NCBI RefSeq assembly: GCF_006716885.1 | Contig: NZ_VFPU01000001.1 | Span: 434,001-498,000, forward strand | Reading direction: 5' to 3' | Length of the DNA: 64,000 nt | Origin: Ornithinimicrobium humiphilum | GTDB taxonomy: Bacteria > Actinomycetota > Actinomycetes > Actinomycetales > Dermatophilaceae | Translations under genes and position numbers: made by a program | The notes under the pieces: generated by a model | Seen by the model: the letters and a program-made list of their open reading frames with translations, nothing else | What the model was told of the DNA's origin: nothing | Database searches by the model: none | Shown: positions 1 through 64,000 of the stretch, piece after piece | Position numbering within the stretch: the first letter of the stretch is position 1 | Layout: each line of letters begins with the position of its first letter

Positions 1-458
1 GCGTCACGCACGTCGGTTTCGGCGTCGTCACCCTCCAGCGCCCCGCCACCGCACGGGAGCCGTGGCGGGACCTCCTGGACGTGCGCACCCCGGTTGCCTC
101 ACCGATGGGCCCTGCGGTCCTGGCCGGCCTGCGGGCGCGGACCTGGCTCGCCGAGCACGACGACGACGCGGTGCTCGACGTCGCGTGGCAGGTCGCCGAC
201 GACGTGACCGAGGAACGCGTCGGACGCCCGGGCGCGCCGGACCCGCAGGTCATCCAGCTGCGCCAGGGTGGTGGGCTGGGTCGCACGGTGCGACTGGACA
301 CTCTCACCGCGGGGCTGGTGGGTGCCTGCGACGGCGATCTCACCGCCCGTCAGCTGTGCTCGGGCCTGGCGGTCCTCACCGAGACGGACCCCGCCGAGGT
401 GGCGGCGGCGGTGCTTCCCACGTTGCGCGAGCTCGTCGCCGACGGCCTGCTGCGCTGA
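1..458 (+). CDS. C-terminal end of a SAM-dependent methyltransferase (partial)
   Basis: An open frame enters from the left edge (codons from base 3) and stops at 458, so only about 150 C-terminal residues are present. The piece begins VGFGVVTLQRP and continues as a small alpha-helical, acidic domain with a winged-helix-like look. This resembles the tail found on actinobacterial HemK-like N5-glutamine or rRNA methyltransferases that lie next to topA. The catalytic NPPY region would be upstream of the window and cannot be seen. The family call rests on the tail and on gene position, so it is tentative; that it is a coding end is well supported. Confidence 0.6.
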   Translation, partial: VTHVGFGVVTLQRPATAREPWRDLLDVRTPVASPMGPAVLAGLRARTWLAEHDDDAVLDVAWQVADDVTEERVGRPGAPDPQVIQLRQGGGLGRTVRLDTLTAGLVGACDGDLTARQLCSGLAVLTETDPAEVAAAVLPTLRELVADGLLR

Positions 459-465
459 CCATCAC

Positions 466-500
466 GGGCCCGCCGCGCGTGCGACGAGGGCCGCGGGCCC
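466..500. terminator. Possible hairpin between convergent genes
   Basis: An 8-bp inverted repeat (466-473 with 493-500, GGGCCCGC/GCGGGCCC) with a 19-nt loop lies between the two convergent stop codons. There is no T-tract. It is plausible as a shared terminator but weak. Confidence 0.35.
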
Positions 501-514
501 CGCGGGCGCCGACC

Positions 515-1222
515 TCAGCCGTAGTTGTACGTGGTCCGGGCCAGCGTGAAGCTGCGCCCGAGCTCGCTGCTCGTGCACGAGACGCCCGCCTCGGACGAGA
601 CGCACGAGGTCGACCCGACGGACAGGGACGAGCCGTAGGGCAGCACCGCGAGGGTGGCGCCGTCCTGGTCCAGGGTGGTGCCGTCGACCTGCTCGACCCA
701 CCAGCCGCCGGTCGTCACGCTGGCCTGCCCGAAGATCGGCTCCTCCACGCAGGTCCACGCGCCACGGCCGGCGGCCAGGCGCATCGCGTCGGCGTCCGCG
801 GCCGTGCACCCGGCGAGGTTGGCCTCGGACAGGTGGTCGGCGGAGGGCGTGAAGTTCTTGTCGTTGATCTGGCAGACGGCGCCTCCCGCGGTCACGGAGC
901 AGGCGATGTTGCCCGAGGGCAGCACGAAGGCCGCCTGGTCGCCGTCGATCGTGATCGTGGTGCCGCCGCTCGCGCTGCGGTCTCCTGCGGCCACCGGGAT
1001 GTCGGAGGGCGCGGTCGGCGGGGCCACGGGGCCGCCCTCGGTCTGCTGCGCCCCGTCCGGCCCGGCGGTGCCCGCGGCGTCGTCGACCCCGGTTGGGTCG
1101 GCCCCGCCCTCGTCGTCACCGCTGCAGCCCGCCAGCGCCAGGGCGCCGGCGAGCGCCAGCGCAGCCAGGGCGGGCGCCTGCCGCCGGCGTGACCGCATAC
1201 CTGCACCTGCCAGCCTCGTCAT
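515..1222 (-). CDS. Secreted lipoprotein, DUF6636-like
   Basis: The predicted product is about 235 aa with an Arg-rich N-terminus, a hydrophobic segment and the lipobox LALAGC, followed by a low-complexity acidic/Gly linker. It is therefore expected to be a lipoprotein anchored outside the membrane. The folded part has the pattern PSGNIAC...VC...C...TC and ends GVSCTSSELGRSF, with cysteines suited to disulfides. This looks like the actinobacterial DUF6636 family of exported proteins of unknown function. The ATG at 1222 was chosen because TACGCT (1231-1236, minus strand) sits 8 nt upstream, a leaderless layout. ATG 1198, with a weak purine-rich site, is the alternative. It is divergent from topA. 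Confidence 0.7.
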   Translation of the reverse strand: MTRLAGAGMRSRRRQAPALAALALAGALALAGCSGDDEGGADPTGVDDAAGTAGPDGAQQTEGGPVAPPTAPSDIPVAAGDRSASGGTTITIDGDQAAFVLPSGNIACSVTAGGAVCQINDKNFTPSADHLSEANLAGCTAADADAMRLAAGRGAWTCVEEPIFGQASVTTGGWWVEQVDGTTLDQDGATLAVLPYGSSLSVGSTSCVSSEAGVSCTSSELGRSFTLARTTYNYG

Positions 1223-1335
1223 AGGGATGCAGCGTAGTCGTTGACCGCGCATGGGCTACCGTGACCGCCGAGGACCCGTGTCGGAGTCGCGACGAATCCG
1301 CGGCACGCGGGCTTCCGATCGATTGGAGCAGACCC

Positions 1336-4116
1336 GTGACTGCAGGACGCAAGCTCGTCATCGTCGAGTCGCCAGGCAAGGTCAAGAGCATCGGCGACTA
1401 CCTGGGCCCCGACTACACCGTCAACGCCAGCATCGGCCACATCCGTGACCTCCCGAACCCCTCCGAGCTGCCCCCGGAGCTGAAGAAGGGGCCCTACGGC
1501 AAGTTCGCGATCAACGTCGAGGACGACTTCGAGCCCTACTACGTGGTCGACGCCGACAAGAAGAAGAAGGTCGCCGAGCTCAAGCGCCAGCTCAAGGAGG
1601 CCGACGAGCTCTACCTCGCCACCGACGAGGACCGCGAGGGCGAGGCCATCGCGTGGCACCTCCTCGAGGTCCTCAAGCCCAAGGTCCCCGTCAAGCGGAT
1701 GGTGTTCCACGAGATCACCAAGGAGGCCATCCGCCGGGCCGTCAACGAGACGCGCGACATGGACATGCACCTCGTCGACGCCCAGGAGACCCGCCGCGTC
1801 CTCGACCGCCTCTACGGCTACGAGGTCTCGCCGGTGCTGTGGCGCAAGGTCAAGCAGGGCCTGTCGGCCGGCCGGGTGCAGTCCGTCGCCACGCGCATGG
1901 TCGTCGAGCGGGAGCGCGAGCGTATGGCGTTCCGCTCGGCGTCGTACTGGGACGTCGAGGGCGACTTCGCGCCCCAGGGTGGCGGCCCCTCCGCCAGCAA
2001 CGCCTTCACCGCCCGGCTGAACGCGGTGGACGGTCGCAAGGTCGCCACCGGCCGCGACTTCAACGACGACGGCACGCTGAAGTCCAGCAAGGTCGTCCAC
2101 CTCGACGCCACCGCCGCGCAGGCCGTCGCCGACGGGACCCGCGAGGCCGACGTCGTCGTCAGCGAGGTCGCCGAGAAGCCCTACACCCGTCGTCCGTCGG
2201 CGCCGTTCACGACCTCCACGCTGCAGCAGGAGGCCTCCCGCAAGCTGCGCATGAACAGCCAGACCACGATGCGCACCGCCCAGCGCCTCTACGAGGGCGG
2301 CTACATCACCTACATGCGGACCGACTCGACGACCCTGTCGAGCTCGGCCGTCAGCGCCGCCCGTGCCCAGGCGCGGGACATGTACGGCGCCGACTACGTG
2401 CCCGAGACGCCCCGCGTCTACGGCAAGAAGTCGAAGAACGCCCAGGAGGCGCACGAGGCGATCCGCCCCGCCGGCGACCGCTTCCGCACCCCGGCGCAGG
2501 TGGCCGGCGAGCTGCGCAACCAGGAGTACGCCCTCTACGAGCTCATCTGGAAGCGCACCGTCGCCTCGCAGATGGCCGACGCCAAGGGTTCCACCGCGAC
2601 CGTCCGGCTGCGCGCCACGCTGCCCGAGGGCACGCGCGCCGGTGACGGCACCGAGCTGCGCACCGCCGAGTTCTCCGCCTCCGGCACCGTCATCACCTTC
2701 CGCGGCTTCCTCGCCGCCTACGAGGAGGGTCGCGACGAGGCCCGCTACGGCGACGACGAGGGTGTCGGCACCCGTCTGCCCAAGCTGTCCGAGGGCGTCG
2801 CGCTCGAGACGCTGCGCGCCGAGGCCGAGGGGCACCAGACGGTCCCGCCGGCCCGCTACACCGAGGCCACGCTGGTCAAGGCGCTGGAGGAGAAGGGCAT
2901 CGGCCGCCCCTCCACGTATGCCGCCACGGTCGGCACGATCCAGGACCGCGGCTACGTGCGCACCCGGGGCTCGGCGCTCATCCCGACCTGGCTCGCGTTC
3001 GCGGTGACCCAGCTGCTCGAGCGGCACTTCCCGACGCTGGTCGACTACGACTTCACCGCGTCGATGGAGGAGGACCTCGACCGCATCGCCCGCGGCGAGG
3101 CCCAGCGCGTGGCCTGGCTGCGCCGCTTCTACTTCGGTGACGAGGCGACGCACGCCGAGGGCCTGCGCGACCTGGTCCAGGACCTCGACGAGATCGACGC
3201 CCGCGGCGTCTCGACCGTCGAGATCGGCGACGGCGTCGTCGTGCGCGTCGGTCGCTACGGGCCCTACGTCGAGCTGGTCGGCGAGGACGCCCCAGGCGAG
3301 GGCGGGCAGCCGCGCCGTGCCACGGTGCCCGACGACATCGCCCCCGACGAGATGTCGGTGGAGAAGGCGCACGAGCTGCTCGCCGTGGCTGCCGACGACG
3401 GCCGGGTGCTGGGCACGGACCCCGAGACCGGCCACGAGATCGTCGCGAGGGCCGGTCGCTACGGTCCCTACGTCACCGAGGTGCTCCCCGAGACCGACGA
3501 GGCGCCCAAGCGTGGGGCCAAGAAGCCCAAGCCGCGCACCGGCTCGCTCTTCAAGGACATGGACCTCGCGTCCATCGACCTCGACACCGCGCTTCGGCTG
3601 CTCTCGCTGCCGCGCGTCGTGGGCGTCGACCCCGAGACGGGCGAGGAGATCACGGCGCAGAACGGCCGCTACGGCCCCTACCTCAAGAAGGGCACCGACT
3701 CGCGCTCGCTGGAGACCGAGTCGCAGATCTTCGACATCACGCTCGACCAGGCCCTCGCGATCTACGCCCAGCCCAAGCAGCGCGGTCGCGCCGCGGCCAA
3801 GCCCCCGCTGGCCGAGTTCGCCGAGGACCCGGTGTCGGGCAAGAAGGTCGTCGTCAAGGAGGGCCGCTTCGGGCCCTACGTCACCGACGGCGAGACCAAC
3901 GCCACGCTCCGCAAGGGTGACGAGCCGGAGTCGCTGACCGCCGAGCGGGCCTACGAGCTGCTCGCCGAGAAGCGTGCCAAGGGCCCGACCACCCGCAAGC
4001 GGGCGGCGAAGAAGACGACGACGAAGAAGACCGCCGCCAAGAAGACGACGGCCAAGAAGGCGACCGCGAAGACCGCGACCAAGACCGCGACCAAGACCGC
4101 CGCCAAGAAGGCCTGA
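1336..4116 (+). CDS. topA: DNA topoisomerase I (type IA)
   Basis: TopA relaxes negatively supercoiled DNA by single-strand passage. The 926-aa product starts with the TOPRIM domain (VIVESPGK with Glu11; acidic triad D97, D99, E101 in TDEDREGE). The nicking tyrosine is about Tyr326 in GGYITYMRTDS. Several C-terminal repeats with the core GRYGPYV (or GRFGPYV) follow instead of zinc fingers, as is usual in actinobacteria, and the protein ends in a tail of about 45 residues rich in Lys, Ala and Thr. GTG 1336 is preferred over the GTG at 1261 because GGAG lies 7 nt upstream and the protein then starts directly at the TOPRIM strand. A -10-like TACCGT at 1257-1262 may be its promoter. Confidence 0.96.
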   Translation: MTAGRKLVIVESPGKVKSIGDYLGPDYTVNASIGHIRDLPNPSELPPELKKGPYGKFAINVEDDFEPYYVVDADKKKKVAELKRQLKEADELYLATDEDREGEAIAWHLLEVLKPKVPVKRMVFHEITKEAIRRAVNETRDMDMHLVDAQETRRVLDRLYGYEVSPVLWRKVKQGLSAGRVQSVATRMVVERERERMAFRSASYWDVEGDFAPQGGGPSASNAFTARLNAVDGRKVATGRDFNDDGTLKSSKVVHLDATAAQAVADGTREADVVVSEVAEKPYTRRPSAPFTTSTLQQEASRKLRMNSQTTMRTAQRLYEGGYITYMRTDSTTLSSSAVSAARAQARDMYGADYVPETPRVYGKKSKNAQEAHEAIRPAGDRFRTPAQVAGELRNQEYALYELIWKRTVASQMADAKGSTATVRLRATLPEGTRAGDGTELRTAEFSASGTVITFRGFLAAYEEGRDEARYGDDEGVGTRLPKLSEGVALETLRAEAEGHQTVPPARYTEATLVKALEEKGIGRPSTYAATVGTIQDRGYVRTRGSALIPTWLAFAVTQLLERHFPTLVDYDFTASMEEDLDRIARGEAQRVAWLRRFYFGDEATHAEGLRDLVQDLDEIDARGVSTVEIGDGVVVRVGRYGPYVELVGEDAPGEGGQPRRATVPDDIAPDEMSVEKAHELLAVAADDGRVLGTDPETGHEIVARAGRYGPYVTEVLPETDEAPKRGAKKPKPRTGSLFKDMDLASIDLDTALRLLSLPRVVGVDPETGEEITAQNGRYGPYLKKGTDSRSLETESQIFDITLDQALAIYAQPKQRGRAAAKPPLAEFAEDPVSGKKVVVKEGRFGPYVTDGETNATLRKGDEPESLTAERAYELLAEKRAKGPTTRKRAAKKTTTKKTAAKKTTAKKATAKTATKTATKTAAKKA

Positions 4117-4121
4117 GCCGC

Positions 4122-4157
4122 ACCGGGCCGGTCGACCCGACGGTCGACCGGCCCGGT
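4122..4157. terminator. Bidirectional hairpin between topA and the PLP gene
   Basis: A perfect 16-bp inverted repeat (4122-4137 with 4142-4157) with a 4-nt loop fills the 45-bp gap between convergent stop codons. It lacks a T-tract on either side. Confidence 0.75.
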
Positions 4158-4161
4158 CGTC

Positions 4162-5331
4162 TCAGTTGGTGAGCGCCTTGGCCAGGTCGGCGATGATGTC
4201 CTCCGGCGACTCCAGGCCGAGCGAGAGGCGCAGCACGCCCTCACCGGGCTTGGCCTCGCCGGTCACCGGGCGGTGGGTCAGCGCGGCCGGGTGCTGGATG
4301 AGGGTGTCGACGCCGCCGAGCGAGACCGCGTGCACGATCATCTGCACGTTCTCGGCCACGCGGCAGGCGCGGTCGAAGCTGCCCATGTCGAAGGACAGCA
4401 CGGCGCCGGGGCCGCTCATCTGCGTGCCGACCAGGCCGTCGGGGTCGCCGCCCTCGATGCCGGGGTAGAAGACCTTCTCGACGTCGGCGTGCGCGGCGAG
4501 CCAGTGGGCCACGACCTGCGCGGTGTCCTGCTGGGCGCGGACGCGCACCGGGAGGGTCTGCAGGCCGCGGTGGGCGAGGTAGGCCGAGAGCGGGTGCATG
4601 ACGGCACCGGTGATCGCGCGGACCGGGCGGATGCGACGGGCGTGCTCCTCGCTGCAGGCGACCACGCCGCCGAGGACGTCGCCGTGGCCGGCGAGGAACT
4701 TGGTCACCGAGTGCAGGACGAGGCTGGCGCCGAGCTCGAGCGGGCGCTGCAGCACCGGGGTGGCGAAGGTGTTGTCCACGAGCACGGGGACGTCGCCGGC
4801 GCGCTCGCAGAGGGCCTGCAGGTCGACCAGGTCCAGGGTGGGGTTGGCCGGGGTCTCGACGAGCACGAGGCCGGTGTCGGCCTCGATCGCGTCGGCGACG
4901 CCCTCGGCCGTGGTCCAGGTGACCCGGGTGCCGAGCAGGCCGCTGGCGAGCAGGTGGTCGCTGCCACCGTAGAGCGGGCGGACCGCGACGACGTGCGGCT
5001 TGCCGTCCGCGACGGTCGCGAGCAGGGTGGCGGTCAGCGCGGCCATGCCGGAGGCGAAGGCCACCGCGGCCTCGGCGCCCTCGAGGCCGGCGAGGGCCTC
5101 CTCGAAGCGCGCGACGCCGGGGCTCCACAGCCGCTGGTAGACCGCGGTCTGGCCCTCCCCGCACGCCTTGCCGCCCGCCATGTCCTCGTAGGCCTGCCCG
5201 CCGTCGTCGACGGTCGGCAGGGGGTAGGTGGTGGACAGGTCGATCGGCGGCACGTGCACGCCCATCGCGGTGAGGTCGGCGCGGCCCAGGTGGACGGCCC
5301 GGCTGTCGAGGCCCAGGATTTCGGCGGTCAT
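4162..5331 (-). CDS. Trans-sulfuration family PLP enzyme (cystathionine gamma-synthase/lyase-like)
   Basis: The 389-aa product belongs to the Cys/Met-metabolism PLP family, which makes or breaks C-S bonds in cystathionine, homocysteine or methionine. The PLP lysine is in [13 protein letters not shown]. The phosphate-binding region is [12 protein letters not shown], and [11 protein letters not shown] is the conserved cofactor-contacting strand. The substrate cannot be fixed from sequence: gamma-synthase, gamma-lyase and methionine gamma-lyase all remain possible. It is divergent from an Lrp/AsnC gene with a palindrome between them, which suggests that Lrp controls it in response to an amino acid. 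The ATG at 5331 has no clear Shine-Dalgarno site; an in-frame GTG lies 6 nt upstream. Confidence 0.85.
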
Positions 5332-5366
5332 GCGCACATCGTGCAGATACTGCGTGAGAAGGTCAA

Positions 5367-5381
5367 GATGCGCGAAGCATC
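5367..5381. promoter_or_regulatory. Candidate Lrp-type operator
   Basis: A 15-bp perfect dyad (GATGC-GCGAA-GCATC) lies in the 132-bp divergent region between the PLP enzyme gene and the Lrp gene. A smaller dyad (GCAC-ATC-GTGC, 5334-5344) sits closer to the PLP gene start. Lrp/AsnC regulators commonly bind several short dyads in such shared regions. Confidence 0.4.
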
Positions 5382-5463
5382 GTGTCGCCACATCGAGAAA
5401 GAGTCGTCGATCGTGCGGTGGTGAGACGTGCGCGAGCCCCGCGGGACGACATACCCTGGCCCC

Positions 5464-5988
5464 GTGCCGAAGAATCCTCAGCCTCCCGCCAAGCCCCTCG
5501 ACGCGACCGACCTCGCCCTGGTCCGGCTCCTGGAGCAGGACGGCCGCATGTCCAACGCGATGCTCGCCCGCGAGGTCGGCATCGCCGAGTCCACCTGCCT
5601 CGTGCGGGTCCGCTCGCTGCGCGAGCGCGGCGTGGTGCGCGGCATCCACGCCGACATCGACCCCGTCGCCGTCGGGCGGCCCGTCGAGGCGATGATCGCC
5701 GTGCGCTTCGGCGGCCACCGGCGCAGCCACTTCGAGCAGTTCACCGAGGAGGTGCCCCGGCTCCCCGGGGTGCTGGGGGCCTTCCACGTCTCCGGCGCGA
5801 TCGACTACTTCGTGCACGTCGCGTGCGAGTCGGCCGACGCCCTCCGCGACTTCGTGCTCGACCACCTCACCAACCGCCCCGGCGTGCTCCACGCCGAGAC
5901 CTCGCTCATCTTCGAGTCGCTGCGCGGCCGCGGCACCCTGGCGCCGCCGGAGGACGACCCGGAGGAGGAGGCGGCGGATCGCGCTTGA
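5464..5988 (+). CDS. Lrp/AsnC family transcriptional regulator
   Basis: The 174-aa product has an N-terminal winged helix-turn-helix (about residues 12-55, DLALVRLLEQDGRMSNAMLA followed by VGIAESTCLVRVRSL). A C-terminal RAM ligand-binding domain with a GAFHVSGAIDYFVHV strand follows, then an acidic tail. These proteins form octamers and sense amino acids. GTG 5464 is chosen because TACCCT (5452-5457) lies 6 nt before it, the leaderless pattern seen widely in this window. The divergent C-S enzyme is the likely target. Its stop codon overlaps the -35 hexamer of the next gene. Confidence 0.9.
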   Translation: MPKNPQPPAKPLDATDLALVRLLEQDGRMSNAMLAREVGIAESTCLVRVRSLRERGVVRGIHADIDPVAVGRPVEAMIAVRFGGHRRSHFEQFTEEVPRLPGVLGAFHVSGAIDYFVHVACESADALRDFVLDHLTNRPGVLHAETSLIFESLRGRGTLAPPEDDPEEEAADRA

Positions 5989-6015
5989 CCCTCACGCCGC
6001 GTGAGGCGGCAGGGT
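5985..6015 (+). promoter_or_regulatory. MerR/TipA-type promoter with 17-bp dyad
   Basis: A -35 TTGACC (5985-5990) and a -10 CAGGGT (6010-6015) are separated by 19 bp, the long spacer typical of MerR-controlled promoters. The spacer carries the dyad CCTCACG-CCG-CGTGAGG (5990-6006). From memory it closely resembles the dyad of the thiostrepton-inducible tipA promoter of Streptomyces lividans. The GTG start at 6023 is 7 nt from the -10, so the transcript is probably leaderless. Confidence 0.75.
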
Positions 6016-6022
6016 CGTCGAC

Positions 6023-6802
6023 GTGACCGCGGACCAGCAGATGACCGACGAGCTGCTCACGGTGGGCCAGGTGGCCGAGACCCTCGGCGTGACGGTGCGC
6101 ACCCTGCACCACTACGACGAGATCGGCCTCGTGGTGCCCTCGGAGCGCAGCCGGGCCGGCTACCGCCTCTACACGGAGGCGGACCTGAGCCGGCTGCAGC
6201 ACGTCGTCGTCTACCGCCGGCTCGGCTTCGCCCTCGAGGAGATCGCGGAGCTGCTGTCCGACGGTGCAGACGTCGCCGCGCACCTGCGGCGGCAGCGGGA
6301 GGCGGTCACGGCAAGGCTGGACGAGCTCGCCGGGCTCGTCAGCGCCATCGACAGAGCCCTGGAGGCCGAGATGAACGACTACCAGATCACGCGCGAGGAG
6401 CAGCGGGAGCTCTTCGGCGACACCTTCGACGAGAGCTACGCCCAGGAGGCGGAGGAGCGCTGGGGCGGCACCGACGCGTGGAAGCAGTCCCAGCGCCGGA
6501 CCCGGTCCTACACCAAGGAGCAGTGGCAGCAGATCAAGGAGGAGAGCGGGGCGCCGACGCTGCGGCTCGCCGAGCTGCTCGCCGCGGGCGAGCCCGCCGA
6601 CTCCGAGGCGGCCATGGACGCCGCCGAGGACGCGCGCCAGCACATCTGCCGCTGGTTCTACGACTGCCCGCGCGAGATGCACGCCAACATCGCCGAGCTG
6701 TACGTCACCGACCCGCGCTTCACCAAGACCTACGAGGACGTCGCGCCGGGCCTGGCGCAGTACGTCCGCGACGCGGTCGTCGCCAACGCCGCGCGCAGCT
6801 GA
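6023..6802 (+). CDS. tipA: TipA-like MerR family regulator with TipAS domain
   Basis: The 259-aa product has an N-terminal MerR winged HTH (LTVGQVAETLGVTVRTLHHY, then GYRLY) and a dimerising coiled coil around residues 75-120. A C-terminal TipAS drug-binding domain follows, with the family pattern HICRWFYDCPREMHANIAEL near the end. TipA proteins bind thiopeptide antibiotics and other ligands and activate their own promoter by untwisting a 19-bp spacer; such a promoter is present upstream. The normal ligand here is unknown. GTG 6023 fits the -10 spacing; ATG 6041 is an alternative. A hairpin follows at 6811-6850. Confidence 0.9.
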   Translation: MTADQQMTDELLTVGQVAETLGVTVRTLHHYDEIGLVVPSERSRAGYRLYTEADLSRLQHVVVYRRLGFALEEIAELLSDGADVAAHLRRQREAVTARLDELAGLVSAIDRALEAEMNDYQITREEQRELFGDTFDESYAQEAEERWGGTDAWKQSQRRTRSYTKEQWQQIKEESGAPTLRLAELLAAGEPADSEAAMDAAEDARQHICRWFYDCPREMHANIAELYVTDPRFTKTYEDVAPGLAQYVRDAVVANAARS

Positions 6803-6810
6803 CCCTCGCG

Positions 6811-6850
6811 CCCGCCCGTCCGCCGCCCCCGAGGGCTGTGGACGGGCGGG
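6811..6850 (+). terminator. Hairpin downstream of the TipA-like gene
   Basis: An 11-bp perfect stem (6811-6821 with 6840-6850) with an 18-nt loop lies 9 nt after the stop codon and before the tmk promoter. No T-tract follows. Confidence 0.5.
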
Positions 6851-6882
6851 TCGCGTCAGCGGTGTCACGTAGGCTTCCCGTC

Positions 6883-7548
6883 GTGAGCGAGCAGACCCTT
6901 CCGGGGACCGAGGTATGCGGTCACCGGAGCGGTCTGTTCGTCGCCTTCGAGGGCGGTGACGGGGCGGGCAAGTCGACCCAGTCCGGTCTGCTGGCCGCCT
7001 GGCTGCGCGAGCAGGGCGTCGAGGTCGTGCAGACCCGCGAGCCCGGGGGCACCGAGCTGGGCCGCGCGCTGCGCGAGCTGGTGCTCCACGGGCCCGACGG
7101 GTCCGTGAGCCCGCGCGCCGAGGCGCTGATCTTCGCCGCCGACCGGGCCCACCACGTCGCGACCGTCGTGCGGCCCGCGCTGGAGCGGGGCGCCGTCGTG
7201 CTCAGCGACCGCTACCTCGACTCCTCCGTCGCCTACCAGGGCGCCGCGCGCCAGCTCGGGCACGACGAGGTCCGCGCGCTCTCGCTGTGGGCGGTCATGG
7301 GCCTGCTGCCGGACCTCACCGTGCTGCTCGACGTGCCCGCCGCCGAGGGCCGGGTCCGGCGGGGGGACGTCCACGACCGCCTGGAGCGCGAGGCCGACAC
7401 CTTCCACGACCGCGTGCGACAGGGCTTCCTCGACCTCGCGCAGGCCGAGCCCGACCGCTACCTCGTCCTGGACGGCACGCTGCCGCCCGCGGAGCTCGCC
7501 ACGGCCGTGCGCGAGCGGGTGGCCAGCCGGCTGGGGGTCGCGCGGTGA
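6883..7548 (+). CDS. tmk: Thymidylate kinase
   Basis: This enzyme phosphorylates dTMP to dTDP for DNA synthesis. The 221-aa product has the P-loop FEGGDGAGKST, the DRx-type motif LSDRYLDSSVAYQG, and a lid region with RVRRGDVHDRLE. GTG 6883 follows TAGGCT (6870-6875) by 7 nt, a leaderless arrangement. Its stop overlaps the start of the clamp-loader gene by 4 nt (GTGA), so the two are translationally coupled. Confidence 0.96.
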   Translation: MSEQTLPGTEVCGHRSGLFVAFEGGDGAGKSTQSGLLAAWLREQGVEVVQTREPGGTELGRALRELVLHGPDGSVSPRAEALIFAADRAHHVATVVRPALERGAVVLSDRYLDSSVAYQGAARQLGHDEVRALSLWAVMGLLPDLTVLLDVPAAEGRVRRGDVHDRLEREADTFHDRVRQGFLDLAQAEPDRYLVLDGTLPPAELATAVRERVASRLGVAR

Positions 7549-8747
7549 GCGTCTTCGACGAGCTGGTCGGTCAGGAGCGCGCCGTGGAGACGCTGCGCCA
7601 CACCGTCTCCACGCCGGGGGCGATGACCCACGCGTGGCTGGTCACCGGCCCGCCCGGCTCGGGACGCAGCGTCGCCGCCCGGGCCTTCGCCGCCGCGCTG
7701 CAGTGCGAGACCCCCGGCGACCCCGGCTGCGGCACCTGCCAGGCCTGCCGCACCGCGATGGCGGGCAGCCACCCCGACGTCACGGTCGTGGCGACGAGCG
7801 AGACCTTCATCAAGGTCGCCCAGGCGCGCGAGCTGGCCGTGCTGGCCCAGACCCGCCCCTCGGTGGGCCGCTGGCGGGTGATCGTCGTCGAGGACGCCGA
7901 CCGCCTCAACGAGCCCGCCGCCGACGCCCTGCTCAAGTCGCTGGAGGAGCCGCCGCCGCGCACCGTCTGGGTGCTCTGCGCCCCGGCCCAGGACGACCTC
8001 ATCATCACCGTGCGCTCGCGCTGCCGGCACCTGCGGCTGGGCACCCCGGCCGTCGACGCGGTGGCCGACCTGCTGGTGCGGCGCGACGGCATCGACCCGG
8101 CCATGGCGCACTTCGCCGCCCGCGCGGCCCAGAGCCACATCGGCATCGCCAAGCGGCTGGCCACCGACGAGCACGCCCGCGCCCGGCGCCGCGAGATCAT
8201 CTCGCTGCCGCTCACCCTCACCGGGCTCGGCGCCGCGCTGCGCGCCGCCCAGGACCTCGTCGACGAGGCGGGAGCGGGCGCGGAGTCCGTCTCCAGCGAC
8301 CGGGCCGCCGAGGAGCGCCGCGCGCTGCTCGAGCAGCTCGGTGCCGACCCGTCCGCCCGCACCCAGCCGCCCGCCGTCCGTGCCCACCTGCGCGACCTCG
8401 AGGCCAGGCAGAAGCGCGAGGCCAAGCGCCAGCAGCACGACAGCATCGACGCGGCCCTCACCGACCTCGCCTCGATGTACCGCGACGCCCTGATGGTCGC
8501 CACCGGCAGCCCGGTCGACCTCGTCAACGCCACCGAGCCCGACCAGGTCGAGCGGCTGGCGAGGGCGTTCTCGCCCGAGGGCCTGCTCGGGGCGCTGGAG
8601 ACCATCGGGCTGGCGCGGCAGCGGCTCGTCGCCAACGGCGCCCCGCTGCTCGTGCTCGAGGCGATGATGATCGGGCTGATCCTGCCGACCGGCCCCGCGT
8701 CCGGACCGGCCGGCCGGCCGCGTCCACGTACCGTGGCCCGAGGCTGA
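7545..8747 (+). CDS. holB: DNA polymerase III subunit delta'
   Basis: This is the clamp-loader subunit that helps place the beta clamp on DNA. The 400-aa product has a P-loop variant GPPGSGRS and a four-cysteine zinc module (C-x7-C-x2-C-x2-C within QCETPGDPGCGTCQAC). The Walker-B/sensor region is EDADRLNEPAADALLKSLEEPP. It follows tmk with a GTGA overlap, the usual actinobacterial tmk-holB arrangement. The C-terminal 130 residues form the collar domain. Confidence 0.94.
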   Translation: MSVFDELVGQERAVETLRHTVSTPGAMTHAWLVTGPPGSGRSVAARAFAAALQCETPGDPGCGTCQACRTAMAGSHPDVTVVATSETFIKVAQARELAVLAQTRPSVGRWRVIVVEDADRLNEPAADALLKSLEEPPPRTVWVLCAPAQDDLIITVRSRCRHLRLGTPAVDAVADLLVRRDGIDPAMAHFAARAAQSHIGIAKRLATDEHARARRREIISLPLTLTGLGAALRAAQDLVDEAGAGAESVSSDRAAEERRALLEQLGADPSARTQPPAVRAHLRDLEARQKREAKRQQHDSIDAALTDLASMYRDALMVATGSPVDLVNATEPDQVERLARAFSPEGLLGALETIGLARQRLVANGAPLLVLEAMMIGLILPTGPASGPAGRPRPRTVARG

Positions 8748-8763
8748 CGACGAGAGGACTGAC

Positions 8764-10359
8764 GTGGCGTTCCTACCCACCCCTGCGGGGTCGCGCACGA
8801 GCACCGGCGCCGGTGGCACCCGCCGCCCGGCCCGGCCTGCCCGCACCCTGGCGGCGGCGCTGACGGCGCTCGCCCTGCTCGCCGGCTGCTCGATCGGGGG
8901 CGGCGACGAGGACGGACCGTCCGGGGACGGTGGCGCGACGAGCACGTCCACGCCGCTGCCCGACGGCGCGCCCGAGGGGCTGGAGCGCTTCTACGGCCAG
9001 CAGCTGGAGTGGAGCGAGTGCCAGACGGCCTTCGAGTGCGCCACCCTCGAGGTCCCGATCGACTACGCCGAGCCCGACGGCGCTACCATCGAGATCGCCC
9101 TGCTGCGCGTGCCGGCGCGCGGCGACTCGGAGGGCTCGCTCGTGGTCAACCCCGGCGGTCCGGGTGCCTCGGGGGTCGACTTCGCCTCGATGGCCGGTGC
9201 CGTCTTCTCCGGCGAGGTCCGCTCCGCCCTCGACGTGGTGGGCTTCGACCCTCGCGGCGTGGGCCGCTCGGCGCCGATCGACTGCGTGAGCGACGACGAG
9301 CTGACCGAGTTCCTCGGGGCCGACCCGACGCCGGACGACGAGGCCGAGGAGCAGCAGCTGGAGGAGACCCTCCGGCACTTCGCCGAGAGCTGCGTCGAGA
9401 ACGCCCCCGACCTCGCGGCCCACATCTCCACGATCGAGGTGGCCCGCGACATGGACGTGCTGCGCGCCGCCCTGGGCGAGGAGACGCTGACCTACCTCGG
9501 TGCGAGCTACGGCACCTACCTCGGCACCGTCTACGCCAACCTCTTCCCCGACCGGGTGGGCCGGTTCGTGCTCGACGGCGCGATGGACCCCACCCTGGAC
9601 GGCATCGAGGTGGGCAAGGGTCAGGCCGCCGGCTTCGAGCGCGCCACGCGCGCCTACGTCGAGGACTGCGTCGCCTCGGGCGGCTGCCCGCTCGGCGACG
9701 ACGTCGAGTCGGCGCTCGCCGCGATCCCGGCCTTCCTCGAGGCCGTCGACGCCGACCCGCCGACGGTCGGCGGTGACACGGTGGGCCGGCTCACCGAGGG
9801 CTGGGCCTTCTACGGCATCGTCGTCGCCATGTACGACCAGGGCACCTGGCCGATCCTCACCCAGGCCCTGGAGCGGGCGATGGCCGGCGACGGGACCCTG
9901 ATGATGTTCCTCGCCAACAGCTACACCAGCCGCGACGCCGACGGCTCCTACACCTCCAACATGATGGAGGCCTTCCCGGCCGTCTCCTGCCTCGAGGCGG
10001 AGGACGACGACCTGGACCAGGAGGAGCTGGAGCGCGAGTTCCTCGAGGTCTCGCCGACCTGGGGCCGGCACTTCGCGGCCCCGAGCGCCTGCGAGTACTG
10101 GCCGGTCAGCGCCACGGAGACCCTCGAGGAGTGGTCCGCCCCCGGCGCCGCGCCGATCGTGGTGATCGGCACGACCCGTGACCCGGCCACCCCCTACGAG
10201 TGGGCCGAGCGGCTCGCGGAGGTCCTGGAGTCGGGCGTGCTGATCTCCTACGACGGCGACGGCCACACCGCCTACGGGCGCTCCAACGACTGCGTCGACG
10301 ACGCCGTGGACGCCTACCTGCTGGAGGGCACCGTGCCCGAGGACGGCCTGCGCTGCTGA
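8764..10359 (+). CDS. Secreted alpha/beta-hydrolase lipoprotein, tripeptidyl aminopeptidase-like
   Basis: The 531-aa product has a signal peptide ending in the lipobox LLAGC and a Gly/Asp/Ser-rich linker. An alpha/beta hydrolase domain follows with the nucleophile elbow GASYGTYLG, and a TAP-like C-terminal domain provides the catalytic histidine region (DGDGHTAYG). Conserved oxyanion-loop residues are in NPGGPGASG. Relatives such as Streptomyces SlpD/SlpE and Tap remove short peptides from protein N-termini outside the cell. GTG 8764 is preceded by a GAGAGG-type ribosome site and lies 16 nt after holB, so it may be co-transcribed. Confidence 0.88.
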   Translation: MAFLPTPAGSRTSTGAGGTRRPARPARTLAAALTALALLAGCSIGGGDEDGPSGDGGATSTSTPLPDGAPEGLERFYGQQLEWSECQTAFECATLEVPIDYAEPDGATIEIALLRVPARGDSEGSLVVNPGGPGASGVDFASMAGAVFSGEVRSALDVVGFDPRGVGRSAPIDCVSDDELTEFLGADPTPDDEAEEQQLEETLRHFAESCVENAPDLAAHISTIEVARDMDVLRAALGEETLTYLGASYGTYLGTVYANLFPDRVGRFVLDGAMDPTLDGIEVGKGQAAGFERATRAYVEDCVASGGCPLGDDVESALAAIPAFLEAVDADPPTVGGDTVGRLTEGWAFYGIVVAMYDQGTWPILTQALERAMAGDGTLMMFLANSYTSRDADGSYTSNMMEAFPAVSCLEAEDDDLDQEELEREFLEVSPTWGRHFAAPSACEYWPVSATETLEEWSAPGAAPIVVIGTTRDPATPYEWAERLAEVLESGVLISYDGDGHTAYGRSNDCVDDAVDAYLLEGTVPEDGLRC

Positions 10360-10419
10360 GGCGCCGACGGGTCCTGCCTCCGGACGCCGACGGCCTGCGC
10401 GGCCGGACCCCGGGCCGGC

Positions 10420-10450
10420 TTTTGGGCCAGCCCCGGTCCTCGGGTATCCT
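10420..10450 (+). promoter_or_regulatory. Probable tRNA-Thr promoter
   Basis: TTTTGG (10420-10425) and TATCCT (10445-10450) are spaced by 19 bp, ending about 26 nt before the mature tRNA. This A/T-rich patch stands out from the G+C-rich surroundings. Confidence 0.5.
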
Positions 10451-10476
10451 TCCTGCGGTCGTCCCCGTGACGGCAT

Positions 10477-10550
10477 GCCGCCTTAGCTCAGTCGGCCAGA
10501 GCGATTCACTCGTAATGAATAGGTCAAGGGTTCGATTCCCTTAGGCGGCT
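10477..10550 (+). tRNA. tRNA-Thr (anticodon CGT)
   Basis: A 74-nt cloverleaf can be folded by hand. The acceptor stem GCCGCCT/AGGCGGC is perfect (7 bp) with discriminator U. The D-arm is GCTC/GAGC, the anticodon stem ATTCA/TGAAT carries loop CTCGTAA, and the T-arm is AAGGG-TTCGATT-CCCTT. Anticodon CGU reads the Thr codon ACG. The CCA end is not encoded. A strong hairpin follows 5 nt downstream. Confidence 0.97.
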
Positions 10551-10555
10551 CGTCA

Positions 10556-10589
10556 GAACGGCCCCCGGTGCACGCACCGGGGGCCGTTC
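10556..10589. terminator. Strong hairpin after tRNA-Thr
   Basis: A perfect inverted repeat of up to 16 bp (10556-10571 with 10574-10589) with a minimal loop lies between the tRNA and the convergent DUF3352 gene. It can serve both strands. No long T-tract is present. Confidence 0.8.
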
Positions 10590-10615
10590 TCGTGCCTGGT
10601 CTCAGCGGGGGACGC

Positions 10616-12181
10616 TCACTCCTGCGCCTCGTCGGCGACGAAGCGCATCGTGAAGCGGCCCTCGTCCGCCGACTCCACCGTGCTCGTCATGCCCACGGCG
10701 GCCAGCGTCTCCAGGGAGCTGCGCACCTGCTCGTCGTCGATCATCGGCAGGTAGTACTGCTCGAAGGCGTTGACGTTGACGTAGAAGACGGCGTCGGCGC
10801 CCTCGTCGACCGTGGCGCGGAAGGTCGCGTCCTGGCCGAGCGTGCCCTCCGGGGCCGCCAGCCCGTCCACGTAGGCCTGGTCCAGGCCGAGCGTGAGCAC
10901 CCCGTCGTCGGTGCGCTGGGCCAGCATCGAGGGCGGCATCCCGGCGTCGGTGAGCAGCGTGACCACGGCGGCCGCGTCGGTGGCCGCGCGGTAGCCGATC
11001 GGCAGCTCCGGCATCCCGGTGCTGGTCTCGCTCACGGTGCTGAAGGCCTCGACCACGCCCGGGCCGACGGCCAGCGTCATGGAGTCGCCCAGGACGGTCT
11101 TGAGGTCGTCGGGGAGGGTGAAGCCCTCCTCCGCCGCCGAGGCGGTGACGTCGGCGACGTCCTCGGGGTAGGTCGCGGCGTAGTAGTCCCACGCGGCCTG
11201 GACCCAGGCGGCGCCGTTCTCCATGGAGATCGCGGCGGCCGTGTCGGCCGGGAGCTGCTCGACCAGCGGGTCCACCCCCGAGCCGCCGGCAGGCAGGGCC
11301 AGGCCCTCCATGCCGCGGTTGACGCCGGTGACCTCGATGGCGTCCGCCGACAGCCGGACGGCGGCGGCCATGCGACCGTTCATCAGGTCGGCCTCGGTGC
11401 TCAGCTCGTCGAGCATGCCGGTCGAGTCGAGCTCGGGGTCGGCCAGCGCCGGGGCCAGGTCGCCGAGGCGGGAGGCGTCGGCCCACACCGAGGCGATGCC
11501 GGCGTCGCCGAGGGCGTCCATGTCGTCGGCGTAGGCCTCGTGGTCGTCCAGCGTGCCCTGCTGGGCGGCGGCCCTGAGGTCCTCGAGGGCGTCCGCCGTG
11601 GTGAAGACGACGTAGTCGTCGTCGAGGTAGTAGGCCAGCTCGGTCTCGCCCTCGGTCATCTCGTCCTCGGCGGTGAGCCGGTCGAGCGTGTCCAGGGCCA
11701 GCTGGCCGTCCTTGACCTGCAGGGCGACCGCGACGATCGGCTCCTGCTCGGCCCCGCGGGGCACGAGTGCCACGCCGAGCCGGTCGCCGAGCCACGGCTC
11801 GATGTCGGCCTCGAAGTCGACGTCGCCGGGGACCTCTTCCCCGTTCGCGAGCTGCTCCCAGGCCCACTCGCGCCACTCGCCGGCGTCGAGGCGGGCCTTG
11901 GTCTCGGGGTCGAGGCCCTGGAAGAACCGGACCGCGGCGACCTTCTGGCCCACCGAGGGGTTGACGTCGACCCGGGCGTAGACCGCGGCCGAGGCCGGCA
12001 GCACGCTGTCGGGCTGGTCCCCGCCGCCGGCTCCCAGGATCGCGACCGCGGCGTAGGCGCCGCCTCCCACCAGGACCGCCGCGCCGACGACGCCCGCCAC
12101 GAGCGGGCCACGCCTGCGGCCACGTCCCCGTCCCCCGCGCTCGCTCAGGTCCCCGTTCGGGTGCTCCATCACGGTGCTCAT
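10616..12181 (-). CDS. DUF3352 domain membrane-anchored protein
   Basis: The 521-aa product has a short cytoplasmic Arg-rich N-terminus and one transmembrane helix (about residues 25-46). A large extracytoplasmic domain follows, starting SVLPASAAVYARVDVNPS, which matches the actinobacterial DUF3352 family. The family has no established function. ATG 12181 is chosen because GGGGA lies just upstream; a second Met (12169) and an upstream ATG at 12307 are alternatives. It converges on tRNA-Thr. Confidence 0.8.
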   Translation of the reverse strand: MSTVMEHPNGDLSERGGRGRGRRRGPLVAGVVGAAVLVGGGAYAAVAILGAGGGDQPDSVLPASAAVYARVDVNPSVGQKVAAVRFFQGLDPETKARLDAGEWREWAWEQLANGEEVPGDVDFEADIEPWLGDRLGVALVPRGAEQEPIVAVALQVKDGQLALDTLDRLTAEDEMTEGETELAYYLDDDYVVFTTADALEDLRAAAQQGTLDDHEAYADDMDALGDAGIASVWADASRLGDLAPALADPELDSTGMLDELSTEADLMNGRMAAAVRLSADAIEVTGVNRGMEGLALPAGGSGVDPLVEQLPADTAAAISMENGAAWVQAAWDYYAATYPEDVADVTASAAEEGFTLPDDLKTVLGDSMTLAVGPGVVEAFSTVSETSTGMPELPIGYRAATDAAAVVTLLTDAGMPPSMLAQRTDDGVLTLGLDQAYVDGLAAPEGTLGQDATFRATVDEGADAVFYVNVNAFEQYYLPMIDDEQVRSSLETLAAVGMTSTVESADEGRFTMRFVADEAQE

Positions 12182-12404
12182 GTGTCCCCATCTCCGGAGC
12201 GCGCGCCCTGCCGCTCCTGGGTCGTGCCCGCCGTCCTCGGCGGTGCTGGCGGCCAGCGTAGTCATCCACGCTGGGAGTCCCCTGCCGCCGTCGGGCTCCC
12301 GACCCAACCGACGGTGCGGCGTGGCGTTCGGTTCCCTCCCCGTCCCGAAAGGTGCCGCGGGGCCGTCCCCGCCGGGCCGTCCGGGCCTGCCCGGGTCACG
12401 CCGA

Positions 12405-12431
12405 CGCCCCGGGCCGCGAGGGTCCGGGGCG
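12405..12431 (-). terminator. Hairpin downstream of ppa
   Basis: An 8-bp stem (CGCCCCGG/CCGGGGCG) with an 11-nt loop lies 36 nt beyond the ppa stop codon, within the 285-bp gap before DUF3352. The rest of that gap shows only G/C-rich short repeats and no gene I can support. Confidence 0.45.
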
Positions 12432-12466
12432 CCGGTGAGAGAGGTGCGGGGCAGGCCCGCGGAGGC

Positions 12467-12991
12467 TCAGTGGCCCTGGTGCGGCATCGGCCAGCGGGCG
12501 GTGGTGACGCCGGCGTCCTTGGCGCGCTGGACGGACTCGAGGTAGACGCGCTCGGCCTCCTCGCGGCCGGCCCAGTGGGCGCCCTCGACCGACTTGCCGG
12601 GCTCGAGGTCCTTGTAGACCTCGAAGAAGTGCTGGATCTCCAGGCGGGTGTGCTCGCCGATGTGCTCCAGATCGGTGATGCTCGCCTTGCGGGGGTCGTC
12701 GGCCGGGACGCAGATGATCTTGTCGTCGCCGCCGGCCTCGTCGCGCATGTGGAACATGCCGATCGGGCGGACCGCCACGAGGCAGCCGGGCCAGGTGGGC
12801 TCGTCCAGGAGCACGAGCGCGTCCAGCGGGTCGCCGTCCTCGCCGAGGGTCTCCTCGATGTAGCCGTAGTCGGCGGGGTAGCGCGTGGCGGTGAAGAGCA
12901 TGCGGTCCAGGCGGATGCGCCCGGTCGCGTGGTCGACCTCGTACTTGTTGCGGCTGCCCTGCGGGATCTCGATCGTCACGTCGAACTGCAT
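12467..12991 (-). CDS. ppa: Inorganic pyrophosphatase
   Basis: This soluble family I pyrophosphatase hydrolyses PPi to phosphate and drives biosynthetic reactions. The 174-aa product has the family landmarks [38 protein letters not shown] (metal-binding Asp residues) and the lower-active-site Lys/Asp region [14 protein letters not shown] 12991 is preferred because GAGAGAG lies about 9 nt upstream; ATG 12997, two codons earlier, is possible. It is divergent from the carboxypeptidase gene. Confidence 0.96.
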
Positions 12992-13083
12992 GTGCATGCT
13001 CTCTCTCGCGTCGCTGGACGGTTAGGCTCTGGGGTCCAGTGTTCCTTATCCGCGCCGTACTTCTCGACGGAGGGCGTTCGCAG

Positions 13084-14712
13084 GTGCTTCCCGACGGCTC
13101 GCGCCGCCGCTCCCGCCTCCCGCGGTATGCCGTGTCCGCGGGGGTGCTCGCGGCCCTCCTCGCGACGGGAACGCCGGCCGTGGCGGGGTCCACGAGCGCC
13201 CCGGACGACGTCGTCGTCACCGGCACCCCGGCCCCCGACCAGGCGGCCGAGACGGCACGCCCCACGACGCAGGCCGAGGCCCGGCCGCGGCTGGCCCCGC
13301 TGGCCCGGCCGCTCGGGCAGGTCGCCGACGGGGCCCTGCCCGACCCCGGCACCGTGGCCCGGGAGATCGCCGACGAGCTCGACTCCGACTGGCTCGGCCC
13401 GGCCGACCGTCGCGCGATCATCGTGCGCGACGCCCTCACCGGCGAGGTGCTGGCGCAGCGCAACGCCAGCCGCCTGGTCACCCCGGCCTCCACGACCAAG
13501 ATCCTCTCGGCGGCCGCGATCGTGTCGTCCCTGCCGGGGGAGCAGCGCTTCGCGACCCGGGTCGTCGCCGGGGAGTCCGCGGACGAGGTCGTCCTGGTCG
13601 CCGGCGGCGACATGCTGCTGGCCCGCGGCGAGGGCGACCCCGGGGCCGTGGCCGGTCACGCCGGCGTCGCCGACCTCGCGGCCCGCACCGCAGAGGCGCT
13701 CGAGGGTCGGGCCCTGGAAGGACCGGTCCGGGTCCGCCTCGACCTGCAGCACGTCGTCGGTCCGCACAAGCTCGACAGCTGGTCCGACTTCTGGATCTCC
13801 GAGGGCTACGCCGGGCGGATCGTCCAGCTGGGCCTCGCCGAGGACCTCGCCCTGCCCTTCTACCCGTCGCCGACCCAGCCCGAGCAGGAGGTGGCCCGCG
13901 CCTTCGCGGCCGCTCTGGACGAGCGCGGCGTCGAGGTCGCCGGATGGCCCGGCGAGGACGCCGCCGGCTCCTGGACCGCCGAGCTGGTGGAGACCCCGGC
14001 CGGGCGGGTCGGGCTGACGCCGCCCGGGTCGGTCCCGGAGGGCCTCTCCGCGCCGGCGGCCGGTGCGGACGGCAGGGCCGTGACCGCGGGCCCGGACGGC
14101 GCCACCTCCACGGGGAGCCCCGACGACGTCGAGGTGCTCGCCGAGGTGTGGTCGGCGGCGCTGCGCGACGTGCTGGCCCACGCGCTCGCCACCAGCGACA
14201 ACGCCATGGTCGAGCAGCTGTCCCGGCAGGCCGCGAGCGTCGCCGGGGAGGGCAGCGACCGCGAGTCGGTCACCGCCTGGATCCGCAGCACCGTCCAGGA
14301 GGCCTACGGCGTCGACATGGAGGGCCAGCAGCTGGCCGACTCCAGCGGTCTGTCCGACGGCACCCGGCTGACCGTCCAGGCCGTCGCCGACGTGCTCGTT
14401 GCGGGCGCCGACGGCTCGCACCCCGACCTGCAGGGCGTCCTCGCCGCCGGCGGGCTGCCCATCGCCGGCTACACCGGCACCCTCTCCACCCGTTTCCACC
14501 TGCCCGTCCACGCCGCGGCGATCGGCAACGCCCGGGCCAAGACCGGCTCGCTGCCCGGCGTGACCTCCCTCGCCGGCACCGTGGTCACGGCCGACGGACG
14601 GCTCCTCGTCTTCGCGATGACCGCCGACGACATCGGCGCCGATGGCGCCGTGCTCGAGGCCCGCTCGAGCCTCGACGAGGTCGTGGCCCAGCTCGCCCGC
14701 TGCGGCTGCTGA
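13084..14712 (+). CDS. dacB: D-alanyl-D-alanine carboxypeptidase/endopeptidase (PBP4 type)
   Basis: This is an exported peptidase S13 protein that trims or cleaves peptidoglycan cross-links. The 542-aa product has an Arg-rich signal sequence (RRRSRLPRYAVSAGVLAALL). The active-site motifs are SxxK at S136-K139 (STTK), SxN in ATSDNAM, and KTG in RAKTGSLPG. The long segment between the first two motifs is typical of class C PBPs. GTG 13084 has GGAGGG 9 nt upstream. A GTG at 13039, 10 nt after TAGGCT (13023-13028), would add 15 residues. Confidence 0.9.
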   Translation: MLPDGSRRRSRLPRYAVSAGVLAALLATGTPAVAGSTSAPDDVVVTGTPAPDQAAETARPTTQAEARPRLAPLARPLGQVADGALPDPGTVAREIADELDSDWLGPADRRAIIVRDALTGEVLAQRNASRLVTPASTTKILSAAAIVSSLPGEQRFATRVVAGESADEVVLVAGGDMLLARGEGDPGAVAGHAGVADLAARTAEALEGRALEGPVRVRLDLQHVVGPHKLDSWSDFWISEGYAGRIVQLGLAEDLALPFYPSPTQPEQEVARAFAAALDERGVEVAGWPGEDAAGSWTAELVETPAGRVGLTPPGSVPEGLSAPAAGADGRAVTAGPDGATSTGSPDDVEVLAEVWSAALRDVLAHALATSDNAMVEQLSRQAASVAGEGSDRESVTAWIRSTVQEAYGVDMEGQQLADSSGLSDGTRLTVQAVADVLVAGADGSHPDLQGVLAAGGLPIAGYTGTLSTRFHLPVHAAAIGNARAKTGSLPGVTSLAGTVVTADGRLLVFAMTADDIGADGAVLEARSSLDEVVAQLARCGC

Positions 14713-14808
14713 GCGAAGGCCGGCACGGGCCCGTCCCCTCGTCGCTGCCGGCCACGGCCGGGCGCACCGGGCTCGCGCCCTCCCTGCGGCACCGCATACC
14801 GTCGGGGC

Positions 14809-15957
14809 ATGAGCGCCACCCCCGCCGCCCCCGTGCCCCCGGACCACGACCCGTCCGACGGGCACGACGTCCGCGGCAGCGACCTCGTCGACTGGGACTT
14901 CGCCGCGGCCGCCGCCAGCCGGCTGGTCCGTCCGGGGCCGCGCGCCGCCCGCGGGGAGATCGAGGCCCTCGTCGCCGAGCTGCGCTCGGCGGGCGAGCGG
15001 GCCGTCGACCCGGTCGCCACCACCGCCCGCCTCTCGACGCCGCCCGGCACGCCGCCGGCCCTCGTCGTCGACCGCCCGGGCTGGATCCGCGCCAACGCCG
15101 CCTCCATGGGCGCGATGCTCGCTCCGGTCCTCGACGACGTGGTGGCCCGCAAGCGCGACGCCGACCGCGCCCGCGCCGAGGAGGCCGGCCGCGCCCTGAC
15201 ACCGGTGGGCGAGACCGCGCAGCGCTTCGGCTCCACGGTCACCGGCACCGAGGTGGCGGGCATCCTGTCGTGGATCTCGACCAAGGTGCTGGGGCAGTAC
15301 GACCTCGCTCCCCAGGGCACCCCGCGGCTGATGTTCGTGGCGCCCAACATCCTCGGCGTCGAGCGCGACCTCGGCGTCGACCCCTCCGACTTCCGGCTCT
15401 GGGTGGCGCTCCACGAGGAGACCCACCGGGTGCAGTTCACGGCCGTCCCGTGGCTGCGGCGGCACGTCATCGACAGCGCCCGCTCTATCGGCGCCGAGAT
15501 GATGCCCGACCCCGACGACATGTCGCACCGCCTCGGCGAGGTGCTCGCCCAGCTCCCCGGCGTGCTGCGCGGCGAGACCGACATCACCCAGGTGCTGGCC
15601 ACCCCGGCCCAGCGCGAGCGGCTGGCCGAGATCACCGCCGTCATGTCGCTCCTCGAGGGCCACGCCGACGTCGTCATGGACGAGGTGGGCCCGCAGGTCG
15701 TCCCGACGGTCGCCCAGATCCGCCGGAAGTTCGACCAGCGTCGCAAGGGCGCCGGCAACGTCGACAAGATGCTGCGCCGCCTGCTCGGCATGGATGCCAA
15801 GATGCGGCAGTACCGCGACGGCGCCGCCTTCGTGCGCGGCGTGATCGACGAGGTCGGCGTCGACGGCTTCAACCAGGTGTGGACCGCTCCCGAGACGCTG
15901 CCGCGCCCGACCGAGATCGCCGACCCCCGCGCCTGGGTCGCGCGCGTCCACGGCTGA
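14809..15957 (+). CDS. Zinc-dependent metalloprotease-like protein (zincin, DUF2342)
   Basis: The 382-aa product carries an HExxH zinc motif at H202-H206 (HEETH) inside the actinobacterial zincin family often labelled DUF2342 or F420-biosynthesis-associated. The name does not reflect a proven role in F420 synthesis. No signal peptide is seen, so it is probably cytoplasmic. TACCGT (14797-14802) lies 6 nt before ATG 14809, a leaderless layout. tilS starts 4 nt after its stop codon, as in the conserved dacB-zincin-tilS-hpt order. Confidence 0.88.
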   Translation: MSATPAAPVPPDHDPSDGHDVRGSDLVDWDFAAAAASRLVRPGPRAARGEIEALVAELRSAGERAVDPVATTARLSTPPGTPPALVVDRPGWIRANAASMGAMLAPVLDDVVARKRDADRARAEEAGRALTPVGETAQRFGSTVTGTEVAGILSWISTKVLGQYDLAPQGTPRLMFVAPNILGVERDLGVDPSDFRLWVALHEETHRVQFTAVPWLRRHVIDSARSIGAEMMPDPDDMSHRLGEVLAQLPGVLRGETDITQVLATPAQRERLAEITAVMSLLEGHADVVMDEVGPQVVPTVAQIRRKFDQRRKGAGNVDKMLRRLLGMDAKMRQYRDGAAFVRGVIDEVGVDGFNQVWTAPETLPRPTEIADPRAWVARVHG

Positions 15958-15960
15958 GCC

Positions 15961-17004
15961 GTGCCCGGGCCCCCGCCCGCCGTCGCGGCCGTGCGCGTCG
16001 CGGTCCGGCGCGCCCTGACCGAGGGTGCCCTCGGCGACCTGTCCGACCCACGGCCCCCCGGCGTCGGCCCGGGGCCGGACGCACCCCTCCTCCTCGTCGG
16101 CTGCTCCGGTGGCGCCGACTCGCTGGCGCTCGCCGCCGGTGCCGCCTTCGTCGCCCCGCGGCTGGGCTGGCGCGCCGGCGCGGTCGTCGTCGACCACGGC
16201 CTGCAGGAGGGCTCGGCCGAGGTCGCCGCGACGGCCGCCGGACGGTGCCGCTCGCTCGGGCTGGAGCCCGTCGTGGTGGCCCCGGTGACGGTCGGTCAGA
16301 GCTCCGAGGGACCGGAGGCCGACGCCCGTCGAGCCCGGTATGCCGCGCTCGCCACCACCGCGCACCGTGCCGGCGCACGGGCCGTGCTCCTCGGCCACAC
16401 CCGTGAGGACCAGGCCGAGCAGGTGCTGCTGGGCCTGGCTCGCGGCTCGGGCGCCCGCTCCCTCGCGGGGATGCCCGCCGAGCGCGAGCTTGACGGGGCA
16501 CCGGGGGTGCTGCTGGCCCGGCCGCTCCTCGGGGTGCCCCGGGCGACCACCCGGCAGGCCTGCACCGAGCTGGGGTTGGAGCCCTGGGAGGACCCTCACA
16601 ACGACGACCCCCGCTACGCCCGGGTCCGAGCCCGGCGTGCGCTGGCGGACCTCGGCCGCGACCTCGGGCCGGGCGTCGTGGCGGGCCTGGCCCGCACCGC
16701 CGACCTGCTGCGCGACGACGCCGACGCCCTCGACGAGGCGGCGGCCACGGCCCACCTCGAGCTGGGTGAGCCGCCCTGGCCCGTCGACCGCCTCGCCCCG
16801 CTGCCCAGGGCCGTGCGCACCCGGCTGTGGCGGCGCCTGGCGCTCGCGGCCGGCAGCCCCGGGACCGACCTGACCTCCGCGCACCTGCTGGCCGTCGACG
16901 GCCTTGTGACGGCCTGGCGCGGGCAGGGTCCGCTGCCCCTGCCGGGCGGGATCCGGGCCGCCCGCACGGGGGACCGGGTGTCCGTGGGGCCGGCGCGTAG
17001 TTGA
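15961..17004 (+). CDS. tilS: tRNA(Ile)-lysidine synthetase
   Basis: TilS converts C34 of tRNA-Ile(CAU) to lysidine so that it reads AUA. The 347-aa product has the PP-loop SGGADS (about residues 52-57) and the family motif GHTREDQAEQVLLGLARGSGARSLAGM, with RPLLGVPRATTR following. The C-terminal portion is short, as is usual in actinobacteria. GTG 15961 follows the metalloprotease stop closely, suggesting one transcript. Confidence 0.93.
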   Translation: MPGPPPAVAAVRVAVRRALTEGALGDLSDPRPPGVGPGPDAPLLLVGCSGGADSLALAAGAAFVAPRLGWRAGAVVVDHGLQEGSAEVAATAAGRCRSLGLEPVVVAPVTVGQSSEGPEADARRARYAALATTAHRAGARAVLLGHTREDQAEQVLLGLARGSGARSLAGMPAERELDGAPGVLLARPLLGVPRATTRQACTELGLEPWEDPHNDDPRYARVRARRALADLGRDLGPGVVAGLARTADLLRDDADALDEAAATAHLELGEPPWPVDRLAPLPRAVRTRLWRRLALAAGSPGTDLTSAHLLAVDGLVTAWRGQGPLPLPGGIRAARTGDRVSVGPARS

Positions 17005-17072
17005 ATGGACCGGGAGACCACCCGGGCCACCGCCCGACCCCAGCACGAGACCTCACCAGAAGGAGCACACGC

Positions 17073-17624
17073 GTGGACGCCGAGCACATGGGAGCCGACC
17101 TGGAGAACGTCCTCTTCACCGAGGAGCAGATCCAGCAGCGGCTCGCCGAGCTGGCCGCCGAGGTGTGGGAGGACTACCACGACAAGAACGTCCTCCTCGT
17201 CGGCGTCCTGCGCGGCGCGGTCATGGTGATGGCCGACTTCTCCCGGGCGCTGCCCGGCAGCGCGGAGATGGACTGGATGGCGGTGAGCAGCTACGGCTCG
17301 GGCACCAAGTCCAGCGGTGTGGTCCGCATCCTCAAGGACCTCGACACCGACATCTCCGGGCGTCACGTCCTCATCGTCGAGGACATCATCGACTCCGGCC
17401 TGACGCTGAGCTGGATCCGCACCAACCTGGAGTCCCGCGGCCCCGCGTCGGTCGAGATCTGCACCCTGCTGCGCAAGCCCGAGGCGGCCAAGGTGGCGAT
17501 CGACGTCAAGTACGTCGGTTTCGAGATCCCCAACGCCTTCGTCGTGGGCTACGGCCTCGACTACGCCGAGAAGTACCGCAACCTGCGCCAGATCGGCACC
17601 CTCGCCAAGCACGTCTACAGCTGA
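17073..17624 (+). CDS. hpt: Hypoxanthine phosphoribosyltransferase
   Basis: This purine-salvage enzyme makes IMP/GMP from hypoxanthine/guanine and PRPP. The 183-aa product has the PRPP-binding motif VLIVEDIIDSGLTL and the family loop SSYGSGTKSSGVV. GTG 17073 is chosen because a strong AGAAGGAG site lies 7 nt upstream. It is followed by a short hairpin and then the stress-type promoter of ftsH. Confidence 0.95.
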   Translation: MDAEHMGADLENVLFTEEQIQQRLAELAAEVWEDYHDKNVLLVGVLRGAVMVMADFSRALPGSAEMDWMAVSSYGSGTKSSGVVRILKDLDTDISGRHVLIVEDIIDSGLTLSWIRTNLESRGPASVEICTLLRKPEAAKVAIDVKYVGFEIPNAFVVGYGLDYAEKYRNLRQIGTLAKHVYS

Positions 17625-17628
17625 CCGG

Positions 17629-17647
17629 CGGGGCGGCCCCCGCCCCG
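17629..17647 (+). terminator. Short hairpin after hpt
   Basis: An 8-bp stem (CGGGGCGG/CCGCCCCG) with a 3-nt loop starts 5 nt after the hpt stop codon. Confidence 0.45.
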
Positions 17648-17651
17648 TCGT

Positions 17652-17677
17652 GGAACACTGACCATCTGCCGCGCGTT
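17652..17677 (+). promoter_or_regulatory. SigR/SigH-type ECF promoter for ftsH
   Basis: GGAAC (17652-17656), exactly 18 bp, then GTT (17675-17677). This matches the GGAAY-N18/19-GTT consensus of the thiol-oxidative/heat-stress sigma factors SigR (Streptomyces) and SigH (mycobacteria). Transcription would start near 17684, giving a leader of about 80 nt. Confidence 0.6.
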
Positions 17678-17762
17678 GTCGGCAGGAAAGCCCCGTGCCG
17701 ACATCACGATCAGGAGGACCGGGACGGTCGCGCCCCGCGCGAGCGACCCGAACGCGTCAGAC

Positions 17763-19782
<2,020 letters not shown>

Positions 19783-19805
<23 letters not shown>

Positions 19806-20424
19806 CCTCGTCGGCCCGGACGAGGAGGACGCGCCCGGCGCGCCCGCCACGACCCAGGTCGACCACGCCCGGATCGAGGCCGCCGTCCGCGAGATCCTCG
19901 CCGCCATCGGCGAGGACCCCGAGCGGGACGGTCTGCGCGACACCCCCGCCCGCGTCGCGCGCGCCTACGCCGAGGTCTTCTCCGGGCTCTCGCAGGACCC
20001 GGCCGAGGTGCTGGGCACCACCTTCGACGTGGAGCACGAGGAGATGATCCTGGTGCGCGACATCGAGCTGCACAGCACCTGCGAGCACCACCTGGTGCCC
20101 TTCCACGGCGCCGCCCACATCGCCTACATCCCCGGCGCGGACGGGCGGGTCGTGGGGCTGTCCAAGCTGGCGCGGCTGGTCGACGTCTTCGCCCGTCGGC
20201 CCCAGGTGCAGGAGCGTCTCACCACGCAGGTGGCCGAGGCGCTCGTCGAGCACCTCGACCCGGCGGGCGTGCTCGTCGTCGTCGAGGCCGAGCACCTCTG
20301 CATGTCCATGCGCGGCGTGCGTCGCCCGGGCGCCCGCACCATCACCTCGGCGGTCCGCGGCCAGCTGCGCAACCCGGCCACCCGTGCCGAGGCGATGAGC
20401 CTCGTGATGGGCAGGACCTCCTGA
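19783..20424 (+). CDS. folE: GTP cyclohydrolase I
   Basis: FolE catalyses the first step of tetrahydrofolate synthesis, GTP to dihydroneopterin triphosphate. The 213-aa product has zinc-ligand and active-site motifs [10 protein letters not shown] and [11 protein letters not shown]. It overlaps ftsH by 23 nt. The ATG at 19783 has GGAGG 7 nt upstream, inside the ftsH coding sequence. It heads the folate cluster folE-folP-folBK. Confidence 0.96.
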
Positions 20425-20426
20425 CC

Positions 20427-21317
20427 GTGCGACCGGTCACCGACCTCCTCCTCCCGGGCCGCACCCGGATCATGGGTGTGGTCAACGTGACACCCGACTC
20501 CTTCAGCGACGGCGGTCGCTGGCTCGACCCGGAGGCCGCCGTGGCGCACGGTCGCGAGCTCGCCGCCGAGGGCGCCGACTGGCTCGACGTCGGGGGCGAG
20601 TCCACCCGACCGGGCAGCGCCCGCCCCTCCGAGGAGGAGGAGAGGGCGCGCGTGCTGCCCGTCGTGCGGGCCCTGGCCGCGGACGGGCACGTCGTGTCGG
20701 TCGACACCATGCGCGCGACCGTCGCGGCCGAGGCCCTCGAGGCCGGTGCCGCGATCGTCAACGACGTCTCCGGCGGCCTCGCCGACCCGGCGATGCCCGG
20801 GCTGGTCGCCGCCACCGGGACGCCCTTCGTCGTCATGCACTGGCGCGGGCTGCTCACCGACCCCGCCGAGCGCCCCGTCTACGACGACGTGGTCGAGGAG
20901 GTGTGCCGGGAGCTGCAGGAGCGCGTCGACACCCTGGTCGACCAGCGCGTCGACCCCGGCCAGCTGATCCTCGATCCCGGCTTCGGCTTCTCCAAGGACG
21001 CCGGGCACAACTGGGAGCTGCTCTCCGGGCTGGACGAGGTGATCGCCCTGGGCCTGCCGGTCCTCGTCGGCACCTCCCGCAAGCGCTTCCTGGGCCGCCT
21101 GCCCTCCCGTCCGGGCGCGCACATCGCGGACGACGCCGCACCGACCGAGCCCACCGCCCGCGACGCCGCCACCGCCGCGACGAGCCTGCTCGCCGCCCGG
21201 GCCGGAGCCGCCGCCGTCCGCGTGCACGAGGTCGGTCCCACCCGCGACGCGCTGTCGGTCTGGCAGCTCACCACCGAGGCCCACGACCGACGGGCCGCCA
21301 GGAAGGACCGGTCCTGA
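20427..21317 (+). CDS. folP: Dihydropteroate synthase
   Basis: FolP condenses the pterin diphosphate with p-aminobenzoate and is the sulfonamide target. The 296-aa TIM-barrel protein has the signatures MGVVNVTPDSFSDGG, DVGGESTRPG and GTSRKRFLG. GTG 20427 lies 2 nt after folE. Its TGA shares a base with the next ATG (TGATG), so translation is coupled. Confidence 0.96.
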   Translation: MRPVTDLLLPGRTRIMGVVNVTPDSFSDGGRWLDPEAAVAHGRELAAEGADWLDVGGESTRPGSARPSEEEERARVLPVVRALAADGHVVSVDTMRATVAAEALEAGAAIVNDVSGGLADPAMPGLVAATGTPFVVMHWRGLLTDPAERPVYDDVVEEVCRELQERVDTLVDQRVDPGQLILDPGFGFSKDAGHNWELLSGLDEVIALGLPVLVGTSRKRFLGRLPSRPGAHIADDAAPTEPTARDAATAATSLLAARAGAAAVRVHEVGPTRDALSVWQLTTEAHDRRAARKDRS

Positions 21318-22207
21318 TGCGAGGCGACCTGATCCGGCTCACCGGGGTGCGCGCCTACGGCCACCACGGCGTCCTCGAGCACGAGCGCCGCGTCGGCCAG
21401 GACTTCGTCGTCGACGTGACCATGTCGGTCGACCTGCGCGCGGCGGGGGAGAGCGACGACCTCGCCCGCACCGTCAACTACGCCGAGGTCGCGGCCGACG
21501 TCGTCGCGGTCGTCACCGGTCCGCCCCACGACCTCATCGAGACCGTCGCCGAGGAGATCGCCGCCCGGACCCTGGCCCGCCCGCTCGTCGAGGCCGTCGA
21601 GGTGACGGTCCACAAGCCGCAGGCCCCCGTCGGCGTGCCCTTCGGCGACGTCGAGGTGGTCGTGCGTCGCGAGCGCGACGTGCCGGTCGTGATCGCCCTG
21701 GGCGCCAACCTCGAGGGCGTGGACGGGGCCGACCCCGCCGCGACCGTGCGCTCGGCGGCCCGGCGGCTGCACCGGGTGCGGGGGCTGCGCGCGGTCCGGC
21801 TGTCCGCCCTCTTCGGCACCGCCCCCGTCGGTGGCCCGGAGCAGCCCGACTACGTCAACGCCGTCGCCGTCGCCCGCACGCGTCTCACGCCCGCCGCCCT
21901 GCTGGCCGCTCTGCACCGGGTCGAGGCCGACTTCGGCCGCACCCGCGAGGTGCGCTGGGGCGCGCGGACCCTCGACCTCGACCTCGTGCAGTACGGCGAC
22001 CCCGCCGCCGGCACGGACGTGACGAGCACCGACCCCGCGCTGGTGCTCCCGCACCCCCGCGCCCACGAGCGCGGCTTCGTGCTCGTGCCGTGGCACGACA
22101 TCGACCCGCGGGCCCGCCTCCGCGTGGGGGACCGGGTGCTCCCGGTCGCGGACCTCCTGCCGACCGTCGCCGACCAGGACGTCCACCCGCTGGGGGGTCC
22201 GGCATGA
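21317..22207 (+). CDS. folBK: Bifunctional dihydroneopterin aldolase / HPPK (FolB-FolK fusion)
   Basis: One 296-aa chain carries two consecutive folate enzymes. Residues 1-118 are FolB (LTGVRAYGHHGVLEHER, then NYAEV, and catalytic-region VTVHKPQAPV). Residues about 122-296 are FolK, 6-hydroxymethyl-dihydropterin diphosphokinase (VVIALGANLEG, then RWGARTLDLDLVQYG and LPHPRAHERGFVL). No stop or frame change separates them. It is coupled to folP by TGATG and to the downstream DUF3180 gene by ATGA. Confidence 0.95.
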   Translation: MRGDLIRLTGVRAYGHHGVLEHERRVGQDFVVDVTMSVDLRAAGESDDLARTVNYAEVAADVVAVVTGPPHDLIETVAEEIAARTLARPLVEAVEVTVHKPQAPVGVPFGDVEVVVRRERDVPVVIALGANLEGVDGADPAATVRSAARRLHRVRGLRAVRLSALFGTAPVGGPEQPDYVNAVAVARTRLTPAALLAALHRVEADFGRTREVRWGARTLDLDLVQYGDPAAGTDVTSTDPALVLPHPRAHERGFVLVPWHDIDPRARLRVGDRVLPVADLLPTVADQDVHPLGGPA

Positions 22208-22713
22208 CCCCTGCCCAGGGCATCCGCATCTCCTCGGCCGTCATCCTCGCGCTGCTCTCGGGCATGGCCAGCTGGCTGCTGCTCACCCTCGTGCGGGCCG
22301 CGGGCGGCTCCTATCCCGTCATCTCCTGGCTCGGCCTGGTGCCGCTCGTGGCGGTCATCGTGCTGGTGCTGGTGCTGAGCTGGCAGGTCCGGCGCTACGT
22401 CCGTGGCGCCGACCCCTCGCGGCCGCGCCCGAGCCCCCAACGGGCGCGCAGCACCCTCGTCGGTGCCCAGGCGGCCGCGCTCGGCGGCGCGGCCCTCGTC
22501 GGCTGGTACACCGCCAACGCGCTCGCCCACCTGCCCAACGCCGACGTGCCCGGCGAGCGGACCCAGCTGCTCTGGGGGCTGGCCCACGCGGTCGTCGCCC
22601 TCGCGCTCTCGGCGAGCGGCTTCGTCGGCCAGGCGTGGTGCCGCATACCCCCGACCGAGCACGGTGACGACGACGACGGGGCCGTGCCCGACGGCGACCT
22701 CGCCTACGGCTGA
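22204..22713 (+). CDS. DUF3180 membrane protein
   Basis: The 169-aa product has four predicted transmembrane segments in two pairs (about residues 10-30, 37-58, 85-103, 120-140) and an acidic C-terminal tail. It matches the actinobacterial DUF3180 family that routinely follows folK. The function is unknown; its constant position suggests a link to folate metabolism or only old operon history. It starts within the folBK stop (ATGA). Confidence 0.85.
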   Translation: MTPAQGIRISSAVILALLSGMASWLLLTLVRAAGGSYPVISWLGLVPLVAVIVLVLVLSWQVRRYVRGADPSRPRPSPQRARSTLVGAQAAALGGAALVGWYTANALAHLPNADVPGERTQLLWGLAHAVVALALSASGFVGQAWCRIPPTEHGDDDDGAVPDGDLAYG

Positions 22714-22732
22714 GCTCGCCTACCCTGGCGGC

Positions 22733-23413
22733 ATGAGCAGCCAGGGCGAGGACCGGGAGCAGCAGGGACGCAGCACCACGGAGGGCCGTCGGGCGCCGGT
22801 GGACCCGGTCCCGTCGACGACGCCCACCACCCTGTGGCCGGGGCTGGACGACCCCGAGCACTCGCGCTGGTACGTCGAGCGCTTCCGCGACATGGCCCGC
22901 TCCGGCCAGGACCTGCACGGCGAGGCCCGTCTCGTCGACGCGCTCGTGCCGCGCGGCGCCCGGCTGCTCGACGCGGGCTGCGGGCCGGGACGCCACGGCG
23001 GCCACCTCGCCCGGCTGGGCCACACGGTCGTCGGCGTCGACATCGACCCCGAGCTGGTGGCCGCGGCGGCCGAGGACCACCCCGGGGCGACCTGGCTGGT
23101 CGCCGACCTCGTCACCCTCGACCTGCCGGCACTCGGGCAGCCGGAGCCCTTCGACGGCGCGCTGGTCGCCGGCAACGTCCTCGACTTCGTCCCGGCCGAG
23201 CACCAGGCCGAGGCCGTGCGGCGGATCGCCGCGCACGTGCGCCGCGACGGCGTCGTCGTGATCGGCTGCCGCGTGGGTCGTGGCTTCTCCCCGGAGGACC
23301 TCGACGCGGCCGCGCCGTCGGCCGGGCTGACCCTCGAGCACCGCTTCGCCACCTGGGACCTGCGGCCCTGGGGCCCGGACGCCGACTTCTGCGTGAGCGT
23401 GCTGCGCCGCTAG
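22733..23413 (+). CDS. Class I SAM-dependent methyltransferase
   Basis: The 226-aa product has a Rossmann-fold SAM site (LLDAGCGPGRHGGHLARLGH, then VGVDIDPELV). The substrate is not predictable. TACCCT (22721-22726) lies 6 nt before ATG 22733, a leaderless layout. Its TAG stop directly abuts the TAG stop of the convergent NuoD-like gene (TAGCTA at 23411-23416), leaving no room for a terminator between them. Confidence 0.85.
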   Translation: MSSQGEDREQQGRSTTEGRRAPVDPVPSTTPTTLWPGLDDPEHSRWYVERFRDMARSGQDLHGEARLVDALVPRGARLLDAGCGPGRHGGHLARLGHTVVGVDIDPELVAAAAEDHPGATWLVADLVTLDLPALGQPEPFDGALVAGNVLDFVPAEHQAEAVRRIAAHVRRDGVVVIGCRVGRGFSPEDLDAAAPSAGLTLEHRFATWDLRPWGPDADFCVSVLRR

Positions 23414-24586
23414 CTAGCGGTCGATGTCGCCGACGACGAAGAACATCGACCCCAGGATCGCCACCATGTCGGCGACCACCGTGCCGGGCAGCATCTCCCG
23501 GAGCACCTGGACGTTGTTGAAGGACGCCGAGCGCAGCTTGAGCCGGTGCGGGGCCTTGTCGCCGCGGCTGACCAGGAAGTAGCCGTTGTGGCCGAGGGGG
23601 TTCTCGGTGTGCAGGTAGGCGTCGCCCTCGGGCACCTTGAGGACCTTGGGCAGCTTGGTGTCGTAGGGCCCGGGGCCGATCTCGCGCAGCCGCTCGGTGC
23701 AGGAGCGGGCGAGGTCGAGCGAGACGTGCACCTGCTCGGCCAGCACCTCGAGGCGGGCGTGGCAGTCGCCGGCCTCGCGGGTCACGACCCGGCCCGGACC
23801 GCCCTCGGCGAAGAGCTCGCCGTAGGCCAGGTAGGGCTCGTCGCGCCGCAGGTCGAGGTCGAGCCCCGACGCCCGGGCGATCGGACCGGTGACGCCGTGG
23901 GCCAGCACCCGCTCGACGTCGAGCACCCCGACCCCGCGGGTGCGGGCCTCGACGATCTCGTTGCCCAGCAGCAGCGACTCCAGCTCCGGCATCCGGGAGC
24001 GGACCTTCTCCACGGCGGCGTCCACGCGGTCGAGCCAGCCGTCGGGCAGGTCGTGCAGCAGACCCCCGACCCGCGTGCACATGTAGTGCATGCGACCGCC
24101 GGAGAACTCCTCCATCACGGCCTGCAGCTCCTCGCGCTCGCGGAAGGAGTAGAACATCGGCGTGATCGCGCCCAGCTCCAGCGGGTAGGAGCCGAGGAAC
24201 ATCAGGTGGTTGAGCACCCGGTTGAGCTCGCTGAGCAGGGTGCGCGTCCAGGTGGCGCGCTCGGGCACCTCCATGCCGAGCATCTGCTCGACGACCAGCG
24301 CTGCACCGACCTCGTTGCTGAAGGCGGAGAGCCAGTCGTGCCGGTTGGAGAGCACGAGGATCTGCCGGTAGTCGCGCGCCTCGAAGAGCTTCTCCGCCCC
24401 GCGGTGCATGTAGCCGATGACCGGCTCGGCCCGCACGATCTGCTCGCCGTCCACCGTGATGCGCAGCCGCAGCACGCCGTGCGTGGCCGGGTGCTGCGGC
24501 CCGATGTTGAGCACCATCTCGGTCGTGCTCAGGCCGCTGACGCCCGAGCCGGCTCCGAGGGACACGTCGAGGTCGCGGGTGCTCAC
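23414..24586 (-). CDS. Stand-alone NuoD-like complex I 49-kDa subunit homologue
   Basis: The 390-aa product is full length for the NuoD/NDUFS2 family: [13 protein letters not shown] near residue 29, then [12 protein letters not shown], and [13 protein letters not shown] and [20 protein letters not shown] at the end. No other nuo gene lies in the window. The usual quinone-binding His is kept (His36), but the quinone-binding Tyr (Tyr87 in Thermus Nqo4) aligns with Trp85 (NRHDWLSAF). Arg62 in MHRGAEK corresponds to the arginine methylated in human NDUFS2. GTG 24586 lies 10 nt after the MidA-like methyltransferase, so the two are probably co-transcribed. The electron acceptor is unknown. Confidence 0.9.
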
Positions 24587-24596
24587 CCGGCCCACC

Positions 24597-25622
24597 CTAC
24601 TGAGCGGCCCCGCCGGGCGGCGGCACCACGACGGTGACCCACCCGAAGTCGCCCAGCCCGCCGGGGGCGCTGAGCGCGCCCAGGGCGGCACGACGCGCCA
24701 GCGCCCGCAGGTATGCCGTGGGCCGGCTCCGCGCGAGCTCGTGCGGCACCGGCGCGTCGGCCCCGGGCAGCAGGTCGGCCAGCGCGTCCCGCTGGCTGGT
24801 GAGCTCCACCCGTCGGCCCTCCCCGCGCAGGCCGTCGACCAGGCTGTCGAGGGCGACGTGCGCGGTGACGTCGCAGGAGCCGTCGGGGACCGGGGCGACC
24901 TGCCGCCCGTCGCGATAGCCGGTGAGGCTGCCGCCGGGAGGGCGGGCCTCCCGCTCGTGCCCGTAGTCGACGAGCAGCAGCACGCCGTCGCCGAGGCGGG
25001 CCAGCAGGTCGGCGGCGGCCCGGTCGCGCGGCAGCCCGACCTCGGCGCGGGCGACGTCCTCGGGCACCCAGCGCTCCAGCCAGCCGAGGTCGTCGCCCGC
25101 GACGGCGGGCCCGAGGACCTCGACGCCGTCGCGGCGGACCAGGACCTCGCGCCAGCTCCCCGACGCGTCGCGCTCGACCACCGGGCAGGGCACGACGTCG
25201 AGCCACTCGTGGCCGACGGCGAGCGTGCGGCCCGGCCCGGCCAGCCCGTCGGGGAGGGCGGCGCCGCCGGGGGAGACGAGCCACGGCATACCCGTGCCGG
25301 GCGGAGCCCGGTCGACGACGTCGACGCCGACGAGCGCGAGCTCGGGATCGATCTCGTGCACCGCCGCGAGCAGCTCGCCCCCGCCCGCCCCGACGTCCAC
25401 CACGCGGGTGCAGCCGTGCCGGTGGGCGAGCTCGGCCACGGCGGCCGCGAGCACCTCGCCGCCGCCGGGGATGCCCTGGGCCGAGGTGGCGAAGTGCCGG
25501 GCCGGAGGCGCCGAGCGGTAGAAGCCGCCGGAGCCGTAGAGCGCGTCGTGCCAGGCGCCCGGCCAGGGCCGGGGGACGTCGTCGCTGCTTGGCTCGGGAC
25601 CCACGTGCCGATTCTGGCCCAT
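24597..25622 (-). CDS. MidA/NDUFAF7-family SAM-dependent methyltransferase
   Basis: The 341-aa product matches the DUF185/Methyltransf_28 family. It has a divergent SAM loop ([12 protein letters not shown]), the family segment [14 protein letters not shown] followed by SWREVLV, and LLLVDYGHE with [11 protein letters not shown]. In mitochondria the homologue NDUFAF7 symmetrically dimethylates one arginine of NDUFS2, the NuoD homologue. Here the gene immediately precedes a NuoD homologue that keeps that arginine, so it is the obvious substrate candidate (inference). ATG 25622 is used; an in-frame GTG at 25604 is an alternative. Confidence 0.85.
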
Positions 25623-25680
25623 GGGTCGTGATGTCGCATTCTTGCTAGACCAGGACGGGGTCGTGCCGCAGCATGGAGGG

Positions 25681-27288
25681 GTGCACCTCGACCACGACCG
25701 TTGCGCCGCCGCCGTGCGGAGCAAGGACTCCCGCTTCGACGGGTGGTTCGTCACGGGCGTGCTGTCGACCGGCATCTACTGCCGGCCCAGCTGCCCGGCG
25801 ATCACCCCGAAGGTGGTCAACATGCGCTTCTACCCCTCCGCCGCCGCGGCGCAGGGGGCGGGCTTCCGGGCCTGCAAGCGCTGCCGGCCCGACGCGACAC
25901 CGGGCTCGCCGGAGTGGCGCACCCGCGGCGACGTCGCAGCCCGGGCCGTGCGGCTGGTCGCCGACGGCGTCGTCGACCGGGAGGGCGTCGCGGGCCTGGC
26001 CTCGCGGCTGGGCTACTCGGTGCGACAGGTCGAGCGGCTGGTGGCCGCCGAGCTCGGCGCCGGGCCGCTCGCCCTCGCCCGGGCCCAGCGCGCGCAGACG
26101 GCCCGCCTCCTGGTCGAGGGGACCGACCTGAGCATGGCCGACGTCGCCTTCGCCGCCGGCTTCTCGAGCATCCGCTCCTTCAACGACACGGTCCGCGCGG
26201 TCTACGCCACCACGCCCCGCGAGCTGCGGACGGCCGCACGGCGGCGCGACGGGACCCCGCCGTCCCTGCCCGGCCGGTCGGGCGGGACGGTCGGCGGTGG
26301 TGCCCACCCCGCCCTGCTGCACCTGCGCCTGCCCTTCCGCCCTCCGCTGTCGGCCGCCGGCCTCTTCGGTCATCTCGCGGCCACCCGGGCGCCCGGCGTG
26401 GAGGTCTGGCGGGACGACGGCCTCGAGCGCGCGCTCCGCCTGCCGCACGGGCCCGCCGTCGTCCGGCTCGGCCCGCCCCGCCCTGACGACCGGCACGTCC
26501 CCGTCGTGCTGCGGCTGCTGGACGTGCGCGACCTCTCGGCCGCCATCGACCGCTGCCGCCGCCTGCTCGACCTCGACGCCGACCCGCAGGCCGTCGACGA
26601 GCACCTCGCGCTCGACCCCGCCCTGCGACCCCTCGTCGCGCGCACGCCGGGCGTGCGGCTCCCGGGCAGCGTCGACGCCGGAGAGCTGGCGCTCCGCGCC
26701 GTCCTGGGGCAGCAGGTCTCGACCGTCCGGGCCGGAGCCCTGGCGGCCGCGCTGGTCGCCGCGCTGGGGGAGCCGCTGCCCGCGGGGCTCGTCGATCCCG
26801 GCGGTCCCACCTCGCTCTTCCCGACGCCGGAGGCCCTGGCCGGGGCGCCGGACGCGGCCTACCCCGGGATGCCGGGCGCCCGGCGCGGCGCGCTGCGGGC
26901 CCTGGCCCTCGCCCTGGCCACGGGCGACCTCGACCTCTCGCCGGGCGCCTCCTGGTCGACCGCCCGCGCCGGCCTGCTGGCGCTGCCCGGCATCGGGCCG
27001 TGGACCGCCGAGATCGTCGCCCTCCGCGGTCTGGGCGATCCCGACGCCCTGCCGGTCGGCGACGTCGGGCTCCGGGCCGCGGCCCGCGCCGTCGGTCTCG
27101 ACGACGCCCCACGAGCCCTGGAACGCCGGGCGGAGGCCTGGCGGCCGTGGCGCTCCTACGCCGTCCAGCTGCTGTGGTCCTCGCTCGACCATCCTGCCGC
27201 CCGGCTGCCCCCGCCCGACCCGCACCACGCCACCGGCCGCCCCCGGCCGCCCGCCCCCGCACCGCTCCGACCCCAGGAGGCCTCATGA
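25681..27288 (+). CDS. Ada/AraC-AlkA fusion: methylation sensor and 3-methyladenine glycosylase
   Basis: The 535-aa protein joins three modules. Residues 1-75 form the Ada zinc domain with Cys34, Cys38, Cys65 and Cys68, the exact Ada spacing; one Cys accepts methyl groups from DNA phosphotriesters. An AraC-type HTH follows at about 80-180. AlkA makes up the rest: an N-terminal domain, then HhH-GPD with [16 protein letters not shown] and the catalytic Asp in DALPVGDVG. It can thus sense and repair alkylation damage. GTG 25681 fits family N-termini, although GGAGG is only about 1 nt away. It overlaps ogt by ATGA. Confidence 0.92.
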
Positions 27289-27806
27289 CCACCGCCACCC
27301 GCTCCGCCCTGGAGCACCTCGTCGTCGACTCGCCCGTCGGCCCGCTCACGCTGGTCACCGACGGCACCGCCCTGGTGGGGCTCTACTTCGCCGAGCACCG
27401 GCACGCCCCCGGCGACGTCGGGCGCGCCGTGGACCGCCAGGACGCGCCCGCCGTGCTCGTCGAGACCGCGCAGCAGCTGGAGGAGTACTTCGCCGGCACG
27501 CGCACCGACTTCGACCTGCCCGTGGCGGCCACCGGCACGGACTTCCAGCACCGCGTCTGGGCCAGGCTGCGGGAGATCCCCTACGGGCAGACCCGCTCCT
27601 ACGGCCAGCTGGCCGCCGAGCTCGGCAGCCCGGGCGCCTCCCGCGCCGTGGGTCTGGCCAACGGTCGCAATCCCGTCTCGATCGTCGTGCCCTGCCACCG
27701 CGTGGTCGGCTCGACCGGCGCCATCACCGGCTACGGCGGCGGCGTCGAGCGCAAGCAGCAGCTGCTCGACCTCGAGCGGCGCACGGCCGGCGCCGCGCTG
27801 TTCTGA
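27285..27806 (+). CDS. ogt: Methylated-DNA-[protein]-cysteine S-methyltransferase
   Basis: This suicide enzyme removes methyl groups from O6-methylguanine. The 173-aa product has the active-site motif IVVPCHRV with Cys137, the Arg-finger region [14 protein letters not shown], and an N-terminal RNase-H-like domain. AGGAGG lies 4 nt before ATG 27285. Coupling to the Ada-AlkA gene (ATGA) makes a two-gene alkylation-repair operon that is probably autoregulated by the Ada part. Confidence 0.95.
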
Positions 27807-27909
27807 GCGGGGACGGGCCGAGGGGGCACGACCCGTCCCCGGCCGGGGGCGGGTCGGTGCCCCGACCGCCGGTTCGGGCGGCCGCGGCCCCGGCGGATAC
27901 CCTGTCGGG

Positions 27910-29439
27910 GTGAGCCAGACCCCCCAGAACGCTGCCGCCGCGGACCCCGGGGCGGGCGACGCCCCCGACACCGACCTGCCCGAGCAGGTCCGGGTGCGGC
28001 GCGCCAAGCGCGAGGCGATGCTGGCCGCCGGGGTCGACCCCTATCCGGTCACCGTCCCGATCACCCACACCCTCGCCGAGGTCCGCGAGCGGTGGGGCTC
28101 GCTGGAGACGGGCGAGGAGACCCAGGACGTCGTCGGCGTCGCCGGCCGCGTGGTCTTCGTCCGCAACACCGGCAAGCTCTGCTTCGCCACGCTGCAGGCC
28201 GGTGATGGCACCCGCCTGCAGGCGATGCTCTCCCTCGCCGAGGTGGGCGAGGAGGCGCTCGCGCGCTGGAAGGCCTGGGTGGACCTGGGCGACCACGTCT
28301 TCGTGCACGGCCGCGTGATCTGCTCCCGCCGCGGCGAGCTGTCCGTCATGGCCGACTCCTGGGCGATGGCGTCCAAGGCGCTGCGGCCGCTGCCCGTCCT
28401 CCACAAGGAGATGTCCGAGGAGCAGCGTGTCCGCCAGCGCTACGTCGATCTCGTGGTCCGTGACGCGGCGCGGCAGATGGTCCTCGACCGCGCCGCGGTC
28501 ACCCGCGCGCTGCGCTCGGTGCTCGAGGCGGACGGCTACGTCGAGATCGAGACGCCCGTCCTGCAGACCGTCCACGGCGGCGCCGCGGCCCGGCCGTTCA
28601 GGACCCACCTCAACGCCTTCGACCTGCCGATGACGCTGCGCATCGCGCTCGAGCTGCACCTCAAGCGCGCGGTCGTGGGCGGCGTCGAGCGGGTCTACGA
28701 GATCGGGCGCATCTTCCGCAACGAGGGCATCGACTCCTCGCACAGCCCCGAGTTCACGATGGTCGAGGCCTACCAGGCCTACGGCGACCAGTACACGATG
28801 GCCGAGCTCATCAGGCGCCTGATCCTGGCGGCCGCCGACGCCGTCGGGAGCCGCCAGGTCGAGACGCCGATGGGCACCGTCGACCTGGACGGCGAGTGGG
28901 TCTGGCTGCCCTTCTACGAGGGCCTCTCCCGTGCCGTCGGCCGGACGGTCGACGTCACCACCTCGCGCGAGGAGCTCGTCGAGCTGGCGGAGGCGCACGG
29001 CGTGCCGGTCAAGCCGGAGTGGAACGCCGGCAAGATCGCGATGGAGATCTTCGGCGACGTCGTCGAGCCGACGCTGCTCCAGCCGACCTACGTGTGCGAC
29101 TACCCCGAGATCGCCCAGCCGCTCGCCCGCACCCACCGCGAGACCGAGGGCCTCGTCGAGGCCTGGGACCTCATCATCGCCGGCGTCGAGCGCGGCACGG
29201 CCTTCAGCGAGCTCATCGACCCCGAGATCCAGCGCGCCCGCCTCGTCGAGCAGTCGCTGCTCGCGGCCGGTGGTGACCCGGAGGCGATGGTCGTCGACGA
29301 GGACTTCCTGCGGGCGCTCGAGTATGCCGCGCCCCCGATGGGCGGTCTCGGTCTCGGGCTGGACCGGCTGCTCATGCTGCTGACGGGCACCGGCATCCGC
29401 GAGACGATCCTCTTCCCCTTCCTCAAGCCGGAGGCGTGA
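27910..29439 (+). CDS. lysS: Lysyl-tRNA synthetase, class II
   Basis: The 509-aa product has an N-terminal OB-fold anticodon domain and class II motifs 2 (EIGRIFRNEG, SPEFTMVEAYQAY) and 3 (GLGLGLDRLLML). The Lys-pocket acidic and aromatic residues are retained (ALELHLKR, EAY, FSEL), in the actinobacterial variant GTAFSELIDP. TACCCT (27898-27903) lies 6 nt before GTG 27910, so the mRNA is probably leaderless. It sits upstream of lsr2 and clpC, as in mycobacteria. Confidence 0.95.
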   Translation: MSQTPQNAAAADPGAGDAPDTDLPEQVRVRRAKREAMLAAGVDPYPVTVPITHTLAEVRERWGSLETGEETQDVVGVAGRVVFVRNTGKLCFATLQAGDGTRLQAMLSLAEVGEEALARWKAWVDLGDHVFVHGRVICSRRGELSVMADSWAMASKALRPLPVLHKEMSEEQRVRQRYVDLVVRDAARQMVLDRAAVTRALRSVLEADGYVEIETPVLQTVHGGAAARPFRTHLNAFDLPMTLRIALELHLKRAVVGGVERVYEIGRIFRNEGIDSSHSPEFTMVEAYQAYGDQYTMAELIRRLILAAADAVGSRQVETPMGTVDLDGEWVWLPFYEGLSRAVGRTVDVTTSREELVELAEAHGVPVKPEWNAGKIAMEIFGDVVEPTLLQPTYVCDYPEIAQPLARTHRETEGLVEAWDLIIAGVERGTAFSELIDPEIQRARLVEQSLLAAGGDPEAMVVDEDFLRALEYAAPPMGGLGLGLDRLLMLLTGTGIRETILFPFLKPEA

Positions 29440-29669
29440 TGGGTGACCTGCTCCACGAGGGCTGGATGATCCTGGCGGCGCTGATCCCCTCGATCGGCCT
29501 GCTCTTCCTCTTCTGGGTGATCCTCAAGCACCTCATCGAGGGCGACCGGCGCGAGCGCGCCGCGATCCGCCGCTGGGAGGCCGAGCAGGACGCCGCCGAG
29601 CGCGCCGCCGCGGCCGACCGCGGCACGTCCGCGACGGGTTCCGGCGCCGCGGACGACGACCGCGTCTGA
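29439..29669 (+). CDS. Small single-TM membrane protein
   Basis: The 76-aa product has one hydrophobic helix (about residues 8-32, ILAALIPSIGLLFLFWVILK) followed by a charged, Ala-rich tail that probably forms a cytoplasmic helix. I do not recognise the family. ATG 29439 shares a base with the lysS stop (TGATG), and GGAGG lies just upstream, so it is translated together with lysS. GTG 29436 is an equivalent start. Confidence 0.7.
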   Translation: MGDLLHEGWMILAALIPSIGLLFLFWVILKHLIEGDRRERAAIRRWEAEQDAAERAAAADRGTSATGSGAADDDRV

Positions 29670-29689
29670 CCCGCGCGTGCAGGACGGTG

Positions 29690-29859
29690 CAGGAATTCCT
29701 GAGAATGCTCTGAAGGCATTCCTCCGGATCACGAATCGTTTCTCGAAGAGTGAATCCCCGCAGAGTTGTGCATTCCTCCGCCGAGTATGGTTTCCTGTTC
29801 CGTAGCACGAACCATTTACCTAGAGGGTCGTGTACGGGACAAACAATCTGGAGGCATGC
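29690..29859 (+). promoter_or_regulatory. A/T-rich upstream region of lsr2 with repeats
   Basis: This 170-bp stretch is close to half A+T by eye, against roughly a quarter around it. It holds the 12-bp palindrome CAGGAATTCCTG (29690-29701), the inverted repeat GAATGC-N7-GCATTC (29703-29721), and a direct repeat GCATTCCTCCG (29716-29726 and 29770-29780). A -10-like TATGGT follows at 29786-29791. Lsr2 silences A/T-rich DNA, so autoregulation is likely. Confidence 0.55.
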
Positions 29860-30210
29860 ATGGTTCAGCGTGTTCAGGTCATCCTTGAGGATGACATGAC
29901 CGGTGGCGAGGCCAGCGAGACCGTGGAGTTCGCGCTCGACGGCGTCAGCTATGAAATCGACCTGAACGACGAGAACGCCACCAAGCTGCGCGAGACCCTT
30001 GCGCCGTGGATCGCCGAGGCCCGCCGCTCCGGTGGTCGCCGCCAGACCCGCCGCCGCAGCGGTGGGTCGTCGTCCTCGAACGGCGGCGGCGCCGGTCGCT
30101 CGGACGAGCTGGCCCAGATCCGCGAGTGGGGCCGTGCCAACGGCTTCAAGGTGAGCTCCCGCGGTCGCGTCTCGCAGGAGCTGCGCGACGCCTACGCCGC
30201 CGCGCACTGA
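29860..30210 (+). CDS. lsr2: Lsr2 nucleoid-associated protein
   Basis: This H-NS-like DNA-bridging protein of actinobacteria silences A/T-rich genes. The 116-aa product has the N-terminal dimerisation domain (VQRVQVILEDDMTGGEASET, YEIDLND), an Arg/Ser/Gly-rich linker, and the C-terminal DNA-binding domain with the AT-hook-like RGR (SSRGRVSQEL). GGAGG lies 5 nt before ATG 29860. The A/T-rich, repeat-bearing leader is unlike any other intergenic region here. Confidence 0.97.
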   Translation: MVQRVQVILEDDMTGGEASETVEFALDGVSYEIDLNDENATKLRETLAPWIAEARRSGGRRQTRRRSGGSSSSNGGGAGRSDELAQIREWGRANGFKVSSRGRVSQELRDAYAAAH

Positions 30211-30228
30211 TCTCCCGCCCTCCGGGGC

Positions 30229-30270
30229 GCGCACGACGGGCCGGTCCTTCGGGGCCGGCCCGTCGTGCGC
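30229..30270. terminator. Bidirectional hairpin between lsr2 and ligD polymerase
   Basis: A perfect 16-bp stem (30229-30244 with 30255-30270) closes a 10-nt loop and touches the last codon of the convergent gene. No T-tract follows. Confidence 0.8.
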
Positions 30271-31119
30271 TCAGACCTCGTCGATCGTGCGCTGGGTGAG
30301 GGGCTCCTCGCCCTCCGCGGCCGCCTCGACCTCGTCCCAGGTGCGCGGCAGCGCGACCTGCGGCCGCTCCCGGCCGCGCAGCGACCACGGGCAGATCGTG
30401 GTCTTGGCGGCGTTGTTCTGGCTCCAGTCGAGGAAGATCTTGCCCGGCCGCAGCGCCTTGGTCATGCGCGAGGTGATCAGGGAGGGATGATCCTCCTCGA
30501 GCCGCTCGGCCAGCGACTTCGCCACGGCGCTCACCTCGTCGGAGGTGCGGATGCCCTCGAGCGGCGCGTAGAGCTGCATACCCTTGCTGCCGCTGGTGAC
30601 CGGGCGGGTCTCCAGCCCCACGGCGGCCAGCCGCTCGCGCACCAGCAGCGCCACCCGGGCACATTCCTCCAGGCCCGCTCCGGGGCCGGGATCGAGGTCG
30701 ACGACCAGGCGGTCGGGCGGCAGCGGATTTCCGTCGTCGTCCACGCGCCACTGCGGCACGTGCAATTCCAGGCTGCCGAGGTTGACGAGGTAGACGAGGG
30801 CCGCGAGATCGGGGACCAACGGAAAGGTGAGGGTGTCCCGGCCGCGCGAAGAGCCGGGCGTGGGAACCGTCACCCGTGGCAGCCACGACGGGGCGCCGGG
30901 AGGAAGGTTCTTCTCGAAGAAGGAATTGGCGGCGACACCCTCGGGAAAGCGGATACGGGTCACCGGTCGGTCGCGCAGCTCGGGCAGGATCTGGTCGGCG
31001 TGGGTGACGTAGTAGTTGAGCACCTCACCCTTCGTCGTGCCTGTCGCAGGATAGAGCACCTTGTCCAGGTTGCTCACCTTCAGGGTGCGTCCGGCGACGC
31101 TCACGGACTGGCTGCTCAC
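30271..31119 (-). CDS. ligD: NHEJ primase-polymerase (LigD polymerase domain, separate gene)
   Basis: The 282-aa archaeo-eukaryotic primase-fold protein fills ends during non-homologous end joining. Catalytic features are VVDLDPG (metal-binding Asp pair), TSGSKGMQLY (nucleotide-binding Ser/Lys) and FLDWSQNN. Only the polymerase domain is present; the ligase is the preceding gene, and no phosphoesterase domain is seen in the window. GTG 31119 overlaps the ligase stop by 4 nt (GTGA). Confidence 0.92.
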   Translation of the reverse strand: MSSQSVSVAGRTLKVSNLDKVLYPATGTTKGEVLNYYVTHADQILPELRDRPVTRIRFPEGVAANSFFEKNLPPGAPSWLPRVTVPTPGSSRGRDTLTFPLVPDLAALVYLVNLGSLELHVPQWRVDDDGNPLPPDRLVVDLDPGPGAGLEECARVALLVRERLAAVGLETRPVTSGSKGMQLYAPLEGIRTSDEVSAVAKSLAERLEEDHPSLITSRMTKALRPGKIFLDWSQNNAAKTTICPWSLRGRERPQVALPRTWDEVEAAAEGEEPLTQRTIDEV

Positions 31120-32096
31120 ACGTCCTCCAGGAGGTCCTCGGGGGTCAGGTCGGGCCGCACGCCCTGGTAGGAGGGCTGGCGCAGGCGGCCGTCCGCGGTG
31201 ACGCCGAGCGCGGCGACGTCGAGGACGACCCGCGGCTCGACCCACGTGGAGCCGGCCGCCTCCGGGCGGGGGATGTCGGTGGTGAACGGGTAGGGGACGA
31301 CCGGCAGGGCCTCGAGACGCTCCAGCAGCGCAACGCCGGCCCGCCCGGCCAGCCCGCTGCCCACCCGCCCGCGGTAGGCCAGCACCAGCCGGCCCGAGCC
31401 GTCGACCAGGGGGCGCCCGCTCCCGTCGTCCACGGGGACGCCGACGTGCACCGCGCCCAGTCGCGAGCCGGACCCGGCCTGGGGCCGCCAGCCGCCGACG
31501 ACCACGCTGCGGACGTCGCGGTGCGGGAACTTCAGCCAGTCGCCGCTGCGGACGCCCGGTGCGTAGGGGGCCGAGCGCCGTTTGCTGACCACGCCCTCCA
31601 GGCCCTGGTCGGCGGTCGCCGCCAGCAGCCCGCGGCCGTCCTCGTAGACGGGGGAGACCTGCACCCCCGGGACCCCGTCGACGAGGTCCTCGAGCGCGGC
31701 CCGCCGGGCCGACCAGGGCAGCCCCGTCAGGTCGAGGCCGTCCAGACGCAGCAGGTCGAAGGCCAGGTAGGTCACGGGCCGGGTGCGCGCGAGCCGCTCC
31801 GCCGCGGCGGCCGAGGCGGTGTGGACCCGGTCGACGACGTGCGAGAAGGACGGGCGGCCGCCGACCATGGCGACGGCCTCGCCGTCCAGCAGCACGTCCG
31901 CGCCGAGGTCCGCGAGGGCCCGCAGCTCGGGGAGCGCCACCGCGATGTCGCGCCCGCTGCGCGTGAGCAGCCGGAGCCGGCCGTCGACGACGTCGGCCAG
32001 CAGCCGGATGCCGTCCCACTTGATCTCGTGCGCCCACGCGGGACCGACCGGCGGGCCGGACCTCGGGTCGCCGTGGGTGGCGAGCATGGGGCGCAT
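31116..32096 (-). CDS. ATP-dependent DNA ligase (LigD/LigC ligase part)
   Basis: The 326-aa product has an adenylation domain with the nucleophilic lysine in HEIKWDGIR, motif III-like VTYLAFDLLRLDG, motif IV EGVVSKR, motif V WLKF, and a C-terminal OB fold. It seals breaks brought together by Ku. ATG 32096 follows a purine-rich AAGGATGGA; TTG 32114 would also be possible but coincides with the first base of the divergent ku start. The operon with the polymerase gene reconstitutes LigD from two polypeptides. Confidence 0.9.
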   Translation of the reverse strand: MRPMLATHGDPRSGPPVGPAWAHEIKWDGIRLLADVVDGRLRLLTRSGRDIAVALPELRALADLGADVLLDGEAVAMVGGRPSFSHVVDRVHTASAAAAERLARTRPVTYLAFDLLRLDGLDLTGLPWSARRAALEDLVDGVPGVQVSPVYEDGRGLLAATADQGLEGVVSKRRSAPYAPGVRSGDWLKFPHRDVRSVVVGGWRPQAGSGSRLGAVHVGVPVDDGSGRPLVDGSGRLVLAYRGRVGSGLAGRAGVALLERLEALPVVPYPFTTDIPRPEAAGSTWVEPRVVLDVAALGVTADGRLRQPSYQGVRPDLTPEDLLEDV

Positions 32097-32113
32097 GGGT
32101 CCATCCTTGTCCA

Positions 32114-33097
32114 ATGCGAGCGATCTGGAAGGGCGCGGTGTCGTTCGGGCTGGTCAACGTGCCGGTCCGGCTCTACTCCGCGACCGAGAACCACGACGTC
32201 AGCCTGCACCAGGTGCGGGCCAGCGACGGCAGCCGGATCCGCTACAAGCGTGTCGCGCAGGCCGACGGCGAGGAGGTCCCCTACAAGGAGATCGCCAAGG
32301 CCTACGAGACCGAGGACGGCAAGACCGTGGTCCTCACCGACGAGGACCTGGCCAGCCTGCCCAACCGCTCCAGCAAGGAGATCGAGGTCGAGCGCTTCGT
32401 CCCGGTCGACCAGATCGACCCGATCCTCTACGACAAGGCCTACTTCGTGGAGCCCGACGCCATGGGTGCCAAGGCCTACGGCCTGCTCCGCGAGGCGCTG
32501 CGCGAGTCCGAGCGCGTCGCCGTGGTCACGGTCTCGCTGCGCACCCGCATGACCATGGCCGTGCTGCGCGTCGTCGACGACGTCATCGTCCTGCAGACCC
32601 TCCTGTGGCCCGACGAGGTGCGCGACGCCTCCCGCCTGGACAACCTCGACCAGGTGAGCGAGCCCAAGAAGGCCGAGATCTCCATGGCCAAGATGCTCGT
32701 GGAGTCGATGGCCGGCGACTTCGAGCCGGAGGGCCACGTGGACGACTTCAAGGAAGCCCTCGACGCGCTGGTGCAGAGCAAGATCGAGGGCGGCGACGTC
32801 ACCGAGGCCCCCGAGTCCGAGGAGGAGGCCGACTCCGGCGAGGTCGTCGACCTGCTGGCGGCCCTCCAGCGCTCGGTCGACCGGGCGAAGAAGGGCCGCG
32901 GCGAGAAGACCGACGACGACGCCGAGGACGCCGACGACCCGAAGAAGAGCACCGCGAAGAGCTCGGGGTCGTCGAAGAGCTCGTCGACGTCCTCGGGCTC
33001 GAAGGGCACGGCGAAGAAGGCGGCGAGCAAGACCGCCGCCAAGAAGACGGCCGCGAAGAAGACCGCCTCGAGCCGGACGGCGAAGAAGGCCGGCTGA
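32114..33097 (+). CDS. ku: Ku, DNA end-binding protein
   Basis: Ku is a homodimeric ring protein that binds double-strand ends and recruits LigD. The 327-aa product has the core beta-barrel domain (AIWKGAVSFGLVNVPVRLY and SRIRYKRV) and the bridge region to about residue 250. An acidic segment follows, then a long tail of about 60 residues rich in Lys, Ala, Ser and Thr. Such extended tails in actinobacterial Ku bind DNA. CATCCT (32102-32107) sits 6 nt before ATG 32114, inside the beginning of the divergent ligase gene. Confidence 0.95.
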   Translation: MRAIWKGAVSFGLVNVPVRLYSATENHDVSLHQVRASDGSRIRYKRVAQADGEEVPYKEIAKAYETEDGKTVVLTDEDLASLPNRSSKEIEVERFVPVDQIDPILYDKAYFVEPDAMGAKAYGLLREALRESERVAVVTVSLRTRMTMAVLRVVDDVIVLQTLLWPDEVRDASRLDNLDQVSEPKKAEISMAKMLVESMAGDFEPEGHVDDFKEALDALVQSKIEGGDVTEAPESEEEADSGEVVDLLAALQRSVDRAKKGRGEKTDDDAEDADDPKKSTAKSSGSSKSSSTSSGSKGTAKKAASKTAAKKTAAKKTASSRTAKKAG

Positions 33098-33126
33098 CCG
33101 GCCGTCGTCGCCCGGCCGTTCCCCGG

Positions 33127-33771
33127 TCAGGGGGCGGAGGTGGCTCCGGCGTCCTCGGAGACGGCCATGCGCGGGCTGCAGCCGACGCTGCCGTCCAGGC
33201 CCTTGGCGGTCTCGGTCAGGGCCCGCTGCAGGTGCTCGGTCGTCTCGGCGTCCGTCTCGCCGAGGGACTCGATGACCAGCGAGTAGGGGATCTTGTCGTT
33301 GGCCGTCGTCGCGTTCGGGGCGGTGCACATGGTCAGGCCGGTGACCAGGCCCGGGGAGACGAAGGAGACCCCGAGGTGATCGGGCCCGGGCTCGACGCCC
33401 TCGGCCGCCTCGGCGCGGGCGCGGGCCTCGTCGCGGGCCTCCTCGCCGAGGTGGATGCCGAGCCGGATCACCGGCTCCTGGGCGCCCTTGCCGCCGACGA
33501 GGACGTCGCAGGTCCAGGTGTCCTCGTCGTCCTCGGTCACGAGGGAGCGTGGGGTCTCGGGCTCGCCACCGTTCGCGAGCTCGACGGCGGTGGGGCTGAC
33601 GTACTGGCACATCCAGCCGTTGTTGCCCTCCTCGCCCTCCAGCCCGTCGTCCGGCGTCGAGGCCGCGGCGTCGTCGCCGGGCACGGGGTCGGCCGACTCG
33701 GAGGTGCAGGCGCTCAGGGAGAGTGCCAGCCCGGCGATCAGGGCCGGGACGGTCAGGGTGCGGGTGCGCAT
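33127..33771 (-). CDS. Small secreted lipoprotein, DUF3558-like
   Basis: The 214-aa product has a signal peptide ending in the lipobox LSAC and an acidic linker. The exported domain has cysteines at MCQY, WTCDV, TMCTAP and GCSP, suggesting two disulfides. It loosely resembles the actinobacterial DUF3558 lipoproteins; function is unknown. It is divergent from clpC and convergent with ku. Confidence 0.65.
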   Translation of the reverse strand: MRTRTLTVPALIAGLALSLSACTSESADPVPGDDAAASTPDDGLEGEEGNNGWMCQYVSPTAVELANGGEPETPRSLVTEDDEDTWTCDVLVGGKGAQEPVIRLGIHLGEEARDEARARAEAAEGVEPGPDHLGVSFVSPGLVTGLTMCTAPNATTANDKIPYSLVIESLGETDAETTEHLQRALTETAKGLDGSVGCSPRMAVSEDAGATSAP

Positions 33772-33862
33772 GGCGGGAATGGTAGGTGCGCTTGCTGGAG
33801 AACTCCTAGACGGCGCCGCCCGGCAGGCGACCGGCCCGCGGGTCGGTCGCGCCGGCTAGCAC

Positions 33863-33886
33863 ACGACCCCCGCGCGCGGGGGTCGT
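33863..33886. repeat. 24-bp perfect G/C palindrome in the clpC upstream region
   Basis: ACGACCCCCGCG is followed directly by its reverse complement. It lies between the divergent lipoprotein and clpC genes, so it is not at the 3' end of any gene seen here. It may be an operator, a processed leader element, or the terminator of an unrecognised short RNA. Confidence 0.6.
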
Positions 33887-33915
33887 TATGCCGGGGGCGA
33901 ACACGTCTCCGGAGC

Positions 33916-33967
33916 GGAACACCGGGGGCGCTCGGGCGCGTTGGCCCTCTCAGACGCACCGTAGAGT
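33916..33967 (+). promoter_or_regulatory. Tandem clpC promoters: SigR/SigH-type and housekeeping-like
   Basis: GGAAC (33916-33920), 19 bp, then GTT (33940-33942) matches the SigR/SigH consensus. Overlapping it, TTGGCC (33941-33946) with TAGAGT (33962-33967) could act as a vegetative promoter, although its spacer is only 15 bp. Both point to clpC, whose start is at 34047. In Streptomyces clpC belongs to the SigR regulon. Confidence 0.55.
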
Positions 33968-34046
33968 GGATGTACGCCCGCGCGCACGTGGGCACGGACG
34001 TGCAGGCCCACCGACCGCGTGCCACGACGGAAGTCAAGGAGTGACG

Positions 34047-36608
34047 ATGTTCGAACGGTTCACCGACCGCGCAAGGCGGGTGGTGGTGCTCGCCCAGGAA
34101 GAGGCGCGCCTGCTCAACCACAACTACATCGGGACCGAGCACCTCCTGCTCGGCCTCATCCACGAGGGCGAGGGCGTCGCCGCGAAGGCGCTGGAGTCCC
34201 TGGGGATCTCGCTGGACGCCGTGCGCGAGCAGGTCCAGGAGATCATCGGCCAGGGCCAGCAGTCGCCGACCGGCCACATCCCCTTCACCCCGCGAGCGAA
34301 GAAGGTCCTCGAGCTCTCGCTGCGCGAGGGGCTGCAGTTGGGCCACAACTACATCGGCACCGAGCACCTGCTCCTCGGCCTCATCCGTGAGGGCGAGGGC
34401 GTGGCGGCCCAGGTGCTGGTCAAGCTGGGCGCCGACCTCAACCGGGTCCGCCAGCAGGTCATCCAGCTGCTCTCGGGCTACCAGGGCAAGGAGACCGCCG
34501 CCGCCGGCGTCGGTCCCAGCGCCACCGAGGGCCAGCAGGCCGGCTCGCTGGTGCTCGACCAGTTCGGCCGCAACCTGACCCAGGCCGCCCGCGAGGGCAA
34601 GCTCGACCCGGTCATCGGGCGCGAGAAGGAGATCGAGCGGGTCATGCAGGTGCTGTCCCGCCGCACCAAGAACAACCCCGTGCTGATCGGCGAGCCCGGC
34701 GTCGGCAAGACCGCCGTCGTCGAGGGCCTGGCCCAGGACATCGTCCGCGGCGAGGTCCCCGAGACGCTCAAGGACAAGCAGCTCTACACCCTCGACCTCG
34801 GCGCGCTGGTCGCCGGCAGCCGCTACCGCGGTGACTTCGAGGAGCGCCTGAAGAAGGTCCTCAAGGAGATCCGCACCCGCGGCGACATCATCCTGTTCAT
34901 CGACGAGATCCACACCCTCGTCGGGGCGGGTGCCGCCGAGGGCGCGATCGACGCGGCGAGCATCCTCAAGCCGATGCTGGCCCGTGGCGAGCTGCAGACG
35001 ATCGGTGCGACGACCCTCGACGAGTACCGCAAGCACATCGAGAAGGACGCCGCGCTCGAGCGCCGCTTCCAGCCGATCCAGGTCAACGAGCCCACGCTCG
35101 CCCACGCGATCGAGATCCTCAAGGGCCTGCGCGACCGCTACGAGGCCCACCACCGGGTGTCCATCACCGACGGGGCCCTCGTGGCCGCGGCGACGATGGC
35201 CGACCGCTACATCAACGACCGCTTCCTCCCGGACAAGGCGATCGACCTCATCGACGAGGCGGGCGCGCGACTGCGCATCCGCCGGATGACGGCTCCGCCG
35301 GACCTGCGCGAGTTCGACGAGAAGATCGCGCACGCCAAGCGCGAGAAGGAGTCCGCGATCGACGCGCAGGACTTCGAGAAGGCGGCCCGGCTGCGCGACG
35401 AGGAGCACAAGCTCACCCAGGCGCGCGCCGAGCGGGAGAAGGAGTGGAAGAACGGTGACATGGACGTCGTCGCCGAGGTGGACGACGAGCTGATCGCCGA
35501 GGTCCTGGCCGCGGCGACCGGCATCCCGGTCTTCAAGCTCACCGAGGAGGAGTCCCAGCGGCTGCTCCACATGGAGGACGAGCTGCACAAGCGGATCATC
35601 GGCATGGACGACGCCATCTCGGCGCTGTCCCAGGCGATCCGTCGCACCCGCGCCGGCCTCAAGGACCCGCGTCGTCCGGGCGGCTCGTTCATCTTCGCCG
35701 GCCCCACGGGCGTCGGCAAGACCGAGCTGGCCAAGACGCTCGCGGAGTTCCTCTTCGGCGACGAGGACGCGCTCATCACGCTCGACATGTCCGAGTTCTC
35801 CGAGAAGCACACCGTCTCGCGGATGTTCGGCTCGCCCCCCGGCTACGTCGGCTACGAGGAGGGCGGCCAGCTGACCGAGAAGGTGCGGCGCAAGCCGTTC
35901 TCGGTCGTGCTCTTCGACGAGGTCGAGAAGGCCCACCCCGACATCTTCAACAGCCTGCTGCAGATCCTGGAGGACGGTCGCCTGACCGACTCCCAGGGTC
36001 GGGTCGTGGACTTCAAGAACACCGTCATCATCATGACGACCAACCTGGGCACCCGGGACATCTCCAAGGGCGTCTCGCTCGGCTTCTCGGCCGGGCCGGA
36101 CACCCAGAGCAGCTACGAGCGCATGAAGAACAAGGTGCAGGACGAGCTCAAGCAGCACTTCCGCCCCGAGTTCCTCAACCGCGTGGACGACGTCATCGTC
36201 TTCCCGCAGCTGTCCCAGGACGAGATCGTCCAGATCGTCGACCTGATGGTCGCCCGCCTGGACGAGCGCCTCAAGGACAAGGACATGGCCATCGAGCTCA
36301 CGCCCGCGGCCAAGGAGCTCCTCGCCAAGCGGGGCTACGACCCCGTGCTGGGCGCCCGACCGCTGCGCCGCGCGATCCAGCGCGAGATCGAGGACCAGCT
36401 CTCCGAGAAGATCCTCTTCGGCGAGATCGGCCCGGGCCAGATCATCCTCGTGGACGTGGAGGACACCGGCGGCCAGGGCCGGACCGGCGACAAGGTGTTC
36501 ACCTTCCGCGGCCAGCCCAAGCCGTCCGAGGTGCCCGACACCCTGCCGATCGCCGAGGCCGGCGTCGCCGGCACCGGCACGCAGGAGGGCGGCGAGCAGG
36601 CCGGCTGA
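34047..36608 (+). CDS. clpC: AAA+ unfoldase ClpC
   Basis: ClpC unfolds substrates for ClpP. The 853-aa product has two N-terminal Clp repeats (each with [13 protein letters not shown]), D1 with [13 protein letters not shown], and the middle coiled-coil region with a UVR-like segment ([15 protein letters not shown]). D2 follows with [14 protein letters not shown], and a C-terminal sensor region completes it. ATG 34047 has AAGGAG 5 nt upstream. The hairpin at 36640-36673 ends the transcript. Confidence 0.97.
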
Positions 36609-36639
36609 TCCCGGCCCGCGCCACCGAGCGCACCCGACC

Positions 36640-36673
36640 AGAGGGCGCCCACCGATCTCGGTGGGCGCCCTCT
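36640..36673 (+). terminator. clpC terminator hairpin
   Basis: A perfect 16-bp stem (36640-36655 with 36658-36673) with a tiny loop lies 31 nt after the clpC stop and just before the Fem gene promoter. No T-tract follows. Confidence 0.8.
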
Positions 36674-36692
36674 CGGCGGTTAGGGTTCGGGT

Positions 36693-37739
36693 ATGACGCT
36701 GCGCGAGGCCACCCCTGACGAACGCTCCGCCTGGGACGACCTGGTGTGGGGCAACCCGGGCGGCCCGGAGCTCTACCAGCTGCAGTCCTACGCCGACATC
36801 AAGGCGCCGGTCTGGCGGGCCCGCCACCTCGTCCACGAGCACGAGGGTCGTCCTCCGGTCTACGCGCTCTACCTCTACCGGAAGGTGCCGCCCTTCGGGG
36901 AGCTCTGGTACTGCCCGATGGGCCCCCGCGTGGCCGACGCCGACCACGCCCGGGCGTGCATGGAGGACCTGCGGGCCGACGGCCGCGCCTTCGCGATCGT
37001 GCTCGAGCCGTCGGTGCCCGCCCAGGGGCCGGAGGATCGCGAGCAGCTGCTCGCCTCGGTGCCGGGTCTGCGCGACCACCCCGACCTCCAGCAGGGCCAG
37101 CACACGGTGCTGGTCGACCTGCGGCCGGAGGAGGACGAGATCTTCGCCTCCTTCCGCCAGCGCGCCCGCCGGCACATCCGCAAGACCGCCGACGCCGTGG
37201 TCGAGCACCGCACCGACGACGAGGCCTTCGAGACCATGTGGGGCCTCTACGCCGAGACCATGGAGCGCGCCGGTGTCGAGCGCCGTTCGAAGGAGTACCA
37301 CCAGGGCATCTGGCGCCGCTACGTCGACGCCGGCCAGGGCCACTTCGTGCTGGCCCGCCCACGCGAGGGCGGCGGCGTCGAGGCCGGCGCGTTCATCATC
37401 CACCGGGGAGAGCTCGGCTACTACAAGGACGGCGGCTCGCTGCGCACCCGCGACAGCAACGGCCTGCAGTACCGCGTCCAGTGGGAGGCGATGCGCTGGT
37501 GCAAGGAGCACGGCGCCACCACCTACGACATGTACGGCGCCCCGCCGAGCTGGGCCGCCGAGGACGAATCGCACAAGCTCCACCCGCTCGTGCAGTTCAA
37601 GACCGCCTTCGCCCCGATCGTCGACCAGGTCGGCACGGTCCAGCTCGTGCTGCGGCCGCGCGTCTTCCGGGCCTGGGACCGCGTCGGCATGCCGGTCTAC
37701 CGCCGGCTGACCGCGAAGGCCAACCCGCTCTTCTACTGA
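36693..37739 (+). CDS. Fem-type aminoacyltransferase 1 (peptidoglycan bridge family)
   Basis: The 348-aa product is a FemABX-family protein with tandem GNAT folds. Recognisable parts are the basic helix FASFRQRARRHIRKTAD and the second-domain core YYKDGGSLRTRDSNGLQYRVQWEAM, with GATTYDMYG. Such enzymes transfer amino acids from aminoacyl-tRNA to the peptidoglycan stem peptide or related acceptors. The long coiled-coil arm of Staphylococcus FemA is absent. TAGGGT (36681-36686) lies 6 nt before ATG 36693, a leaderless layout. It is one of three paralogues within 7 kb. Confidence 0.88.
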   Translation: MTLREATPDERSAWDDLVWGNPGGPELYQLQSYADIKAPVWRARHLVHEHEGRPPVYALYLYRKVPPFGELWYCPMGPRVADADHARACMEDLRADGRAFAIVLEPSVPAQGPEDREQLLASVPGLRDHPDLQQGQHTVLVDLRPEEDEIFASFRQRARRHIRKTADAVVEHRTDDEAFETMWGLYAETMERAGVERRSKEYHQGIWRRYVDAGQGHFVLARPREGGGVEAGAFIIHRGELGYYKDGGSLRTRDSNGLQYRVQWEAMRWCKEHGATTYDMYGAPPSWAAEDESHKLHPLVQFKTAFAPIVDQVGTVQLVLRPRVFRAWDRVGMPVYRRLTAKANPLFY

Positions 37740-37767
37740 GCGGACGCCCCAGCAGGCTCGCGCGCGC

Positions 37768-40365
37768 ATGCTCGACCTCGCCCGGATCGGCGCCGGACTG
37801 CCCTTCGCCGACGCCCTCCCCGAGCTCCGGCGCCGGCTGGAGGAGCGTGGGACCGCCGTCGTGCAGGCGGCCCCGGGCACCGGCAAGACCACCCTCGTGC
37901 CGCCGCTGGTCGCGGACCTGGTCGAGGGCCGGGTGGTGGTCACAGCCCCCCGTCGCGTCGTCGTGCAGGCGGCGGCCCGCCGGTTGGCGTCGCTGGCCGG
38001 CACCCGGGTCGGCGACCTCGTCGGGAGCACGGTCCGCGGCGAGCGGCACGTCAGCCCGAGGACGCGGGTGGAGTTCGTGACCGCCGGCGTGCTCGTCCGG
38101 CGCCTGCTCGCCGACCCCGAGCTGGCCGGGACCGGTGCCGTGGTGCTCGACGAGGTGCACGAGCGTGGTCTCGACACCGACCTGCTCGTCGGCATGCTGG
38201 GCGAGGCGAGGGCGCTGCGCCCCGACCTGGTCCTCGTCGCGATGTCGGCGACCCTCGACGTGCCCGCGCTCACCGAGGTCCTGGGTGGCGAGGACGGCCC
38301 CGCCCCGCTGGTCGAGCACACCGCCGCCCACCACCCCCTCGAGGTGGTCTGGGCGCCGTCCGCCGGCCCGCGGCTGGACGCCCGCGGGGTGACCGACGAG
38401 CTGCTCGCCCACGCCGCCCGGACCACGGCCGCCCACCACGCCGAGGCGCTCGCCGCCGACCGCTCCGCCGACGCCCTCGTCTTCCTGCCGGGCGCCCGCG
38501 AGGTCGACCGCGTCGTCGAGCAGCTGGCGCGGCTGGCGCCCGGCACCGAGGTGCTGCCCCTGCACGGGCGCCTCGACCTGCGCACCCAGGAGCGCGCCGT
38601 CTCCGGCCGCGGCCCCGGCGATCCGCCCCGGGTCGTCGTCTCGACCTCGCTCGCGGAGTCCTCGCTGACGGTCCCCGGGGTCCGTCTCGTCGTCGACGCC
38701 GGGCTGTCGCGCGAGCCTCGGCGCGACCTGCGCCGCGACATGTCCGGGCTGGTCACGGTGCAGGCGTCGCGGGCGGCGATGACGCAGCGGGCGGGCCGCG
38801 CGGCGCGCACCGGGCCGGGCACCGTCGTCCGCCTGCTCGACGAGGCGGCCTGGGCGGGTGCCCCGCAGCACGCCCCCGCGGAGATCACCTCGGCCGACCT
38901 CGCGGGTGCCCTGCTCACGCTCGCGGCCTGGGGCTCGCCCCGCGGGGAGGGTATGGCGCTCCTCACCGCGCCGCCGCCCGCGGCGGTCCGTGCGGCCGAG
39001 ACGGCGTTGCACGACCTGGGCCTGGTCGACGACGACGGACGCATCACCCACCTCGGCGTGCGGGTGGCCGCGGTCCCCGCCGACCCCCGGGAGGCTCGCG
39101 CCCTGCTGGCGGGCGCCCCGCTCGTCGGCGCCCGTGCCGCGGCCGAGGTGGTCGCGGCGCTCGCCGGCGACCACCGCGCCCCGGACGGCGACCTCGCCGG
39201 CCTGCTCGCCGGGTTGCGGGCCGGGCGGGTTCCGGGCGCGGAGCGGTGGCGCTCGGAGGTCCGCCGCCTGGAGCGTCTGGTGGCCGGCGACGGCGGGGGC
39301 ACGGGCACCCGCGACGACACCGGGGGCCGCAGGAGCGGTGCGGAGGCCCACGTGCCGGGCCGGCACATCCCGGTGTCGGCGTCCTCCGTGGCCGGCCTCG
39401 TCACCGCCCTGGCCCACCCCTCCCGCGTCGCCCGCCGCGACGGGGACACCTGGCTGCTCGCGTCCGGGACGAGGGCCGCGCTGCCGCCGGGCAGCCCGCT
39501 GCGCTCCGCCCGCTGGATCGCCGTGGCCGACGTCACGCGCGCCGAGGGCCGTGCCGCCGCCGGCACCGGCGCCGTGGTGCGGCTGGCCGCGGCGCTCGAC
39601 GACGACGCGGTCGAGATCGCGACCGCGTCGCTGCGGACCCGCGAGGTGCGGGCGACCTTCTCCGGCGGCCGGGTCGTGGCGCGCGAGGTCGACGCCGTCG
39701 GAGCCATCGAGCTGTCGGCCACACCCGTGCGTCCCTCGCCGGAGGCCGGTGCGCGTGCCGTCGCGCAGGCCCTCGCCCGGGAGGGGACCGGCCTCCTGCC
39801 CTGGTCGGGCGCCCCCGACCTGCTGCGGCGACGCCTGGCCCTGCTGCACCGGGTGCTCGGCGACCCGTGGCCCGACGTCTCCGACGCCGCCCTGGCCTCC
39901 CGGGCCGAGGAGTGGCTCGGGCCCGAGCTGCGGGCCCTGGCCTCCGGGACCCCCGTGGACCGGCTGGACGTCGCCCCGGCCCTCCGCCGGCTGCTGCCCT
40001 GGCCCGAGGCCGTCCGCCTCGACGAGCTGGTGCCGGAGCGGCTCCCCGTGCCCAGCGGGTCGCGGGTGCAGGTCGACTACCCGCCCCACGACGATCCGGA
40101 CGCCCGGCCCGTGGTGCCGGTCAAGCTCCAGGAGTGCTTCGGGCTCGCCGAGACGCCCCGGCTCGTCGACGGGCGCGTGCCGGTGCTCTTCCACCTGCTC
40201 AGCCCGGCCCGCCGCCCCCTCGCGGTGACCGACGACCTGGCGTCCTTCTGGTCAGGCCCCTACGCCCAGGTGCGGGCCGAGATGCGCGGCCGCTACCCGA
40301 GGCACCCGTGGCCCGAGGACCCGTGGACCGCCCCGGCGACCGCGCGCACCAACCGGCGCGCCTGA
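37768..40365 (+). CDS. hrpB: ATP-dependent RNA helicase HrpB
   Basis: The 865-aa DExH helicase has Walker A APGTGKTT, the DEVH box in VVLDEVHERGLDTDLL, motif III MSATLD, motif VI QRAGRAART, and the HrpB-type C-terminal domain ending with WPEDPWTAPAT. The biological role of HrpB is poorly defined in bacteria. It starts 28 nt after Fem gene 1 and may share its transcript; it converges with Fem gene 2. Confidence 0.94.
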   Translation: MLDLARIGAGLPFADALPELRRRLEERGTAVVQAAPGTGKTTLVPPLVADLVEGRVVVTAPRRVVVQAAARRLASLAGTRVGDLVGSTVRGERHVSPRTRVEFVTAGVLVRRLLADPELAGTGAVVLDEVHERGLDTDLLVGMLGEARALRPDLVLVAMSATLDVPALTEVLGGEDGPAPLVEHTAAHHPLEVVWAPSAGPRLDARGVTDELLAHAARTTAAHHAEALAADRSADALVFLPGAREVDRVVEQLARLAPGTEVLPLHGRLDLRTQERAVSGRGPGDPPRVVVSTSLAESSLTVPGVRLVVDAGLSREPRRDLRRDMSGLVTVQASRAAMTQRAGRAARTGPGTVVRLLDEAAWAGAPQHAPAEITSADLAGALLTLAAWGSPRGEGMALLTAPPPAAVRAAETALHDLGLVDDDGRITHLGVRVAAVPADPREARALLAGAPLVGARAAAEVVAALAGDHRAPDGDLAGLLAGLRAGRVPGAERWRSEVRRLERLVAGDGGGTGTRDDTGGRRSGAEAHVPGRHIPVSASSVAGLVTALAHPSRVARRDGDTWLLASGTRAALPPGSPLRSARWIAVADVTRAEGRAAAGTGAVVRLAAALDDDAVEIATASLRTREVRATFSGGRVVAREVDAVGAIELSATPVRPSPEAGARAVAQALAREGTGLLPWSGAPDLLRRRLALLHRVLGDPWPDVSDAALASRAEEWLGPELRALASGTPVDRLDVAPALRRLLPWPEAVRLDELVPERLPVPSGSRVQVDYPPHDDPDARPVVPVKLQECFGLAETPRLVDGRVPVLFHLLSPARRPLAVTDDLASFWSGPYAQVRAEMRGRYPRHPWPEDPWTAPATARTNRRA

Positions 40366-40372
40366 CCGGGGC

Positions 40373-41419
40373 TCACCAGAAGGCGTCGCCCGGCTCCCGG
40401 CGCTGGATCCGGCCGACGACGCGCTCGCCGACCCGCTGCCACACGGCATACCGGCGGGGGCGCAGCACGAGGTCCCAGGCGCCCACCCAGTCGGTGACCT
40501 CCTTGGTGAACCCGCGCTTGAACTTGCCGATCCCGTGCCGGGGGTGGCTGGTGTCGTCGAGCTGGCTGGAGTGGGGCACACCGACGAGGTCGTAGGTGCG
40601 GGCGCCGCGCTCGAGCGCCCAGCGCATGCCCTCGTACTGCACGAGCTGGCTGGCGCCGGGGACCGGGCGGTCGCGCAGGCTGGCGCCCTCCTTGTATTCC
40701 GCGTGGTCGCCGATGCAGCTGACCAGCGCCGAGGCCACCGGCGTGCCGTCGGCGGTGCGGGCGATGAGCACCTGCGCGTGGCCGCCGCGCGCCAGGATCC
40801 GCCAGTTGTTGACGTGGTAGTCCTTGCTGCGCACGCCCAGCCCCTGGTCGCGCACGACGTCCTGCCACAGCTCCCACATGGTCTCGTAGGTCTCCGGGGC
40901 GTCCGGGGCGCGCTCGATCGTCACGCCGTCGCGCATCGCGCGGCGCACCATGTTGCGCGTCTTCGAGGGATAGGCCGGGAGCAGCCCGTCCTCGTCCTCG
41001 GGGAGCGGGAAGACGACCGTGGAGGTGTGCGGCTGGACCGCCGTGGAGGCGACCAGACCCAGGCCGCGCAGGGCGGCGAGGTTGTCCTCGGTCTCGACGA
41101 TCTCGGGCTCCATGCGCACGAAGAGCACGCCCTCGGCGCGGGCGCTCTCGCGCAGGTGCGGCAGCAGGGGAGCCAGCTGGTCGACGGCGTCGACGCACGG
41201 GCCCTTGGGGACGTACCAGACCTTGCCGAAGCCCGGGGCGGACTTCTCGTGGATCGTCATCGCCACCCCCTCGGCCTCGGCGTAGCGCGGCACCCAGCGG
41301 GCCATCCGCTTGACCTCGCCGAGCTCGTGGCTCTGGAAGATGTTGCCGCCGGCGGGGGTCGCGGCGATGCGGTCGTCCCACTCCTCGGAGGTGGGCGAGG
41401 TCACGAACGTCAGGGCCAT
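40373..41419 (-). CDS. Fem-type aminoacyltransferase 2
   Basis: The 348-aa FemABX paralogue has PAGGNIFQSHELGEVKR near the N-terminus, SKTRNMVRRAMRDGVTIER in the acceptor region, and EYKEGASLRD with QLVQYEGMRWALERGARTYD in the second domain. The gene ends 7 nt from the convergent hrpB stop. ATG 41419 is preceded at 7 nt by TAAGGT (41427-41432, minus strand), again leaderless-like. Its promoter region is shared with the divergent aminotransferase gene. The amino acid donor cannot be told from sequence. Confidence 0.88.
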   Translation of the reverse strand: MALTFVTSPTSEEWDDRIAATPAGGNIFQSHELGEVKRMARWVPRYAEAEGVAMTIHEKSAPGFGKVWYVPKGPCVDAVDQLAPLLPHLRESARAEGVLFVRMEPEIVETEDNLAALRGLGLVASTAVQPHTSTVVFPLPEDEDGLLPAYPSKTRNMVRRAMRDGVTIERAPDAPETYETMWELWQDVVRDQGLGVRSKDYHVNNWRILARGGHAQVLIARTADGTPVASALVSCIGDHAEYKEGASLRDRPVPGASQLVQYEGMRWALERGARTYDLVGVPHSSQLDDTSHPRHGIGKFKRGFTKEVTDWVGAWDLVLRPRRYAVWQRVGERVVGRIQRREPGDAFW

Positions 41420-41482
41420 GGCGCTCACCTTACGGTCAGTCACCCGGCCCCCCAACTGGACCGACGCCTAGACTCGGGAGCC

Positions 41483-42670
41483 GTGAGCGCACCTCCTTCC
41501 GGGACCCCGACCTCCGAGGACGCCGCCGTCCGCGGCGCCCTCGCCCGGGTCTCCGGCACCGACGCCGACGACTGGTTCCTCGTGAGCAAGGCGCGGCACG
41601 CGCTGCTCGTGGTGCTCCGCGCGGTGGCCCGCCACGCCGGTCCCGGCGAGGTCGTGACCCAGCCGTTCACCTGCGCCACCGCGGTCGCCCCGATCGTCAC
41701 CGCCGGGCTGCGGCCGCGCTACGCCGACCTCGACCCCGACACGATGGCCCTCGACCCGGCCAGCGTCCACGCGGCGCTGTCCGACCGCACGCGGGCCGTC
41801 ATCGCCCAGCACACCTTCGGACGGGCCGCCCGCGTGGCCCGGCTGCGCGACCTCACGCCCGAGGGTGCGCTCCTCGTCGAGGACTCGGCGCACTGCCTGG
41901 GCGAGCTGGGTCGCGACGCCGACGGCGTGCCCGCGGCCGACGTCTCCGTCCACAGCTTCGGTGTGGAGAAGATGCTGCCGACCCGCTCCGGCGGGGCGGT
42001 CTGGGTCAATCCCGCCCTGCGCGGCACCGACCGGCACGCCGTGCTCGTCGCGGCGCTCGCGGGCCTGCCCGCCCCCGGTCGCCGCGAAGGCTTCGCGCGC
42101 ACGGCCGGCATGCCCGCCCGGCGGGTCGCCGGCCGGCTCGGCGGTCCCGGCGCCCGGGCGCTCGACGTCGCCGCCAACCTCGGCCTCGTCGACCTCGCGA
42201 TCATGCCGTCGGAGCGGGCCGGACGGGTGGCGGGCGAGCCGACCGCGCTCGCCCGGGCCGCCCTGCGCGACGTGGCGCGCGCCCTGCCCGATCTGGAGCG
42301 GATCGCCGAGCACCGCCGGCGGACGGCCGCGATCTACCGGTCGGGGCTGGCGGGCGTCGCGGAGGTCACCGTGCCGCGTCTGCTCGACGACCCCGCCCTG
42401 ACGCTGGTGCGCTACCCGATGCTGCTCTCGACCCCCGGCCGGGCCGAGGCGGCCTTCGCCGCGCTGCAGGCGCAGGGCCTGGTGCCGGGCCGGTGGTACC
42501 GCCCGGTGCTCTTCCCCGGCGCGCGCGACCCGCGCGACTTCGCCTACGAGCCGGGGACCAGCCCGGTGGCCGAGGACGCGGCGGCCCGCGTGCTCAACCT
42601 GCAGACCGCGACCTTCGTCACTGCGGAGGCCGCGCAGCGGGCCGTCGACGTGGTCCGGGGCTGCCTGTGA
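41483..42670 (+). CDS. DegT/DnrJ/EryC1-type PLP aminotransferase
   Basis: The 395-aa fold-type I protein has the internal-aldimine lysine in VHSFGVEKMLPTRSGG, PFTCATAVAPIVTAGLRPRYADLD as the N-terminal substrate loop, and a VEDSAHCLGE strand contacting PLP. Relatives add amino groups to nucleotide-sugar ketones or act on related keto substrates; the substrate is unknown here. TAGACT (41469-41474) lies 8 nt before GTG 41483. It lies between two Fem genes, one divergent and one 19 nt downstream, which suggests a shared envelope pathway. Confidence 0.85.
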   Translation: MSAPPSGTPTSEDAAVRGALARVSGTDADDWFLVSKARHALLVVLRAVARHAGPGEVVTQPFTCATAVAPIVTAGLRPRYADLDPDTMALDPASVHAALSDRTRAVIAQHTFGRAARVARLRDLTPEGALLVEDSAHCLGELGRDADGVPAADVSVHSFGVEKMLPTRSGGAVWVNPALRGTDRHAVLVAALAGLPAPGRREGFARTAGMPARRVAGRLGGPGARALDVAANLGLVDLAIMPSERAGRVAGEPTALARAALRDVARALPDLERIAEHRRRTAAIYRSGLAGVAEVTVPRLLDDPALTLVRYPMLLSTPGRAEAAFAALQAQGLVPGRWYRPVLFPGARDPRDFAYEPGTSPVAEDAAARVLNLQTATFVTAEAAQRAVDVVRGCL

Positions 42671-42689
42671 GCCGGGTACGGTAACGACC

Positions 42690-43793
42690 GTGCCCGTCCT
42701 CGACCTCGCCGACCCCGCCGCCGTCGACCGCTACAGCGCGTTCGTGCGCAGCCACCCGCACCGGTCCATCACCCAGGACCTGCGGTGGGGCATCGTCAAG
42801 GACGACTGGGGCCAGGAGGCCGTCTACGTCGAGGAGGGCGGGCAGATCGTCGCCGCCATGACGCTGCTCGTCCGCCGGCTCCCCGGGGGCTTCTCGGTGC
42901 TCTACGCCCCGCGCGGGCCGCTCGTCGACTGGTCCGACCCCGCGATGGTCCACCGCCTGCTCGAGGAGGCGCGCCCGCTCGTGCGCAGGCACCGGGCCGT
43001 GATGACGAAGTTCGACCCGGAGGTGCCTTTCACCCCCGAGCTCGACCGCTGGCTGCGCGACCAGCCCGGCTGGGTCGTCAAGAACGTCGGCGCCGGCAAG
43101 GACGACCTCGTCCAGCCGCGCTACTGCATGATCGTCTCGCTGCGGGACGCCGACGGCGCCCAGCTCGAGGAGGAGGCGCTGCTCGCCAAGTACGACGGCA
43201 AGGCCCGCAACCGGGTGCGCACCGGTCGCAAGAAGGGGGTCGTCACCTACGCGGACGACACCGAGCAGGGCCTGCGCACCTTCCACGAGATCTACTCCTA
43301 CATGGCGCGACGCAACGAGATCACGGCGCGGCAGCTGCCCTACTTCCACCGGATGCGCGAGGCCTTCGGCGACCGGATGCGGGTCACGCTGGCCCGCCAC
43401 GAGGACGACGTGCTGGCGGCGTCGGTCACGGTCGACTACGAGGGCAAGCTCTACTACCTCTACGCCGGCTCCAACGACCTCAAGCGCAACCTGGCGCCCA
43501 ACCAGGTCATGAACCACGAGCTCATGGTGTGGGGGCTGGAGCGCGGCGCCGAGTCCTACGACATGGGCGGCGTCTTCGAGCTCGACAACTCCGACGGGCT
43601 CTACCTCTTCAAGAAGGCCTTCTGCAAGGCCGACGGCGGGGCGACGGAGTTCATCGGCGAGGTGGATGTGGTCCACAACCAGGCCCTGTATGCCGTGCTC
43701 GCGCGGCTCGTGCCCCGCGTCCAGCGCGCCCGCCGCGACGTCGCCGGTCGCCTCTCGCGGCTGCGCAAGCGCCGCTCCTCCCAGGAGGGCTGA
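42690..43793 (+). CDS. Fem-type aminoacyltransferase 3
   Basis: The 367-aa FemABX paralogue has the long basic linker YDGKARNRVRTGRKKGVV, a second-domain core KLYYLYAGSNDLKRNLAPNQ with MNHELMVWGLERGAESYDMGG, and a basic C-terminal tail. It has its own -10-like TACGGT (42677-42682) 7 nt before GTG 42690, although it also follows the aminotransferase by 19 nt. It is the most divergent of the three by eye. Lipid II modification is the family expectation; other acceptors are possible. Confidence 0.88.
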   Translation: MPVLDLADPAAVDRYSAFVRSHPHRSITQDLRWGIVKDDWGQEAVYVEEGGQIVAAMTLLVRRLPGGFSVLYAPRGPLVDWSDPAMVHRLLEEARPLVRRHRAVMTKFDPEVPFTPELDRWLRDQPGWVVKNVGAGKDDLVQPRYCMIVSLRDADGAQLEEEALLAKYDGKARNRVRTGRKKGVVTYADDTEQGLRTFHEIYSYMARRNEITARQLPYFHRMREAFGDRMRVTLARHEDDVLAASVTVDYEGKLYYLYAGSNDLKRNLAPNQVMNHELMVWGLERGAESYDMGGVFELDNSDGLYLFKKAFCKADGGATEFIGEVDVVHNQALYAVLARLVPRVQRARRDVAGRLSRLRKRRSSQEG

Positions 43794-43838
43794 CCGGCCG
43801 CCGCCCGCCGGGAGGCCGACCGGGACGCGCCAGGAGAG

Positions 43839-44726
43839 CTAGACCGGCAGCCGGTAGCGGTCGCCCTCGAGGGGCTCGACCAGTCCGTCGGCCACGAGGG
43901 CGTCCAGGCAGCGGTCGCGCTGCGCCTCGTCGGGCCAGACCGCCCGCAGCCGCTCGCCCTCGACCGGTCCCGGAGCCTCGCGCAGCAGCTGCACCATCCG
44001 CCCGCGGCACTGCCGGTCGGTGCCCTCCCAGCGCTGCCCCCGACGCGGCGGGCCGTCGTGGGCGGGGGAGCCGGCCAGGCGCCAGGCGCAGACCGTCGCC
44101 ACCGGGCACGCGCCGCAGCGCGGGGCCCGCGCGGTGCAGACCAGTGCGCCGAGCTCCATGACCGCGACGTGCCAGACCGCCGCCTCCGCGTCGTCGTCCG
44201 GCAGCAGCGAGGTCGCGAGCGCCACCTCGGCCCGGGTGAGCGAGGGTGCGGGGAGCGCCGCACCGGTGACGGCCCGGGCGTGGACCCGGCGCACGTTCGT
44301 GTCGACGACGGTGGCGCGGCGGCCGAAGGCGAAGGCGGCGACGGCGGCCGCGGTGTAGTCGCCGACGCCCGGCAGGGTGCGCAGCGTCTCCTCCGCGTCG
44401 GGGACCGCGCCGCCGTGGAGGTCGCGGATCGCGGTGGCCGCGGCGTGCAGCCGCAGCGCCCGGCGCGGGTAGCCCAGGCGGCCCCACTCGCGGACGGCGT
44501 CGCCGGGGGAGGCTGCGGCGAGGTCGGCGGGGGCGGGCCACAGCTCCATCCAGCGCTCCCAGACGGGCAGCACGCGCGCGACCGGGGTCTGCTGGAGCAT
44601 CACCTCGGAGACGAGCACGCCCCACGGGGAGCGGTCGGGGCGGCGCCAGGGGAGGTCGCGCTGCTGCTCGGCGTACCAGGGCAGCACGAGCTCGTGCAGC
44701 ACCCCGGCCGTCGGGGCGGGCCGCAC
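43839..44726 (-). CDS. mutY: A/G-specific adenine DNA glycosylase
   Basis: MutY removes A mispaired with 8-oxoguanine. The 295-aa product has VMLQQTPVARVLPVWERWM, HhH region TLPGVGDYTAAAVAAFAFG, catalytic Asp in TVVDTNVRRV, and the 4Fe-4S ligand set C-x6-C-x2-C-x5-C. The C-terminal NUDIX-like recognition domain is short and replaced by a winged-helix-like segment. GTG 44726 shares its G with the disA stop (TAGTG). Confidence 0.94.
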   Translation of the reverse strand: MRPAPTAGVLHELVLPWYAEQQRDLPWRRPDRSPWGVLVSEVMLQQTPVARVLPVWERWMELWPAPADLAAASPGDAVREWGRLGYPRRALRLHAAATAIRDLHGGAVPDAEETLRTLPGVGDYTAAAVAAFAFGRRATVVDTNVRRVHARAVTGAALPAPSLTRAEVALATSLLPDDDAEAAVWHVAVMELGALVCTARAPRCGACPVATVCAWRLAGSPAHDGPPRRGQRWEGTDRQCRGRMVQLLREAPGPVEGERLRAVWPDEAQRDRCLDALVADGLVEPLEGDRYRLPV

Positions 44727-45808
44727 TAGGAGTAGCGCTCCAGGATCGAGGACTCGGCGAGCCGCGACAGGCCCTCGCGGACCGCCTTGGCACGGGCCTC
44801 GCCGACGCCGTCGACCTCCATGAGCTCGTCGAGCCCGGCCGACAGGAGCGCCTGGAAGTTGCCGAAGTGCTCGACGAGCCGGTCGACGATCGCCCCCGGC
44901 AGGCGGGGGATGCGGTGCAGCAGCCGGTAGCCCGAGGGGGTGAGGCTGTGGTGGTCCATGCCGTCGCCGATGACCGTGATGCCCAGGCAGCGGGCGACCG
45001 CGCCGAGGTCGAGCAGCTCGGCTCCGTCGAGGGCCGCCAGGGAGTCGAGGACATCGGCGGGGTCGCGGGTCGCGTCGGCCGCCGCCGCGTAGTCGCGGAT
45101 GACGAGCTCGCGGTCGCGGCCGATGCCGCCGGTGAGCTCCTCGAGCTGCAGGTTGACCAGGCGTCCGTCGACGCCGAGCTCGACGACGTACTGCTCGATC
45201 TCGCCGCTGATCCGGCGCACCATCTCGAGGCGCTGCAGGACGGCGGCGACCTCGCGGATGGTGACCAGGTCCTCGATCTCGAGGGCGGACAGCGAGGAGG
45301 TGACCTCGTCGAGGCGGGCGCGGTAGCGCTCCAGCGTCTGCAGCGCCTGGTTGGCCTGGGCCAGCACCTGGGTGCGCGGCTGGAGGACGTGGCGGATCGA
45401 GCGGACGTAGACGGCGATGATCGCCATCGACTGGCTCACCGAGATCACCGGCATACCGGTCTGCTTGGCCACGCGCTCGGCGGTGCGGTGCCGGGTGCCG
45501 CTCTCGACGGTCTCGATCGTGGGGTCGGGCACCAGCTGGGTCGCGGCCCGCAGGATGCGGGTGCCCTCGCGGTTGAGGACGATGGCGCCGTCCATCTTGG
45601 CCAGCTCGCGCAGCCGGGTGGCGGAGAACTCGACGTCGAGCTCGAAGCCGCCGGTGCAGATCGACTCGACCGTGCGGTCGCTGCCCAGGACGACGAGGGC
45701 GCCGGTGCGCCCGCGCAGGATGCGTTCGAGCCCGTCGTGGAGGTCGGTGCCGGGAGCCACAGCGGCCAGCGTGCCGCGCAGCATCTCCTCGTCGGAGCGT
45801 TCGACCAC
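44726..45808 (-). CDS. disA: Diadenylate cyclase / DNA integrity scanning protein DisA
   Basis: DisA makes c-di-AMP from ATP while scanning DNA for branched structures. The 360-aa product has the DAC motifs MDGAIVLNREGTRI and SGTRHRTAERVAKQ, a central helical domain, and a C-terminal HhH DNA-binding domain (LMEVDGVGEARAKAVREGL). GTG 45808 follows GGGAGGAAGG. It lies between radA and mutY, all on the same strand, placing c-di-AMP signalling with DNA repair. Confidence 0.96.
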   Translation of the reverse strand: MVERSDEEMLRGTLAAVAPGTDLHDGLERILRGRTGALVVLGSDRTVESICTGGFELDVEFSATRLRELAKMDGAIVLNREGTRILRAATQLVPDPTIETVESGTRHRTAERVAKQTGMPVISVSQSMAIIAVYVRSIRHVLQPRTQVLAQANQALQTLERYRARLDEVTSSLSALEIEDLVTIREVAAVLQRLEMVRRISGEIEQYVVELGVDGRLVNLQLEELTGGIGRDRELVIRDYAAAADATRDPADVLDSLAALDGAELLDLGAVARCLGITVIGDGMDHHSLTPSGYRLLHRIPRLPGAIVDRLVEHFGNFQALLSAGLDELMEVDGVGEARAKAVREGLSRLAESSILERYS

Positions 45809-45912
45809 GTGAGTTCCGGCCTTCCTCCCGGCGGCCGTCGACGGCCCGCCTAGTTCCCTTGGGGGTGATCGTAGGGGACGAGGCGGGGAGCCCCACGGCC
45901 TCCCGGAGATCT

Positions 45913-47316
45913 TTACGCGTTCGTGACCACGGGCGCGGCGCCGCGGGCCTCGGTGGCCTGCACCACGACCAGGACGGCGTCGGCAAGGGTCGGCACCTCG
46001 TGCACCCGCATGCCCCTCGGGGGCGCGCCCTCGCTCAGGGAGCCGCTGGGCACGATCGCTTCGGTGAAGCCGATCCGGGCGGCCTCGGCGAGCCGGCGCG
46101 GCAGCCCCGTCACGGGCCGCAGGTCACCGGCCAGCCCCACCTCGCCGACGGCGATCGTGCCCGTCCGCAGGGCCACGCCCGCGCGGGCGCTCGTCAGGGC
46201 GAGGGCGAGCGCCAGGTCGGCGGCCGGCTCGGTCAGCCGCACCCCGCCGACGGTGGAGGCGTAGCAGTCCTGGTCGGCCACCGGCACCCCGGCGCGCTGG
46301 CCGAGCACCGCGAGCACCATGGCCAGCCGGGAGGAGTCGAGCCCGCTCGTCGTCCGCCGGGCCGAGCCGGCGGAGGACTGCGTCACGAGCGCCTGCAGCT
46401 CGGCCACGAGCGGGCGACGCCCCTCCAGGGTCACCGTCACGCAGGTGCCCGGCACCGGCCGGTCGCGGCTGGTGAGGAAGAGCCCGCTGGGGTCGGCCAG
46501 CCCGTTGATGCCGGAGTCGCCGAGGTCGAAGCAGCCGACCTCGTCGGTCGGGCCGAAGCGGTTCTTCACCGCCCGCACCAGCCGCAGCCGCGAGTGGCGC
46601 TCGCCCTCGAACTGCACGACGACGTCGACCAGGTGCTCGAGCACCCGCGGCCCGGCGATCGCGCCGTCCTTGGTGACGTGGCCGATGAGGATCGCGGCGG
46701 TGCTGCGCGACTTGGCGGCCTGGATGAGCGCCCCGGCGACCTCGCGCACCTGGCCGACGTTGCCGGGGGCGCCCTCGACGTCGGCCGAGGCGATGGTCTG
46801 CACGGAGTCGACGACGAGCAGGTCGGGACCGGTCTGCTCGATCTGGCCCAGCACGGTGCCGAGGTCGGTCTCGGACGCGAGGTAGAGGGTGTCCGCCACC
46901 GCGCCGATCCGCTCGGCCCGCAGCTTGACCTGGGCCGCCGACTCCTCGCCCGAGACGTAGAGGACCGACCGGCCGGTGCGGGCCGCGCGCGCCGCCACGT
47001 CGAGGGCCAGCGTGGACTTGCCGATGCCCGGCTCGCCGGCCATGAGCACGACCGCGCCGGGGACGATGCCGCCGCCCAGCACCCGGTCGAACTCGGCCAC
47101 CCCGGTGGAGCGGGCGCGGGCGGTCTGGGCGTCGACCTCGCCGATCGGCACCGCGGGGCGCGCGGGGGACACGGCGCTGGTGCGCACCGCGGACGCCCCA
47201 CCGACCTCCTCGACCGTGCCCCACGCCTGGCACTCGCCGCAGCGGCCGACCCACTTGACGGTCGTCCAGCCGCACTCGCTGCACCGGTAGGCCGGTCTGC
47301 TCCCGTTCTTCGCCAC
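45913..47316 (-). CDS. radA: DNA repair protein RadA
   Basis: This RecA-like, DnaB-type branch-migration helicase acts in recombination. The 467-aa product has an N-terminal zinc finger (CSECGWTTVKWVGRCGEC), Walker A GEPGIGKST, the RadA signature KNRFG, and a C-terminal Lon-protease-like domain. GTG 47316 follows TACCCT (47324-47329, minus strand) by 7 nt, a leaderless layout. In Bacillus RadA binds and restrains DisA; the same pair is adjacent here. Confidence 0.95.
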   Translation of the reverse strand: MAKNGSRPAYRCSECGWTTVKWVGRCGECQAWGTVEEVGGASAVRTSAVSPARPAVPIGEVDAQTARARSTGVAEFDRVLGGGIVPGAVVLMAGEPGIGKSTLALDVAARAARTGRSVLYVSGEESAAQVKLRAERIGAVADTLYLASETDLGTVLGQIEQTGPDLLVVDSVQTIASADVEGAPGNVGQVREVAGALIQAAKSRSTAAILIGHVTKDGAIAGPRVLEHLVDVVVQFEGERHSRLRLVRAVKNRFGPTDEVGCFDLGDSGINGLADPSGLFLTSRDRPVPGTCVTVTLEGRRPLVAELQALVTQSSAGSARRTTSGLDSSRLAMVLAVLGQRAGVPVADQDCYASTVGGVRLTEPAADLALALALTSARAGVALRTGTIAVGEVGLAGDLRPVTGLPRRLAEAARIGFTEAIVPSGSLSEGAPPRGMRVHEVPTLADAVLVVVQATEARGAAPVVTNA

Positions 47317-47388
47317 GGCCCCGAGGGTATGCCGTGCCACCGACAGCGGGGACCGGGTCCGCGGGGGGAGGGGCGGGCCGAAGGAGGT

Positions 47389-48201
47389 CTAGCCGCCCGC
47401 CGCGCGCGTGGCCGGGTGCACGAGCAGCGGCAGCAGCGGCCGGCCGCCCGGCCCGGCACCGCCCGTCAGCGCCGCGACCGCGGCCAGGTGCTCCTCGCAG
47501 AGCCGCACCAGCACGGCATACCCCTGCGGCCCGAGGAGCTCGACGAGCTCGGCGCGCATCGAGAGGTAGACCGGCTCGGCCCCGGTGTGGGCCTCGGGCG
47601 CGCCGGTGCAGTACCAGTCGAGGTCGTGCCCGCCGGGGCCCCAGGCGCGGCGGTCGTACTCGGTGATCGTCACCTCGAGGTAGGAGGTGCCGTCGGGCAG
47701 CTCGACGTCGCGGTAGGTGCGCCGCAGCGGCAGCTGCCAGCAGACGTCGGGCTTGGTCGTGAGCGGCTCGAGGCCCTCGGCGAGCGCGTGGCGGTGCAGG
47801 GCGCAGCCCTCCCCGGCCGGGAAGCCCGGGCGGTTGAGGAAGATGCAGGCCCCGTCGACGACCCGCGTGGCCCGGGCCGTGCCGCTCTCCGCGTCGTCGT
47901 CCTCGAGCTCCACGATCCACCCCTCGGCCCGCCCCTCGTCGTGCTGCTGCCACTCGTCCGGCCCGAGGCGCTCGACGACGGCCGCGACCCGCTCCACGTC
48001 GTCGTCGTCGGTGAAGTGCGCCCCCAGGACGCAGCAGCCCGCGTCGGGCTCGGCGGCGTCGATCCCCGGGCACCCGGCACCGAAGATGCACCGCCAGCGC
48101 GAGGTCAGCCAGGTCAGGTCCAGGCGCAGCCGCTGGCCGGGCTCGGCGGGGTCGACCACCTCGGCCCAGGCCCGGGGGATGTCGAGCGGCGTCTCGGTCA
48201 C
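47389..48201 (-). CDS. Conserved Cys-rich protein, possible metal or Fe-S binder
   Basis: The 270-aa product has about nine cysteines in the order [44 protein letters not shown] and WYCTG. The second half resembles the YkgJ/DUF3109 type of putative Zn/Fe-chelating proteins, in which spaced Cys precede a KPxxC(R/W)xxPL segment. The function is unknown. GTG 48201 is preferred because TACGCT (48209-48214, minus strand) lies exactly 7 nt upstream and this avoids overlap with the divergent ppx start. Confidence 0.7.
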
Positions 48202-48232
48202 GGGCGCCAGCGTAGGTGGGATACTTGATGAC

Positions 48233-49159
48233 ATGCGCCTCGGTGTGATCGACGTCGGCTCCAACACCGTGCACCTGCTGGTGGTCGACGCGCACCCGGG
48301 CGCCCACCCGCGGCCTGACTACTCACACAGCGTGACGCTCCGGCTCGCCGAGCACCTGACCCCGGAGGGCGACATCTCGTCCGAGGGTGCCGACATCCTC
48401 GCCCGCTTCGTCACCGACTGCACGGAGGTCGCGGAGAGCCGCGGGGTGGCCGAGCTCATGGGCTTCGCGACCAGCGCGATCCGCGACGCGGGCAACACCG
48501 AGGAGGTCCTGGCCCAGGTGGCCTCCCGTTCCGGGGTCGACCTGCAGGTGCTGCCCGGCGACGACGAGGCGCGGGTGACCTTCCTCGCCGCCCGCCGCTG
48601 GTTCGGCTGGTCGGCCGGGCGCCTGCTCCTGGTCGACATCGGCGGCGGCTCCCTGGAGATGGCGGTGGGCCTGGACGAGGAGCCCGACGTGGCGGTGTCC
48701 CTGCCGCTGGGCGCCGGCCGTCTCACGCGCGAGCTGCGCGGCGACCCGCCGGACGCGGCCCAGCTCAAGGACCTGCGCCGCCGGGTCCGCTCCGAGATCG
48801 CGACCGTCCAGCCCACGCTGGCCCGCGCCGGGGAGCCGCAGCTGGCGGTCGGCACCAGCAAGACGATCCGCTCGCTGGCCCGCATCTGCGGCGCGGCCCC
48901 GCGGGCCGAGGGGCCCTATGCGCCCCGCACCCTGAGCCGGGAGGACCTGACCGACCTCGTGCCCCGCCTGTCACGCATGGGTGCGGCTGAGCGGGCGGAC
49001 CTTCCGGGGGTCTCGGAGGCGCGCGCTCCGCAGCTGCTGGCCGGGGCCGTCGTCGTCGAGGCTGCGCTCGACCTCCTCGGGGTGGACACTCTCACCATCT
49101 GCCCGTGGGCCCTCCGGGAGGGCCTCATCCTGCGTTTCCTGGACGGACTACCCGAATGA
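48233..49159 (+). CDS. ppx: Ppx/GppA exopolyphosphatase family protein
   Basis: The 308-aa ASKHA-fold protein hydrolyses polyphosphate and/or pppGpp. Phosphate-binding motifs are [13 protein letters not shown] near the N-terminus and [10 protein letters not shown], with the catalytic-Glu region [10 protein letters not shown]. It lacks the C-terminal HD-like domain of E. coli Ppx, like mycobacterial Ppx1. GATACT (48220-48225) lies 7 nt before ATG 48233. It overlaps the next gene by ATGA. Confidence 0.92.
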
Positions 49160-49974
49160 CAGACAGCACTTCCATCCCGGTGCACCTCTCCTCGTCCTCG
49201 GTCTACCCCGAGAACGCCGCCTACTGCTTCGACCTCGCCCAGCGCCTCGGCTACGACGGCGTCGAGGTCATGGTGTGGACCGACCCGGTCACCCAGGAGG
49301 CCGGTGCGCTCAAGGCGCTCGCCGAGCTGCACGAGCTGCAGATCGGCGCCATCCACGCCCCCACCCTGCTGCTCGCCCAGCGGCTCTGGGGGTGGGACCC
49401 GTGGGGCAAGATCGAGCGTGCGCTCGACCTCGCCGGGGAGGTGGGCGCGCAGTGCGTCGTCGTCCACCCGCCGTTCCGGTGGCAGCGCGGCTACGCGGAG
49501 GGCTTCGTCGAGGGCGTCGCCGAGCGGCAGGCCCGCTGGGGCATCCCGCTCGCGGTCGAGAACATGTTCCCGTGGCGCTCCGGCGCCCGGGCCATGCAGG
49601 CCTACCTGCCCGGGCCCGACCCCCGCGACTTCCCCTACACCTCGGTCACGCTCGACATCTCCCACGCCGCGACCGCGGGCGTCGACGCCGTGCAGCTGGC
49701 GGAGGACCTCGGCGACCGCGTCACGCACGTGCACCTGGGCGACTCCTTCGGCTCGTTCATGGACGAGCACCTCGTGCCCGGCCGCGGCAGCCAGCCCTGC
49801 GCGGAGGTGCTCCAGCACCTCGTGCGGAGCAACTTCGGCGGCGTCGTCACCCTCGAGGTCGGCACGCGCAAGATGCGCACCGACGACCGGGAGGAGGCGC
49901 TCGCCGAGTCGCTGGCCTTCGCCCGCGAGCACCTGGGCCAGCACGACCGCCCGGGCGCCCGCTCACGCGTCTGA
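49156..49974 (+). CDS. Sugar phosphate isomerase/epimerase (xylose-isomerase-like TIM barrel)
   Basis: The 272-aa protein has the AP endonuclease family 2 fold with metal-ligand candidates AIHAP, VVVHPP, AVENM and THVHLGD. The substrate is unknown. It is the usual neighbour of ppx1 and proC in actinobacteria, possibly the same position as mycobacterial Rv0498. Translation is coupled to ppx through ATGA. Confidence 0.85.
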
Positions 49975-50052
49975 GCCGGCCCCGGGGACGGTCGGGCACG
50001 CGCGACCGTCTCGGTCGCGGGCCGCGGACCGGACCGGCGTAGCCTTGCCCCC

Positions 50053-51018
50053 ATGGATCTTGCCGACCTCAACCCGTCCGCCCTCATGCGGCAGACCCTG
50101 CTCGGGATGAGCCGAAACGACCAGCTGCGGCAGGTCATCGAGAAGGCGCCGTTCAGCCGTGACGTGGTGCACCGCTTCGTGGGCGGCGCCACCACCGAGG
50201 AGGCCCTGCGCGTGGCCACCGAGCTGGTCGACACCCACCGCCTGGTCACCGTCGACTACCTGGGCGAGGACACCGTCGACCCCCAGATGGCCGAGCACAC
50301 CCGGGACGCCTACCTCGAGATCCTCGCCCGGATGGCCGAGGCCGGCCTGACCCAGGACGGCACCGTCGAGGTCAGCCTCAAGCTCAGCGCCCTCGGCCAG
50401 GCCCTCGGGCGCGACGGCAACAAGATCGCCCTCGACAACGCCCGCGCCATCTGCCAGGCGGCGGCCAACGTCGGCACCACGGTCACCCTCGACATGGAGG
50501 ACCACACCACCACCGACCTGACGCTGTCGGTGCTGCACGACCTGCGCCAGGACTGGCCGTGGGTCGGCGCCGTGCTCCAGAGCTACCTCTACCGGACCGA
50601 GCAGGACTGCCGCGACCTCGCCACCGAAGGCTCGCGCGTGCGTCTCTGCAAGGGCACCTACAAGGAGCCCGAGTCGGTCGCCTTCCAGGACAAGACCGAC
50701 GTCGACAAGTCCTACGTGCGCTGCCTCAAGATCCTCATGGAGGGCGACGGCTACCCGATGGTGGCCACCCACGACCCCCGTCTGGTCGAGATCGCCACCG
50801 TGCTGGCCGACAAGGCCGACCGCGACGCGGACTCCTTCGAGTTCCAGATGCTGCTGGGCATCCGCCCCGAGGAGCAGCTGCGGCTGGCCGCCATCGGCGC
50901 GAAGATGCGCGTCTACGTGCCCTACGGCGACGAGTGGTACGGCTACCTCATGCGCCGGATGGCCGAGCGCCCGGCCAACCTCGGCTTCTTCCTCCGCGGC
51001 CTGGCGACCAAGGGATGA
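50053..51018 (+). CDS. Proline dehydrogenase
   Basis: The 321-aa FAD-dependent TIM-barrel enzyme oxidises proline to pyrroline-5-carboxylate. Visible motifs are VSLKLSALGQ, TLDMEDHTTTD, QSYLYRTEQDC, RLCKGTYKEPE and, near the end, RVYVPYGDEWYGYLMRRMAERPAN with the substrate-binding YxxRRxxE. It is the short stand-alone type, not fused to a P5C dehydrogenase. TAGCCT (50040-50045) lies 7 nt before ATG 50053. It overlaps proC by ATGA, putting the oxidative and reductive proline enzymes in one transcript. Confidence 0.94.
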   Translation: MDLADLNPSALMRQTLLGMSRNDQLRQVIEKAPFSRDVVHRFVGGATTEEALRVATELVDTHRLVTVDYLGEDTVDPQMAEHTRDAYLEILARMAEAGLTQDGTVEVSLKLSALGQALGRDGNKIALDNARAICQAAANVGTTVTLDMEDHTTTDLTLSVLHDLRQDWPWVGAVLQSYLYRTEQDCRDLATEGSRVRLCKGTYKEPESVAFQDKTDVDKSYVRCLKILMEGDGYPMVATHDPRLVEIATVLADKADRDADSFEFQMLLGIRPEEQLRLAAIGAKMRVYVPYGDEWYGYLMRRMAERPANLGFFLRGLATKG

Positions 51019-51827
51019 GCGGTATGACGATCGCGCTCCTGGGCGCAGGGGTCATGGGCAGCACGCTGCTGGCCGCCCTCGCGCGCTCCGGCCACGACCC
51101 CGCCGACCTCGTGGTGGCCGACAAGTCGCCCGAGCGGGCCGGGCAGGTCGCCGACCAGCACGGCGCCCGTGCCGCCTCCGCGCCGGACGCCGTGGCCGCG
51201 GCCGACGTCGTCGTGCTCGCGGTGAAGCCGCAGGACATGGCCGAGCTCATCGAGCAGATCCACGACCACGTCCGGCCCGGGACGCTGGTGGTCTCGATCG
51301 CGGCCGCGATCACCACCGACTGGCTGGAGCGGCGCCTGCCCGAGGGCACCTCCGTCGTGCGGGTCATGCCCAACACCCCCGCGCTGGTCGACCAGGGCAT
51401 GTCGGGCATGAGCCCGGGCAGCCACTGCACCCCCGAGCAGCTCGAGCAGGCGCGCACCCTGATGGCCAGCGTCGGGCGGGTCATCGTCCTCGACGAGTCC
51501 CACCAGGACGCCGTGACCGCGATCAGCGGCAGCGGCCCGGCCTACATCTTCTACGTGGTCGAGGCGATGATCGAGGCCGGCGTCCTGCTGGGGCTGCCGC
51601 GCGACACCGCCACCGAGCTGGTCGTCCAGACGCTCTACGGCGCCGCCACGATGATCCGCGAGACCGGGGCCCATCCCACCGTCCTGCGCGAGCAGGTCTC
51701 CAGCCCCGGTGGCACGAGCGTCTCGGCGCTGCGCGCGCTGGAGGACCACAAGGTGCGGGCCGCCTTCCTCACCGCGATGGAGGCCGCCGCGACGCGTTCG
51801 CGCCAGCTGACCCCGCCCTCGGACTGA
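51015..51827 (+). CDS. proC: Pyrroline-5-carboxylate reductase
   Basis: ProC reduces P5C to proline with NAD(P)H. The 270-aa product has the Rossmann motif LLGAGVMGSTL, VLAVKPQDM, RVMPNTPA, SGSGPAY and the C-terminal SPGGTSVSALRALE. ATG 51015 couples with the proline dehydrogenase stop; the in-frame ATG at 51024 has AAGGG at better spacing and may be the real start. Confidence 0.96.
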   Translation: MSGMTIALLGAGVMGSTLLAALARSGHDPADLVVADKSPERAGQVADQHGARAASAPDAVAAADVVVLAVKPQDMAELIEQIHDHVRPGTLVVSIAAAITTDWLERRLPEGTSVVRVMPNTPALVDQGMSGMSPGSHCTPEQLEQARTLMASVGRVIVLDESHQDAVTAISGSGPAYIFYVVEAMIEAGVLLGLPRDTATELVVQTLYGAATMIRETGAHPTVLREQVSSPGGTSVSALRALEDHKVRAAFLTAMEAAATRSRQLTPPSD

Positions 51828-51919
51828 CCGGAGGACCACCCCGGGGCGACCCGACGCCGTCGCCATGATCGCCCGAGAGTGCCTCGCAACGGTTCCCGCC
51901 CGTGTGACAGAGTAGGGGC

Positions 51920-52459
51920 ATGAGCGAGATTCACGTGCGCGTCCTCGACCAGGACGAGTGGGCCACCTACCGGGACGTCCGCCTCAGGGCCCTGCGTGAA
52001 TCACCGGAAGCCTTCGTCGCCTCGGCCGAGGAGGAGGAGGCCTTCGCGGACGAGGTCTGGCAGGAGCGCATGAAGCGGTCCCGTCGGGTGCTGGCGCTGG
52101 ACGGCGACGAGGTCGTCGGCGTCGTGAGCGTGGGCACCGGCCACCGCACCGGCATCCCGGGCGCCGGTGAGCTCTTCGGTCTCTGGGTCGACCCGCCCCG
52201 CCGCGGCACCGGCGTGGCCCGCAAGCTCATGGAGAAGGCCGCCAAGGTCGGCCGTGAGGTGGGCCTCAAGCAACTCGTCTACTGGGTGGGCACCGACAAC
52301 GGCCGCGCCGTGGCGTTCGCCTCGAGCTTCGGCTTCCGCCCGACCGACGACCGCCGCCCGATGCGCATCCGCGGCGTCGACGAGGAGGACGCCGACGGCG
52401 AGGAGATGATGATGGTCTACCCGTTGACCGACACCGGCGGCGTCCCGACCTCCCTCTGA
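51920..52459 (+). CDS. GNAT family N-acetyltransferase
   Basis: The 179-aa product has a GNAT fold with acetyl-CoA motif A in LWVDPPRRGTGVARKLMEKA and motif B FASSFGFRPTD. The substrate is unknown. CAGAGT (51908-51913) lies 6 nt before ATG 51920, consistent with a leaderless transcript. A 10-bp hairpin follows. Confidence 0.88.
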   Translation: MSEIHVRVLDQDEWATYRDVRLRALRESPEAFVASAEEEEAFADEVWQERMKRSRRVLALDGDEVVGVVSVGTGHRTGIPGAGELFGLWVDPPRRGTGVARKLMEKAAKVGREVGLKQLVYWVGTDNGRAVAFASSFGFRPTDDRRPMRIRGVDEEDADGEEMMMVYPLTDTGGVPTSL

Positions 52460-52477
52460 CCGTCGGGCACGACCTTC

Positions 52478-52508
52478 CCGGCCCCGCAGGCAGCGCCCGC
52501 GGGGCCGG
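52478..52508 (+). terminator. Hairpin after the GNAT gene
   Basis: A perfect 10-bp stem (CCGGCCCCGC/GCGGGGCCGG) with an 11-nt loop lies 18 nt after the stop codon. Confidence 0.6.
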
Positions 52509-52550
52509 ACCCCTGTCCACGACAGGCCGTCGCACGGATACCGTGGCCTC

Positions 52551-53738
52551 ATGACCGCCACCTGGGTGATGTGGGACGAGCGCTACACGGCCTACGACTT
52601 CGGGCCGGGGCACCCCATGCACCCCTCGCGTCTGGACCTCACGCACCGGCTGGCCGACGCCCTGGGGCTGCTCGACCACGACGACGTCGAGGTCCGTCCG
52701 GTGGAGCCCGCGACCGACGAGCAGCTGCTCACGGTCCACAGCCCGGAGATGATCGAGGCCGTGAAGGCCGCCTCCGCCGATCCCGCCGCGGCCACCGGCC
52801 GGCACGGCGTGGGCACCGAGGACACCCCCGCCTTCCGGGGCATGCACGAGGCCTCGGCGCTGGCGGTCGGCGGCACGCTCGTGGCCGCCGAGGCGGTGTG
52901 GGCGGGCCGCGCCCGCCACGCGGTCAACATCGGTGGCGGCCTGCACCACGCGATGCCCACCTCCGCCAGCGGGTTCTGCGTCTACAACGACGCCGCCGTG
53001 GCGATCCACCGGCTCCTCGAGCTCGGCGCCCGCAAGGTGCTCTACCTCGACCTGGACGTCCACCACGGCGACGGGGTGGAGCGCGCCTTCTGGGACGAGG
53101 AGCGCGTCATGACGGTCTCCCTGCACGAGACCGGCCGCGCCCTCTTCCCCGGCACCGGCTTCCCGGGCGACACCGGGGGCCCTCGCGCGGCCGACTCCGC
53201 CGTCAACGTGGCGCTGCCGCCCGGCACCGGTGACGAGGGGTGGCTGCGCGCCTACCAGGCCGTGGTCCCCACGATCGCCCGCACCTTCGGCCCCGACGTG
53301 GTCGTGAGCCAGCACGGCTGCGACTGCCACTACTCCGACCCGCTGGCCCACCTGAGCGTGTCCATGGAGGCGATGGCCACCACCTACGCCTGGGTCCGCG
53401 ACCTGGCCGAGGACGTCGCGGGCGGTCGCTGGGTCGCCCTCGGGGGCGGTGGCTACGAGCTCGTCGACGTCGTGCCCCGCGCCTGGACCCACCTCATCGG
53501 TGTCGCGACCGGTCGGCCGGTCGACCCGGCCACGCCCGTGCCGCAGGAGTGGCTCGACCACGTGCTGCGCACCTACGGCCGTGCGGGGCCCGAGCTCATG
53601 GGCGACCGTGACGGCCGCCCCATCCGCTACGGCGACTGGGCCGACGGCTACCAGCCCGAGGACCCCGTGGACTCGGCGATCATGGCCACCCGCCGCGCCA
53701 TCTTCCCGGGATGGGGGCTCGACCCCTACCTCGACTAG
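52551..53738 (+). CDS. acuC: Histone-deacetylase-fold amidohydrolase (AcuC family)
   Basis: The 395-aa class I deacetylase-like protein has zinc and charge-relay motifs GGGLHHAMP, YLDLDVHHGDG and HGCDCHYSDPLAH. Bacterial AcuC deacetylates acetyl-CoA synthetase; by analogy it may remove acyl groups from protein lysines, perhaps opposing the adjacent GNAT enzyme (inference). TACCGT (52539-52544) lies 6 nt before ATG 52551. Confidence 0.92.
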   Translation: MTATWVMWDERYTAYDFGPGHPMHPSRLDLTHRLADALGLLDHDDVEVRPVEPATDEQLLTVHSPEMIEAVKAASADPAAATGRHGVGTEDTPAFRGMHEASALAVGGTLVAAEAVWAGRARHAVNIGGGLHHAMPTSASGFCVYNDAAVAIHRLLELGARKVLYLDLDVHHGDGVERAFWDEERVMTVSLHETGRALFPGTGFPGDTGGPRAADSAVNVALPPGTGDEGWLRAYQAVVPTIARTFGPDVVVSQHGCDCHYSDPLAHLSVSMEAMATTYAWVRDLAEDVAGGRWVALGGGGYELVDVVPRAWTHLIGVATGRPVDPATPVPQEWLDHVLRTYGRAGPELMGDRDGRPIRYGDWADGYQPEDPVDSAIMATRRAIFPGWGLDPYLD

Positions 53739-53847
53739 GTGTCTGAGCAGGGGCGATGCGGGGCCGTACGGCACAGGAACCACATCCGTCCCACCCGTCC
53801 AGCTCGTCCCGTTCCGCGTGTCGCGCTGGACAATTCGTCGTCACCGC

Positions 53848-53890
53848 TTTCGCAAACACCCCAACTGCCCCTAGTGTTGCCCCGACAACA
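53848..53890 (+). promoter_or_regulatory. Promoter with overlapping dyad upstream of the HTH gene
   Basis: TTTCGC (53848-53853) and TAGTGT (53872-53877) are spaced by 18 bp. The dyad TGTTG-CCCCGA-CAACA (53875-53890) overlaps the -10 and likely start point, as an operator would. The rest of the 220-bp gap before the HTH gene shows no other gene. Confidence 0.45.
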
Positions 53891-53958
53891 GAAGGTGGAG
53901 ACGGGCCGGAGGGGAAGCCGCGACCGTCTCCAGCGCAACGAGAGACGGGATGCGTCCT

Positions 53959-54159
53959 ATGGCAGAAGAGCGCCAGCTCGCCGAGATGACGTTCATGACC
54001 GTGGCCGAGGTGGCCGCGGTGATGCGCGTGTCCAAGATGACCGTGTACCGCCTGGTGCACTCCGGCGAGCTTCCGGCCGTCCGTGTCGGCCGGTCGTTCA
54101 GGGTCCCCGAGAAGGCCGTGCACGACTACCTCGACGAGTCCTACCACGGCACTGCCTGA
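53959..54159 (+). CDS. Small HTH protein (BldC/excisionase-like fold)
   Basis: The 66-aa product is a MerR-like winged HTH: LTVAEVAAVMRVSKMTVYRL-type sequence (here FMTVAEVAAVMRVSKM) and LPAVRVGRSFRVPEKAVHDYL. Database labels of excisionase come from the fold only; no phage genes are near. It corresponds to mycobacterial Rv0500A, between proC and bS22. ATG 53950, three codons upstream, is an equal alternative start. Confidence 0.88.
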   Translation: MAEERQLAEMTFMTVAEVAAVMRVSKMTVYRLVHSGELPAVRVGRSFRVPEKAVHDYLDESYHGTA

Positions 54160-54214
54160 CCGGCCCCGGGGCGGCCCAGCCCGTGAGGGCCGGCCACGGA
54201 CGACCTGCTTCCGT

Positions 54215-54244
54215 TTGGGCGACGACGCGCGACCGCGCTAGTCT
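54215..54244 (+). promoter_or_regulatory. Probable bS22 promoter with long leader
   Basis: TTGGGC (54215-54220) and TAGTCT (54239-54244) are spaced by 18 bp. Transcription would begin near 54251, about 140 nt before the bS22 start codon. A short reading frame (GTG 54258 to TGA 54356, 32 codons) fills most of that leader. Confidence 0.45.
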
Positions 54245-54390
54245 TGGCGGGTTCGTCGTGCTCGAGAGGCGTGGCAGCGATGCCGCGGAGAGCGCCCCCG
54301 GGCCACCCGCAGGTGATCCGTCCAGCGCGGTCACCGTGCGCCTGCACGACGCCTGAGCACGACCACGACCAACGAGACGAAGGGCAGCCC

Positions 54391-54489
54391 ATGGGCTCTG
54401 TGATCAAGAAGCGCCGCAAGCGGATGGCCAAGAAGAAGCACCGCAAGCTGCTGCGCAAGACGCGTCACCAGCGTCGCAACAAGAAGTGA
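54391..54489 (+). CDS. Small ribosomal subunit protein bS22 (AURKAIP1/COX24 family)
   Basis: The 32-aa, extremely basic peptide begins MGSVIKKRRKRMAKKKHRK and ends in RNKK. It matches the actinobacterial bS22 family (mycobacterial Rv0500B) seen in mycobacterial 30S subunits near the decoding region. GAAGGG lies 6 nt before ATG 54391. Such genes are often missed because of their size. Confidence 0.92.
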   Translation: MGSVIKKRRKRMAKKKHRKLLRKTRHQRRNKK

Positions 54490-54512
54490 CCGGCTGAGCC
54501 GGAGCACCGCGG

Positions 54513-54544
54513 AAGGCGCCGACCCGACCGGGGATCGGCGCCTT
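54513..54544 (+). terminator. bS22 terminator hairpin
   Basis: A 10-bp perfect stem (AAGGCGCCGA/TCGGCGCCTT), with further CCC/GGG pairing inside the loop, starts 24 nt after the stop codon. Confidence 0.7.
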
Positions 54545-54609
54545 CGGCGCGTCCGGGACCCGTGGGGGCGGGTCCGGGTCGGTGCGCAGGCTCCCACGAA
54601 GGAGCGGGT

Positions 54610-54921
54610 ATGACGTGGCTGTCCCGGCTGCGCGGAGCGTCCCGGCGGGACGTCCCCGAGGCCGACGTCGTCGTCGTGTCCCGGCGGGGCTGCCACCTGT
54701 GCTCCGAGATGGAGCAGGTGGTCGCCGGCGTGCTCGCCTCGCCCGCCCGCGGGGCGCGCGCCGGACGGCTGCGCGTCCTCGACCTGGACGAGCTCGGCCG
54801 GGAGGACCCGCAGGCCCTGCAGCGGTGGACGACGCAGGTCCCGGTGCTGCTCGTCGACGGCCGCGAGGTCGCCCGCTGGCGGGTGTCCGCGGACGAGGTC
54901 CGCGAGGCCCTGCGGAGGTGA
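54610..54921 (+). CDS. Glutaredoxin-like thioredoxin-fold protein
   Basis: The 103-aa product has the redox motif CHLC in SRRGCHLCSEME and the cis-proline strand TTQVPVLLVDG, as in the glutaredoxin-like DUF836 family. It sits just before the heme operon, the position of mycobacterial Rv0508. ATG 54610 has AAGGAG 5 nt upstream. Confidence 0.88.
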   Translation: MTWLSRLRGASRRDVPEADVVVVSRRGCHLCSEMEQVVAGVLASPARGARAGRLRVLDLDELGREDPQALQRWTTQVPVLLVDGREVARWRVSADEVREALRR

Positions 54922-54953
54922 CGCCCGGCGTCCGGGCGGACGCTGCGTCAACT

Positions 54954-54969
54954 GGTGACCGAGGTCACC
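54954..54969. promoter_or_regulatory. Candidate Rex operator (ROP)
   Basis: The perfect palindrome GGTGACC-GA-GGTCACC has the arm length, 2-bp centre and GTGA/TCAC core of the Streptomyces Rex site (TGTGAAC-GC-GTTCACA). It lies about 125 bp upstream of rex and about 10 bp before a candidate -35. Confidence 0.55.
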
Positions 54970-54979
54970 CACCGCCGTT

Positions 54980-55009
54980 TTGGTTGAAACGGGAACTGAT
55001 GCCTACAGT
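54980..55009 (+). promoter_or_regulatory. Probable rex-hem operon promoter
   Basis: TTGGTT (54980-54985) and TACAGT (55004-55009) with an 18-bp spacer. The transcript would have a leader of about 75 nt before rex. Confidence 0.5.
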
Positions 55010-55093
55010 GTGGGGGTCCGCGTCGTGCCCGGTAGCGCGTCTGATATAAGGCCGCCCCCTCGACGCTCGCCGATGGAAGGAGCCGGTCCCGCG

Positions 55094-55759
55094 ATGATGG
55101 CCGAGTCGACCCGACGCGGGGTGCCGGACGCCACCGTCGGACGGCTCCCCGGCTACCTCCGGGCTCTCACGGAGCTGGCGGAGCGCGGACGCGCCTCGGT
55201 CTCCAGCGACGAGCTCGCCGACCTCCTCGGCATCCGCTCGGCCCAGGTGCGCAAGGACCTCTCCACGCTCGGCTCCTACGGCGTGCGCGGCGTCGGCTAC
55301 GACGTCGCCCGGGTCTCCGAGCAGATCGCGGCCGAGCTCGGTCTGGCCCAGGAGCGCCCCGTCGTCATCGTCGGGATGGGCAACCTGGGTCGCGCCCTCG
55401 CCGCCTACGACGGGCTCGCGCCCCGCGGCTTCCAGGTCGTCGCCCTCGTCGACAACGACCCGCGCCTGGTCGGCACCGAGATCGAGGGCCTGACCGTCGG
55501 CACGCTCGAGGGGCTCGACCCCGTCCGCACCCCGGTCGCGGTGGGCGTCATCACCACGCCCGCGTCCGCGGCGCAGGAGGTCGCCGACACCCTCGTCGGC
55601 CTCGGCGTGCGGTCCATCCTCAACTTCGCACCGGTGGTGCTCCGGGTCCCCGAGGACGTCCACGTCCGCGCGGTCGACCTGGCCACCGAGCTGCAGATCC
55701 TGGCATTCCACGAGCACCAGCGGCTGCTGGCAGACGCAAGGGGGAACGAGGTCGGATGA
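55094..55759 (+). CDS. rex: Redox-sensing transcriptional repressor Rex
   Basis: Rex represses respiratory and heme genes when NADH is low and releases DNA when NADH rises. The 221-aa product has an N-terminal winged helix (VGRLPGYLRALTELAERG, SSDELADLLGIRSAQVRKDL), the linker LGSYGVRGVGYDV, and a Rossmann domain (VVIVGMGNLGRALAAY, VDNDPRLVG). ATG 55094 and ATG 55097 are adjacent; AAGGAG is 11 nt upstream. It overlaps hemA by ATGA, reproducing the rex-hemACD operon known from Streptomyces. Confidence 0.95.
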   Translation: MMAESTRRGVPDATVGRLPGYLRALTELAERGRASVSSDELADLLGIRSAQVRKDLSTLGSYGVRGVGYDVARVSEQIAAELGLAQERPVVIVGMGNLGRALAAYDGLAPRGFQVVALVDNDPRLVGTEIEGLTVGTLEGLDPVRTPVAVGVITTPASAAQEVADTLVGLGVRSILNFAPVVLRVPEDVHVRAVDLATELQILAFHEHQRLLADARGNEVG

Positions 55760-57147
55760 GTGTCCTGGTCGTCGGGCTGTCGCACCACACGGCACCTCTC
55801 GAGCTCCTCGAGCGCGCCGCGCTCGGGGCCGAGGGTGCCCGCGACCTCGCGGCCCGCGTGCACGCCCGGGAGCACGTCGCCGAGTCCCTCGTCCTGGCCA
55901 CCTGCAACCGCCTCGAGGTGGTCGTGGAGGCCGAGACCTTCCACGGTGCCGTGTCGGCGGTCGGCGAGGCCCTGTGCGAGGTCACGGGGCTGACGCGGGA
56001 CGACCTCTCCTCCCACCTCTACGTGCACTACGACGAGCGCGCCGTGGCCCACCTCTTCGAGCTGGCCTGCGGCCTCGACTCCCTCGCGGTGGGGGAGAGC
56101 CAGATCCTCGGCCAGCTGCGCGACGCCCTCGCCGCGGCCCAGCAGGACGGCCGGCTGGGCGCCAGCCTCAACCCGCTGCTGCAGCAGGCTCTGCGCGTGG
56201 GCAAGCGCGCGCACTCCGAGACCGCGATCGACCACGTCTCCCGCTCCCTCGTGTCGGCCGGGCTCGACCTCGCCCGCGGCGTGCTGCCCGACCTGGGCAG
56301 GGTGAAGGCGGTCGTCGTCGGGGCCGGGGCGATGTCCGGCCTGGCCGTCGCCACCCTGGCCCGCGCCGGCGTGAGCGACCTGACGATCGTCAACCGCACC
56401 CGTGAGAAGGCCGACCGGCTCGCCGAGCAGCACGGCGCCCGCGCCGGCGACTGGGTCGACCTGCCGCGCCTCGTGGGCACCGCCGACCTGGTGCTGACCT
56501 GCACCGGCGCGCTCGGCCACGTCGTCGAGGCCGACCTGCTCGCCCGCGCGCGGACCGAGCAGGGCCGCAGCGGTGCCCCGATGGTGCTCCTCGACCTCGC
56601 GCTGCCCCGCGACGTCGCCCCCGAGGTCACCAGCCTCGCCGGCGTGCACCTGTGGGGCCTCGCCGAGCTGCGTGACGAGATCGAGGCCACCGAGCGGGCC
56701 TCCCGCACCGACGGGCGGCGCACCGCCCAGGACGACGCCGTCGACGCGGTCCGCGGTCTCGTCGGCGCAGAGGTGGCCGGCTTCCTCGCGGAGCGCCGCG
56801 CCGCCCGTCTCGGCCCGACCCTCGCCGCGCTGCGCGCCCAGGCGGCCCGCGTGGTGGACGCCGAGATGGCCCGCCTCGACCAGCGCGTCCCGCACCTGCC
56901 CGACGACGAGCGCGTCGAGGTCCGGCGGACCGTGCAGCGGGTCGTCGACAAGCTGCTCCACACCCCGACCGTCCGCGTCAAGGAGCTGCAGAGGGGCGAG
57001 GTCCGCGAGCCCGGCGACTACGCCACCGCGCTGCGCGAGCTCTTCGACCTCGACCCCCATGACGTCGCGGCCGCGCAGGCTCCGCCGCTCGACGTGCCCG
57101 GTGTCGCCGCGGTCTCCGACCCCGCCCCGGCCGGAGGTGCGCGATGA
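55756..57147 (+). CDS. hemA: Glutamyl-tRNA reductase
   Basis: HemA reduces Glu-tRNA to glutamate-1-semialdehyde, the committed step of C5 heme synthesis. The 463-aa product has the catalytic Cys50 in [27 protein letters not shown]-binding [16 protein letters not shown] and a helical dimerisation domain. Its start overlaps the rex stop and its stop overlaps hemC, so the operon is tightly coupled. Confidence 0.97.
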
Positions 57148-58232
57148 GCGTCGGCTCGCTGCGTCCCGACGCCACCCCCGAGCGCATGCCGTGGGTGGCC
57201 CACGTCGGGCGTCCGCTGCGCCTGGGCACCCGGGCCAGCGCGCTGGCCACCAGCCAGTCGGAGTGGGTGGCCGACCGCCTCCGCGCCGCCGGGCACGAGG
57301 TCGAGCTCGTCCTGGTGCGCACCGAGGGCGACGTCTCGCGCGCCAGCCTCTCCGAGATCGGGGGCACCGGTGTCTTCGCCTCGGCGCTGCGCGACGCGCT
57401 CCACGAGGGCCGCATCGACCTGGCCGTCCACTCCCTCAAGGACCTCCCCACCGCCCCGGCCCCCGGCCTGGTCGTGGCCGCGGTCCCCGAGCGGGAGGAC
57501 CCGCGCGACGCCCTCGTCGCCCGCGACGGCCTCACCCTGGCCGAGTTGCCCGCCGGCTCGGTCGTCGGCACCGGGTCGCCCCGCCGCGCCGCCCAGCTCG
57601 CCGAGCTGCGTCCCGACCTCGAGGTGCGTGACATCCGCGGCAACGTCGGCACCCGCATCGACTACGTCCGCAACGGCGAGCTCGACGCCGTCGTCCTCGC
57701 CTGCGCGGGGCTGTCCCGCCTCGGGCGGCTCGACGAGGCCACCGACCGGCTCGAGCTCACCACCATGCTGCCCGCCGCCGGCCAGGGCGCCCTGGCCGTC
57801 GAGTGCCGCGACGGCGACCGACCGTTCCCCGACCTCGACCCCGCGGCGGAGTTCACCGACGCCGACCTGGCACGCCTGCTGGTCGAGACCCTCGAGCACG
57901 CCCCGACCCGGGCGGCCGTCACGGCCGAGCGTGCCGTGCTGGCCCGGCTGGAGGCCGGCTGCACGGCCCCCATCGGCGCCTACGCCGCCCCGGCGTCGCC
58001 CTACCCCGCCCCCACGGGCGACCCCTTCACGGCGGAGCCCCACGTCCCGCCGCTGACCCTCGCTGTCTTCGTGGCGCTGCAGGACTCCCCGCAGCGCATG
58101 GAGCGGACCGGGACCGACCCGGTCCACCTGGGCCACACCGTGGCCGACACCCTGTTGAACCGTCTCGACCCCGGGAACCCCGCGCGCGCCGTCGCCGTGG
58201 ACGACCCCGGGTCACACACCACCGGAGCGTGA
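57144..58232 (+). CDS. hemC: Hydroxymethylbilane synthase
   Basis: HemC polymerises four porphobilinogens on a dipyrromethane cofactor. The 362-aa product has [33 protein letters not shown] with [10 protein letters not shown], and the cofactor-binding Cys in [11 protein letters not shown]. It overlaps hemA by 4 nt (ATGA). Confidence 0.97.
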
Positions 58233-58237
58233 TCCCC

Positions 58238-59881
58238 GTGAGCACCCACGTCGCGTCCCTGCCCCTGCCCCCTCCCGCCACCACCGCGAGGGTGGCCTTC
58301 GTCGGGGCGGGCCCCGGCGACCCGGGGTTGCTCACCGTCCGAGCGCGCGACTACCTCCTGGCGGCCGACGCCGTGGTGGTCGACTCCGCCGACCAGGCCG
58401 AGCACCTCCGCGCCTGGACCCGCGAGGACGTCCACCTGGTCGTCGCCTCCGCGCCCGCCGGCCCCGACGAGGACGCCTCGGCCGACCCGGTCGTGCGGGC
58501 CGCGCGCCGGTTCGCCGCCCCCTCGCACCTGGTCGTCCGCCTCGTCGACGGCGACCCGACCGGCTTCGGCGGGCTCGCCACCGAGGCGCTGTCCTGCCGC
58601 GAGGCCGGCGTCCCCTTCGAGATCGTGCCCGGCGTCTCGACCGCCTGGTCCGTGCCCGCCTACGCCGGTGTCCCGCTGAGCGCCACCGAGAGCACCGGAT
58701 CGCTGCACATGGTCTCCTCCCTCGACCCGCAGGTCGACTGGAGCCTCTCGGCCCGCGACGACGTGACCGTCGTGGTGCTCGGCTCCGGAGAGCACCTGGT
58801 GCGCGCCCTCCGCTCGCTCGCCGAGGCCGGTCGCGCCCCGCAGACGCCCGTCGCGCTCACCCAGCACGGCACCACGATCGCCCAGCACACCTCCGTCACC
58901 ACGCTCGAGGCCGCCATCGCCGCGCTCGCCTCGGGCCGCAGCGAGTGCCCCGAGGCCTCGGTGGCCGTCGTCGGGCCGCAGGTCGAGCGCCGCGCCGAGC
59001 TGTCCTGGTTCGAGACCAAGCCGCTCTTCGGCTGGTCGATCCTGGTGCCCCGCACCAAGGAGCAGGCCGAGCCGATGACCGAGCGGATCGCCTCCTACGG
59101 CGCGACCGCCTCCGTGGTCCCGACCATCTCGGTCGAGCCGCCGCGCACCCCGCAGCAGATGGACCGCGCGGTCAAGGGGCTGGTCACCGGTCGCTACGAG
59201 TGGGTCGGCTTCACCTCGGTCAACGCCGTCAAGGCCGTCCGCGAGAAGTTCGAGGCCCTCGGTCTCGACGCCCGCGCCTTCTCCGGCCTCAAGATCGCCG
59301 CCGTGGGCGGCGTCACCGCCGAGGCGCTGCGCGCCTGGGGCCTGGAGCCCGACCTGGTCCCGACCGGCGAGCAGTCGGCGCTCGGGCTGCTCGAGGTCTG
59401 GCCGCCCTTCGACGAGGTCCTCGACCCGATCAACCGCGTACTGCTGCCCCGCGCCGACATCGCCACCGACACCCTCGTCGCGGGCCTGCAGGAGAACGGC
59501 TGGGAGGTCGACGACGTCACGGCCTACCGCACCGTCCGCGCCGCCCCGCCGCCCGCCCCGGTCCGCGAGGCCATCAAGGGCGGTGCCTTCGACGCGGTGT
59601 GCTTCACCTCCTCGTCCACGGTGCGCAACCTCGTCGGCATCGCGGGCAAGCCGCACCCGACGACCGTGGTGGCCTGCATCGGCCCGGCTACGGCCCGCAC
59701 CGCCGAGGAGCACGGGCTCCGGGTCGACGTCGTCGCACCGGAGGCCAGCGCGCTGGCCGTCGTCGACGCGCTGGCCCAGCACGCCCGCGCCGTCGCCGCG
59801 GCCGCCCAGGCCGAGGGCCGGCCCGTCCTGCGTCCCAGCCAGCAGCGCGCCGCCGGGCGTCGGGCCCGGGCACGACGATGA
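58238..59881 (+). CDS. hemD: Uroporphyrinogen-III synthase with N-terminal methyltransferase-like domain
   Basis: The 547-aa fusion has a tetrapyrrole-methylase domain (about 1-250: FVGAGPGDPGLLTVRARDYLL, EIVPGVSTAWSVPAYAGVPLS) followed by uroporphyrinogen-III synthase (about 260-530: WSILVPRTKEQAEPM, GFTSVNAVKAV, CFTSSSTVRNL). The methylase glycine-rich substrate loop, usually RLKGGDPFVFGR, reads RLVDGDPTGFGG, so SUMT activity is doubtful. GTG 58238 has GGAG at 10 nt; GTG 58229 would overlap hemC by GTGA. It is coupled to hemB by ATGA. Confidence 0.93.
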   Translation: MSTHVASLPLPPPATTARVAFVGAGPGDPGLLTVRARDYLLAADAVVVDSADQAEHLRAWTREDVHLVVASAPAGPDEDASADPVVRAARRFAAPSHLVVRLVDGDPTGFGGLATEALSCREAGVPFEIVPGVSTAWSVPAYAGVPLSATESTGSLHMVSSLDPQVDWSLSARDDVTVVVLGSGEHLVRALRSLAEAGRAPQTPVALTQHGTTIAQHTSVTTLEAAIAALASGRSECPEASVAVVGPQVERRAELSWFETKPLFGWSILVPRTKEQAEPMTERIASYGATASVVPTISVEPPRTPQQMDRAVKGLVTGRYEWVGFTSVNAVKAVREKFEALGLDARAFSGLKIAAVGGVTAEALRAWGLEPDLVPTGEQSALGLLEVWPPFDEVLDPINRVLLPRADIATDTLVAGLQENGWEVDDVTAYRTVRAAPPPAPVREAIKGGAFDAVCFTSSSTVRNLVGIAGKPHPTTVVACIGPATARTAEEHGLRVDVVAPEASALAVVDALAQHARAVAAAAQAEGRPVLRPSQQRAAGRRARARR

Positions 59882-60897
59882 GCGCGGACGGCGCCCGGGG
59901 ACCGGTCGTCGCCGTCCCGCACGAGCGGCCCCGGCGCCTGCGCACCACCCCCGCGGTCCGGCGCCTCGTGGCGCAGACCCGGCTGCACCCGGCCGACCTC
60001 GTGCTGCCGGTCTTCGTCCGCGACGGCATCGACGAGCCGCAGCCCATCGGCTCGATGCCGGGCGTGGTCCAGCACACCCTCGACAGCCTCGTCGTCGCCG
60101 CGCGCGAGGCGGTGGCCGCCGGGGTGGGCGGGATCATGGTCTTCGGCGTGCCGCGCGACGAGGACAAGGACGCCGACGGGAGCGCTGGCACCGACCCCGA
60201 CGGCATCCTCAACCGGGCGCTGGCCCGGCTGCGCGAGGAGCTCGGGAGCACCACGGTGCTCATGAGCGACCTGTGCCTCGACGAGTTCACCGACCACGGC
60301 CACTGCGGCGCCCTCGACGCCGCGGGGACCGTGGACAACGACGCCACCCTCGCGCGCTACGCCGAGATGGCGGTCGCCCAGGCCCGGGCCGGGGCCCACG
60401 TGGTCGGCCCGAGCGGCATGATGGACGGCCAGGTCCGCGTCGTGCGCGAGGCGCTCGACGGCGCCGGGCACGAGGACGTCGCCGTGCTCGCCTACACCGC
60501 CAAGTACGCCTCCGCCTTCTACGGCCCGTTCCGCGAGGCGGTCGCCTCCACCCTGCAGGGCGACCGGGCGACCTACCAGCAGGACCCCGCGAACCGGACC
60601 GAGAGCCTGCGCGAGCTGCGTCTGGACCTCGCCGAGGGCGCGGACATGGTCATGGTCAAGCCCGCCCTGCCCTACCTCGACGTCCTCTCGGACGTCGCGG
60701 AGGTCGCCGACGTGCCCGTCGCCGCCTACCAGGTCAGCGGCGAGTACTCCATGATCGAGGCCGCTGTCGAGCGAGGATGGCTCGACAGGGACCGCACCGT
60801 CCTGGAGACCCTCACCTCGATCCGTCGGGCCGGGGCCCAGGTGGTGCTCACCTACTACGCGGTGCACGCCGCACGCCTTCTCGGGGAGGGCCGATGA
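59878..60897 (+). CDS. hemB: Delta-aminolevulinic acid dehydratase (porphobilinogen synthase)
   Basis: HemB condenses two 5-aminolevulinates to porphobilinogen. The 339-aa TIM barrel has Schiff-base lysines in YTAKYASAFYGPFREA and MVMVKPALPYLDV. The metal-binding segment is DLCLDEFTDHGHCG: first and third cysteines of the zinc type kept, the middle one replaced by Asp, as in other actinobacterial enzymes. It overlaps hemD and the MarR gene by ATGA. Confidence 0.96.
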   Translation: MSADGARGPVVAVPHERPRRLRTTPAVRRLVAQTRLHPADLVLPVFVRDGIDEPQPIGSMPGVVQHTLDSLVVAAREAVAAGVGGIMVFGVPRDEDKDADGSAGTDPDGILNRALARLREELGSTTVLMSDLCLDEFTDHGHCGALDAAGTVDNDATLARYAEMAVAQARAGAHVVGPSGMMDGQVRVVREALDGAGHEDVAVLAYTAKYASAFYGPFREAVASTLQGDRATYQQDPANRTESLRELRLDLAEGADMVMVKPALPYLDVLSDVAEVADVPVAAYQVSGEYSMIEAAVERGWLDRDRTVLETLTSIRRAGAQVVLTYYAVHAARLLGEGR

Positions 60898-61376
60898 GCA
60901 CGGACGAGGTCCGGTGGTTGGACGAGGAGGAGCAGCAGGCCTGGCGCTCGGTCCTGCGCGCCTCCCACCTGCTGCGGGTCGCGATGGAGAACGCCCTCGA
61001 CGAGCACGGGGTCAGCATGGGCGAGTACGAGCTGCTCTCCATGGTCTCCGAGGCGCCCGGGGCCCGGATGCGGATGTCGGCGCTCGCCGACCTCGTCGTG
61101 CAGTCGCGCAGCCGGGTCAGCCACACCGCGACCCGCCTGGAGCAGCGTGGCTGGGCGCGCCGCGACCGCTCGACCGACGACGGCCGCGGGGTCGTCCTCG
61201 TCCTCACCGACGAGGGCCGGCGGATGATCGCCGAGCTGGCCCCGGTGCACGTGGAGAGCGTGCGCACGGCGCTGCTCGACCACATCACCCGCGACGAGTT
61301 CCTGGCCTACGGCCGGCTCATGGCGCGCGTCGTCCGGGCCACCCGTGGGCAGGACCAGGCCTCCGACGTCCGCTGA
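60894..61376 (+). CDS. MarR family transcriptional regulator
   Basis: The 160-aa product has a MarR winged HTH (MRMSALADLVVQSRSRVSHT, wing DGRGVVLVLTDEGRRM) between N- and C-terminal dimerisation helices. It is the last gene of the rex-hem operon, starting in the hemB stop (ATGA). Co-transcription suggests that it answers to heme/redox state, but the ligand is unknown. It ends 3 nt from the convergent hemerythrin-like gene. Confidence 0.9.
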   Translation: MSTDEVRWLDEEEQQAWRSVLRASHLLRVAMENALDEHGVSMGEYELLSMVSEAPGARMRMSALADLVVQSRSRVSHTATRLEQRGWARRDRSTDDGRGVVLVLTDEGRRMIAELAPVHVESVRTALLDHITRDEFLAYGRLMARVVRATRGQDQASDVR

Positions 61377-61379
61377 CGC

Positions 61380-62096
61380 CTACCCGCGAGGTCCCACGAG
61401 GGCGGCCCGGCCGGCCTCGTAGCGGGACCGTCCGACCAGGCGCCAGAGCAGGCGGACCGGCGCCGGCAGGTGCTTGCGCTGCCACTGGGCCCCGCCGTCG
61501 GGCTGGGCGGCGAGGATGGCGCCCAGCTGGGCCCACGTCTTGCCCCTCGGGGTGGCGGCGCGCCCGTGCCGGCTGCCCTCGTCGATCTCGTCCTGGGTGA
61601 GCACCCGCTCCATCACCGGCACGATGTGCTCCTCCTCGTCGGGGAGGTGCTCGGCCAGCGCGGCGTCGATGCCCTCGAGGGCCGTCGTCACGGCGGCCGC
61701 GTCGGACGCGCGTCCGCCCGCCCGCCAGGCCGGCAGCGCCGCGTCGAGCTCCTCGAGGTGCACGAGCATGCGGGCGTGCTGCTCCTTCATGCGCCCGACG
61801 TGCAGCGCGCAGGCCGGGGCGCGCGCGTCGAGGGTGTCCCACAGCCGCGAGTCCTCGAACTCGTGGTGGGCGTGCAGGCTCGTCGACAGCATGGCGAGGT
61901 GGTCGCCGACGGTGTCCGCGTGGGCGGCGTCGCCGTCGGCCACCCCGGCGACCAGCGCCGGTCCCTCGCCGAAGCCGGCCCGGAACATCCGATGGATCTC
62001 GATCATGCCGCTGGCGTCGCACAGCCCGGGCCCACGCCCGCCGCCCGCCCCCGGGCTGCCGCGTCCTGGTGCCTCCCGATCAGGTGCCCCGCCCAT
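61380..62096 (-). CDS. Hemerythrin-like HHE domain protein
   Basis: The 238-aa product has an HHE cation-binding four-helix bundle with repeated His/Glu pairs: [48 protein letters not shown] and [17 protein letters not shown]. Such proteins bind a di-iron centre and sense O2, NO or iron. ATG 62096 has GGAG 5 nt upstream; the first 30 residues are a disordered Gly/Pro-rich stretch, so ATG 62006 is also possible. It lies between hemB-marR and hemL. Confidence 0.85.
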
Positions 62097-62189
62097 GTCT
62101 GCTCCGTCCTGGAGAGGAGTGCCGCTCCTGCGACCGTAGGGCCGGGGCGGGCCGCGTGGCAAGAGGCCCCGCGTGGCAGGCTGGAGGAC

Positions 62190-63515
62190 ATGACCTCCGA
62201 TGCCGCGCAGCCGTTCCCCGCCGACGCCCCCGCCTCCGCCGCCCTGCTCGAGCGGGCCCGGGCGGTCGTGCCGGGAGGGGTCAACTCCCCGGTGCGGGCC
62301 TACGGGTCGGTCGGGGGGACGCCGCGCTTCATCGCGCGCGGGGAGGGTCCTTACGTCGTCGACGCCGACGGACGGCGCTACGTCGACCTCGTCTGCTCCT
62401 GGGGGCCGATGATCCTCGGGCACGGGCACCCGCAGGTGCGCGAGGCCGTCGCCGGGGCGGCGGCGGAGGGCTTCTCCTTCGGCATGCCGACCGAGCGCGA
62501 GGTGCTCCTCGCCGAGGAGATCGTCTCCCGGGTGGAGCCGGTCGAGAGGGTCCGCCTCGTCAGCTCCGGCACCGAGGCCACGATGAGCGCGATCCGCCTG
62601 GCCCGCGGCTACACCGGCCGCTCGGTCGTCGTGAAGTTCGCCGGCTGCTACCACGGCCACGTCGACGCCCTGCTGGCCTCGGCCGGCTCGGGCGTGGCCA
62701 CCTTCGGGCTGCCCGACAGCCCCGGGGTGCCGGCCAGCGCCGCCGCCGAGACGATCGTGCTGCCCTACAACGACCTGGCCGCCGTGGAGCGCGCCTTCGC
62801 CGAGCGGGGATCGGAGATCGCCGCCGTCATCACCGAGGCGGCCCCGGGCAACATGGGCGTCGTCCCGCCCGCGCCGGGCTTCACCGAGGGCCTGCGGCGG
62901 ATCACCGCCGAGCACGGGGCGCTGCTGGTCAGCGACGAGGTCATGACCGGCTTCCGCGCCTCCGCGGCCGGGTGGCTGGGGCTCGAGGGCGTGCCGGCCT
63001 CCGGGGCCCCCGACCTGTTCACCTTCGGCAAGGTCATGGGCGGCGGCTTCCCGGCCGCGGCCTTCGGCGGCCGGGCCGACGTGATGGCGATGCTCGCCCC
63101 CGAGGGCCCCGTATACCAGGCCGGCACCCTGTCCGGGAACCCCGTGGCGGCCGCCGCCGGCCTGGCGACCCTGCGGGCCTGCACCCCCGAGGTCTACGCG
63201 CGCCTCGACGTCGTCGCCGACGCCCTGACCGCAGCGGTGACCGAGTCCTTCGGGCGACACGGCATCGCCCACCGCGTCCAGCGCGTGGGCTCGATGTTCA
63301 GCGTCTTCTTCCGCGAGGGCGAGGTGCGCGACTACGACGACGCCCGGCAGCAGGACGCCGAGCGGTTCGGCCGCTTCTTCCACGCGATGCTGCGTCGCGG
63401 CGTGCACCTGCCGCCCTCCTGCTACGAGGTGTGGTTCGTCTCCGCCGCGCACGACGACGCGGCCGTGGAGGCCACGGTGCGGGCCATCGAGGAGTCGGCC
63501 GCCGAGATCGCCTGA
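62190..63515 (+). CDS. hemL: Glutamate-1-semialdehyde 2,1-aminomutase
   Basis: HemL converts glutamate-1-semialdehyde to 5-aminolevulinate. The 441-aa PLP enzyme has [45 protein letters not shown] and the PLP Lys281 in [17 protein letters not shown] lies only 2 nt before ATG 62190, and CAGGCT (62177-62182) is 7 nt away, so the transcript may be leaderless. It is separate from the rex-hem operon. Confidence 0.96.
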
Positions 63516-63578
63516 GGTGCCCCGGGGGCCCAGGACGGCCCAGGGAGGTCACAGCCGGCGCATGGGACAATCGAGGGC

Positions 63579-64000
63579 ATGTCCCCCGCCCGTGAGCCGC
63601 AGGCCCTCCCGGACGGCACCCCGGTGACCGTCGTGCACGTCATCCGGCACGGGGAGGTCCACAACCCCGGCGGCGTGCTCTACGGCCGCCTGCCCGGCTA
63701 CCGCCTCTCCGAGCGCGGCCGTCAGATGGCGCAGGCCACCGCCGACTCCCTCACCGACCGTGACATCGTCGCCGTCGTGGCCTCGCCGCTCGAGCGTGCC
63801 CAGGAGACCGCGGCCCCCATCGCGGCCGCCCACGGTCTCGAGGTCGGCGTCGACGACCGCCTCGTCGAGTCCGCCAACCACTTCGAGGGCCTGTCGGTCG
63901 GCCAGGGGGAGGGGGCGCTGTGGCGTCCCCGCCACTGGAAGGCCTACACCAACCCCTTCACCCCCTCCTGGGGCGAGCCCTACGCGCAGATCGCCGAGCG
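63579..64000 (+). CDS. Histidine phosphatase (phosphoglycerate mutase-like), 5' part
   Basis: The frame runs off the right edge after about 140 codons. The N-terminus has the catalytic RHG motif in VIRHGEVHNPGGVLYGRLPG, LSERGRQMAQATAD and SPLERAQETAAPI. Substrate unknown. GACAAT (63566-63571) lies 7 nt before ATG 63579. The hemL-phosphatase order matches mycobacterial hemL-Rv0525, where cytochrome c biogenesis genes follow. Confidence 0.9.
   Translation, partial: MSPAREPQALPDGTPVTVVHVIRHGEVHNPGGVLYGRLPGYRLSERGRQMAQATADSLTDRDIVAVVASPLERAQETAAPIAAAHGLEVGVDDRLVESANHFEGLSVGQGEGALWRPRHWKAYTNPFTPSWGEPYAQIAE

Follow-up and report, generated by a model that had tools for sequence, protein, structure and literature searches.

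A second set of complex I genes is known from Streptomyces, where nuoA2, nuoB2, nuoD2 and nuoH2 to nuoN2 are present and nuoD2 lies apart from the others; in the portions available of the published accounts, spare or hybrid subunits were suggested and the function of nuo2 was called unclear (PMC3765725, PMC8388888, PMC9239103). One of these three describes the cluster as lacking nuoC, and their available text makes no mention of MidA, of an arginine switch or of a tryptophan. The closest described enzyme and substrate are NDUFAF7/MidA and NDUFS2 of mitochondria and Paracoccus, which pair a MidA-family enzyme with the arginine of an HRGxEK segment by cluster N2. According to the parts available of the two sources, this arginine is symmetrically dimethylated in the human, bovine, Pichia and Paracoccus enzymes and is a threonine in Thermus (PMC3829151, PMC3750175), while in E. 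coli it is present and unmodified (PMC3750175). In Thermus thermophilus a NuoB arginine (Nqo6 Arg83) occupies the same space, where Yarrowia has a threonine; the accessible part of the same work also puts forward a key-and-lock idea, and notes that the role of dimethyl-arginine cannot yet be separated from that of the residue itself (PMC8042128). Complexes encoded by nuoABCDHIJKLMN operons without EFG are known as well, with a ferredoxin-like donor proposed for Desulfitobacterium in the available text (PMC11238625).

We consider it very probable that one gene of the pair described here encodes NuoD2, the detached D subunit of a second complex I with 11 subunits (nuoA2B2C2D2H2-N2, with no NADH module), and the other its dedicated arginine methyltransferase. 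The splitting off of nuoD2 is already known from Streptomyces; what appears to be new, as far as the open-licence PMC papers searched go, is that an enzyme accompanies it, that the complex is complete, how widely it occurs, and that one cell has both switch states. The pair lies in a 64-kb window (the whole stretch of DNA that was analysed) of the host genome, G000 (3.44 Mb, 5 contigs), with these features:

23414..24586, minus strand: nuoD2, predicted D subunit of the second 11-subunit complex I (from the open reading frame, Pfam and NCBIfam profiles, and tree)
24597..25622, minus strand: MidA/NDUFAF7-type methyltransferase, DUF185, PF02636 (from the open reading frame, Pfam profile and AlphaFold2 model)
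24401..24403, minus strand: codon of NuoD2 Arg62, equivalent to bovine NDUFS2 Arg85; residue 63 of P0001; the canonical NuoD encoded in this genome has threonine
24332..24334, minus strand: codon of NuoD2 Trp85, at the quinone-binding tyrosine site (Thermus Nqo4 Tyr87); residue 86 of P0001
24479..24481, minus strand: codon of NuoD2 His36, aligned with Thermus Nqo4 residue 38 and conserved; residue 37 of P0001

NuoD2 residues are counted from M1, the GTG at 24586, the numbering of P0001 being one higher. Residue 38 of Thermus Nqo4 is the second quinone ligand.

The first-pass annotation had described a NuoD homologue and a DUF185 methyltransferase on the same strand, 10 nt apart, and the open reading frames, Pfam and NCBIfam NF004739 confirmed this, with MidA upstream and the spacer at 24587-24596. 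The NuoD-like frame is intact, starts with GTG and encodes 390 aa; it scored 232.9 bits with Pfam PF00346, above the curated cut-off, passed NF004739 (377 bits, cut-off 360) and failed the NuoD equivalog TIGR01962 (382 bits, curated cut-off 459). The MidA-like frame (341 aa) scored 50.2 bits with PF02636 (cut-off 23.3) and gave no NCBIfam match in the profile search. The candidate target arginine is retained as Arg62 in an HRGAEK segment, as had been claimed, and tblastn of the window with canonical and second-complex Nuo references bore out the statement that no other nuo gene lies nearby, finding none besides nuoD2; the single extra match was a weak MidA one (3451-3951, E 1e-4). The plus-strand neighbours of the pair resemble ftsH-folE-folP-folB/K, by gene names assigned by eye. 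The annotation had stated that similar lone NuoD genes occur near folate genes in other actinobacteria, and among the best 80 of 586 records the pair was indeed seen near such genes, the names again being assigned by eye.

The description of this NuoD as stand-alone did not survive a search of the rest of the genome. G000 has two NuoD genes in total, the second being 39% identical to NuoD2, and a canonical operon that runs from nuoA to nuoM in one stretch (B, D, F and H assigned by family or search, the rest by order and length, with nuoN beyond the stretch). A NuoH search of the genome returned a second copy at C1:2707763-2708671, and around it lie the other ten subunit genes of an 11-subunit complex I, in a set that is free of nuoD:

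2718877-2719834 (stretch L214), minus strand: nuoA2 and nuoB2
2710781-2711326 (stretch L181), minus strand: nuoC2
2701106-2708710 (stretch L181), minus strand: nuoH2-I2-J2-K2-L2-M2-N2

About 7.5 kb of other genes separates B2 from C2, and 2 kb separates C2 from H2; B2, C2, I2 and L2 were checked with Pfam. No nuoD, nuoE, F or G was matched in the nuo2 stretches of G000, nor any E, F or G in those fetched from the class, and the single NuoF match of G000 lies inside the canonical operon. Since the second set has no nuoD and the only NuoF is canonical, the window pair would be the absent D subunit plus a methyltransferase. It sits at 0.457 Mb of the same 2.87-Mb contig that carries the other ten nuo2 genes at about 2.70-2.72 Mb, a distance of 2.2 Mb. 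A NuoD without partners is ruled out by the second nuo set and by the co-occurrence of NuoB2 and NuoH2.

This co-occurrence was assessed in 31 genomes with NuoD2 or a detached relative, namely every NuoD2 genome of the order sample (14), every further one that the phylum sample contains for the class (9), and 8 of family f30 that carry the relative. The comparison set was 14 hand-chosen genomes with neither, ten from the order and four from the class, and the counts ignore kinship. NuoB2 (at least 268 bits) was found in 31/31 and in 0/14, and NuoH2 (320-348 bits) in 30/31 and in 0/14, the sole exception being G001, which has kept NuoD2 and MidA and whose nuo2 set, as far as it was detected, is reduced to B2, C2, I2 and a stub of H2. 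Complete ten-gene sets without nuoD were present in 9 of the 15 class genomes fetched (G000, G016, G090, G047, G004, G022, G061, G120 and G256) and in three of four genomes of family f30; in the remaining fetched genomes contig or stretch ends cut the set, or at least one gene went undetected. None of the fetched nuo2 stretches, from class or f30 genomes, held a nuoD. These sets resemble Streptomyces nuo2 in having no NADH module and a separate nuoD2, and named Streptomyces records hold the same NuoD2 family. Unlike the Streptomyces cluster, described as lacking nuoC in the available text, they include nuoC2 (PF00329; found in G000, G120, G145 and G047), which completes the set to 11 subunits.

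That NuoD2 belongs to the second complex and not to the canonical one is argued most strongly by a single genome, G047 (rated 100% complete), which has the second complex alone: NuoD2, MidA, NuoB2 and NuoH2 are present, with no match for canonical NuoD, NuoB or NuoH or for any NuoF. Canonical NuoD accompanies NuoD2 in 13/14 NuoD2 genomes of the order sample. In G032 and G076, of one genus in the host's family, NuoD2, MidA, NuoB2 and NuoH2 are absent together, and losses scattered by chance were rejected as an explanation. NuoD2 is thus, as judged by sequence, the D subunit of an 11-subunit complex I. The NuoD2 of one draft genome (G015) has an in-frame TAG at matched residue 37.

MidA follows NuoD2 closely. 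In an even sample of 99 order genomes NuoD2 was found in 14, a MidA relative in 15 and both in 14 (Fisher p 4e-16, kinship ignored), so that one of the other 85, G061, has MidA without NuoD2; there NuoB2 and NuoH2 are present, the contig ends about 1 kb away from MidA, and NuoD2 was not found at E 0.01. In the same 99 genomes PF02636 gave 12 matches over its cut-off, all among the 15 MidA genomes, and one weak match below it; the profile also matched Caulobacter, Synechococcus and Haloferax among 14 control genomes. Canonical NuoD occurs in 52 order genomes, 14 of which have MidA, indicating that the canonical complex does not need this enzyme.

Among named NuoD2 records, taken as the best 80 of 586 confirmed relatives, MidA lay within the fetched NuoD2 locus in 72/80, which argues against a chance pairing; for seven of the other eight it was elsewhere in the genome (one a partial match), giving 79/80. 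This survey and the 14/14 order genomes with both genes upheld the proposed co-occurrence, and the reading of the pair as a modifying enzyme and its likely substrate has also gained ground, as MidA tracks NuoD2 and the candidate arginine is in NuoD2, not in canonical NuoD. The tight operon, by contrast, is no general rule: only 16 of these 72 two-gene loci have MidA upstream in the same orientation at 250 nt or less, with 50 having it farther upstream and 6 having it convergent. A class V aminotransferase-like gene was present in 30 of these best 80 loci, and a P450-like gene was seen between MidA and NuoD2; both were rejected as members of the module, being lineage-specific neighbours.

Across a phylum sample of 246 genomes MidA was found in 12/12 with NuoD2, in 40 of 71 with 11-subunit-type NuoD outside NuoD2 (at least 372 bits; no MidA match in the other 31) and in 6 of the remaining 163. 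Of those six, G115, G126 and G130 also have Arg-type NuoD, and in G184, G290 and G335 only Thr-type NuoD was found. The 11-subunit type of NuoD is therefore not always accompanied by MidA.

By sequence and modelled fold, the window MidA is a member of the NDUFAF7/MidA family. A profile of 18 MidA relatives matched 4f3n (6e-23), 1zkd (9e-17) and the Dictyostelium NDUFAF7 homologue 5ztz (9e-9), and the six PDB chains closest to the AlphaFold2 model (mean pLDDT 91) are all COG1565 proteins or Dictyostelium NDUFAF7/MidA, with TM-scores between 0.64 and 0.70 and identities of 16-24% (16% to 5ztz by structure). G80 and G82 of the SAM motif and E139, W140, L141 and D142 of the EWLD motif are invariant in the 18 sequences; we take these glycines and this acid motif to have a catalytic role. 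Where stops were flagged in a MidA match (G016, G014 and G047), they fall at matched residue 7 or in the final residues. The arrangement differs from NDUFAF7/MidA and NDUFS2 in that the enzyme carrying the predicted target is from Actinobacteriota, has 11 subunits and lacks the NADH module, and in the low identity (16-24%) of the window MidA to its solved relatives. From the sequences, and by analogy with mitochondria, we infer that its substrate is the NuoD2 arginine, and MidA probably marks this one residue, as it does there. A search of open-licence PMC papers found no link between MidA and nuoD2 or nuo2, an absence of little weight.

The candidate arginine divides the two complexes of the same cell: within G000 it is present in NuoD2, and canonical NuoD has a threonine. 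Residues were counted in an alignment of 162 distinct NuoD rows, without a motif filter. All 107 readable distinct NuoD2 rows have arginine at the HRGxEK site and tryptophan at the quinone-tyrosine site, one fragment (L105) being unread, and the other 11-subunit-type rows have arginine in 31/31, 25 with tryptophan and 6 with tyrosine; rows were sorted by best reference, and those of f30 may fall in either of these Arg/Trp classes. Six Arg-type NuoD of other lineages with tyrosine mean that tryptophan is no marker of the whole type. The canonical rows are Thr/Tyr in 21 cases and Ser/Tyr in one (22/22 in total). Row L216 (Arg/Ala, with alanine in its NuoB-like neighbour) was excluded from the canonical count and is probably a hydrogenase-type protein.

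NuoB shows the reciprocal pattern at the position that the alignment places on Nqo6 residue 83. In distinct operonic pairs, NuoD arginine went with NuoB threonine in 26/26, and NuoD threonine or serine with NuoB arginine in 20/22, the other two being unread NuoB fragments; NuoB2 has threonine in 45/45 distinct rows. The best PDB match of NuoB2 was bovine NDUFS7, and the best ones of canonical NuoB were a bacterial NuoB (8e9g) and Thermus. On these alignments, both states of the mitochondria/Thermus switch are present in one cell, and it is the mitochondrial one that MidA accompanies. The canonical actinobacterial complex thus resembles that of Thermus thermophilus as described in the part available of PMC8042128 (NuoD Thr, NuoB Arg), from which the second complex of the same cell differs (NuoD Arg, NuoB Thr). 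The annotation had also envisaged a complete nuo operon elsewhere whose NuoD would be the sole methylated protein, which is impossible for this residue, as canonical NuoD has threonine.

The quinone site is altered. The head-group histidine (Thermus Nqo4 His38) is kept in 142/142 rows of four groups, counted in rows with an HxGxEK motif plus four of f30, and NuoD2 also retains the His, Glu and Lys of HRGxEK. The head-group tyrosine (Thermus Nqo4 Tyr87) is replaced by tryptophan in NuoD2, and the HHFK segment, found in 20/21 canonical rows among those with the motif, is absent from it. A narrow search of open-licence PMC papers found nothing on a tryptophan at this tyrosine position.

Intact nuoABCDHIJKLMN operons without EFG supply the closest deeper-branch relatives of NuoD2, their D genes being at most 57% identical to it. 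In trees built from Actinobacteriota samples, excluding rows with stops, below 330 aa or repeated, NuoD2 was nested within the NuoD of these operonic 11-subunit complexes (support 100/97) and apart from canonical NuoD. The subunit set is the one already known, with ferredoxin as its proposed donor; there, however, nuoD is in the operon, whereas here it is detached, lies beside MidA and encodes tryptophan for the quinone tyrosine. In family f30 nuoD is also separate from the ten-gene cluster, and its product (motif HRAAEK) groups with the operonic relatives, not with NuoD2 (96/89); nuoD therefore moved out of the operon two or more times, or else did so once and came back. MidA shares a contig with the detached f30 nuoD in 7/8 genomes, at a distance of 46 bp to 6.7 kb, and is on another contig in G198; the ninth f30 genome, G119, has neither NuoD of this type nor MidA. 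Some operonic relatives have MidA at the operon end (L161, L175).

As a working mechanism, MidA would bind newly made NuoD2 and dimethylate Arg62 before or during docking with NuoB2, and the modified arginine, next to cluster N2, would key NuoD2 to NuoB2 and take up the space that in the canonical complex is occupied by an arginine of NuoB. The second complex, its quinone site altered by Trp for the head-group Tyr, would pass electrons from a low-potential cytosolic donor, most likely ferredoxin, to menaquinone with proton pumping; a ferredoxin-like donor is likely because the complex has no NADH module. The ferredoxin may be reduced, for example, by the 2-oxoglutarate:ferredoxin oxidoreductase KorAB. 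KorA lies within 12 kb of nuo2 in 16/24 class nuo2 genomes (11 kb in G000; KorA and KorB were checked with Pfam). As an obligatory donor KorAB was not supported, KorA not being found in G047 and G014 and being present in 6/14 genomes without nuo2, and we treat its proximity as a lead only.

Other explanations of the pair have to be weighed against this one. In certain conditions NuoD2 could take the place of NuoD in the canonical enzyme and so create a variant complex I, as the mixing of nuo and nuo2 products proposed for Streptomyces in the available text would have it (PMC3765725, PMC9239103); the two NuoD types do occur together in 13 of the 14 order-sample genomes that have NuoD2. We think this improbable, since G047 shows no canonical complex, the presence of NuoD2 coincides with that of NuoB2 and NuoH2, and a pairing of NuoD2 with canonical NuoB would, by the reciprocal Arg/Thr switch, bring two arginines into the same space. 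Still harder to credit is a NuoD2 acting outside any complex I, for instance as a chaperone or moonlighting protein. G001, where no nuo2 membrane-arm genes were detected, keeps NuoD2, MidA, NuoB2, NuoC2 and NuoI2, as such a role would allow; set against it are NuoB2 in every one of the 31 genomes with NuoD2 or its f30 relative and in none of the 14 others, and the conservation of the complex I residues checked (the quinone-site His, and His, Glu and Lys of HRGxEK).

A less remote alternative, though in our judgement an unlikely one, accepts NuoD2 as the D subunit of the second complex and gives MidA a different substrate, such as NuoC2, NuoB2 or a small molecule, the two genes being linked as parts of a shared complex I assembly kit. 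The distance of actinobacterial MidA from NDUFAF7 (16% to 5ztz by structure) would fit this, as would the genomes with 11-subunit-type NuoD and no MidA, and those with MidA in which Arg-type NuoD was not detected (G061, G184, G290 and G335). Yet MidA lies near nuoD and not near the nuo2 cluster in two lineages in which the tree has nuoD detaching separately, and the arginine is present in every readable NuoD2, so that the detached D subunit with its own arginine methyltransferase is the reading that we prefer.

A wider proposal, to which we would give slightly less than an even chance, is that many Actinobacteria run two complexes I in opposite N2 switch states: an NADH enzyme of the Thermus type (NuoD Thr/NuoB Arg, Tyr at the quinone) and a mitochondrial-type, MidA-methylated, ferredoxin-fed 11-subunit enzyme (NuoD Arg/NuoB Thr, with Trp for the 'strictly conserved' Tyr). 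Methyl-arginine would then be an identity lock against the mixing of subunits, and MidA would stay with nuoD even after its exit from the operon. As the second enzyme is an extra in most sampled hosts and the canonical one lacks the arginine, midA, nuoD2 and Arg62 could each be changed singly in Streptomyces. A poorly understood step of complex I assembly would thereby become testable in harmless soil bacteria, the nuo2 cluster would gain a full subunit list and testable partners, and NuoD2 would offer a natural tryptophan variant of the quinone-binding tyrosine.

Beginning just upstream of MidA, the DUF185 methyltransferase encoded next to NuoD2, and on the opposite strand to it, the window carries DNA repair genes, which were named by eye:

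25642-27806, opposite strand to MidA: Ada/AlkA-like and Ogt-like DNA repair genes.

In 30 of 80 loci, among them L078 and others from Streptosporangiaceae, nuoD2 has close to it a gene resembling class V aminotransferases/cysteine desulfurases, also recognised by eye. At another locus, L211 (G335:C21, 5427-6950), a NuoB2 gene and MidA stand back to back, and a search for NuoD2 in the genome concerned, G335, found none.

The second nuo set, nuo2, has a recurrent neighbour of its own, seen in L181, the stretch of the window's own genome that holds nuoC2 and nuoH2-N2:

L181, 3182-4057, with homologues elsewhere: membrane M48 peptidase, HtpX-like (PF01435).

This peptidase gene adjoins nuoN2 or shares its stretch in 13 of the 19 nuo2 stretches. 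Separately, the NuoC2 encoded in L192 (near 7963) has a long, Pro/Ala-rich, repeat-like C-terminal tail.

Among the NuoD sequences, the detached NuoD of family f30 carries HRAAEK in place of HRGxEK, the arginine being kept and the following glycine replaced by alanine in all four loci (L168, L169, L212 and L213). In the draft genome G015, NuoD2 (L014, contig C318) has an in-frame TAG at matched residue 37, either genuine or an assembly error. An 88%-identical NuoD2 was found on a contig labelled as an Acidobacteria MAG (L076, QEUR01000116.1); the surrounding gene order is Ornithinimicrobium-like, and the contig is probably mis-binned. A third kind of NuoD-like protein, at 30-36% identity (G075:C269, G075:C46, G089:C69, G046:C8 and G031:C47), is encoded close to NuoH- and NuoB-like matches and probably belongs to a membrane hydrogenase-type complex.

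Finally, genome G001 retains NuoD2 and MidA at a site other than that of its nuo2 remnant:

L218 (G001:C1:443000-462500), 9783-11963: reduced nuo2 set of B2, C2, a 123-aa H2 stub and I2.

Either the membrane arm has been lost naturally in this genome, or the set is still decaying.
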